A stretch of DNA of 64,000 nucleotides from Gadus chalcogrammus (lineage: Eukaryota; Chordata; Actinopteri; Gadiformes; Gadidae). The DNA is taken from positions 15,248,761 through 15,312,760 of the forward strand of contig NC_079432.1 of the NCBI RefSeq assembly GCF_026213295.1, written 5' to 3'. The number at the start of each line of letters is the position of its first letter. The stretch's first letter is position 1. A model generated the notes under the pieces. The model ran no database searches and was not told the origin of the DNA. It worked only from the letters and a program-made list of their open reading frames with translations. Of the stretch, positions 1 through 64,000 are shown in pieces. Both the position numbers and the translations under genes were made by a program.

Positions 1-190
1 ACCTCAACCTCCACCCCGACCACCACCCACTCCACCCCGACCACCACCCTCTCCACCTCAACCTCCACCCCGACCACCACTCTCTCCACCTCAACCTCCA
101 CCCCGACCACCACCCTCTCCACCTCAACCTCCACCCCGACCCCCACCTCTGCACCCAAACCAGCCGCACTCCACTTCGACAACCCCCTCT
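1..190. repeat. C-rich 33-bp minisatellite
   Basis: Tandem copies of a 33-bp unit starting ACCTCAACCTCC recur at about 55, 88 and 121, with a shorter partial unit between 1 and 54. The array is cut by the left window edge. The proline-rich reading frame that follows (193-423) looks like translated low-complexity DNA, not a gene. Confidence 0.85.
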
Positions 191-423
191 CCATGCAGAC
201 CACCTCTCCAACCCAACCTCCACCCACTCTACCACCCCCCCCCCCTCCCCAGCAAGTCCACCCTTCCCCCCCTACACCGAGACCACTATATAACACAAAC
301 AGCCAGATAGGTCTTCTATCAGGGCAAGGATGGAAAAAGAGTGAGAGAGTGTATAGAATGTCCGACGGTGTATTGACAGTAGCATATTGTACCCCCTGGA
401 GGCTTAGTGATTCAACAACATAG

Positions 424-3160
424 GATGATGCATATACTCAATATGTGTATATGTAACTATATATGTTCGATCCCTCGGGTATCCCTGGAGCAACGTAGTA
501 TAGCAATCCATTAGCTTGGTTACGTTATAATGAGCTCCGTATAACGTAATTTACGCACGGTGACGTTGTGCAGAAGGCCGCAACAATTGATCCTTGGCGA
601 CTACTGCCATCTACTGGAAACATACTGTCAAATCACCCAAATAATTAAAGAGACAGGAGCTAAAAAATAAATGAAACACGAATACAGACTCAGGGTTTTA
701 GGCTTAGGCTTATTTGCAAAACGCTCAATGCAGACATTTCCTATATCGAGCGTCGCCCTGGATTCCCTCGATAAAAAGCCAACGGGTTTTGCCATTGGAT
801 TTTGGATTATTATAAATTGATACAATTTATTAAATAAATATTTTTGAGATGTCATTACTCATTTGTGAGATGAGTTTGCGTCCTATTTATGTCGAGTATA
901 CACCCATACTGTCCACAAGCATCCCCCCCATATGGATTTGGAGAATTGTTGCCACGTCCCAGTGGTGGAGGTATCATATATATGAAAGAGGGCATTAAAT
1001 TATGCTAATCAATTAGGAGGCCGAAGCCCTAAAGGAAGTGATGCAATAGGTGACTGAGGGTCAACATTTGAGAACCCTTTTATCAAAGGGGGTCTCAAAG
1101 GACTCTTACGCTTCAACAGCGGCTGCAGCAGAAGTGTTGAGACGAAAGATGATATCAAGACATTTAAAGAATATTCCCATTCACATGACTTCGCACGATT
1201 TCATTCCATTGTTTCGTTGATATGCAGCATTGAAAATTTTCAAGCATATGGATTTAATGCAATATCCACAAACAGTTGAAAAATGGTACCATGAAATGTC
1301 TTGTTTATTGTATTAACCAGTTCATTTCTCTTTTGTGAAAGTCACCAAAAGTCACAGGCTAACAGTGGAGCTGTGTTGGGAACCAGCAGCCAAGAGCTTC
1401 CATGGAAACTTTCTACCCATGTTAAATAGATTTAGTTGGCAGTTCCTTTTCTGCCCATTATTTAAACTTATGGAAGCACTTCGCAGTACTGGGAGACACC
1501 ATTTCCAACGGCAATGGAGCTAGATTCTAAAAATATCAAAAGATGCCCGAAGCAAATACCTTTAACCCATATTGTGTTTTATCAAATTAAAACATTTCAG
1601 AGTTTCATCGACCACAAATTGAGCAGAAATATTTTGCATACAAATCTTTAAATAGTTTAACCACATTAAGAAAAATACATTTGTTAATTTTTTTTATTAG
1701 TGAAGCCACAAGTTTTGCACATTATCCAAACATAATACCTGAAATGTTGATATTTCAGCCCTTTCGGGTTAAAACAAGAGAAAAGGACAACCTAACAAGA
1801 GTGAAAAGTTTGGGTTAGGTGACCTATAGTTCAAAGATGTCCCTGGTCAGGTAGACTAAATAAAAGTGTATTCCCAATTGCCCCAGGACATTCGTGTAAT
1901 TTACTTGTGAGGTCTCCCTCAAGCCTATAGACATCAGTGTTGAACCACCAACTGAAAGAGGGTATTTGCCATTAGTATGAGTGACAACATTTCATGGCTA
2001 TTAATTTAGTTCATTATATTTAGCCGATTTGAATAGACTTTTCTAGCAGGTGAAGCTGTCAAAGAACTAAATATGGAGCAACTACAAAAAGTAAATTTGC
2101 AGCATGACCAAATTATACAAAAAGTATAAGAACTGTTCTAGCAGATATGTTTTAGAAGTCTCTTTTGATAGGCAGGGAATAATTGTCTTTGTCACCCTGT
2201 AGTCATGCCATCAAATCTGTTGGGCACAGTACCGCTACTGATTAATCCAGTAGACTCACCAGTCAAGTCCCCCTAGTTAGAAAATGGAAGAAACCCAGTT
2301 AGTCATGTTAATTATTCTGTTGTTACAAATGAAGACTAATACTTTCCACATATTGCGATCCAAGTTACTGGCTGCAGTCTTGGATTTTATAGTTCTATAT
2401 GAATAGATTCAATTTACTAAACTATTAATCATGCTTCAGAAGAATTAACCTTTCTTGGATGGCAGATCTACCACAAGCCTCCATTGCCACAACCTCCAGA
2501 TGGCTTACGACCTACGGCAACTCCTCGGCTACTGCAAGCCAACAAATTGGCTCTTGCACACCAGACACGCATTTTGCTTTATTTTAGGTTTAAGCATCTT
2601 AAAATACCCAAATCATCGCTCCAATACACAAGTCACCTAATGGCCTACAAGGAAATGCTGAAGCTAGTGTTAGTGATGGCGATAGAAATGGAAGAGCTTG
2701 CGTGTACAAAAATGCAACTAGAATTGCAAGGTTCACAGCCCAGTTGCATTAGTGGTCACAACCGTTGGATTGTGAGCAAGGATAAAAAAAAAAAACTTCC
2801 CACAAACTAGTCAACATGGTCAATTGAAAGCCTGTACAAAACGACCCTGGAATAGTGAAATGCAGCTTTACTGCGGATGAATTAAGCCAAATTGCATAAA
2901 CATCCAATGGTAAACAGTATACAAATGCAATCAAGGTTACACTCACACTAGGCCATCTGGCCGTGGCCGTCGCAACTGTGGCCTGGCCACGGTAGGCTCT
3001 TGTACATACGCTATCACGTCGCTAGCATCCAAACAATTCTACCAAACCTTAACCAACTAGTGAAAAATGGAACAAAACTTTAGCACACACCCAGTGACTA
3101 ATCACCTTGTCCAGGGGTGTTCCAACGTGGTTTACCAGAGGGCCTTGTGGACTTAAGGTC
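424..3160. other. Intergenic stretch, no gene recognised
   Basis: AT-rich sequence with only short random reading frames. No recognisable protein motif, splice-consistent exon chain or RNA gene was seen on either strand. Confidence 0.6.
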
Positions 3161-3164
3161 CACA

Positions 3165-3427
3165 AGCTCAGGAGGTAGAGCGGGTTGGCTGGTAACCGCA
3201 AGGTTGCTGGTTCGATCCCCGGCTCCTCCTAGCGTGTGTCGAGGTGTCCCTGAGCAAGGCACCTAACCCTAACTGCTCCCGACGAGCTGGCTGTCGCCTT
3301 GCATGGCTGACTCCGCTGTCGGTGTATGAATGGGTGATTGTGTGGCAATATTGTAAAGCGCTTTGGGTGGCCACTGGTTACAGATAAAGCGCTATATAAA
3401 TTCAGACCATTTACCATTTACCATTTA
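3165..3427 (+). mobile_element. tRNA-derived SINE
   Basis: The head (about 3170-3230) carries a polymerase III B-box-like GGTTCGATCCC and an A-box-like segment before it. The body follows (GTCCCTGAGCAAGGCACC), and the end has AAAGCGCTATATAAAT and a short CCATTTA tandem tail. This layout of tRNA head, unrelated body and simple-repeat tail is that of teleost tRNA-SINEs. The exact family was not assigned. Confidence 0.85.
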
Positions 3428-3621
3428 AAGTAAGCCACACATTTGACAGAGACAGCACGGAATGACGTTAAACTAAGCTAATCTACAGGTTACTAGTGCT
3501 AGTGCAATTACATGAGCATTTTGCACAATATTTGTACTCCAATGCTGTATACGTAAAGCAGGCTTCTTCAGAAACCCGTAGCCTGCTACATTGAAGGGCA
3601 ACTGTAACAAATCCTGACCAA

Positions 3622-3711
3622 GACCGAAAGATGGCTCTGGAAGCCACTACGGCCCACGCAGCAGATTACTGCGTGGACCGTGGTGGCTTCCAGATCAACC
3701 CTTCGGTGGAC
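3622..3711. repeat. Long imperfect hairpin (26-bp arms)
   Basis: Arm 3636-3661 (begins TCTGGAAGCCAC) pairs with 3669-3694 at 24 of 26 positions around a 7-nt loop, and weaker pairing extends outward. It could be a microRNA-like precursor, a MITE core or chance. Nothing in the sequence settles which. Confidence 0.6.
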
Positions 3712-3791
3712 CATTCATACACATGTATTCCGAGGATGTTTTGAAGACACTGGAGTCCCATGGCACTACATTCCTTTGAAGACTAAGTTGG

Positions 3792-3822
3792 TATGGGGGG
3801 GCCCAAAGGGGGCCCCCCCATA
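3792..3822. repeat. Perfect 13-bp inverted repeat
   Basis: Arms TATGGGGGGGCCC and GGGCCCCCCCATA flank a 5-nt loop. The very GC-rich stem sits in otherwise AT-rich DNA. Confidence 0.8.
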
Positions 3823-4274
3823 GATCTTGTCAGTCATCTAACACCTGTTAAGAAAAACACACATCACAAGATACAAATCAGCAAAGCTAGGTTAACAAAC
3901 AGCGGCGACATGCATGTCAAGGTGCAAAGAGCAGGGATACTGATGGCTTGTGTCTGAGGAGACAGCCCAAAAACGTCAACAATTAATAAAGGAAAATAAC
4001 TTACTCACTGCGGTGGTCTGTTTCGAAGTGCCATGTTGGTAGCAATATTTGTCTGGGCTGTTGAGTCAAATGCCCACAAAAACAAACACGCAACAACGCA
4101 TACTTTCAGTTAAAGTGACAATAGTGATCTGCAATCTAGATCGAAAACTTTCATCCTCACTAAACTCAACCTCGATTGACACAGGCCGATGCGAAAAGTA
4201 AACCAAACCCATTGTGATCACCTTTAATAATGTGGTGCGTGACAGGTGATCTCAATTAAGAGCTAATCAGAAAG

Positions 4275-4275
<1 letters not shown>

Positions 4276-4361
<86 letters not shown>
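4276..4361. repeat. (CA)n microsatellite
   Basis: About 43 uninterrupted CA units. Cysteine/valine-repeat reading frames across it are artefacts. Confidence 0.98.
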
Positions 4362-4364
<3 letters not shown>

Positions 4365-4760
4365 CGTGGTGGTCGATCTAAGCTATCTAAGGTAGGCATA
4401 TTAGTAAAAATGTAAATGATGTAATCGAACTGTTCGCCTGACCAGGTGTAGGCTAACATAAGAGAATGCATTTCCGAAATATCATCTTATATCCGTGATT
4501 GAAGCCATATCGGTTCAACATGAAGGACTTTCTGTCTGAACAACCCCAAAGTCATGCGGTGCACAAAGGGGACAAACTAACACAATACCATCACTTTTAC
4601 TGATGGACACTAGTATCTCCTAACGTCTCAAACATGATCCAAAATAAAACTGGAATCATCATTTCAGAAAATCTATTCTTTTTTTGAATTAAATCCTTTC
4701 TCAGACTTCTAAGATAACTATGTCGTTAAGTCAGAAAAACGAGCAGTAATTATTACTTAA

Positions 4761-6293
4761 AGGTTGCGTAGGTGATTCGCTTTTTTGGCCATTTTTGCAA
4801 AATTACTTGAAATCCTTATCATAACCCGCTTACAGCCACTGAGTTAGAAGTACTGACATGAAAATTAAACTTGTCAATCATCTGTGGAACGGGCAGGGCT
4901 CGAAAAACTCCAGCCAATCATTTCCATTGCCACCGAGTTTCATTGGACAGTAAATACGTCAATCAAACGGTCGTACTGCACTCCCCCTCCCCCCCTCCCC
5001 CGCGCCCCGCGCGCCACCCCTTCGTGCAGTACTCGTGACCCAGAGCTCGTGACCCAGAGCAAGCTCCTGTTTGTTGTTATCCTGCGGTATTTACTGGAAC
5101 TAGTTAATCCACATTTGGACCTAGCAGTAGAAGACAATTTCCATAGCAGACAAGACGCCACCATCCCCACCACCACCACCACCACCAGCAAAGAGAAGGA
5201 AAACTCTTTTTCAGAGAGTAATTGATAATAAAAACGCTGAAAGAGAAAAACTGAAATCAAGAATAATCCTAGGCGCTGCTTTTGAACGTTGGCGGCAACT
5301 GAAGGACGAGAAGGGTCTGGGGTCATTGATAAAAAAGATATATAGCAGCGCAGCTCAATTACACCAGTGCATGCGCGCACAGTTGAAAATCGATCGTTGT
5401 GTTCACTTCCTTCACACCATGGTTCACATCCAGCTGCTCACAGAACAAGTTTAGCGCACCACCGCTACCCTCACACTTTTTCATATAACCTTTTTTCAGC
5501 ACTAGGACATATGAGCATTAAATAAATGCTGCGTCTCAACATGCCTTGGACAGCAGCGAGGACGACTCGCTTTGCCACGGGCCGAAACAGTTCGGAGCGA
5601 CCACAGCCAGAGCGAACACAGCGGGGCAGAGGAGTGTCAGGAAGTCTTTGGTGTACACATCAGTACGGCCTATTTGCACTACTGTTTAGTGGCAATGCAG
5701 TGTTTTATTCTATGCTTCTTTTTATTTTCGTATATTATTTCAATTAATACAATTTATTTATTCATGAAATCAAGATCTGGTCTTCAAATCTTTTTTCCAA
5801 ATATAGGTCGTATTACAATGGGGTTTGTGTTTATATTCGGACCAATACGGTACAGCGGACGCTCACATGACGTTAAGCATTTCCTGGTGCATAATGTGAC
5901 GCTTCAGAACCTAAAATCCCGTTTCTCCCCGTTGATACGACAACACATAACCGGCGTTTTCAGAAATCTCCACTTTGGCCGGAGTTTTTAGAAATGATCG
6001 TATTCTGTGATAAGACAGGGCCTCGGACAGGGGGTGTTGCAGCACCCCCAAAACCCCTACTTCCCGCGGTACTGGGTGCAATTTACAGCTGAATGTAGTG
6101 CCATGTTGTTAAACGAAAACCTACGCTAGCCTGGCTCGCTCTCGCGCATCTCTGTTCGCGCTCGTGCATGATTGCGCGTCCAGGTACTTGGAATGGGTGG
6201 AGTCAGAGTCAGCGTTGAAGGAGAGGGGGTAGGACCATTTGAGTTGTGTATTTTCAAAATCTGCTGGCGTTTCGCAAATCGCGTACCCAACCT
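4761..6293. mobile_element. TTAA-flanked DNA transposon with terminal inverted repeats
   Basis: TTAA occurs at 4757-4760 and again at 6294-6297. Just inside, the left end AGGTTGCGTAGGTGATTCGC is matched inversely by the right end (reverse complement begins AGGTTGGGTACGCGATTTGC). TTAA target duplications are typical of Kolobok and piggyBac elements; the AGG start fits Kolobok better, but this is inference. Inside are degraded coding traces (5240-5320 could encode an AAFERWRQLKDEKG-like segment) and a short inverted repeat near 6030. No intact transposase is present, so it is likely a non-autonomous or decayed copy. Confidence 0.65.
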
Positions 6294-6379
6294 TTAATTG
6301 AATGCAGATCGAAACACCTGCCTGGGTGAACAAAGTCTTATTTGTGCCACCAGATGGTGCTGTTGTCTTCAAATTAAAG

Positions 6380-6526
6380 TCCGCGTTACCCGGAAGTTGC
6401 GCTTGAAGTCACATGACCGCACGGCGCAGAGCAGAGAGCTTGTTGTTCAACAATGGATGTGAAATAATTCAGATCAAACATCATAAGACTAACAAGATTT
6501 GTTCCATTTACTGTGTCAACGAAGGT
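6380..6526 (+). promoter_or_regulatory. lyset: Probable lyset promoter / 5' untranslated exon
   Basis: A GC-richer stretch directly after the transposon ends in a donor (ACGAAG|GTAAAG, intron from 6527). A matching acceptor (TTCCAG|GGAAG) at 6996/6997 leads into the lyset coding exon 15 bases upstream of its ATG. The transcription start was not located. In mammals a 5' exon also precedes the single main coding exon. Confidence 0.55.
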
Positions 6527-7011
6527 AAAGTAAATCTCATCATACATTAAAACGCGCAATTTGTGCTGTATAATCAGCGTGGCTCGGTAGGTTATGTTGT
6601 GAATGCAGCTGGTAGGGAACTAGTCTACCTGGCCGATCTGCTTTCTAGTCCAGCTAACTAGTAACTTACTTAACCGAACTAAACGTATGAATACATATTT
6701 TAAAAGTCAAAGCTGTCGGCCTTCTCTATCCTATTATATGATGTTGAATTTCCAAAGCCATAGCCTACTGTCTGTCTTACCTATTTAATGGTAAATATTC
6801 AATGCCTAAAATATTCGTTACCTCAAGAGACGTTGAAAAATAAATAATTGACATGGTTGATCTTCAATCCTTTGAAATTTGCCTTTATCATATGTATTAT
6901 ATCATGCGTTTTTTTAAACACACTGGATAAAGCAGGAGACAAATTTCCACTTGGTTGAAAATAAACTAATCTTAATGTAACCTGTTTGTCTTCCAGGGAA
7001 GATTATGGAGA

Positions 7012-7428
7012 ATGATGAATTTTCGCCAGAGAATGGGTTGGATAGGCGTTGGCCTCTACCTGCTTGCCAGCATGTTGGCCGTCTACTATGTGTTTGAGAT
7101 GAACCATTTCTCCCTGGAGCACGTCGAGCGGCTAGAACAGAAGAGGAGTGTGGCCGCCTCCTCTTCCTCAGCACCCCTGTCCTCCTCTTCCTCCTGGAGC
7201 CGAAGTCTCAAGACCCATCTCCTCCTTCTGCCCCTCTGGGTGTGGGCCACTATCTTCCTCGTCCCCTACCTCCAAGTCTTCCTGTTCCTCTACTCCTGCA
7301 CTAGGGCCGACCCAAAGACTATTGGCTACTGCATTCTGCCCATCTGCCTGGCTGTGCTCTGTAACCGCCACCAGACTTTTGCCAAGGCATCCAATCAGAT
7401 CAGCCGTTTGCAGTTGATTGACACCTGA
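7012..7428 (+). CDS. lyset: Lysosomal enzyme trafficking factor (LYSET/TMEM251)
   Basis: This 138-residue membrane protein matches LYSET/TMEM251 from end to end. Family hallmarks seen are the N-terminus MMNFRQRMGWIGVGLYLLAS, the segment FLVPYLQVFLFLYSCTRADP, and the C-terminus KASNQISRLQLIDT. Two hydrophobic spans (about residues 9-27 and 70-93) fit its known topology. LYSET acts in the Golgi, where it retains GlcNAc-1-phosphotransferase so that lysosomal enzymes gain mannose-6-phosphate. A serine-rich insert (residues about 46-63) replaces a less biased mammalian loop. The coding part is in one exon; the first of two adjacent ATGs was chosen because the family begins MMNF. It lies next to gon7 and ubr7, as in human 14q32.12. 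Confidence 0.96.
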   Translation: MMNFRQRMGWIGVGLYLLASMLAVYYVFEMNHFSLEHVERLEQKRSVAASSSSAPLSSSSSWSRSLKTHLLLLPLWVWATIFLVPYLQVFLFLYSCTRADPKTIGYCILPICLAVLCNRHQTFAKASNQISRLQLIDT

Positions 7429-7623
7429 GATGGCCAATTAGTGTGTGTGTTTGTGTGAGACTAGAAGGCTCTCCCTGGTCCAAAATGTAAACTGACTATT
7501 CCCATTAAGCCATCTTGGCGAGTGGTAGATACTTGTTTTTATGTCATTCAATTCGTCGTACGATTTCTTACACCGTATAATTATTGAATGGAAATATGAT
7601 TATGTTGTCCTGTTGGTATGACA

Positions 7624-7629
7624 AATAAA
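7624..7629 (+). terminator. Polyadenylation signal for lyset
   Basis: A canonical AATAAA lies about 195 bases after the lyset stop codon, in a suitable context for 3'-end formation. Confidence 0.7.
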
Positions 7630-7639
7630 GCACATGTTC

Positions 7640-8308
7640 TGTACTGTTGACTTCTGACACCAGTATATTAATACAGATGGTGAATTATGTATGACTACAC
7701 ACACGTAAAGTGTTACGAATTCAATTAGAACCTTCATTCTCCATATACACGTTACACTTCAGCATTAACATGTCATACTTACCTCAACACTTTATCCATA
7801 TTATTTATTCTGTATAGGAAATATTATCATTTAGATATAAGATTTCCACACTTGCATACAGCCTATTAACACTCACTGCCTCAATTATACAAACATGCAC
7901 TCTAATATGTATTAACCTTTGCCTCAATCGTAGCTTGGATACAATTGGACGTGATGTCTTAATGAAATTATCGTCATTTGAAGACACTAGGGTCGAAAGA
8001 TTGTTTCATTCTGGTTAACATCTGGAGAAAGTATGAATGGTGTAAATATACAATGTGCGAAATTGATTTATTACGCCGATTACATGCCCCCTCACTGAAA
8101 TCTATTTCACTGTGCTGCTCAATATCTAGAAGTATTCAATCAACCAGCTAGATTAGTTCAAACAATACAACCGTTTTAAACACATAATACACATGAAAGG
8201 CTGTCAGTAATAAGTACAGTAGACTGAAGGGTAAATAAACATGTTCCTCAAAGGCACATTTAATAAAAAATAAAGCATGGGAAGATATGAACCACGATCA
8301 AAGGGCCA
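7640..8308. other. Short intergenic stretch between lyset and gon7 3' ends
   Basis: AT-rich, with no gene or named repeat recognised. The two flanking genes converge here. Confidence 0.6.
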
Positions 8309-8764
8309 TCACTTTTTTACAGGTCTTGATTTCTTTGCAGGAGGTTCTGAAACGTGCATCGGCTCCATCTCTTCATCGCTCTCATCATCTTCATCTGCGG
8401 TAGAAAGTAATAGATCACTTAGACCATTGTAGACCAATAGGCCATTGCAATCGTTATGGCTTCAACGTTTTTATACTCGTTTAGGTGAGAATTTCGCAAA
8501 AGCGATAGTATTTGAGCAATAAACAAATAATATTCACAAAATTAAAATATCCTCACCACTAGATCCAAGCTCCTCTTTGTCACCGGCGACCGACCCCTTT
8601 TCTTGCACTGTAAGTTCTGTGAGAAGGTCTGACACTTGTTCTCTTAGTGTCTTGATGCCCACGATCATTGAGGTGAGGTTACCTTCTATGTGTACGTCTA
8701 TGTTCTTCTTCACCCCATCCCTGTACCTCAGCTCCCCTCGCAGCGTCACACCGTGCGGCGCCAT
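8309..8764 (-). CDS. gon7: EKC/KEOPS complex subunit GON7
   Basis: Two coding exons, 8764-8557 and 8394-8309, join in phase (G|AT) to give 97 residues, close to the 100 of human GON7. The protein begins MAPHGVTLRGELRYRDG, has a central helix-like part (TSMIVGIKTLREQVSDLLTEL) and ends in an acidic run (DEDDESDEEMEP) followed by a basic tail (AKKSRPVKK). GON7 is a small, mostly disordered subunit that stabilises LAGE3 in the KEOPS complex, which makes the t6A modification of tRNAs. Primary sequence conservation in this family is low. The call rests on length, acidic tail, exon structure and position between lyset and ubr7, matching human C14orf142. Confidence 0.87.
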
Positions 8765-9326
8765 GTTTTGAACACTGGATGAACTGCTTCCGCTTTGTAC
8801 TTTTACTTTTGCTTTTTTATATTGAAGCATGTTACGACTAATGAAAATAACACAGCCCTCATTAATTGAGTTAATGATTAATATATATCTGTTAACAAAT
8901 ATATGCATACTCATTTGTTTATTTATAAGCTGTATTATTCATATTTTTTCATTTTTAAATTGTAGGTACGTGGAAATTAATATCAAACATCTTGAAATAT
9001 TATTTATTATATATAATTATGGGTATTTATTATATATAGTATAACGATAACTGTTCCAAGGAAATTTCACAAACCTTTTTTCTAACGTTCAGGATTGGTC
9101 GCTGCGGGTTGTTTTCATGTCAATCTACGTCACTTTCTAGTACGTTTCCCGCGAAATACGTGCACCGGAAGTAGTTGGGAAGTTGTCCAGAGACGCCACA
9201 ACAACTAGCAGATAACTGGACAGAAATAGCTAATATTTAGGCTAAATCAACACGAAATCAGCCCGTCTGCAAATCCGATTTGTATCCATTTGATAGAGGA
9301 GTGCAGATCGGTGTATATCAATAAAG
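8765..9326. promoter_or_regulatory. Shared divergent promoter interval gon7/ubr7
   Basis: The start codons of gon7 (minus) and ubr7 (plus) are 562 bp apart and face away from each other. The middle is AT-rich, and 9080-9240 is more GC-rich (contains ACTTCCGGTGCACGTA on the minus strand, an ETS-like core). A bidirectional promoter is inferred from spacing only. Confidence 0.45.
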
Positions 9327-12300
9327 ATGGCGGCCAACGAGGAAGAGGAAACCACCGTTTCTCTTGTGGATGTTCTGGAGGAGGATGAGGAGTTGGAGAA
9401 CGAAGCTTCTGCTGTTCTGGCTGGCAGCGATTCGGATTTGTGCTCGTTTCCTCAGGTGCGGTTATATCATCAGGTTGTAGTGTTCTTCACCTAGTTCTAC
9501 TTGATACAATCCCTATGGTCTAAGTAATATGAACCCTTGTACATATTGTATGGTTTTCTAGACTCAAAAAATCTATTCTTTCATAGACTAATGTTTATAC
9601 CAGTGTCTGTGTGCGTTTTTAACAGTGCCTGTGTATGTGTGACCTTCCCAGGGCTATGTGAAGCGGCAGGCCCTGTACGCCTGCAACACCTGCACACCAA
9701 AGGGTGGAGAGGCAGCAGGTGTGTGTCTTGCTTGCTCTTATAAATGCCATGAAGGGCACGACTTGTTCGAACTCTACACCAAAAGGTAGGTCAATGCCAC
9801 CCTGTTGGTTTGCTGGTGTTGTAGATATAATACCATATGTATTGAATGTGTAAATATAACAAACGGTTGGTTTCTCCGCAGAAACTTCCGCTGTGACTGT
9901 GGAAACAGCAAGTTCAAACAACAGTGCAAGTTGTACCCAGTAGGTCTTCTTCAATTCCATTTAATTCTTCTTTTCTTTTTCTTATTCTACTCTGCACCTT
10001 GTCCAGTTTGTTTTTGTTTTAGAAACTAGTTTGTGCCGCGCTTGGAAATCGTTATAGTTACTCCAACGCTATGTCCAATGTTGTTCTCAGCCTCACTTGT
10101 GAGTTGCTTTGGATGAAAGTTTCTGCTAAATGTAAATGTAAAATATGTCGTAGGTTAGATAGAAAGCCAATGAGCACCTTCTACCTGCTTTGATTTCAGG
10201 ACAAGGAGCAGCTCAACAGCGAGAACAAATACAGCCACAACTTCTTTGGTCTCTACTGCACCTGCAACCGTCCGTACCCTGACCCAGATGACCAGGTACC
10301 TGCTCGCTCCGATGTCCCAATGTTCCTTACAGAGAAGCTTGAGATACGATGACCAAGAATACTATCACTGTAATATCCATTTGAAACATAAATGTTGTGC
10401 CTTTTTTCCTGGTGTTCAGGTGGAGGACGAGATGGTCCAGTGTATTCTGTGTGAGGACTGGCTTCACGGCAGAGTAAGGTTCCACCTGGATGCTGCTATC
10501 CTCTGTGTCTGCCTGTCTACTCCGCTTGCTCTTACCTCGTAAACAGATGTCCTCCTCTCAAAACAGAATGCCTGGAACGGGATGCTCTAGATTAGCGTTT
10601 TTTGCATGAGAGAGTGGGCGGGACTTATTTACTCTCCTTGTCTTTGTTGTTGTTCTTCTGATAAGAAGTAAAGTAGCGGGATTTTCACTGCGGTGCTTCG
10701 GGATAACGCGACAGTTCCTGACCCTCTCTCAGCCTACGCTTGTTCTAATATTCCCTGATCCCTGTTCTCCCAGCACCTGGGATGTGAAACGCCAGACAGT
10801 GTGGAGCTGCAGGAGATGGTCTGCGGGTCCTGTATGAACAAGAACCCCTTCCTATGGACCTATGCGGCCACCGTAGCAAGTAACCAGAGCCCCATAACAC
10901 ACAGTTTCACCGAGCTTGATATTATGACCATATCATATCTGACTTATTACAAGTCAGATCACACCTTGTTCAACATGCAGTCTAGCGTTCTAAATGAAGG
11001 AGCCACTACAACAGATTTCGATCCTCCAGTTTCAGCAGTCTATCGGAAGTCATCCTTGAGCAAGAAGCTCCAACTAGCCCTTCCTGCTCCTTAATGAGAT
11101 ATATTCACTATAGAATGCTTTGGATTAAAGCGTCTGCTAAATGACAGAAGAGTCAATTATCGTTTTATCTTGCTACATTAGTTTGAGCTCAGGATGGCAG
11201 TTTAATTAGCCAACTGTTGACAATGGCGTGAAGGAGTCAATTTGAATAGACTACTCTGTTACCTGAGGGAACTGCCTCCTCTTTTCCTGGCTGGTCACCA
11301 ACGTGCCTCTCTTTTGTGTGGCTGGTCAGCTCCTGGTGGTCGACTAGAGGGAGAGGAGGAGCAGAAAGAGGAGCAGAAGGAGGTGAAGAGCGAGGAGTTG
11401 AAAAAAGAAGGGGAGCCGTCCACTAGCCGGGTGACCGGCGGCGATGAAGAGGAGGTGAGTAAGGAGACGACTGATAGTAAGGAGGCTGTTAATAGGCTGG
11501 CTCAGTTTGACTCAAGGCAAATACTTTACCACCAAGATGTTGATTTGTCATTAGAAGCCATTTCAAAATCAATCCACTGCCTGCCCTGATGTATGCCAGA
11601 TATAATCAACAATCCTCAGTCACCTCCCTAGTGGCCTTTTTGGACAGTTGGGCGGCTCCACTGAGGATGTCTTAAATGGATGGTTTAAAATGGCCAGCAC
11701 AGCCCACCATACGTTAACGTTAGCGCTAAACAACCTGTTTGTGAACTACCCAAGGTTTAAGTCATTGGGATTCCTGTTTGCAGAAAACAGAGTTGAAGGT
11801 GGAGCGCTGCAAGCGGCGGTGCGAGGAGCTGGAGGAGGCGTGCCGGATGAAGGAGCTGGAGGGGCTGGGGGGTCCCCGGAGGGTGCAGAGGGGGGCTGTG
11901 TTCTGGCCGGCCACCTGGAGGACCAAGCTCTGCTCCTGCGTCTCCTGCCAGGTGAGACGGCCCAGGGGTCACCTTCACCCTCTCCTCGGCTGATAGTGTT
12001 GTGCTGTGCGTTGTTGGCCGCTGCATACAGCATTTGCCTGTCACTTCAACTGAAGTCAGACGCATGCATGTCATCAAGGAGCCGGTCTGGGTTAGGGGAT
12101 CTTGCTCAATAGAATGCCCACAGGTAGGCTGCAGGCTGAAGACCTCCGGCTTGGTATCGAGCACCCTAACCACAAGACTCTCCTGCCTGCTGGTGGTCAC
12201 ACACTGAATCCTATTGTGGTCTTCTGGACAATCCCACTAATAACAAACGGCCACAAACCTGACTTTCTGCTTCATCGTCTTGCATCACTTTTTGTTTCTC

Positions 12301-13144
12301 CAATCGCTATCATTTAAGATTGTTCCCGGCCTCGCTTTTATCGCCAATTTGGGTAAAAGTGTCTATTAAATTCCATATAAATGTTTGTGTGTTAGTGTGG
12401 CCTTGAACAAATATGATAATTGCTTCAAAACCATTTCAAAATAAAAGTACTGTGTTGAGCAATGAGCTGGGTTTAACGTTGTGTGCTGTGCTGCCCCCTG
12501 GTGGTGGGTGTGTAGAGTTGCTACGTTGCGTCCGGGGTGAGCTTCCTGCTGGACGAGTGCGACACAGTGCTGGCCTACGAGACCAAGGGCCAGCGCAGTG
12601 AGGAGGCGCAGAGGGGTCACGACCCCCTCATGTCAGCCCTGGACAACCTCAACAGAGTCCAGCAGCTGGAGATCATACATGGTGTGTGTGTGTGTGTGTG
12701 TTTTGAAAAAAATAATACACAGAATGCATAAAAAAAAGAAGCCTTTTTTATGGACAGAGTACTGAATATTCAATATTCTAGTTGATATCAGGATTTGCAT
12801 TTCTAGTATATATTTTACGAGTATTTGTGGTCAGTTACTGACCCGGTAATGAGGAACCGAACCCAACTGTTCTTCTTTGTTTCAAGGATACAACGACATG
12901 AAGACGGAGCTGAAAGACTTCCTCCAGAGCTTTGCAGCGGAGGGAAAGGTGAGTTCGAGATCATTACTCGTTAATATGGTGTTAACCACAAACCTTCATT
13001 TTCTTAAGGTACAGCCTGAGATGAGGCTTGACGTCAGGTGACCTCTGTGTTTCCTGTCAGGTGGTGACGCCCGACGACATCAGACGGTTCTTTGAACAGC
13101 AGCAGAGCAGGAAGAGGCGGCGGGCAGACGGGCAGATGTTCTGA
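9327..13144 (+). CDS. ubr7: UBR7, UBR-box and PHD-finger E3 ubiquitin ligase
   Basis: Eleven phase-consistent exons give 393 residues: 9327-9455, 9652-9785, 9882-9939, 10200-10295, 10420-10473, 10774-10879, 11330-11454, 11784-11951, 12516-12681, 12887-12948 and 13061-13144. The start MAANEEEE is followed by SLVDVLEEDEELENEA, which is almost identical in human UBR7. Exons 2-4 encode the Cys/His-rich UBR box (CNTCTPKGG, CLACSYKCHEGH, FRCDCGNSKFK). Exons 4-6 encode the PHD-type finger (YCTCNRPYPDPDDQ, CILCEDWLHGR, MVCGSCM). The C-terminus is FEQQQSRKRRRADGQMF. UBR7 is a nuclear ligase reported to ubiquitinate histone H2B. Exon 7 encodes a Glu/Lys-rich linker that is shorter than in mammals (human protein 425 residues). 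Introns carry decayed SINE tails near 10080-10140 and 11100-11150. The exon 9 donor lies inside a GT repeat. Confidence 0.96.
12040..12190 (+). repeat. Decayed SINE-like repeat (family A) in ubr7 intron
   Basis: The string GATCTTGCTCAATAGAATGC, then CACAGGTAGGCTGCAGGCTGAAGAC and a 'CACCCTAACCAC' end recur in diverged form at 19655-19815, 23395-23560, 28840-28955, 29320-29505, 47235-47400 (minus), 51035-51165 and about 58990-59060. Several copies are preceded by a 'TTTAGCAGAC..TATCCAAAGCGACTTA' type head. An old interspersed family is inferred. Confidence 0.6.
12682..12701 (+). repeat. (GT)n repeat forming a splice donor
   Basis: The intron after ubr7 exon 9 starts directly with an uninterrupted GT run (CATG|GTGTGTGTG), so the donor site is part of a microsatellite. 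Confidence 0.85.
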
Positions 13145-15634
13145 TCTCAGATCAGTTCTGACACCGCCGGTTTTTACCTGGACTGTAGTACTGTGCTCAA
13201 GTTCTATAGTACCTTAGTTCATGTGTAACAGTGCACCCTATATTAAAAGTCGGTAAATATAGAATATTGTATCTTATTTTTTAGGGCTATCACACACCCC
13301 CATCCCAGCAGAACGTACAAGACACAACACCTTAAAGTTGTTTATTCGTAATTTCAGGATCTTATATTTTCAATATTCGCACACGGGTAGGATATCACAC
13401 AACATTTCGCCAATAGTGGTACATAGTACACTCTACCATTATAGGAGGTAGATGTGAATGTACAACAGTACACCCTACCCCTACAGTGGTACATGTGCTA
13501 TAGCACTGGTCTACTCGGTAGGCTGCAATGTACCACAATACATCCTACCTTCAAACTAGGTAGATTTGTTAAATGAACTATTGTACACCCTACCTTTGTA
13601 CTAGGTATATGTGATAAATGTTCTATTGTATCCTATCTTTATACTAGGTAGAACATCTGCAGTTTTGTGTAAATAACGCTTTAATCATTGATTGTATTTT
13701 AAAAATGGTTCTTCATTGGCATATTGATGAACGTGTTTATTAAAGTGTCAACCCTGGTTTGCTGCCGTTTGAAGGAGAAGTTGTGGTCTCGGTGCTTTTA
13801 CTGTGGAATCGTTTTGCTGACGTTTAGAAAGCCTAAGCCTAATCCCGCAGTCCTACTGTGTTATAGCGGAGCTACTGAGGATAGAAAAATCAACTGATAG
13901 GAAATCAACTTAAAATCAACTAAAGGGGGCGGAGCTACGCATTGTTTCCTGTTTCTCTAAGGAGAAACTGGACTAAAGAAAACACATTTGTGCTAGTGGA
14001 TGAATCCTACAGAAGGGGATTTAAATATGTGTATTTCTGCAGTTGCCAGTCTACACTGTGTTGATTTGAAACGAACAGACACTACAGAAACTTTTTTACC
14101 GTTTGCTTTTGCTGGCCGAGTGATTTAAGCTTTTAATATAAGGTCTTATTTGTGAGACTAGACTAAGCCTGACTTTGAAATATAAAACCCTTGTGGGCTA
14201 ACTGTAGATTGGTTGTTTCTACCCTTCCCTGTTTGCGGCTAGACAGCAGAAATGGCCTCCAGACAGGTTTCAGCAACCCTTTGTTTCAGACAACACATCA
14301 TGATGATGACCTTTGGTCAAAGTGTTGTACTATAAGATGTTCTGTATAACCTGCTCCAGTGTAGTCTTGACTGTAGTCAAATACTTTGACTGTACAGGCC
14401 TGTACTTTGAAGACAAGCCGAGTGTCTTGAATATACTATAAAAACAGGCTTTAAAGGGATGATACATCCACACAACCAAAGTAGCCAAGACGAGTCCAGC
14501 TATAGAATACGAGGTGTAAAAGTACTATTGTAAATAAGACGTGCATAACGATGTCAAGCTGTGGATAAAATACATGTTACCGACACAATGTAAACCACAG
14601 CACAGCTAAATAATGAAACTGTTGTTCCCAAACATGCTGAGCGCTTGTTATCAGGTCAGAGATCAGTGGGACTGCATGGGGCGGTAAGCGCCGTGCGTCC
14701 CGACCTACACGCGTCAGGAGCAGAAGATCTAATATTGTGGTGTTTCCAGGACCCAGGGTGACCAGACAGAAGGGTCTGGCCCTGCTTTCATCTCCACATT
14801 AAAGCCAATCAGGCCCCATTGTCCCCCTGCATGTTCCCAACCAGCTGCTCTGTGTTTGGAGAACATGTTCTTCCGCTGAACACAGATCCAATCTGCCCGG
14901 CATAGCAAAACAACCAATTATGTCCTCCCACGTCTCTCCGGGAACTGTCAGCGATAACAGAAGTCATGTAACAGCTCCCTTTATAACCTTTATAAGCCTG
15001 TTATACAGGGCCACAACATACTACTTCTTCAATATCCATAAAGCACGTCGCACTCTTACATTTAAAAATGTGTGCATTTTATTTCTGTTAATGTGTTTCA
15101 GTAATGGGTCATGTGAGAACGCCTGAAATTCCATCCAAGCATCGCAGTGCCATTGGTGAATTCATTGTTCAATTAATGTAGAAGTGACAAAAGACAAGAA
15201 ACTTGAGACTTAAGCCAAAGTGATTAGTATAATATTAGACTAACATGGCGACTAGTGACTAACATGGGTTATACATAGTGGTACAGAAGATCTGACAATG
15301 TCTAGAGCTGTCCGGACTAGTGGTTGTTTTCTCTGGTTTACACAGTTTATATTAGGCAAGTACCCATAATAATCATTGATATCAAGAAGACTTTTAAATG
15401 AAGGGCTGGCCTTTTCTCAGAGCTCTCCCAGCGAAGGAACAACGCTCAGGATTACATCTGTTTACAGATTACCCGTTTCCTATTGGCTAGTTTGGAGACA
15501 ATAAACCCCACCCATTTAAGCATCTACTTGGGATGTTTTGCGTGAGATCTTCAGTCTAAACATCAGCACCAGCGGACCCCCCAGACTACCAGACCCCCTG
15601 ACTATCGGACCACCAGCCCAGCGGACGCACCACC
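13145..15634. other. Intergenic stretch ubr7-cox8
   Basis: No gene was recognised. It holds the ubr7 3' region (possible TATTAAA polyadenylation variant near 13240) and the degenerate tandem repeat at 13400-13660. The remainder has only short, unsupported reading frames. Confidence 0.6.
13400..13660. repeat. Degenerate tandem repeat, unit about 60 bp
   Basis: Recurring blocks of the form 'TGTACNNCCTACCTTT..ACTAGGTAGAT..' appear at about 13425, 13475, 13540, 13590 and 13640. Each pairs a GTAC..CCTACC stretch with an ACTAGGTA stretch. Confidence 0.55.
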
Positions 15635-16273
15635 ATGGGGGTTCTGTGGCTAAGGAGAGGCCGCCGCTCTCTGATCTGGACCAAGGCGGTTCTGCAGGAC
15701 AGCAGGGCCAGCATCTACAGCAAACCCCCCCGAAATCACATTGGAGCCGGGGTGAGTGTGGGTGTGTGTGTGTGTGTGTATGTTTTTTGTGTGTATCTGT
15801 GTGTTGGGAGTGTCATTTAACTTTTACATAAAAATCCCTGTTTTATAAAAGCTATGTAATGAAATAGATATTTACACATTTCACTTTGTAAACACAGGAT
15901 GGTGTAATGGTTACGATGATGCCTTACCATCTGTTGTCAGTAACATTGTCCTATATGAGTAGCATATAAAATAAATATATTGTTACTATGATAATCTCAT
16001 ATAGGCTAATCGCAACATTAAATATCTATTGCTGGTGTCAGAAGAATTCCTCCTTTAGTCTTCTTAATTTTAGCATATATTTTTTATTATTATTCATTTA
16101 TTTTAACTTCATTTGTCTTTATTATTTACCTGTCTGCTTTACAGCAAAGCTTCTTCATCATGTCGGTGTTTGCGGTGGCCATGTTGGCTCCTGCTGGCTG
16201 GATCCTTCATCACCTCCCAGAGTACCGCCAGCGTCCAAGACCTGGACACCAAGAACAGAACCCCAAAACCTGA
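15635..16273 (+). CDS. cox8: Cytochrome c oxidase subunit 8 (COX8B/COX8C type)
   Basis: Two exons (15635-15751 and 16145-16273) join in phase 0 to give 81 residues. The first encodes a basic mitochondrial targeting sequence ending ASIYSKPPRNHIGAG; the 'YSKPP' motif is shared with COX8 precursors. The second encodes one membrane span ending APAGWILHHLPEYR, where the PAGWxLxHL pattern is the COX8 signature. COX8 is a small nuclear-encoded subunit of inner-membrane complex IV. Position next to ubr7 matches human COX8C, but assignment to COX8B versus COX8C was not tested. The last 12 or so residues (PGHQEQNPKT) are read from the adjacent minisatellite, making the C-terminus longer than usual (about 70 residues for the family). 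The exon 1 donor is followed by a GT repeat. Confidence 0.88.
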
Positions 16274-16510
16274 ACCCCAAGACCAGAACCCCAAAACCTG
16301 AACCAAGATCTAAAGACCTGAACCCTAAGACCAGAACCCCAAGACTTGACCCAAGATCTAAAGACCAGAACCCCAAGACCTGAAGACCAGAACCCCAAGA
16401 CCTGTACCAAGACCTGAAAACCTGAGACCTGAACGAAGATCTGAAGACCTGAGACCTGAACCAAGACCTGAAGAGCTGAACGACCACCGGCAAGACCACT
16501 AAGACACCAA
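16228..16510 (+). repeat. GACCTGAACCCCAA minisatellite overlapping the cox8 end
   Basis: Roughly 20 diverged copies of a 12- to 16-bp unit based on CCAAGACCTGAA start inside the last cox8 codons and run past the stop codon. Long reading frames on the minus strand across it (16158-16499) are by-products of the repeat. Confidence 0.9.
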
Positions 16511-18254
16511 CTACTTAACCTAAAGAAATCAGCACCAAAGACCTGGGCTCAGAACTCTTTAGTGCTGTGGTCACTAGTCCACATCTGGGTTATGTTTAAT
16601 CTCCACCGCAACCAAGGAGACATTATAGAGAGAGTAGTCTGGTTAGTTCAAAGCATCAACTCAAAATCTTTTTATTATCAGATTATAGGCCTACAAAGTA
16701 TAGTGTTCAATACCTTGCTACGTAGCTGACTGATAGAAATGTATAGCTTGTCGTAAGATGTTCTAAACAGTCAACTAAGTAGCAAATTATTGACCAAATA
16801 AACCCACACTTAATCAATCTAAAAGTAACAATTATAGCACAGCCATGAATAAAATATATCCCAAACAGTAGTTGTTCAGTCTGCCGAGAAAACTACGTGT
16901 TAGTGATCATAGATGAAGAAACATCTAGGGAAGAAATCACAGTTCATATCTTTTATCAAGTGTATTGTAATAAAAAAACATAAACAGGAAGAGAGATGGG
17001 GTTCCAGAGTCTGTTGACAAGGGAAAGCCGTTTGTATAATACTGTGTCTTTTGTTTCATGATGGCGCACAGAGCTTGCTTATGTCAATTCAATCTTTGGG
17101 AACATTTTATCAAAACAAACAGATTTGTTGGTTCTTATGAAGGCAACCAAACAAGACATAAATTAAAGAAAAACAAACAAACAAACTTTTTAATCAAGGC
17201 AGTAGCAGCCAAACCGAGATAAAGGAAGTTATTATTTGCTTATGTAAGACTGTTGATATTCAATGCTGTTCAATAAACTTTAAACCCAGAATTAAAAAAA
17301 TGCTCAGAAATATTTTGTAATTAAACTAAGTATGTGTCAACGGATACCCAGTTATGACAACCAGTTAATATATCTATAAATCCCCATCACATTATCAAGC
17401 ATTTATGTATGGTAAGACTAAAGATGTAGTTAGCCTTTTGTCACCCAATAGCAGATGTTATAAAATGTAATGAGTCACAGTTTATTTAACCCGTTAGTAG
17501 TCCCATATTAGATAAACGGTCGTGATTGGCTCGACCAAGGCGCAGTCCGCTCCAAATCTGTTGAGAACAAGGGGACGTCAGACCTTCCAGCGCAATATAA
17601 TATGAACTTGTAGATATTTCTGGTCCCCAGGATACCTGTTAGTAGCATTGAGATATTGACCTGGTAAGCAGAACAGATTTTCAAACAAAAATGATCAAAA
17701 ATTAACTACTCCAACAAGACAGTATGTCTCCAATTGTGAGTCCCAAAACGTTTTTTTAGATTATGGAAGGCACTTTTCCAAATCAAACGATCCAAGTGAA
17801 CACTTTAGAACACAAGATACCCAAAAGAGAGGATCCAGGTGGAGAACTCAAATGGTGTAGAATCCAGAATTGATGGAGCTTACCTATGGCTATGGCTACT
17901 CGCACAACAATAAAGTATTTGATGTTTTCTATAAAAAATGAAATCAAGAGCAATGTAGTCAAACAGACAGGCTATTCCCACATTTCAAATCATACACAAT
18001 CATTTCCTAAAGAGGTCTATTGATTTAAAGGGGCTGGATTGTTCAATGGTTTTGACTTTCTGCCCAAAGGCTCTGGATTCAAACCCCAATGTCTGCCATG
18101 CCTGATCAAGATTTGCAACCCTTGTTTTTAGATTAATGAAGTAGCAAAAGGAGGGATGCTTGAGGAAATGGGCCAAAGCTTGTTTCCATTTGTATCCTGC
18201 TTCAGTGGTTCGCCACGTCACAGTAGTGCTTCAAGTTAATGTAGAACCTCTGGG
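16511..18254. other. Intergenic stretch cox8-asb2
   Basis: Includes the likely cox8 polyadenylation signal (AATAAA near 16849) and a family-A repeat remnant at about 18010-18130 (minus). No gene was seen; cox8 and asb2 converge here. Confidence 0.6.
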
Positions 18255-21200
18255 TTATTCAAAGTCAATGCTTGCCCCCTTGTACACCAGGAATAGGAGG
18301 AGGGACCCAGGGAGAGGCAGGGTCTTCAGCCTCCTCAGGCGCTGAACTCCAACAACCTGCCGGATCCTCAGTCTGCACATCTGCATCAATGGAGGAGTTG
18401 TGGCTGAGGAATACAAAACACCTCATCGTTACTGTCTGCTGGCTTTGGAGTCTCCCACATCAGGAGTCAGATTGGTCTCTAAAGCATGATGACAGCCAAG
18501 CTTAAATCAGGGGCAAGTCGCGGTCGTTTCCTCTTCTTGCTGTACACGCTCACTGGTCATTGTTTCTACTTTGTACAGTTGTACTAGGAATAGTTCCTCT
18601 AACAATTGGGCCAATTGTGTGTAAATGGCTATGCAATAATGAGCCCCTGAAGCAATGCAGATCAAATAAGTCCTTACCTGTAAACAGTTGGAAACAATTG
18701 AGATTGATTGTACTTCATACTGAGGTGAACTCACTGGCTCTGACTTTGATTGGATGCCAGTCTGGATAGCTGTCGAGGTGCTCCTGCAGGCGGCTGCACA
18801 GCTTCACACGGCCCACGTAGTCCAACAAGACGTCTATGATGGGGCCGGCCCAGCGACACATGCTTGGGATGGACACCATCTCGCAGAACTGTAGAGGTGG
18901 TTTCCCCATCCAAAATCGGGTTTTTGTTACATTCAAGATCATTAACTTTAGGCTTAGGTGCTAATTCTGCAGGTTAGCATTGGCCGGTTAACAATGAGTG
19001 AGTGATATGGTTGGGTCCTCGTTCAAAGGGCCGCAGTGGACACCTGGGTCTCACCTGAACACAGTGGCGAGCCGTACATTCAGTCATGTTGAGCTCCGTG
19101 TATCTCATCTCATCCCGCTCAAAGTAGTTGAGCTTCATGGGGGGGTGGGGGCTGCTGCCGTGCGTGCAGCGGAAACACGCCAGCGCGTCGCAGCCGCTGT
19201 CCAGGATGTACTTCAGCATGGAGAGGTACTTCATGGCGAAGAGCACGGTGGCCGGGAAGGTGGTGGGGTGGGTGGACAGGTAGGCGTTGACGTCGGCGCC
19301 GTGCTCCACCAGCAGGGTGACCGTCTCCATGCAGCCGCCGCGCACCGCGACCAGCAGGGGGTTGAACAGGTCCAGGTTGGGGTCGGCGCCCGCCTCCAGC
19401 AGCATCCGCACCGCGTCCACGTTGTTGTTGGCCACGGAGAAGTAGAGCGCGGTGGTGCGGTGGTCCTCGTACAGCTTGGAGTGCTCGTGGGACAGCTGTG
19501 CGTTGACGTCGAAGTCGGCCTGGATCAGGAGCTCCAGCACGTCGTCCATGTTGTATTCGGCCGCCACGTGCAGAGGACTGATGCCGGCGCGCCGGATACG
19601 CGCCTTGGTAGTGGCCGGGATCAGCATGGGCACCAGGCTGGGACACACCTTTACCCTTTAGTTATTTGGCAGACTTTCATCCAAAGCATTTTACAGTTGA
19701 TACAGATACATGTCCCTAAGGAGCAGGTAGGGGTTAGCGGGCATCTTGCTCAAGGATAGGGATAGACTTCAGACATTGGGGATCAAACCAAGTAACTTTG
19801 GGCTAGGAGTCGATCATCGTCATCTGATAAATGATAAAGAGGATGCACTGGGTCAGACATCACCTATGCACGGTTCATCTGAACTATTATGTCAAGCTGT
19901 TTATGTCTGAGAGCCTGCCTGTTCATGATGAAGGACCTACACGTCATCCCCATTCTGGGCTGCGATGTGCAGAGGCAGTAGTCCTCTCTTGCTGGCCTTG
20001 TTGGCGTCGGCCTTCTGCGAGAGGAGCAGCTCCACGATCTTCACGTGTCCATTTTTGGTCGCTTCGTACAGCGCGGTGGCGCCATCTGTTGCCTGGCTGT
20101 CAACATCCGCACCTGCAGCACCCCATCAGAGACCATGTCATCATCATGATTATATGCTGACCTTGTTAAGTCTAAAATAATTCTGCCGTCACACACAGTG
20201 AATTGTTAAGGCCAAATTATGTTTTGTGATGTAGCTCTCCAGTTTTAAAACTAGTCAATTTTGTTAATTTATCAGTATGACATATTGATTAATACAATTC
20301 ACCAGATGTCACTGAATTAGTGCCGCACTAGGTTTAGAATCCCAATTTTTTTCACAACAAGCCATTTTTTCACAACACTCTCATGCAACAGTAAACCATA
20401 TCGGGACGTTTCCCTTTTAACATACCGTGTTTAATAAGAAACCGGAGCGTTGCAACCTGCCCGCTCTGGGCCGCGGTGAAGAGCGGGGAGATGCCGTAGA
20501 CGTTGGCTGGGGTGAGCCTGGCACCGGCCTGCACCAGCATCTCACAGATCTCCACGTTGTTGCGACACACGGCCTCCTGCAGCGGCGTCCAGCCCTGGTT
20601 GCAGTGAACGTTCACCGACGCCCCGTGGTTCAGGAGCATCGCCACGATCTCCGCGTTGTCTTCCTCGCAAGCTGACGGGTTAAAGCACACGCATTCACAT
20701 CATAGACTTGTCACACCGCTCAGGTAATACCTCACTTCGAGGAGCTAGTTTAGAAGCTGGATTTATTAGCCATATAAATGTGATAATTTATTTTGTTTTA
20801 TTAAAAATACTTTGAAAGCCTTGCAAGGAGGATTGTTGAAATATATGACATTGCATCATATCAATTATATCAGATTGTTGTTTATTTCAAAACATTCATA
20901 ATTTATGATGTCTATAAAGACAGCCGCTAGCTTTATTATTGTATTATTTATTGTTATAATTAATGTATAATTAAAAGTTATTATTAGGCTACATAAATAA
21001 GAAAACACTATTATTATTGGAGAAACATCATGGAGACATAGGCCTACTGACCGCAAAATAGTGATGCTCGAATAAAACAAAACATTATTATTCTATATTT
21101 AATGTAGGAAGCATGGAGAGAAAGAATTAATTAAGTATCTATAGTAGCCTACATATTTAATTGTGTAGAACAGAAGGAACAGTAGCCTAGTCCGATGATG

Positions 21201-24200
21201 AAATGATAGGATGGCTACAAATGAAAACGATGTGTGGGCAAGAGCGATGCTCAACATTTTAAAAAGTTGGGTTCACAAACATTTTCAGACCTAAACATAA
21301 TTTCACGGGCATGATTAAGGTTGGGAACCTGTGTTTCTAATCTAGAGGTATGTTGGACTGGGGGCCGTTACCTTTGTAAAGGGGAGTCTCCCTGTCTTTA
21401 TTCATGAGCGCCGTGTCAGCTCCTCTCTCCAGCAGCAGCCTGGCACAGGCCGCATGGCAGTAGCTGACTGCCAGAAGAAGCGCAGTCTGGTCCTGCGCAG
21501 TTCGCATGTTGATCATCCCTTGTCCTTTTCCTGATTTTTCAAAACATCAGCTTTACTCCCAACCGAAAGGTTCTGAGTTAGAAACCCAATTACCTCACCC
21601 TACTTTTAGGCATCCTACTTTTAGACCCTTGATTTTCTTAATCAGGGGTCACCAACCTTTTTGAACCTGAGAGCTACTTCATGGGTAGGCTACTGACTGA
21701 GTCATATGAAGGGCACCCAGTTTGATGCACTCTTCTGAAATAACAAATTTGCTCAGTTTGTCTTTAGTTATATATTATTATTAATGATTAATGATAGTAT
21801 CTATTCACATATCTATGTGAAGACACTGATCATGTTAATGATTTCTTACAATAATTATCAACAATGACTTAAAAAAGGTGGGAAAGAGTTGTTCAAGAAT
21901 GAGCTGTGCTATTTTCAGAACAGGCCTGCGGGCGCCTCATATGGTCCTTGCGGGCGCCCTGGTGCCCACGGGCACTGTGTTGGTGACCGCTGGTCTAAAT
22001 TCACTAAAAGTTGCTTCTTGATAACACTAAATAGTGTGAAACAATTAGAGAGCTACCATAATAAAGCCTGACCTTTGCCCTTTCCAGAATTGTTTGCAGT
22101 AATATGTTATTTACGTACCTGGTTCTAGTTAGTATCAGTTTTGGTAGTTGAAGTAGTATAGTTCTACCTGTCAGCAGTACGTTGAGGCAGGCCTCCTGTC
22201 CGTGGCGGGCAGCCTCGTGAATGGCCATCCAGCCGGGTTTACTGGACATCTGGCTGTGTTCCTGGCCCACTAGCGCCCTCACCTGGCGTACAGCTCCTTT
22301 CTTGATGGCTGCGAACAGAGGCCCATCCTCCCTACGGCAAACACTTCCTTAGTGGCATGGCCCTTATTCCATCAACTGTGGACACCATAGGTGGGAGTAT
22401 GCAATCAGGTGTTTCTCAAACTACAGAATTGGTTCCATGGGCCGCATTCCAGCTTTATAACCTGAACTTCCTGTTTGTTGATTTTTAACAAAATACTCAA
22501 GGACGTAACCATCAGACCACGGAATATGCAGTTGAAAAATCACATGTAACATCACTCACAGTCATTGACAGTTCATTTTGACATTAATGTAAATTATACA
22601 CATCAAGCCCTGTATACATTGTGGCTCATTTATGCTGGTCAAAGTTGGCCCCAGAAGCTGAAGGTCAAGCACTACTTAATGGACCCCACAAACTGTTTTA
22701 AAGGACCGCAGGAAACATTCACTTTCATCTCATGTGAGGGGAATCTGATGGCCTGATAACGGTCAGTTGGCCTATTGGGGTTTGGAATGGACGTGCATTT
22801 CAGTGTTGTATGGAACTTACTCCTCTGGCTCGGGGCAGACGTGGACCAGTGCCCCGTCGTGCTTGCGGTACGCAACCATGCGCATGCCTTGGCCTGTGAT
22901 GAAGTGGCTCACCGTTCCAGCAAAGTTCTTCCTGAAAACCAAGCATCAAGTCAATGACCCAGAGGTTAAACACTTTATCCATTGTGTGTCCCTGTTGTGT
23001 CTGGTTCTCAGTGTAGAGACTACAAGGATACGGGATGGTAGGAAACTCCTGGCATCGTTAAACCAACAACCCGCCCTTCGCAGTGACTCCATTGTATCCT
23101 GTGTAAATCGTTATGATCGACAGCTGCTGTTGGGTAGCTTGTGCGAACACGCCAATTTCCATTTCAAATTAAGTATATCAGGGCTTTGAGGGTAACCCTT
23201 GGATGCTGTACTTACGGCACCAAAGACCCCTTTGATCTCTGCCATCGGCCGCACTCTCACAGTTTACTGGGATAGAATTGCATGCCAATGACCGAGCTCA
23301 GGCTGGTATGTTTACATGGCTGACATTACAAGCCTGGGAGCTGAAGCAGGAATGTGTTTATGACATGTTCTCTTTTATTTAGCAGGAGGCTCTTAGCCAA
23401 AGTGACCTGCAGTGAATTCAGATACATATGATTGTGGAGCGGGTTGGGCTTAGGGGGCACCTTGCTCCAGGATGCCTACAGGTAGACTGCAAACATGGAG
23501 GACTGTACAAATAACCTTTCAGCTGGGCGTCAAACACTCTAACCACTTGACCTTGGGGTTCCAAACTTTTTTCAGAGCGGGACTCAATGGACAATTTCTG
23601 TCCGAGGGACCCAACGTCTGAATAGGGGGTTAGGAATCAAAAATGAGTTGCGACCCTTAGTTAGAGGCTTGGTTTAAGAAGGTTTGAGAAGCCTAACACT
23701 AGACTAGGCTGCCTCTTAATTGTTGAGACTACCCTTCAGTCTGAAAGCCTCTCCGGATGTCTCTGGACAGGTGCTGCCTGCTATCAAGTAACCCAGCATA
23801 ACAGCACAGAATAATAAACTATACTATTTAGTGCAAAGCTCCTTTTATAATCAACTATTTCCAAAATAATAGAATAGAAAAATAAAAGTCCTTCATAAAA
23901 TATAAACCACACAGGATATCCGTAACATCAGTTTAAATTACCATTCAACTAAAGAAAAAGTTAAATTGGAATGTGTGTGTAAAAGTGTAGAACAACTTTG
24001 GTATGTCCTTGAGGGGCAGGCCGTGCAACACCCACGGATTGAATAATTTGTCCACTGGGGGATTGTGGGAACTGTACTGCGCGGCAGCGCCCTCAGGTGG
24101 CTGGTTTTGGGGAGGGTTTGCAGGGTTCGGTCCGTCAGGCTGACCAGTTCGACGACTTGAAAGACCTCCACTTGTTTCTCCCCTTGAAGCCGAACTCTGG

Positions 24201-24367
24201 TTGCCAGGTTGATTCTGGTTGCCGGATAGACTGGGGCTGTTGGTTAGACTGCGTTCGATGGCGAGCGCAAGGAGTTCGTCATCGGACAGCTGATTGTAGA
24301 TGGAGTAGTCCTCCAAGGCCAGGCCGGAGTTGCTGGCCTGGGAGACTGAGGCACTGACCAACGCCAT
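18255..24367 (-). CDS. asb2: ASB2-like ankyrin repeat and SOCS box protein, tandem copy A
   Basis: Exons on the minus strand: first coding exon from ATG 24367 to about 24050 (donor not resolved), about 22934-22819, 22331-22168, 21518-21372, 20671-20426, 20112-19941, 19637-19055, 18888-18735 and 18403-18255. The N-terminus contains LSDDELLALAIERSL, a ubiquitin-interacting motif as in the muscle form of ASB2. About eleven ankyrin repeats follow (for example GWTPLQEAVCRNNVEICEML). Then comes FCEMVSIPSMCRWAGPIIDV and a SOCS box (MQMCRLRIRQVVG, TLPLPGSLL). ASB2 is the substrate receptor of a Cullin-5 ligase that degrades filamins in muscle and blood cells. The exon encoding NFAGTVSHFITGQG is absent from copy B. 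A hAT MITE and family-A repeats sit in its introns. Confidence 0.92.
19655..19815 (+). repeat. Family-A SINE-like repeat in asb2 copy A intron
   Basis: Contains TTTGGCAGACTTTCATCC, CATCTTGCTCAAGGATAGGG and GACATTGGGGATCAAACC, aligning by eye with the other family-A copies. Confidence 0.6.
21643..21992 (+). mobile_element. hAT-type MITE, copy 1 (asb2 intron)
   Basis: It starts CAGGGGTCACCAAC and ends GTTGGTGACCGCTG, inverted repeats with 12 of 14 matching. Flanks TTCTTAAT and GTCTAAAT agree at 6 of 8 positions, fitting an aged 8-bp hAT target duplication. The same element in inverse orientation lies at 55970-56252. Confidence 0.8.
23395..23560 (+). repeat. Family-A SINE-like repeat in asb2 copy A intron
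   Basis: Carries CACCTTGCTCCAGGATGCC, TACAGGTAGACTGCAAACAT and CACTCTAACCACTTGACC in the family order. Confidence 0.6.
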
Positions 24368-25655
24368 GTTGGATCTGGGGACAGCAATCTCAGTCACTCT
24401 CCTCCTCTCGTAAATAAAGTTATTTTGAATGCCTGGGTCTGGGCATGCATTGGTAGGAAAGTTACGGACAGTGATGCTCTCAGTCTGACCCTGAAAGAAG
24501 TGTCCGGTCTCTGAACCACTAGTAAACATCTCCCAGCATGCAACCGAGAATGTATAAATAGGATGTGCAAGGTCTAAATCTAACGGTGGTACTGAATGTG
24601 CTTTCCTCTAACTGGAAGCTATGGGGGAAATGCTCTCAATAGGTCAACATAATAAAACATGCATTTGTGTGTTGTTTTAAATGCATGCAATTACTGCTGC
24701 AAAAACAACAGTGGCAAGAGTAACATCTCAAGAAATTAAAATTGTCAATAAATACATGTAAATGTAGTTACCGCTCATCCAGTCTTTCACCTGAATATCC
24801 AAGGGGTGGCAAAATGTCTCACTTATTCAACTGTAATGTCTGCTATCCCTTATGTCACTCTGTTGATGTGTGGTGGAATCCATGACATCCTGTCTGCCTG
24901 CTGGTAGGGCCTGTCATTTAGTTGGTAGTGTCTCTTCTTGGTAGTGTCTGTCTATCTTGTGTCTCTATGTCTCCCCTGCCTGTCTGTGGTAGTCTCTGCA
25001 GCGTGTCTGTGTTTAGGAGTCAGAATTCAGGGTGTATTTTTGGAGATCTTGCTCCAAGTGGCCCCTCCCACTCCTTCCCCTCCCAGAGCTGCACAGAGAG
25101 GTGACCTGTATCTTTAAACATATCACCTTCCTATCCTGTTACCTGTTATCCGACCTTTGACCTTCACAAAACGTTACCTGATTACATTACCCTCGACTGT
25201 TAGATCACATTACCTCATTACATGATGTGTTGCAATTAATGTTCTTGATTACATCAATGTAACCCGTCTCCCAATGGAGTATTGCACCTTTCTATTGGCC
25301 TAATCTCCCTGTCTGGTGTCCTATTGGGTGCATATGATGTATGCTGTTTCATGCTGCATAGTGGAAATTACATGGCAAACAATTGTTATCCAAGGCGTCT
25401 TGCAAGTGTGGTTGGGAACAATAAAAAGTTACGATCAAAATTGGAGTAGCGAAAAATGTATCGACATTGTTGTTGTAGGAATCAGAAAGACAAGGCTAAT
25501 ATAATTAAGTTTATTATGAAGGCATAATTAATAGGTACATTTACAAGTTCTTACATTTCATCAATATATATTGTCACTTCAACATCAAATTAATTTCAAC
25601 AAAAAAAAGCGATCAGGCACTCACTCTGAAAAGTACTCCACATTTGGGACTTTTA
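24368..25655. other. Interval between asb2 copies
   Basis: Presumed promoter of copy A and 3' flank of copy B (both minus strand). No additional coding sequence was recognised. The TSS was not located. Confidence 0.5.
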
Positions 25656-28600
25656 CTATGAAATGCACTCCACGTCGTACCAGAGAAAACGCAGTAGTAT
25701 ATTTGGTAGCGGCAGAACATTGACTGTTTTAAGTCGTTTGGCTCCCAGAATCTTCCGGATTCTCAGTCTGCACAGCTGCATCAGGGGATGCGGTGGTACT
25801 AGTGCAACAAATAACATCAAATGATTAATGTAATGTTCAACAGAAGTTCTTCTTCAGATATTGATATACATTATCACATCGTTGGGCAGGAATGTCATGT
25901 GGTTAGGTTGTTTGACTCTCAAGGTATACTTGAGCCAAGCCCCCAACCGCTTCTTATTGATGAGAATTTTAAACAATCTCCTGATTGACAAGAGGGTAAA
26001 TAGCTATAATCGTAGTGAGTAATGAAGAGTGATGAATGATGATCTCTCGTACCTGCCTTGCTTTTGATGTGCTTCCCGTCGTTGCAGCCGTCTAGGATCT
26101 CCAGCAACCGGGAGCACAGTTTGATGTGGCCAACATAATCCAGGAGCAGGGAGATGAGCGGACCGGGCTCCTTAATGGAATTCTTTGAGATGGCTTCACA
26201 AAACTGAGAAAGAATCACAGTTTGAATAAAAATGTGGTTGTGCCGCGAGTTGGTGCCTGCTACAAAACAGTCAATATTAGTCTGCAGGTATTTAGCCATC
26301 TATCGACTATCGATCTATCTTTCTCTATCATCCTTTCTTATCCATCATCAATCTGAAGTCGTTAACACATGAGGAGATGAGTGTCCGGCATCAAAATATA
26401 GCCACCCAACCGACAGGAGTTCAATGCCTTTTGCTCAAACAATCATGGGAACATGTGTTCTATTCAGAAATTACTACAAATTTGGACCGGTTGTAAACAA
26501 AGCTGTAATCTGAAGGAACATACTTAAATAGGTCAGGGAAGGTAATTATCTATTCACATACGTATCTATCTATACATGTATCTATCGATCGATCCATCTC
26601 TAAAATCTATATATATACCAGTATCCCTCTCTCTGTATTCATCCCTCTATCTTCAGCCCCTCCCTCTATCCATCCATCTCCATCTGCAGCCACAGATCCA
26701 GCCATCCCATAGGTTACCCATCATGAGGACAGACATACATCGACAAAGTGTTCAGTGGGAGACTCTCTCCTGTATTGCAGTTCCTGTCCCTCCCACAGCG
26801 GGACGAAGTATGGATGGGCCTTGCTGCCATAGTCACAGTCAAAGCAGGGGTGGACGTCGCAGCCATGGTCCAACAGGAGCTTCAGCACGTCGATGCTGTT
26901 CATGGCCAGCAGCAGGGCCGACGGGAAGCCCAGTTTATGTGTGGGGAGGCTGGCGTGGACGTCTGCTCCGTACCTGATGATGAAGAATTAGAGTGACTGT
27001 CGTTGAGAGTGTTGTGAATTGACCGTGGCTGAAGCAGCCAGGACAGCCCAGGCCATGTTCATATGCGATACATTATGGGGGGAAGTGGACGTGTCTGCAA
27101 GAATGCAAGAAAACTAAAGGAATCTGCACAATACAGTATATAAGTCAGGAGACATGGTCTCAGTGTTTTAGACTACTTGTCAACACTGGCGATACAGATG
27201 CTAACTATAACAAGACAACTTTCAATTGGAGGGAGGAAGGGAGCTACCTCTATTTACAAGGAGACGCTTGACACATGTATGTTCAAATTGATCACAGGAC
27301 TAGACGGATGTGTTACTTATTATATTCCACGACCGTACATCAACAGCAGCTCCACTAATTCAGCGTTTCGCTTCTGGACGGCGATCAGGAGAGGGTTGAA
27401 GAAGTCCAGGTTGGGGTCGGCTCCGGCCTCCAGGAGAATGGTGGCGGCCTCCAGGTTGTTGTCGTAGACGGAGAAGTACAGCGCCGTGCTGCGGTGGTCC
27501 ACATACATCAGCCGGTGCTCCCTGGACAGCTGGCTGTTGACGTCGTAGCCGTCTTGGATCAGCAGCTCCAGGATGTCATCCAAGCCATCCTCGGCAGCGA
27601 GGTGCAGCGGGCTTATACCGCTGCTGCTCACCATCTTCTTGCTGGTCAGAGGAAGCAGCATGGAGACCATCCTTTTCAAAAAAATCATTGGAAAACCGGT
27701 TAGTGCTGCCAAGAACAGATTTTAGGATTACAGTTTTCTGTGTGTAGAGCAGCGGTTCCCCATCCATCTGTCGTAATGTCAGGCTAGGTGTTCCCCAAAG
27801 ACTTGCTTCATCATGGATTGATTATTCTAGCAAGGTCTTTTAATTGTGCCAAGGCTGGCTCTCGCCAGGCTACATGCCTAGGAACTGGGAACGTTTCCTA
27901 GTCATAATGAGTGTGACATTTTTCAGAATCATTCCCTACATCTTTTAAGTTGGTGCCACAACCCAACAATTACTTGTTGGGTTGTGCCACCAGAAAGGTT
28001 GGGAACTACTGGAGCAGAGCATGATGTCCAATAAATAACAAAAAAATGTCCTACTGTTTGTTTGCCCTCTGCGTGGCTTGGTGGATGGGTAGGAGGCCAG
28101 ACTTTGTGGGCAGGTTTACGTCTGCCTTATGTGACAGAAGAATCTCCACCGTGCAGAGGTGGTCGTTCTTGCATGCTTCGTACAGTGGAGTCGCCCCATC
28201 TCTAGCCTGTGTATTAATATCCACACCTGAGACACAACAACGGACACGGTAAACAATGTCAAAAAAGTCAGAAAGCAGTTGCATTTGTACATTGCTTGCC
28301 TGCAGTTATCCAGAATGCACAATAACAAACCTTATCCTGGAAAAGTGTTTGGAAGGTCAGTCTAAATCCTAATCCATCTACGTACAATATCCATAAATTA
28401 GAAGGATGAGATAAAATTAATAATCACAGACGAGAAATTAGGACAAAGAGCTAACCTTTAGCCAGTAGGAAGCCGAAGACATTGGAACATCCACTTTGTG
28501 CGGCAGTGAAGAACGGCCGATTCCCGTAGATATTGAAGGTAGAGATCTTAGCTCCGGCCTGGAACAAGATCTCACAGACCTCCAGCTGGTTGTTTTTGAC

Positions 28601-30214
28601 GGCTTCGTGGAAGGGCGTTGCTCCCTGGTTGTCGGTCTTGTTCACTGACGCTCCAGACCTCAGAAGGAGCTCCACCATGCGCAGGCTTTTACTTTCACAT
28701 GCTGAAAGACACCATTCAGCTTACCGAACAATAGCGCTTTGACGGTTTTTCTGTCCTGCCTGTGTCCTTTGTCAAGATGAGTCCTTTTCTGGTTTTGCCA
28801 CACCATGTAACAGTCTAATTACAACTTTATTCTAGTGCATACCATTAATAAGCAGGTGAGGATGCCTAAAGGTAGACATTGTAGGACATTTGGGATCAAA
28901 CCCAGAATCTTTCGGCTGAGAGTCAAAGCCCCTACCTAACCACTGACCAGACTGCCCTTCTTAATCAGAACCACTCAGTAGAATATAAGATGTTTGCCTG
29001 AGTGAAGGGTAAAAGGAAAGAGCGGTACTTTTTGTGCTTTTTTGAAAACTTGTCTGCTCTTCTCCATCTTTGGAGAGAGGGGGATTGGGTTACCTCTGAA
29101 CAGCGGACCGACTCGTTCCTTGTTGCAGATGTTGGGGTCGGCGCCATGCTCCAGGAGATACTCAACACAGGAGACATGTCCTCGGTATGCAGCCAGGAGA
29201 AGGGCGGTCTGGTTTATGGGGCTACATCTGTTCACCATGTCAGGAAACCCTACGGAGAGAAAGAGAGGACAAACTTAATACAATTCTTCTTTACACTGCT
29301 GCCTGTACTTGATTCTAGTGTTCTAGTCATTTAGCAGACAATATTATCCAAAGCGACTTAGAGTCACATTTTTCAGATACCACATCAATGGGTAGGTAGA
29401 GGTGCTTTCTTGCTCAAAGATGACTACAGTTAGACTTTTGAACCCAGCACCTTTCAGTTGGGAGTCCAACCCTGTAGTATACACAACCCTGTACACTGCC
29501 CCGAGGATTAACAGACCATGAGAAAAACAAATGAAGGACAAGGCTCTGAGGTATTTGCTTGAAAGTGGTAAAGTGGTGGTGATAGGACACTAGTCTTACT
29601 TTCTATCAGGATCATGAGGCATCCCAGCTCGCCAAAGTAAGCGGCTTCGTGGAGAGCGGTCCAGCCGTCAGTATTGGTGGCCGTCGAGCTGCCTGAGTTT
29701 TCCTTTACAAAAGCCAACAAAGCTCCTTCATTCTGGTCGCGGATCATTATCTGCATCTCAATGAAGAGGCTGCAAGTAAAGTAAAAATGAGTCATTTTAT
29801 GATATTATTCTTCCAGTGGGTTAGTGTTTTGCCTTGTGTTAAGTGAATGTTTTGAGTCATTTATTTATTAATTTTTTTCATTGTATTTTAATTAGTAATA
29901 GTCATACTGTGCTAGGGGTAGGTGTAGTTAGGGATAGGTTTGCTAGGGTTTGGGTTAGTTAGGGATGACGTAGCTAGATTAAAGGCTGGCACATAGAGTT
30001 TGTTTGTGGGGGAATCATACTCATGTTTAAAAGAGGGGCGTAGACTTGGACTTGGACTTGGACTTGGACTTGGACACGGTGTCCTTGGCGCATCAGGAGG
30101 GGGATGAATGTAATGGCTCTCAAGGAATTCCTCAGTTAGACTTCTTTCGATGGCTAACTGTAAGAGCTCCTCATCAGACAGGTTATTGTAGGCAGTGTAG
30201 TCTTCAAACTCCAT
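25656..30214 (-). CDS. asb2: ASB2-like ankyrin repeat and SOCS box protein, tandem copy B
   Basis: Exons on the minus strand: first coding exon from ATG 30214 to about 29970 (donor uncertain), 29769-29600, 29249-29094, 28701-28456, 28226-28055, 27671-27339, 26973-26739, 26203-26053 and 25798-25656. The ubiquitin-interacting motif (LSDEELLQLAIERSL), ankyrin repeats, FCEAISKNSIKEPG and SOCS box (LMQLCRLRIRKILG) follow the ASB2 order. Internal exons of 246 and 172 bp have exactly the same lengths as in copy A, supporting tandem duplication. Two differences stand out: the copy-A exon with NFAGTVSHF is missing, and the large 583-bp exon of copy A is split here by an intron (26974-27338). The CWAGP-type segment is also less conserved. 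The N-terminal region has a Pro-Ser repeat (30038-30075). It probably also recruits Cullin-5; substrate unknown. Confidence 0.9.
28840..28955 (+). repeat. Family-A SINE-like repeat in asb2 copy B intron
   Basis: Contains GATGCCTAAAGGTAGACATT, GGGATCAAACCCAGAATC and CCTAACCACTGACCAGAC. Confidence 0.6.
29320..29505 (+). repeat. Family-A SINE-like repeat in asb2 copy B intron
   Basis: Has the fuller head TTTAGCAGACAATATTATCC, AAAGCGACTTAGAG and the body CTTGCTCAAAGATGACTACA. Confidence 0.65.
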
Positions 30215-30610
30215 GTTTGGCACAGTGGTATCAGGTCCAGCTGCAGTGAAGACCGCATGCCCGGTCGGGATGGAGAATAAATGGGTATTCAGGTCACACA
30301 GCGTGTACATAAAAGATATTACTAAGCCATACAAGTAACATGTAAATACTACAAATATACGCATACTCAACTCATGATATAATAATGCTTATTTTATTGC
30401 ACTAAATATTTTGATCCTAGCTGGACCAAAAGTACATCCACGGGTCGCCAAAAGTGAAAAGAATTTGACGCCCTTTATTTTCCTTTTCACTTTTACTTGC
30501 AATCATCTATATTTACTCGGAATGTAGTGAACAAATCATTGTAAAGATGGTCTGTCCCTGCATTAAGCAAAAATCTTTATTTATAGTAATCTGAAATTCA
30601 AGCCATTGAA

Positions 30611-30645
30611 ATGTTGGCTGAGCACACCTGATGCTCAGCCAACAT
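30611..30645. repeat. Perfect 14-bp inverted repeat
   Basis: ATGTTGGCTGAGCA and TGCTCAGCCAACAT flank a 7-nt spacer. Confidence 0.9.
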
Positions 30646-30852
30646 GCTCAGGTTGATCATCTGAAAGCAAAGATCCAGTGACCTGCAGCTGTGTTGGTAA
30701 GTTTCAACATGCAAAAGCAATACAAATTACTGATTGTACACACTAAAGTACATGGATGCACCAAAGTACAGTGCATGGTCGATTGGCATTAGTAGCTGCT
30801 ATAGAAATGTTAAGTTACAAATACATTTGATTTATTAAGGTCTTTATTGCAC

Positions 30853-30887
30853 TTTTGACCTCAAATCGGGAGGATTTGAGGTCAAAA
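30853..30887. repeat. Perfect 15-bp inverted repeat
   Basis: TTTTGACCTCAAATC and GATTTGAGGTCAAAA flank the 5-nt spacer GGGAG. Confidence 0.9.
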
Positions 30888-31379
30888 CACACTTCAAAGC
30901 ACCAGCTACACTAACTAGAGTCCTACCTTTCAGAACAAATCCGTCAGGGGTTCAGAAAGGCTTTCCAAGCTGTCTCCAGACACCTGTCAGGGCCCTTTGG
31001 CTGCTCAGGCTGTTGTCTAGCCATGGGATATTTTATTCTAGCAATATGCTAGCTATTAAGGGGGAGTGGTCACATTTTGCTGACCTAGTTTGAACTATGA
31101 AAACAGATTGAACTACAGGCCAGATCAACACTTCGTCCTGCCAGGCAGTAGCAAGTACTGGTTACTGGTTCGGTTTTGAATGGCTTAAGAAAAGAAGGAC
31201 TTCAAAAAATTATTATGATCTGTTTTAACTGGTCAAGTATTTCTGTAGGTATTGTTGGAATTGTTATTTATTTATTATATTTGTATTAATTATTATTATT
31301 GTATATTTATGTTGACATACAATATTGTGTTTGTCTGTGTATACAGAAAATATCAACATATGGGGATTTGGCCTTAATC

Positions 31380-32330
31380 CCCAGCCTCAACACTGAATGA
31401 CTACCGGCCCATAGCCCTCACGCCCATCACGATTAAGCGTTTAAATGGTTGGTCAAGGCTCATATTACATCCAGTCTCCCAACTTGACCCATTACAGTTT
31501 GCATATCATCCCAAACGCTCCACTGATGATGCCATAGCTACAGCACTCCGCCTATGGCTGGCTCATCCTGAAAACAAATACAGTGACATGCGGATGCTGT
31601 TCATTGACTTCAGCTCCGCCTTCAACACAGTCATCCCCTGTCACCTGGTGAATATACTCAGCTTAATAGGCATCAGCACACCACTTTGCAACTGGCTACT
31701 GGATTTCCTTACCGACAAGACCACAGACAGTAAGTGTTGGAAAAAACTCCTCAGAGACCACCATCATGAACACCGGGGTCCCCCCTGGATGTGTGTTGTT
31801 GAGCCCTCTGTTGTTCACACTGACGACACATGACGGTTGTGCCAGACACAATTGAAAACACACCATCAAATTCGCAGATGATACAACAGTGGTGGGCCTC
31901 ATCAGCGACGGCGACGACTCAGCCTACAGAGGAGGTACATCAACTCATCAACTGGTGTGACATCAATAGTCATCAACTCAACGTCTTCAAAACAAAATAA
32001 AAAACAGTGGACTTGAGGAAGAAACAAAAACCACGCACCCCACTCAGCATCAATGGCAGTGCAGTGGAGTCTGTGAAAAGCACCATGTTCCTGGGGGTGC
32101 ATGTCACAGAGGACCTGACATGGTCCGCCAACACCACCTCCATAGTCAAGAAGGCACAGCAACGCCTCCACTTCCTTCGCCGGATGAGAGCTGACCTCCC
32201 CCTTCTGCCCTCACCACCGTTTACAGGGGTGCCATCGGGAGCATCCTCACCAGCGACCCCTCAGTCTGGTACGGCAGCTACCCTGCTGCTGACCAGAAGG
32301 CTCTACGGGGGGGTGGTGAGGGTGACGGGT
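31380..32330 (+). mobile_element. LINE reverse transcriptase fragment, 5' part of a split copy
   Basis: Translated pieces, with several frame changes, read [41 protein letters not shown] and MFLGVHVTEDLTW. These are hallmarks of a fish non-LTR retrotransposon reverse transcriptase (CR1/Rex1-like; clade not tested). The copy is 5'-truncated and broken. Its last part reads ..SVWYGSYPAADQKAL and stops near 32330; the continuation of the same protein appears at 39373-39620. Confidence 0.8.
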
Positions 32331-32384
32331 ACAGGTCCTGGATGGTTGGTTGGGCTCATCTGGTGAAAAGCCAACCAAGCTTCC

Positions 32385-32634
32385 TGATCCTGATCGTGTA
32401 TCATTATCTGCATCTCAGTGAAGTCTCTGCAAGTTAAGTCAAAATGAGTCATGTCGACGAGTCATTATTCATTGAGTCATTATTATTACATTATTCTTCC
32501 GGTATTATGACATGGCTGGGTTCGTTTTTTGCCAACTGTTTAGTGAATGTTTTGAGTTAAAGAGTATAATGGGGGGGGGGGGGTTCTTGTACTTTCCTAA
32601 ATGTTTATTTCAATGTATTTTAATTAGTAATAGT
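32385..32634 (-). pseudogene. Partial asb2 copy-B duplicate, left part
   Basis: Matches 29745-29905 of asb2 copy B: about 37 bp of exon 2, its acceptor (TCTGCATCTCAGTGAAG versus TCTGCATCTCAATGAAG) and intron 1 sequence up to GTAATAGTCA. It lies inside the split LINE and continues at 38853. It cannot encode a product. Confidence 0.8.
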
Positions 32635-32939
32635 CAGTGGCGTTTCTACATTAGGGGCAGGTGGGGCAGTGCCCCACCAGACCCACGAGATGGCGCTGTT
32701 GAGCAGAAGGCTCAATCCATTCCTACTTCGTGGCAAACTATATATATATATTTATATGCAAAGTAGCGTACATATTTGTGTGAATAAACTTGACTCACAA
32801 GCATTATTGCCTTGTTTTGGAGTAATTTGATTCGTGTGTTCTACTGCCTGTGTGCTTGCTTGAATGAACGTTATGTCTATATTTCCGTTTCCTGTTTCCG
32901 GAGGGGCAAAGACCCACGCTGCCCCACCGTTACCATAGA
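32635..32939 (+). mobile_element. hAT remnant, left part
   Basis: Begins CAGTGGCGTTTCTACA, a typical hAT terminus, directly where the asb2 duplicate is interrupted. The preceding 8 bp (GTAATAGT) resemble GGAATAGT at 38852-38859. It is interrupted by the DIRS element and resumes at 38401. Confidence 0.65.
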
Positions 32940-32992
32940 AACGATAGTTATGTTATTATAACTCTAGTTCTATGATTGTAGGCGTAGCCGTC

Positions 32993-33150
32993 TAGGCTTC
33001 GCCTTATGGGCTTGTCCCGTGCGCGCGCTCGCGCGCGCTGAAAATTCAAACTATGCACCTATCAGCGTGGGCACCGCCCACATTTCCCACGGTATCGTGT
33101 CTATATAACGCGGTGTATACCGTCGCTCATCCTCCACGCTTTTCTTTCAG
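32993..33150. repeat. DIRS inverted terminal repeat, end distal to gag
   Basis: Matches the reverse complement of about 38215-38356 with one substitution (GCGCTCGCGC versus GCGCTTGCGC) and a small indel near 33140. Confidence 0.93.
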
Positions 33151-33177
33151 CATTTGGAGGGTACAGCAGGTGGGAAA

Positions 33178-33277
33178 CTAGACGGCTACGCCTACAATCA
33201 TAGAACTAGAGTTATAATAACATAACTATCGTTCTATTTCATGTAGGCTACGCCGTCTAGGCTTCGCCTTATGGGCT
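33178..33277. repeat. DIRS internal complementary region
   Basis: 33178-33233 is the exact 56-nt reverse complement of the left terminus (32940-32995). 33231-33277 is the 47-nt reverse complement of the right terminus (38354-38400). The two halves share the trinucleotide GTT, so the region spells the predicted circle junction of the two ends. Confidence 0.95.
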
Positions 33278-33800
33278 AAGGTGAAGCTGCGAGCGGAGCC
33301 CGATCAATGTACTCCTGCTGGACCCCAGTCAAAACGACCTAAGTCACCAGAACACATTAAGACTCAAAAAGCCAAGGAAGTGTAAAACACAACAGCTTTA
33401 TAAAAACTAATTCCTCCTAGATCAAGCAAGGCAATGATCAAGGGAGAAAAAAGTGAGTCTGTAAAGACTCCGGCTCTATTCCGTGCTTCATGGAACCCAT
33501 GAAAAGGAAAAGAAAACCAGAGCAACACGGTTTCCATTAGGTCCGCTACCACCGGGGGCGGAGCTACGGAATTCGGCTCTCCAATAATGGGACTCTCTCG
33601 GCCGTTTCTTATTTGAAGAAAACGGCGGGAGTGCCTCACTGGTAAACAAACCCACCAGACAATTGGCGAGCCAATAGAAAACCCCCTAGCCTGTTTTTCA
33701 TTTGAAAATAGGTGGGAGAGTAAGAGACTGGTAATCAAGACCAACTCGCCAGCCGGCGAGAGGAAATCCAACCACGCCGCTTTAAAGAACATCTATATTC

Positions 33801-36800
33801 TTAAGCCGTAAAAGGGGTCCCGGACTCTAGCACAGAGTTGCCGAGTGAGCCCCTGGACATGTCTAACATGTAAAAACGGACAAAGGGGCCGGGGGAAGAC
33901 CAAGACGCAGCCGCGCAGATGTCTTCCACCGAAACGCCCTTAAGTAGAGCCGTTGAAGCGGCCACGCTCCGCGTGGAGTGAGCTTTAACGCCCAACGGTG
34001 GCGCCAAGCCCTGCCGAGAGTAGGCTAGGCAAACACCCTCACATACCCAGCGAGAAAACCGCTGCTTAGAGAGAGCGCGGCCCCTGCTAGCGTCGCTATA
34101 ACACACAAACAACTGTTGTGTGGAGCGGAACGCTGCCGAGCGATTCACGTACATAGCCAACGCCCGAACCGGGCACAGGAGATGCAACTCAGCCTCCGCC
34201 TCACTAGAATGAGGCGGGGGGTGAAAAGCCTTAAGCACAATATCCCTCGACCGAAAATAACTATTAATGTTCTTCGGGAGGAACGCAGGATTAGGTCTGA
34301 GCAACGCGAAGGAGCTGTCCTCGTTTAGCAACAAGCAACTCGGGCTGACAGACAGAGCGGTTAGCTCACCGGCCCGCTTGGCAGAAACCAAGGCCAACAA
34401 GAGCGCCGTCTTAAATGACAGGGCATCCAAAGGGGCCTGGGAGAGAGGCTCGAAAGGATCCCTGGACAATCCGCGCAACACGGTGGGGAGATCCCAGCGT
34501 GGTGTAAGCACGCGTGAAACAGGCCTAACCCGTCTAGCCCCACGCAAGAATCTCTTGACCAGTGGATGGCTGAAGATCGGTCCACCATCACAGCCTGCAT
34601 GGCCAGCCGAAACGGCTGCCGCATAGACCTTGATAGTGGAGAAGGCCAAACCTTTTTCCAATAAGTTTTGCAGAAACGAAAGCACGCTTCCCACCTCGCA
34701 TTGAGATGGGACAGCGTGGTTCGTCTCACACCAATTAGAGAAGGCGCACCACTTCGCCGCATAGAGGGAAGAAGTAGAAGGCGCACGAGCACTCTGAATA
34801 GTGTTGATAACCGTCTCAGGCAAACCTTTGCCCTGCAGGATCAACCTCTCAGGAGCCAAACCAACAGCCGTCCCGAGACATCGGGCGGGTGGTGCACCGT
34901 CCCGTGGGCCTGTGAAAGCGCATCCGGCCTGAATGGTACTGGCCAAGGCGCCGACAACGAGAGCGCGGCCAGCTCTGGAAACCACAGAGCTGAACGGTTC
35001 TCCGGGGCCACTAATATCAGGGACAGTCTCTCCTGTCTGACCCGTTCCAGAAGAGGAAGGATCAGCTGGAGCGGGGGAAACGCATACAAGAGAGCCCGCG
35101 GCCAAGGTGTGTGTGCCAACGCATACCCCCAACGGGGGAAGATCCCGAGGGCTGAGGGAGAACCACCACCTGCAGTGCGTGTTCTCCCGGGACGCGAAGA
35201 GGTCCACCTGCGCTGTCCCGAACCTCTGCCAGATCAGTCTGACAATGTCGGGATGTAACCGCCACTCGTCTCGGCGGGGACCGCCTCGAGACATGAGGTC
35301 CGCCCCAAAGTTCTGGGCGCCCGCGATATGCAGGGCTCTCAGACTGCGGAGATACTGATGAGCCCAAAGCCAGAGCTCGACCGCCTTTCGGTGGAGAGCA
35401 GGGGAGCGGACTCCCCCCTGTCTGTTGATGTACGCCGCCGCCGACACGCTGTCTGTCCTGATCAGAACGTGGCGGCCGCGCACCAGGTGAAAGAAATGCA
35501 ACAGCACTTTCCTCACAGCGTCGAGCTCCAACACATTTATGTGTGCTGTAGGGGGCGTGCGCCACTCGTCTCCGACCGAGTGAGAGAGGCACGTTCCTCC
35601 CCAACCCGTCAACGAGGCGTCCGTGAAGACCACTACGTAGGACGCCACCCTGCCCAGTGGAACACCCTTGAGAAGGGCGGAGGGTCCTTTCCAATATTCC
35701 AGGTCTGGCGACACCGAACGGGGGACGAGGAGCACCCTGAGCTTGTGTCGCCTGGGGTCCAACCGTTGGCGAGCAAACCACCGCTGGAGTCTGCGCATAA
35801 AAAGCAGACCCAGGGGGACCACGGGGTGGGCAGCTGCCATCAGCCCCAACAGGCGCATGGTGGACAGTGCGGTCACGTTTCTGCGAACGAGAAAACGGGA
35901 GAGCGCCGACAGGATGGCGTCTCGCCGAGGAGGCGAAAGCATCGCAGTCATGGTGGCTGAGTCTAGGCAAAGCCCCAAGTAGACTGTCTGCCGGCTGGGG
36001 AGCGGGGAGCTCTTCTCCCAGTTGATGGCAAAACCCAGGAAGGAGAGATGGTTTATCACCAACATGGTGTCCCTTCTCGCGGTCTCTTCTGAGTTGCTCA
36101 GAATAAGCAGATCGTCTAGGTAGAAGAGAATCCTCTTTCCCTGACGTCTGAGCGGTTCCAACGCCGTCTCCACACACTTCGAGAAGGTGCGCGGAGCCAG
36201 GGAATAGCCGAACGGCAGACACTGGTACTCGTACGCCATCCCCATAAAAGCAAAGCGGAGAAACTTCCTGTGCGCCTGCCGAACAGGGACGTGGAAGTAA
36301 GCATCCTTGAGATCCAGGGATGTGAACCAATCGTCCTCTCTCACACACCGGAACAATGCTCCGACCGTGAGCATTCTGAACTTCCTCGTGGCAACGAATC
36401 TGTTGAACACGCGAAGATCCAGAATAGGTCTCATTTCCCCTGACTTCTTGGAAACCAGGAAGTAGCGGGAATAAAAACCTAGGTGAGACTCGTGGGGGGG
36501 AACGACAGTGATGGCCCCCTTTACCAAGAGACGTGCCACCTCTGCTGCCAGAGCCGTGCTCGCAGCCGGGTCCCGTAACGTGGTCTCCACCAACCCCATA
36601 AAGGGTGGGGGACAACGCTTGAACTGTATGGGATGGCCCCATCTCAACGTGGTGTCCAACCACGATGGCAGAACGCACCGCTCTTGCCAACACGCATAGC
36701 GGTTGGAGAGAGGGCGAGCCGACAGCTGAGGAAGACCGTCCAGGAATAACCCGTATTCCTCTGCCCCTACCGCCTTCACACTGCGTGTGAACCATGGGGG

Positions 36801-36971
36801 GCTCCCCACGAAAGGGAGGAGGCTCAGCGAGCGTAGGAGACGTAAAAACAACGAGCTGTCTAGACGTCGCGCTCGTGCCCGCTGAACAGGGAGCGAGCCG
36901 TCCGGCCGCAGCACCTGTGCGCATGCGCTGTCCGCAGGCTGTAGCCACAGCGCGCGGACCCATCTCCTCAC
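33801..36971 (-). CDS. DIRS reverse transcriptase, RNase H and tyrosine recombinase ORF
   Basis: Open frame of 1056 codons. Reverse transcriptase: LKDAYFHVPV at residues 221-230 and the catalytic YLDD at 284-287. RNase H: acidic set D451 (TDAS), E482 (LELDAV), D507 (RTDSVS) and D558 (NFGADLM). Tyrosine recombinase: R866 (SAKRAGEL), H998-x-x-R1001 (HSTRS) and nucleophile Y1034 (FVRFYMLDM). This domain order defines DIRS elements. Between residues about 617 and 705 the frame looks non-coding. The family-typical linker (RALLYAFPPLQLILPLLERV) is instead found in another frame at 35119-34841, so this copy appears to carry a small indel near 35120. The return at about 34850 may be the natural overlap of the polymerase and recombinase frames. 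The true start is unknown; the first ATG of the frame is given. Confidence 0.93.
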   Translation of the reverse strand: MRRWVRALWLQPADSACAQVLRPDGSLPVQRARARRLDSSLFLRLLRSLSLLPFVGSPPWFTRSVKAVGAEEYGLFLDGLPQLSARPLSNRYACWQERCVLPSWLDTTLRWGHPIQFKRCPPPFMGLVETTLRDPAASTALAAEVARLLVKGAITVVPPHESHLGFYSRYFLVSKKSGEMRPILDLRVFNRFVATRKFRMLTVGALFRCVREDDWFTSLDLKDAYFHVPVRQAHRKFLRFAFMGMAYEYQCLPFGYSLAPRTFSKCVETALEPLRRQGKRILFYLDDLLILSNSEETARRDTMLVINHLSFLGFAINWEKSSPLPSRQTVYLGLCLDSATMTAMLSPPRRDAILSALSRFLVRRNVTALSTMRLLGLMAAAHPVVPLGLLFMRRLQRWFARQRLDPRRHKLRVLLVPRSVSPDLEYWKGPSALLKGVPLGRVASYVVVFTDASLTGWGGTCLSHSVGDEWRTPPTAHINVLELDAVRKVLLHFFHLVRGRHVLIRTDSVSAAAYINRQGGVRSPALHRKAVELWLWAHQYLRSLRALHIAGAQNFGADLMSRGGPRRDEWRLHPDIVRLIWQRFGTAQVDLFASRENTHCRWWFSLSPRDLPPLGVCVGTHTLAAGSLVCVSPAPADPSSSGTGQTGETVPDISGPGEPFSSVVSRAGRALVVGALASTIQAGCAFTGPRDGAPPARCLGTAVGLAPERLILQGKGLPETVINTIQSARAPSTSSLYAAKWCAFSNWCETNHAVPSQCEVGSVLSFLQNLLEKGLAFSTIKVYAAAVSAGHAGCDGGPIFSHPLVKRFLRGARRVRPVSRVLTPRWDLPTVLRGLSRDPFEPLSQAPLDALSFKTALLLALVSAKRAGELTALSVSPSCLLLNEDSSFALLRPNPAFLPKNINSYFRSRDIVLKAFHPPPHSSEAEAELHLLCPVRALAMYVNRSAAFRSTQQLFVCYSDASRGRALSKQRFSRWVCEGVCLAYSRQGLAPPLGVKAHSTRSVAASTALLKGVSVEDICAAASWSSPGPFVRFYMLDMSRGSLGNSVLESGTPFTA

Positions 36972-37400
36972 CTATAATGTGGGGAACCAGGAGACCGGTA
37001 CAAGCGGCCGTATCCACGGGCTCGTGCAACGAGTCTCTGATCCGTCCACGAGGCTCCAAGGGACGCCGCTTCTTAGAAGCAGGTGAACCAGAGGCCATGT
37101 GAACACGCCGTCCGACCGCCACCCTACAGCCACCGGGCTGAGAGGGGGAAAGAGGCAACATGGAGGAGCGCACCACAAGCGTAGGACGCAGGTGGCCTGG
37201 GGAATATCGCTCTTTAGGTACCATGTACTGCCGTTCGGCCGAACGGTCTTTACTCTTTTCTTTAATATGGAAAGAAAAAGTAGGAGCAAGCGTCCGGAAC
37301 TTCCCGGTCCGTGGCGCTGCTGCTCTCCCCGTGCGCGGCGGCTGCGGCTGCTGCACCGGGGCTGGAGTCGGAGGCGGCCCCATGGAACGCTGGGACCGGC

Positions 37401-38213
37401 CTAGACCCCGCTTCCTCGCAGCCTGCTGGCGGGAGGAGCCCGTGAGAATCGTCCCGAACCGGGAACGATTCTCACCTCCACGTTGGTGAAATCCGTGTAG
37501 GATCTTACCGGAGCCTTCAGGGTCGAAGGGTCCTCACCGGCAGCAATAATCAAGTGCTGCAAAGGCGGGAACAAGGGGCACTGGGTAACCCGCCGGGAAA
37601 AAGATGGGGTGCGAAAGCACTCGCCCTGCATATCGTCAGATACGGGGGCGAGAGGCGGGGCCGGCATGGGAATCCCTTTGATGGCCGCCGCCTCACCCAT
37701 GATCTCCCGGAAGAGATCGGTCATCCGGCGCGGACCCTCGTGTTGTATGACGGTGGCGGTTGTAACCCGAGAGCGGGAAAAACCGGACGCCGAGTCGCCG
37801 AAGACGTCGTCCAGGGAGGCGTCGATGATGCCATCGTCGACGTCAGGTCCGAATAGGTCGATGGCGTCAGCCATTTCCACCGCAGGGGAAAAGAAGAGAT
37901 GCCTGGAGAGGATCCCCTCTTCAGGCAGCTCCCGGCAGGCGACACAGGAGACGGGGGCCGCCATAGCAGCCGCGGCGTGGTCGGCGCCGAGGCACCAAAA
38001 GCACGCCAAGTGCCCGTCACCCGGTGCCAGGGAGGCGGGACAGGAGGCGCATAGGAGTCCTGAAAAGGACCTAGCTCTAGGAGCGCTCTCAGGTGGCCCT
38101 GAAAAGGGCCGTTTGTCCGCGGCCTCGCCCGAGCCGCTGCCACCGGCTTGGGAGATCCGTGTTGAAGTTCTCATCTTCTTAATAGTAGTTCTCAATTTCT
38201 CGCTGATAAGCAC
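37401..38213 (-). CDS. DIRS gag-like ORF
   Basis: 270 codons, first in the element. It has a Cys-rich block (CASCPASLAPGDGHLACFWC, then CVACRE) and an acidic middle (DLFGPDVDDGIIDASLDD). The frame ends shortly after VEVRIVPGSG, while a coding-looking basic/proline-rich continuation (RQQAARKRGLGRSQRSMGPP) lies in another frame from about 37440 to 37000. A frameshift in the gag of this copy is inferred. No function beyond a nucleocapsid-like role is supported. Confidence 0.75.
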   Translation of the reverse strand: MLISEKLRTTIKKMRTSTRISQAGGSGSGEAADKRPFSGPPESAPRARSFSGLLCASCPASLAPGDGHLACFWCLGADHAAAAMAAPVSCVACRELPEEGILSRHLFFSPAVEMADAIDLFGPDVDDGIIDASLDDVFGDSASGFSRSRVTTATVIQHEGPRRMTDLFREIMGEAAAIKGIPMPAPPLAPVSDDMQGECFRTPSFSRRVTQCPLFPPLQHLIIAAGEDPSTLKAPVRSYTDFTNVEVRIVPGSGRFSRAPPASRLRGSGV

Positions 38214-38400
38214 AAGTGCTGAAAGAAAAGGGAGGATGAGCGACGGTATACACCGCGTTATATAGACACGATACCGTGGGAAATGTGGGCGGTGCCCACG
38301 CTGATAGGTGCATAGTTTGAATTTTCAGCGCGCGCAAGCGCGCGCACGGGACAAGCCCATAAGGCGAAGCCTAGACGGCGTAGCCTACATGAAATAGAAC

Positions 38401-38851
38401 ACCAATGAGCGCGAACCACGCCGGCCAAAGTTAACATTGAGGCTTGGGGCAATTTCAAATTTGCCCCTAGACGTTAACTGCGTAATCTACGTATTCTACG
38501 TAATGTAGACTGGTAATGTAGACGATGGGACAGAAGAGACTGAACGCCCTCTCCATGCTTTCTATTGAAAACACCTTCATTAATGGACTGTTGGATTTTA
38601 ACGACAAAGTAATCGAGAGGTTTGCTCAAGCAAAGAACCGTTGAGCCAACTTCCTTTTTAAGTGATCGGCATTGGTGAGTCAAAACCTTTTTTTTTTTGA
38701 GCTGAAGGAGATCGTCTTTTTTGTTTAATAAATTATGGAAGTTATTATAATAATAAATAATAATACATTTAATTTAGAGGCGCCTTTCAAGACACCCAAG
38801 GTCACCTTACAGAGCATATAGTCATCATTCAAAAATATGTAAAACAGACTA
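38401..38851 (+). mobile_element. hAT remnant, right part, with transposase C-terminus
   Basis: 38526-38644 (+) encodes RLNALSMLSIENTFINGLL and then DFNDKVIERFAQAKNR followed by a stop. This is the typical C-terminal end of a hAT-family (TTF-type zinc finger) transposase. The rest of the transposase is missing, so it is an internally deleted copy. The right terminus is not clear; the sequence before GGAATAGT is taken as its end. Confidence 0.7.
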
Positions 38852-38852
38852 G

Positions 38853-39372
38853 GAATAGTCTAGACTAAAGGCTGGCACAAGAGTGTGTTTGGGGGGGATT
38901 CATACTCATGTTTAAAAGAGGGGCGTGGACTTGGAATTGGACACGATGTCCCCGGTGCATCAGGAGGGGGAGGAATGTGTCAGCTCTCATAGAATTCCTG
39001 AGACTTCTTTCGATGGCTAACTAAGAGCTCCTCATCAGACAGGTTACAGTACTAGGCAGTGTAGTCTTCAAACTCCATGTTTGGCTCAGCGGTATCAGGT
39101 GCAGCTGCAGTGAAGACTGCATGCCCGGTCGGGATGGAGAATAAATGGGTTTTCAGAACACAAAGCATGTACATAAAATATATCACTAAGGTATAAAGTT
39201 ACATGTGAATACTACTGGACCAAAAGTACATCCACGAGTCGCAAAAAGTGAAAATGTTTCGGCACCAAAATAGGACCCCTTTAGTTTCCTTTTCACTTTA
39301 ACTTACAATCTCCGTTATCTTCTAAGAATGCAAAACACCTCAACGTAAAGATTGTCTCTCCCTGCAATGAGC
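38853..39372 (-). pseudogene. Partial asb2 copy-B duplicate, right part (exon 1)
   Basis: Closely matches 29970-30557 of asb2 copy B, including the whole first coding exon. On the minus strand it starts MEFEDYTA and then meets a TAG stop codon at codon 9, followed by frame disruptions. The upstream non-coding sequence matches to about 30555. It is a dead fragment, not a third gene. Confidence 0.88.
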
Positions 39373-39850
39373 AAGACACCGCTACAGAGCGTGGTAGGAC
39401 AGCAGAGAAGATGAACAGATCAGCCCAACCTTCCATCCAGGAACTGTACCCGTCGTCCCGAGACTCCCGCCGATGCAAGAGAGCCATCACCACCATCAAA
39501 GACCCCGCCCACCCAGCACACCAACTGATCACCCTCCTGCCATCAGGCCAGCGCTGCCGCAGCGTGCGGTGCAGGACTACCAGACTCAGCAACAGCTTTT
39601 TCCCGGAGGCCATCGTCAACTCACTCAAGTAAATCCATGAACATTCTGTATACACTGCTCTTTTTATGCACAATAACTTATAGTCATAATAAAGTGCAAC
39701 TGTATCTCCATGCTGCTCTTCTATGGTATTGTTATTATGTTAAATGCTATATGTGGTATATATATTAATAGCACATTTGGAGCATGGTTCAACGCAATTC
39801 CGTCCCTTTATGTAACTTGTTGCTGACAATAAAGTTCACTTTGACTTTAG
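39373..39850 (+). mobile_element. LINE 3' part of the split copy
   Basis: Continues the protein interrupted at 32330: INRSAQPSIQELYPSSRDSR, then LITLLPSGQRCRSVRCRTTR and RLSNSFFPEAIVNSLK with stop at about 39630. The 3' tail ends GACAATAAAGTTCACTTTGAC near 39850. Confidence 0.8.
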
Positions 39851-40735
39851 GAAGTGACACAGGAAGCAACTCCAATTAAAAACCTCCAATAAAAAGCGAG
39901 ACTCAAACAGGGTCAGATTTCACACTTTGAATCAGTTTTATTTATTAACTGAACATGCTTGCAGAAGACAGTATTTTTACGTAGCATTACAAGAAGCTCT
40001 ATTATTATAATTGCTATTATTAGAATACCCTCATCTGATTGGTTCAGATAGCAGCCATATCATTTGATTGTTCGTTTTGCAAGCCGATCTGTGATTTGCT
40101 CACACAAACCATATAAAACACCACAACAATAAAACGGTTTTAAATACGTACAAGGTCCTAACCATTCAGTCGATTCAAGAAATGTTAGGAGACAAAACAG
40201 AAATATGTTATATGTAGTCCGCTAGTTTATTTTAGATAGTGGGGTTACGATTAGACACCAGGTCAGCATGGTTACATGCACAGCGTAGCGCCTTAACTGC
40301 ATTAAGCAATACATTCATTCTCCTTACCGACCTAAGATGTTTACATGACAGTTAATAACTTGCCTGTTTGTCCTAACCAGATTAGGATCAGTGTATTTGC
40401 ATGTAAACATAGAGTTTCTGTGATAATGTGGTTGTTTAGTTGGAATAAGAAGGTGGGTTCCTATATGTGTGACATGGTTAGATAGTTGGGGGTGAGCTTC
40501 TGGGTAAGGTTTATGTAGTAGATAGGCGATGGTTCTAAATGTGTGTCTGAGGCTGGGGTTATGTAGTTGGGGTAGGTGCTATGTGGTTGGGGTTGAGCTT
40601 CTCAGGGTTAAGGGTTAGGTAGTAGATAGGCGATGGTTCTCAATGTGTGTCTGAGGCTGGGGTTATGTAGTCGGGGTTAGGGATACTTGGCTGGGTTTTC
40701 CCTGGGGTTTGGGTTAGGTAGCCGACAGTGGGTGA
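39851..40735. other. Serpin 3' flank, no other gene
   Basis: AT-rich. Contains the tandem repeat at 40485-40735. The likely serpin polyadenylation site was not pinned down. Confidence 0.5.
40485..40735. repeat. About 100-bp tandem repeat, 2 to 2.5 copies
   Basis: Blocks sharing GTAGTAGATAGGCGATGGTT and GTGTGTCTGAGGCTGGGGTT recur about 100 bp apart, at roughly 40517 and 40619. Confidence 0.8.
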
Positions 40736-43700
40736 CTATGTTTGGCTGGGGTCCACCACACGGCCCATGTGAAGGATGCTGCCTGTCTTCTCGTGATAGA
40801 TGGTGAAGAGGAAGGGTCTGTTGATGGTGAGCCGGGGTGGAGGGCTGTTAAAGATCTCCATCGGGGAGCGCCCGGTGACCGGGCCGCTCTCGTCCACCGT
40901 GATGGCTGCCTTGTGGTAAACCTAGAGCAAAAACACCAACATATTCAACATCTGTGCTCACCTCGCTTACTAGTAACACCAGATGGTTCCCCTCGCTGGT
41001 TAACCCAGTTAAACACGGCCCCCTCAGTTAGACACTGCCTACCCCTAAGGGACAATACTAATGCTACTTTAAATGGGAGCTAAACTGACCCGGGCTACTT
41101 AAAATCAGTGAAACAGACTTTGAGTTTGGTTTAGGTCAGTCAACCTACCTGGGTAAGCTGGATGCCTTCATCTGTTGTCATGCCGGACAGGTCTGCTCCG
41201 TCCTGGAAGACGTCTGTGACCTTCATCTGCTTCAGGACGTCCTGCAGATTGCTGGAACTTTCCATCAGGAAGCGAGGGAGCTGCACCTCCAACCTCCTGT
41301 GGAGACCGGGACACAGTGGCCTGGTAAGGGCAGTAACGCCTAACGCCTATTCAAGGGGCCCTACTTTACCACCAGACAGGTGAGCTCACAAATGGGACTG
41401 TCCACGCAGATTAATGATAGAATCAGGGGAGCCAAAAAACTGCCATGCCGGGACCCACCTGTGTGGCTGAATGATGGCCTAGGACCCATCAAATATCTGT
41501 ACACACTCATTACAATATCCAAGATTTATAGTATTCTTATTTTCACCTTCAAACATACCAATGATCAAATGACAGGGACAGGGTAAGTCGGCATGCATAT
41601 AAATATATATAAAGAAATGAATGCATTGTGGCCGTCCAGCAATTTACTTATGAGACCAACCCCACAGTTTGAAAAACACTGTGATCGGTTGATCAACACC
41701 AGCCTACCAGTAATAGGTACCGTCTACCAGGAAGGAGACTGGGGAGTGGATCGATACTTTAGAGTAGATAAATTGGCAATCCCCGGGGTGTGGACTCTCA
41801 GACAAAAGCCACCTAGTTCCTATGGTGGTCAGGTCACTATGCCTACGGTCACAGGGTCACGGGGTGGGGCCAACCTACGTCCTCTTAAGCTTCAGCAGCC
41901 AACCCTGGAACCTCTCGGCTGTGAACTCCTCCTCCACTGACGTCACAGAGATGTTCTCATCAGGCAGCATCACCAGCATGGCCACGCCGCCCGCCATGGG
42001 CAGCTTGAGGAGGCCCAGTTTGAGGGAGGGGTCATAGGCCAGGTGGTGCTTCCCCGAGTGGAACATCATGGGCACCTGGACGATTTGGTAGCGGTTCACG
42101 TAGAAGCGCTCGTCCTGGGTGATGCTGGCGTTGAAGAGGAAGGAGAACTGAGCTGGAGAATGAGGAGAGTGAAAAGGCGTTGTTTAAAATAAAAGAGGGA
42201 ATATTATGGTTGTAAATTGGCAGAGGACGGACTCTCCATCAGAACAACCAAAAAGTCCTGATCTTCACAGAGGTGCCTACATACACTTGCTACTTCACGT
42301 GAACACAAGGGGGCAGTATTACATTTTCTAACCTAAAATATACATCAACGATTAATCAGGTCATGCATAGCACTGTTGATATTTTTTTATTTTGCAGTTA
42401 AAAAACGCAAACTGCGTCTGTTGGTGAATCACAACCAACTGAAAATACAGTGCTCATTTTATTGTTGCTCGGAAGTTGTCTCCAAAACAAACCTTTACCA
42501 TAACAGGAGGCACGAACCCTGCTCAACCAATAAGTATTTACTATCCTCTTAGAGACGGGGAATACGGTGCCAACCTCTGGCAGAACTAAACGTCTTCATG
42601 ACAGCGTAGGTCCGCGTCCGTCAAAAGGTGCAGGGGTAAACAACACTGTGTTATGACGCAGCTATGTGCTCAGACGGCTGAGCAGAAGGCAGTAAACGTC
42701 CGGCCCTCCTTACTTTGGTAGTATGCCACGCTGACCAGTAGCAGCTTGGTCTCGGCATCCAGGCTGCCCACCACGTCCTTGACCTGGTCGGCGGTCTGGC
42801 TCAGGGCCCAGCTGTTGATGGAGTGCATGGCCTCCATCCGGGAGGCGTAGGAGAGGCCCTGGGCCTTGCCTCTGAACTGGGTCTCCACCAGCTCCTGGTA
42901 GGAGGGGGCCAGGGTGTAGGCTGTGGAGGGGAAGACGGCCAGGCCCTGCTGCAGGGGGAAGCCCCCTTCCACGGTGATGGAGTTCTGGAGGGCCTGGAAG
43001 AGACCTGAGACACAAAACATCAACAAGCAGACATTAAACATTCCAATTGGTGTACGGTTGGAGTACTGTTGATATTCAGTCGTCGTATATATAGTTAGCA
43101 AGTGATGAGACGGAGAGGTAATAAAGTCTGTCGGCACGAGGACCTTGGATTTATTAAGTAAAGTGGCAACGGTTATACAGAGTCATAAAGCCTGAGAGAT
43201 CGAATATGTCTAAGTCCCTAATCAGCGCTGATGGTTCGTCCAGAGCTTCGCCTCCGTGGAAGGTCTGCTTCAGAAGAAGATCCAGAGTCCCTGTGTGATA
43301 CAGTCTTATGCTGTATCCTCCTCTCGATGAGGTGTGTGCGTTTGAGGTGTGTGTGGTTCTGTGTGTTTTTGCTTGACCTTGGCTCCCAGGCCCTGGTATA
43401 TGCATGTGTATCTCTTGTGTTCCTCCTAACGGGGGAGAGCACCTCGAAGTGTCTCCTGTGTGATAAATTAATGTGGCTCTCCCGTTCTTGAGGATGACTG
43501 GTGCATTGTCTGAGTGTCTACCATTTGCCTGGTTGGGAAATGGGGCCTTCGGCTCCGGCCTTGACCTGACTATATTATCATGTTTGTGTTATGTGTTCGT
43601 TGGGTTAGAGCAAGAGTTGACTATATTGTGTTCCTGCCATGTGATGTGCTCATCAGGCTAGGGTAGGAGTTAGCTATATTTGTAATGTACATGTGATGTA

Positions 43701-44363
43701 CTCAGCAGGTTATTTTGCCCAACACAAGGGCCATGTTTAATGGGACCCCTTTTTCCCACAAGGTGTGATGTTGATTAACCATTATAAGCCAATTCAAAAA
43801 GCCACCCTCAAATTATGCATGCATAATGGGCAGATCTACCAGTACCATTTGGCACAGTCTATAGGCCGGTAGACTGATCCATCCATCGTTCACCTGGGCA
43901 AGACTGAGTTCCACCCAGATCTAGGCCTATGAAATACCACTATATATGCCTACTAGTTAGCAGGCTAGTAGTATCGGGAAAGTGTATTGATTTGGAAATG
44001 GATTGTTATGGCCAACAGCCAATCAACATCACGCATGGTGGTGAAACAGGTGTCTTCTCAAATGAGATGTTATGAGGTGGATGTAGTAGGTCTACCTGGG
44101 ATATTCGTTGGCTCCAGGGATCCGAGACTGCTCGCAGACAGAAGCTGCTGCCGCGTCGCACCCTCGCAGCCGCTGGCAAGCATGGCCACTGCCGCGGACA
44201 AGGTGTACGGGGAGAGGAGCACGTTGTCGTCCGTGCGGCTGGAGACCGCCCGGTACAGCCGGCTGGCAAAGACCGCGTTCCCAATGGTCAGCTCCTGGGA
44301 GCTGGCTAAGTGCACGGAGAGGAGAGCCGCGACGGCGCCCAGGATCCACAAACCTCCACTCAT
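40736..44363 (-). CDS. Clade A-like serpin with atypical reactive loop (SERPINA10-like?)
   Basis: Six phase-consistent segments on the minus strand give 388 residues: 44363-44096, 43004-42714, 42152-41879, 41296-41149 and 40921-40736, with a likely 5' untranslated exon ending at 45017. A signal peptide (LWILGAVAALLSVHLASSQ) leads a serpin fold: NVLLSPYTLSAAVAML, QIVQVPMMFHSGK, GADLSGMT, NRPFLFTIY and MGRVVDP. Intron phases at the antitrypsin-equivalent positions 192 (phase 1), 282 (phase 2) and 331 (phase 0) are those of clade A. An extra phase-1 intron follows residue 89. Place and similarity suggest SERPINA10, but this was not tested. The hinge after E338 reads SGPVTGRSP instead of the small-residue run of inhibitory serpins, and the conserved Trp near residue 190 is replaced in YYQTQFSF. 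It is secreted; inhibitory activity is doubtful. Confidence 0.85.
43070..43757 (-). mobile_element. Possible solo LTR in serpin intron 1
   Basis: On the minus strand the segment ends with an AATAAA (near 43150) followed by CCAAGGTCCTCGTGCCGACAG, and its start TGTGGGAAAAAGG lies near 43757. That resembles the R-U5 end of a Ty3-type LTR. No target-site duplication or internal sequence was found, so this is tentative. Confidence 0.3.
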
Positions 44364-45556
44364 CTTCTTGCCTACAGGAACACAAGAGGCAGCAGCACTT
44401 AGTCAGGATATCAGAGCGTAACCTCATCTATCGACCCATCAATAATAATTTACCAGAGTGGTAGCATCCGGCGGATAATAAGCACTTTTACCGGAATCCA
44501 ATCCATTGCGATCAGAGTTTGGGCGTAGATTCCACGCACTTACATTGTGTTTGGACCTAATGTGCACGACTGGAAATTATCCACAACAAATAACCCCTCA
44601 TGTGGTGATGTTATGTGTATTCAGATGTGTACGTGTCCGCGCGTTACTATTGAATGCCCTAGTCATATACAAATGATTACAAATATTTGATCATCAATAC
44701 AAAACTAGGATGGAGTTACTACATCTAAAAACTCCCTCTTGCCCTAATGCCGTTATAATTCTCCCTCAGTCTCAGCTTGAATCAACACCCGGTTACTTAT
44801 ATATTCGTTTAAGCATTGATACCGTCCCAAATTCGTGATGAATTGAGAACCTGTCATAAGAGCATCGATCCCTGGTAGATAGCGAACGACCACTACCCGA
44901 AGGCCTACGAAAACGACCAAAACAACACCCGAGCATCACGCACTGTGCAGTGTACAGGCTGCTAAACAACGCTATCAGCTGATAATTATCGGAAATAAAA
45001 GTTTAAAACAATTTACCTCGGAAGCAACGTCCAATTCAAACGATGTTTTGAAATACGAGCAGTCCGGTCATCAAACCCGTTATTCCTCAGACAGCGATAC
45101 TCCTTTACCAACAACGCAATGAGTCAGGAAGGAATGGCCACAGACCGCTAGTTGGCACTGTTTCAGTCCTGTCCTTAATCGGTAGGGAGTTCAACACTTA
45201 TACAATTTTAATATCAGGGCAAGAAATTGCTTTCTGATGGCTTACACAATAAAAAACAACTGATACTACTAATAACCAATAAGCTTTTTATTTTAATCTT
45301 TTAATGCCTTCGGAGTAAACCAAACCAAACACATTTCTGTTGAATGTTTTATTTAAAACATGCAACACAAAGATCAAACTCAATATATTCTTAATCAAAT
45401 AAAAAAAGATAACATTTACATATCTACATGTTCGCATAAGAGCTAAATAATCATCAGTTCCACACAATAGATCTGGTGAGCCGAGAGGGCGGACCCATGG
45501 GGGCATGAAGGGCGGCGGTATGTTAAGGGGGAGTGGTCAACAGAATTGGGTTGTGG
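44364..45556. other. Serpin upstream region / xrcc3 3' flank
   Basis: Holds the putative serpin 5' untranslated exon (donor GAG|GTAAAT at 45017/45016). Nothing else was recognised. Confidence 0.5.
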
Positions 45557-48500
45557 TCATGAGCTGGCGTCCTGTGTTGGGGGAGAAGGAAGCCCCCTGG
45601 TTCCCTCCCTCCACACCCCAAACAGACAACTGTCTCTGGCCAGGTGAGGAGCGAACACCACCTCCAACCGGCGGCAAGCGCTGCTCTGAGTTCCCATGGA
45701 GACCGCTCCTGGGAGGCGGGTCACCATCAGTCGGACCATCACCTGATTGGCCCACGCCATGCCCAGGGCGGGAACCACCTTACTGTCCACTGGTCTGCAG
45801 CGCACAGATACACGCACAGATGATATGAAGGATATGTGTCATATTATTATTTCCCAGCAGAAGGTAAGGTGTTTGACCCATGACGAACCCCTTTGTACCA
45901 CTGTTATAGAGCCTTTCCACAGAGGGGTCATCATAGGACAACAAAGGGTTTCACGCGTATCACTAATAATGGGTCTGCTCCTATATATGATGCACCAGGG
46001 AAAAGGTAGCAGACTAAACTTGTGAGATGAGTCTACTGCCCATGCTTTGGTACATACAAGCAGAAGCCCCTTTATTAGTGTTATGAGTGACGTGTGTTTA
46101 GATGACAGCTAAATAGGTGAAACATACAACAGTAGAAATAAGGTGAATAATATGACAAAGAAAAGTTGAGAAATGTACCTCAACCCAGCATCATGGTTAG
46201 AATCCCCTTCCATCACATCAGTCACCTCGGGAGAAAAGCAAAAACGGTTTTACTTGCCTAGCTCCCCTCGGCCTTCCTGGTCCTACCAGACTCTTGTACT
46301 TCATTTTTACGTTAGCTCACTTGAAGGCGGGTGTCTGTTGGAGTTTAAAACTATTGGATCTGCCCAGTGCCACTCTGGACCTGTCATTACCAATCGACTA
46401 AAACTCAAACTAGCGCACAACCTCAACGTCATTGTTCTCAGCCACTTCGCTGATTGGACCGGCAAAATTTGGCCGGAGAAAATCCGCGAATATACCGCAA
46501 ACCCAGACATAGTAATGAAGGGAAATGGAAATTTAGCGGAAGTACGTAGGCGGGCGGAGCCCCCGGCTCACCAACAGACTAAGCTAACCTACCCAACGTA
46601 CTCATATAACTAACCTTACTGACTTGACAAACAGTACAAGAAGGCTTTAAACCAATGGACCATAAAAGGACCCAACTGACCCTTGAATAATTTCTGGATG
46701 AGACACAGAAATGATTGCACTTACTGTAACCCAATTAACTAGCACACACATTTTCGATCCACGGGAATGCATTAAGAAAGACAATAACTAACCTGACTGA
46801 GCCAAACTACCCATAACCCAACCCAACCCACCCACCTGGTTGACACAGAGGATGGGGAGCTGGTAGGACGCGCTCAGCTTGTGCAGGGCGGTGGCGAAGG
46901 CCGTCAGGTGGCGCGACCGCTCAAGGCCCTGGTCCGCCTGGAACTCGGAGCGGAACAGAGCGGCCACCGAGTCCACCACCAGCAGCCTGACCCGGCCCTG
47001 GGCCAGCAGCACCGGCACCCTCTGGGACACACACGCCATCAGCGCCCCCTAGGGACCGCACACAGTACTGCTGAGAAAACTGGGGATCAGTGCCGCCTGT
47101 AGATTGACAGATGGACCTAGCACAGATCTAGACCGATAGAACCAAGACAAAATGAGGCAGCCGATCACAGCATTATAAATAATACAAAGAATACTCAACA
47201 ATTGTGAATTTTCTCGAATAATATGAATAAGAAATGGTAATACATAGGTGCATGATTAGACTCCCAGCCAAAAGGTTCAGGGTTCCTTCCCCAAGGCCCT
47301 GTCGGCATCCTACAGTAAGATAAACCCAAACCTCCTACCTGCACTTTAATAACCTTTCTCGTTTCCCTGCGAGTCACTTTGGATAAGACTGTCTTAATTA
47401 ATTTAAACATTTTGGTTTTAACGTTCAGAGCTTTGCATGGCCAGGCTCCGCCTTACATCAGTGATCTGATCCAGCCTTACACCCCAACTCGGGCTCTGAG
47501 GTCTGTGGATCAGAATCTGTTGACGTTGCCACGCACTCGTTTCCGGACCAGAGGAGACAGATCCTTCCAGGCTGTTGCTCCCAGGCTCTGGAACGATCTT
47601 CCGCTCTCTCTGCGTTCAATGGAATCTGTTGACTCCTTCAAAAAGCAACTAAAGACCTATTTGTTTGCTCATGCTTTTGCTTAGCTGTCTTGGGGCCAAG
47701 ACACCTAGTTGTCTTGGCCTTTTAAACTTAAATTTGTATGTACTTCTTAACTGTGTATTGTTATTGTTTTTGTTTTAACTGTGAAGCGCTTTGTGACCCT
47801 GGTCTGTGAAAGGCGCTGTACAAATAAAGCTTACTTGCTTACTTACTTACTTAATACTTAAAAAGCACTAAATAGTAGTAGTATATTTTACACCCTTTTT
47901 CATCCCTTTTCCCAAGCCACAACGGGAGAAGAAAAAGTGTGTAACGTGGATCAGAATGTGTGACAGGCCAGAATAGCAACTGAACTTAAGCTTGTCACCT
48001 TACGTGTACTTTTTAGTTTTGAATATACCCCACCATAGGGTCATGCAGTCCCTTTCGATTGCTTCTGGACGGAATGAAAAAAAAAATTGCCCAAACTTTA
48101 CCAAAACCTGCTTTGATATACTGTCAGCTGACATTTTTTCCATGTTTTTGTTATCTAGTCTGGTTTGTTTGTCCGAGTTCGGCATTGTGACGACGGGGGG
48201 CGTGACCCTAAATTGCCATGTACAGGGGTATGTATTTGGATATCAATATCTATATAGGGTTAGGGTTGCTTTACAGCAACTTGTTTCTACAGCGGCCTTC
48301 TGCTCCACTGTATCCTACCAGATCTGCAGCATGCTCCACGTAAATGTTGTCAGAGAAGCAGATGCTGGAGACCACGTCTGGAGGAACATCGCTCCTCAGA
48401 CTCGGCTGCTCATTCTGCAGCTGCTTCAAACGTCTGATGGGGAAAGAGTCTTCTGTACAGATGTACAGAGCACCTGCAACACAGTTATAGAACTAGAGTA

Positions 48501-49600
48501 AGCACTATAGTGAACACTATGTACAACCAACAAAGCAAACCCCCCAAAAAGCCAATGAATAACCTTGTATTACTGATTCCTAGATCGACTCTCCACTCTG
48601 AAGTATATGTTATGTTTTTAGCAAACCTTGAAACTGGTTGGGAACCGCCAGTGCACTAACCGGAGCCCAGTCCTCCATACTGCACTGGGTACTGCACTGA
48701 GAGACAGAGCTGCATGGCCAGCTGGCTCTTCCCTGCTCCACTGGGCCCGGCAAGCTCAGTAAGACCCCAGGGAAGGAGACCACCTCTGAGCACACCATCC
48801 AGAACCGGACACCCCAGCGACACACGCAGTCCACAGTCCCACTCGGGACACTCCCCACGGTAAAGCTGTAGAGCTAACAGATATAACAATTATAATAGAT
48901 GATCAACAATACACTGCTCCCACACGTGTTTAACTCAGTGTTAATACTACATTAGAACAATGTTTATCTTGTCTTCAGAATCCCTCCCCATCTTCAATAA
49001 TCACTTGAAGACCCACCCACTCTTCTGAGAATAGCTCACTCACTTGTTCGATTTCTTGATTTGTGTTATTCTGGCTCTATGGTTGCCTCTCAACTAGAAT
49101 ACAAGTTTTTGAGATGTTCTATCCCGTAAATTATACTCAAATTAACAAATGAAATAATAAATTCCTAGAGCTATCCTTCATTGTGACAAGTTGGGGTTGT
49201 TGCTTTTAAACTAAAATGAGCAGCACTTGTTTTCACGTTAAAGTCCCCTAGGCTGCTACTGTCTGCTCAATCGACATGTGAATATAGATAATCATCTTAC
49301 CAGAAACGGGTGTTTTTTGACAGAAAAGTGCAGCTACAGCGGTTTGAAGATGATGAACGTCAGATGCGGACAATCTTGTCAGTCGCTGCAGGTCGGGTCC
49401 CGAAAACTTGAGAATGTCCCTGGCTACGCCAATGTTAGCTTATGCATATAGATACACAGACACAAGTTATACATGGTTGATCATCACATAAACTGGAAAT
49501 AAAATAAATAAACCCAGAAATGAGACACTGACATGGCCTTCTTACCATTATTGACTGCTTTGATGATTCTAGGATTCAGTTCAAGTTGTTCGATACTCAT
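45557..49600 (-). CDS. xrcc3: XRCC3, RAD51 paralogue for homologous recombination
   Basis: Seven exons (49600-49546, 49438-49301, 48873-48661, 48473-48319, 47048-46836, 46225-46179 and 45794-45557) join in frame to 352 residues; human XRCC3 has 346. The start MSIEQLELNPRIIKAV and ILKFSGPDLQRLTRLS match the XRCC3 N-terminal domain. Walker A is GPSGAGKS at 107-114, with lysine 113 at the same position as the human residue. Walker B is VRLLVVDS with Asp213. ALYICTEDSFPIRRL, LPILCVNQVTDVM and PALGMAWANQVMVRL complete the ATPase core. XRCC3 pairs with RAD51C and supports RAD51-dependent repair and Holliday junction processing in the nucleus. The upstream gene on the other strand is brf1. Intron 4 holds an L2-type LINE end and a family-A repeat. 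Confidence 0.96.
47235..47400 (-). repeat. Family-A SINE-like repeat in xrcc3 intron
   Basis: The reverse complement carries ATCCAAAGTGACTCGCAGG, CATCCTACTGTAGG-like and GAACCTTTTGGCTGGGAGTC elements of the family. Confidence 0.55.
47400..47865 (+). mobile_element. L2-type LINE 3' end in xrcc3 intron
   Basis: Encodes FRALHGQAPPYISDLIQPYT, RTRGDRSFQAVAPRLWNDLP and VDSFKKQLKTYLFAHAF, the C-terminal end of CR1/L2 proteins, with a stop at 47682. The 3' tail has GTGAAGCGCTTTGTGACCCT, AGGCGCTGTACAAATAAAGC and a (CTTA)n run to about 47860. It is antisense to xrcc3. Confidence 0.92.
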
Positions 49601-50639
49601 TATTTTGTCAACAATAAATTGCCCTTAACTTACTATATAATATTATAATAATAAAGTCATGCACACACAAACTCAAATATTACCGCACATTGTCACATTA
49701 CGTCATCACATCGCGCAAATGCAGAACATTGGGTTCAAACCATCGCAGTAGTAGGGGTGCGTTACGATATGTTTTTTTTTAATTATTATTCAATCGCTTA
49801 ATTTTTAGATTTCAAATCAAGAAATATATACAAAGATTGTATTTTTATATAAAAAGGAAAAATAAATCCATTTTACTGGGCTTCTCGGCCATAACATTCA
49901 AGTCCATATTATACAGCGCCCCTGTAAACAATTAACTGTTCCAACCGGGTACGTTCGTCACATCTCTGATGCCTGAGCAACAATAACAAAAAGTCCTCAC
50001 AGTAGGATACAAACGTACTTTTTTAAAGGTTTTTAAGATTAAATGTCGACAATGTGGCCAACGCCGTACTTAGCATCCAGTAGTTCACGTCGAAGATGGA
50101 ATACGCTTTTATTCTAGTCAGAGAAAACACTGCAGTTTAGACAGCCAGCCCTTAGATAACCGCTTTCAGCGCCAAACTACGTTAATTACATTAATTAATT
50201 TAAGTTAATCCTCTCTTGTGTTGGTACGTCTCCCACGGTAAGTTATCATCCGGACCTGCAGGTGCATCGACTACCACCACCCACATTCAAGGGAATATGC
50301 ATTCATAATAAAGAATTGTGCATCTCTAATGGGCGTTTGCGTTATTATGGCCTGATATTTCCGTTTGATTTGTGCAATATCTTTCTCAATATACTACGTG
50401 TTCTCGTCCGACCACTGTATGAGCAAAGATGACGTTTGCCTGGCAAACAAAGCAAACATTGACATTTCAGGAGGCTCTTTCGCTCTCATTCTCAAATACA
50501 AGGACGAACTGCTTCGCTAGTTTCCGGTAGTTAATTTGAGATCCTCTAATTTAGTTGCCGTTATTTACTACCATGTATAATGGAAATAATCGAAATAGTA
50601 TAAAATATAGGCCAATGATTTCGGTCTAAGATTCTCTCA

Positions 50640-50735
50640 ATACCGCAAGGGTAGCTGGCTAACGCGAGAATCGAACCAACAACCCCCAAGCCGTAGTCTA
50701 CTGCCGCTACCCGCTGAGCTACACTGAACTGATGT
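50640..50735 (-). repeat. tRNA-like SINE head
   Basis: The reverse complement reads GTAGCTCAGCGGGTAGCGG (A-box) and later GGTTCGATTCTC (B-box). The ends do not form an acceptor stem, so it is a SINE head or tRNA pseudogene, not a working tRNA. Confidence 0.7.
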
Positions 50736-51034
50736 ATCATGGTAAAACCATTGGCTATTTTAATACTTGGGGTTATACTGAGTAGTACAGTTTTATAGGT
50801 GGTGTTATGATGGTTAGCAATTGGTGGTGATTTAATAATCATCCTAATAATAATTTGCATTGTTTTAATCAGTTGGTCTTGAGTACTAAATTCAATATTG
50901 TTATTCAGAATATTATAAACATTACTTTTTCAACTATAGCGATATAGTTTCATTAATAAATGTAAACTATTATAATCATGAATAATTTACTATTCAGTAG
51001 TGTAGCTTTTATCCAAAATAATTAGTAAATTGTA

Positions 51035-51165
51035 TTTAGATACATGTCCCTGAGGAGGCTGCTACGAGTTAACATCTTGCCCGAAGATGCCTACAGGTCG
51101 ACTGCAGGGTTCAACCCCAAAACCTTTCGGCAGAGAGACAAACCCTCTAACCCCCATTTTGCAAC
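51035..51165 (+). repeat. Family-A SINE-like fragment upstream of brf1
   Basis: TACATGTCCCTGAGGAGG, CATCTTGCCCGAAGATGCC and AACCTTTCGGCAGAGAGAC follow the family order. Confidence 0.6.
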
Positions 51166-51259
51166 TCATAAGTATTGTGTTTATAATCCCTGTTTTATAA
51201 CTTATGAGTATTGTGGAATCAGTAATCATTATGTTTGTACAGGTGATTTCTCTGCCGCG

Positions 51260-63399
<12,140 letters not shown>

Positions 63400-63408
63400 G
63401 TATCCTAG

Positions 63409-63411
<3 letters not shown>

Positions 63412-63441
<30 letters not shown>
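63412..63441 (+). repeat. (TG)n microsatellite after brf1 exon 3
   Basis: About 15 TG units starting 12 bases after the exon 3 donor (CCC|GTATCC). Confidence 0.95.
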
Positions 63442-63442
<1 letters not shown>

Positions 63443-64000
63443 TGTCATGTGCATCATTTGGCAAATTGTATTTGTTGTGCAGATTCTCCACAACGTGCGT
63501 AGCGTCAGTATGGAGTTAGTGGACGAAAAAACTGTTCATGGCCACATTGGCCACACAAGTACTTAGTATAAAATGTCTCATCACAATGAACTAAGTGCTT
63601 CTGCTATTGTCTGTGGTGAGAGTGGTGAAGTGCTCTTAGGCCAAATCAGTACAACTATGTAATCCTGACAAAGGATAGGCGAGACGTTACAATGGTCTGA
63701 TCAGCCCCACCAGTACTTTAATGTTTTACTATAGTCCCTTTACTGTTTCTGTGTTATGTATGGATTGGAGTGTTAGCAGGGGTGTGTCCAGGGAGGGGCC
63801 TCTAGTGGGATACGCCCCCTCCTCTAAATATGATTGTTGATTGGCTTTAAACCTGTCAATCCAAATCTAGGCATGAAAATGGCCGATCATGGACGAATTA
63901 TTACACTTCTAAATAATTGTTATAAACATATGCAATGCTCTACAAAGGTGTATTATTATTGTGGGCCACCCTGACTATACTTGGTCAGCATGAGTGAAGC
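63442..64000. other. brf1 intron to window edge
   Basis: No further brf1 exon was recognised before the window ends. Confidence 0.6.

What the first reader, a model, noticed from the sequence alone, without database searches (positions are those of the whole stretch)
32940..38400. Near full-length DIRS element with an exact circle-junction template
The internal complementary region (33178-33277) is the exact reverse complement of 56 nt of one terminus fused to 47 nt of the other, sharing GTT. The outer ends both carry AAC. This makes both element boundaries definable to the base. The roughly 150-bp inverted terminal repeats differ at only about two places, pointing to recent activity in this genome.
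Basis: partly seen in the sequence, partly recalled or inferred. Interest (0 to 1): 0.8.

Follow-up and report, generated by a model that had tools for sequence, protein, structure and literature searches.

The report
Ordinary fish DIRS1 retrotransposon, partly broken
This is an ordinary DIRS1-type jumping gene in a fish genome whose two ends and built-in circle template are perfectly preserved, but whose protein-coding part appears damaged.

Summary
Window 32940-38400 (5461 bp, coding on the minus strand) has inverted terminal repeats. Its 100-nt internal complementary region (33178-33277) equals 56 nt of the right terminus fused to 47 nt of the left, sharing GTT, with no mismatch. This is the published DIRS1-like anatomy; the stickleback elements GaDIRS1 and GaDIRS2 have nearly the same layout (PMC3266345 Table 3). 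Public proteins 98-99% identical over their matched parts exist. The gag relatives with an organism name are Boreogadus saida or Gadus morhua.

Two corrections. The 1056-codon ORF looks like a chimera: close relatives have a 716-aa pol and a 1316-aa overlapping recombinase protein, and a frame break near 35,120 in this copy joins the two. About 165 gag codons present in the closest gag relative are missing near 37,475. So the copy has complete ends but is internally deleted and probably not autonomous. Exact ICR-terminus identity makes a fairly recent insertion likely, without dating it. Copy number, an empty allele and transcripts are untested: the genome search gave no answer in 12 attempts.

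The parts
32940..38400 (-). whole DIRS1-like element, 5461 bp, read on the minus strand
   Evidence: boundaries fixed by exact ICR matches
32940..32995 (-). right terminus complementary to the ICR (56 nt); ends in GTT on the element strand (AAC on +)
   Evidence: 56/56 complementary to 33178-33233
32940..32966 (-). right extension (rE), 27 nt, with no counterpart in the left terminus
   Evidence: alignment of the two termini; term as defined in PMC3266345
32967..32986 (-). outer, divergent part of the right ITR (20 nt; the left counterpart is 38380-38400)
   Evidence: term as in PMC3266345
32987..33135 (-). conserved part of the right ITR, 149 nt
   Evidence: one difference from 38231-38379
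33178..33277 (-). internal complementary region: right ICR 33178-33233 and left ICR 33231-33277, sharing 33231-33233 (circular junction)
33801..36971 (-). 1056-codon ORF: RT and RNase H (pol frame), then the YR frame after a frame break near 35120; a chimera compared with close relatives
   Evidence: RVT_1 E 7.9e-24; tblastn of P0001, P0003 and P0007
34844..35122 (-). end of the pol (MT-region) frame, 93 codons, out of frame with RT/RNase H here
   Evidence: 92/93 identical to P0001 residues 624-716 in another frame
33804..34790 (-). tyrosine recombinase region: SAKRAG 34385-34368, HSTR 33980-33969, FVRFY 33884-33870
   Evidence: the catalytic roles of these residues are recalled
35107..37533 (-). 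overlapping open frame matching residues 78-881 of the relative P0007
   Evidence: 94.8% identical over 815 columns
37476..38213 (-). gag ORF, 246 codons matching P0121; then about 165 codons absent at about 37475
   Evidence: 99.2% identical to P0121 residues 1-246; the shared text resumes at P0121 residue 412
38231..38379 (-). conserved part of the left ITR, with a TATATAA-like motif (seen by eye)
38354..38400 (-). left terminus complementary to the ICR (47 nt); begins with GTT on the element strand
   Evidence: 47/47 complementary to 33231-33277

Best explanation
This is a DIRS1-like tyrosine-recombinase retrotransposon in a gadid-like fish. Shown here: the ends, the ICR that holds both termini end to end, the RT and the recombinase region. 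Inferred, following the published DIRS model: RNA started in an ITR is reverse-transcribed; the cDNA ends that the RNA lacks are rebuilt on the ICR; the ends join into a circle across the shared GTT; the recombinase exchanges that GTT with a GTT in host DNA, leaving AAC (on +) at both ends and no wider target duplication. This copy appears internally deleted in gag and frame-broken in pol/YR, so it probably cannot supply its own proteins now.
For: Exact ICR/termini and shared GTT. Sizes match published teleost elements: GaDIRS1 GTT/GTT/AAC, rE 27, divergent 19, conserved 148, ICR 46-56; here rE 27, divergent 20-21, conserved 149, ICR 47-56. RVT_1 match; Ty3-G Gag-Pol chain 7q5b_A, E 1.5e-15, over residues 168-562. 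HSTR and the Y in 6 of 6 aligned rows, KR in 5 of 6. Close relatives P0001, P0003, P0007 and P0121. Circular cDNA of DIRS-1 is reported for a Dictyostelium agnA deletion strain (PMC5633606, passages).
Against: No second copy, empty allele or transcript was seen. RNase H and Dam-type MT score below the Pfam cut-offs and the recombinase has no Pfam match above its cut-off. 'Broken' rests on proteins from unnamed contigs, not on DNA of other copies; P0007 itself lacks 9 residues and has 6 others relative to the window, so it is no perfect reference. An assembly error in this window is not excluded. The host is inferred from labels of related proteins.
Confidence: 0.95

Rival explanations
1. The copy is an intact autonomous element; the frame break and the gag gap are assembly or sequencing errors, or a genuine variant with one pol-YR ORF.
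For: By a loose text match, 104 of the 120 listed pol relatives have YxDD-like and HSTR-like strings in one predicted protein, so one-protein readings are common in annotations.
Against: The two pol relatives closest by identity (P0001, P0003) keep the 93 MT-region residues that are out of frame here, and P0007 reads the overlapping frame without a break. The gag gap is about 495 nt, long for a base-call error. The residues made by the frame break occur in 0 of 120 listed pol relatives and those made by the gag junction in none of the held proteins (209 held), a weak test since most relatives are much diverged.
Confidence: 0.12
2. An old, decayed insertion whose ends look good by chance or by gene conversion.
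For: The coding part appears broken.
Against: 0 differences in 103 ICR/terminus positions and 1 in 149 ITR core positions; 95-99% protein identity to the closest relatives.
Confidence: 0.08
3. A different tyrosine-recombinase element (PAT, Ngaro, Crypton) or an LTR element.
For: All share parts of the machinery, YR or RT (recalled).
Against: Terminal repeats are inverted; an ICR with 3-bp overlap is present; RT is present.
Confidence: 0.01

Closest known systems
GaDIRS1 (Gasterosteus aculeatus), PMC3266345 Table 3 (passages seen)
   Same: GTT at both ends, AAC junction, rE 27, conserved ITR 148 (149 here), ICR 46-56 (47-56 here); long ORF overlap, as in the close relatives of this copy
Family represented by P0001 (pol), P0007 (YR protein) and P0121 (gag), unnamed ena contigs
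   Same: 97-99% identical protein over the pol, YR and gag stretches, 94.8% over the overlapping frame
   Different: relatives keep the gag segment and separate, overlapping pol and YR frames; the window copy does not
DIRS-1 of Dictyostelium discoideum
   Same: ITRs, ICR with 3-bp circular junction, RT/RH/MT and YR (PMC3266345 passages)
   Different: junction TAA and conserved ITR 304 there (Table 3, DIRS1-2); different host; no sequence comparison made

Membership tests
DIRS1-like | inverted terminal repeats | tested here: met
   159 nt, 97%
DIRS1-like | ICR complementary to both termini with a 3-bp overlap (circular junction) | tested here: met
   56 + 47 sharing GTT, 100%
DIRS1-like | reverse transcriptase | tested here: met
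   RVT_1 E 7.9e-24, 84.9 bits against a cut-off of 29.6
DIRS1-like | RNase H | tested here: inconclusive
   RT_RNaseH 13.4 bits, below its cut-off of 24.8; but the Ty3 RT/RNase H chains align over residues 168-562, past the RT
DIRS1-like | methyltransferase (MT) region | tested here: inconclusive
   Dam E 0.088 in the window ORF and 0.021 in P0001, both below cut-off; the rest of the region is out of frame here
DIRS1-like | tyrosine recombinase | tested here: met
   alignment with fish relatives: HSTR and Y in 6 of 6 rows, KR in 5 of 6; no Pfam match above cut-off, only a SAM-like integrase domain at E 0.32 in P0007
DIRS1-like | integration at a matching 3-bp site, no target duplication | tested here: inconclusive
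   AAC at both ends; no empty allele available
DIRS1-like | circular cDNA intermediate | not testable with these tools
   needs DNA from tissue
PAT-like | split direct repeats | tested here: not met
   terminal repeats are inverted
Crypton | YR without reverse transcriptase (recalled) | tested here: not met
   RVT_1 present

The most novel reading that the evidence does not exclude
This is a member of a deletion-derivative subfamily that lost working gag, pol and YR genes but keeps perfect ITRs and ICR, and is mobilised in trans by intact relatives: a non-autonomous DIRS lineage in gadid fish. Against it, weakly: the gag junction was in none of the held proteins.
Probability: 0.12. Interest if true: 0.3.

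Novelty: new member of a known kind. Interest (0 to 1): 0.12.

Why it matters
It adds a clean, base-defined teleost DIRS1 copy whose termini could be used to look for presence/absence variation and circles. It does not change the picture of the family. The useful lesson is that a single long ORF in a DIRS copy can come from a frame break across a native pol/YR overlap.

Tried and rejected

Viral contigs: a search with P0001 matched one stretch by pattern, which encoded no relative; the circle-junction pattern and the ITR pattern gave 0 exact matches each. Phage records: no match to 32940-33400. These collections are not of fish, so the misses say little.

An empty site inside the window: the flanks have a diverged paralogue (32366-32636 in three pieces and 38860-39374 in two, against 29709-29904 and 29974-30570). 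Between its pieces the paralogue has about 70 bp where the element's locus has about 760 bp besides the element, so it gives no base-exact empty site. The MAFFT alignment did not align the left pieces and adds nothing there.

A recombinase binding site in the 27-nt right extension: it holds a 6-bp inverted repeat AGTTAT/ATAACT, but such a repeat occurs in 522 of 5000 shuffles, so I dropped it. Rfam at gathering scores: 0 matches in the window.

Papers: PMC3266345, PMC5633606, PMC2685390 and PMC5941688, passages by term search; PMC4482531, abstract and section list; all others only as search listings. The search for Gadus morhua + DIRS + transposable element listed 8 papers, none naming this element in the title or the shown start of the abstract; these 8 were not opened. 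The search for circular DIRS-1 intermediates brought mostly unrelated papers.

Full report
Observation. The element spans 32940-38400. The internal complementary region 33178-33277 is exactly the right terminus (56 nt) joined to the left terminus (47 nt), sharing GTT at 33231-33233; matching stops at the predicted ends. The repeat search found the same arms. In 30 mononucleotide shuffles of the element the longest inverted exact match was 16 nt; the real element has 105. The ITRs match over 159 nt with 4 differences. Three adjacent ones (32984-32986) lie in the outer part, which the ICR repeats exactly for each end, leaving one difference in the inner 149 nt.

Identity. RVT_1 (E 7.9e-24) lies in the long ORF, and the Ty3-G Gag-Pol chain 7q5b_A aligns over residues 168-562 (E 1.5e-15). 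The last third aligns with recombinase regions of fish relatives: HSTR and the final Y are kept in 6 of 6 aligned sequences, KR in 5 of 6, P0005 lacking that stretch. That these are the catalytic residues is recalled knowledge. RNase H and Dam-type MT are below the Pfam cut-offs, and for the recombinase Pfam gives only a SAM-like integrase domain at E 0.32 in P0007.

Relatives and host. With the long ORF, 925 proteins passed among the 7991 candidates scored, and the best 120 were listed; those listed with an organism name are bony fish. With gag, 89 passed and were listed; those with an organism name are Boreogadus saida, except one Gadus morhua. I infer a gadid-like host; the window itself carries no name.

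Native gene layout. P0001 (716 aa) and P0003 match the pol frame to 35,106 and go on, 92 of 93 residues identical, in another frame from 35,122 to 34,844. P0007 (1316 aa) matches a third frame from 37,533 to 35,107 and then the frame of the 1056-codon ORF from 35,129 to 33,804. So the relatives have a pol protein and a largely overlapping YR protein, as reported for GaDIRS1 and GaDIRS2 ('long ORF overlap: Yes', PMC3266345). In the window copy a short frame break near 35,120 cuts both and joins RT/RNase H to the recombinase. A caution: by a loose text match, 104 of the 120 listed relatives have RT-like and YR-like motifs in one predicted protein, and P0007 itself differs from the window by gaps of 9 and 6 residues.

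Gag. P0121 matches 246 codons at 99.2% down to 37,476, and the shared text resumes at its residue 412, so about 165 codons (495 nt) are absent here. Of the 89 gag relatives, 39 (P0121 itself among them) match the missing segment at least in part at E 1e-5, and 50 do not. Several of the proteins are short or end early, so this is not a count of deletion carriers. The protein P0007, as predicted, begins inside that segment: its residues 1-130 match P0121 317-434.

Age. In the published model the ICR rebuilds the termini (PMC5633606 passages; see also PMC3266345), so ICR and termini should be identical at insertion. No difference in 103 aligned positions suggests a fairly young insertion, without a rate or a date. 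ITR-to-ITR identity is a weaker clock, since the outer ITR differences are built in. The broken genes mean that the copy was either damaged after insertion or mobilised in trans; I cannot separate these without other copies.

Surroundings. Parts of both flanks match a segment 2.7 to 8.9 kb upstream at 74-94% identity by piece, in a region with ankyrin-type, asb-like gene pieces (names recalled; ORFs). Between these pieces the paralogue has about 70 bp, and the element's locus about 760 bp besides the element, so the element seems nested in another insertion.

Comparison and verdict. The layout is a published DIRS1-like one to within a few bases. It is a new member of a known kind with ordinary defects. 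Copy number, empty allele and expression are untested; the genome search did not answer in 12 attempts (listed in Tried and rejected).

Noticed in passing
29709-30570 versus 32366-32636 and 38860-39374: Diverged paralogous pieces (74-94% identity by piece) flank the element; ORFs nearby resemble tandem ankyrin/asb-like genes (name recalled).
   Followed up: partly
32637-32939 and 38401-38859: About 760 bp where the paralogue has about 70 bp; near its start lies CAGTGGCGTTTCTACATTA, which looks like a hAT-type transposon end (recalled); no matching far end was found. The DIRS element seems nested in it.
   Followed up: partly
31378-32366 and 56287-57201: ORFs that look like pieces of LINE reverse transcriptases (judged by eye).
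   Followed up: no
59684-60083 and 60356-61197: Tandem arrays with 40-nt and 24-nt units.
   Followed up: no
51029-51517: ORF with a zinc-ribbon-like stretch resembling the transcription factor BRF1 (recalled).
   Followed up: no
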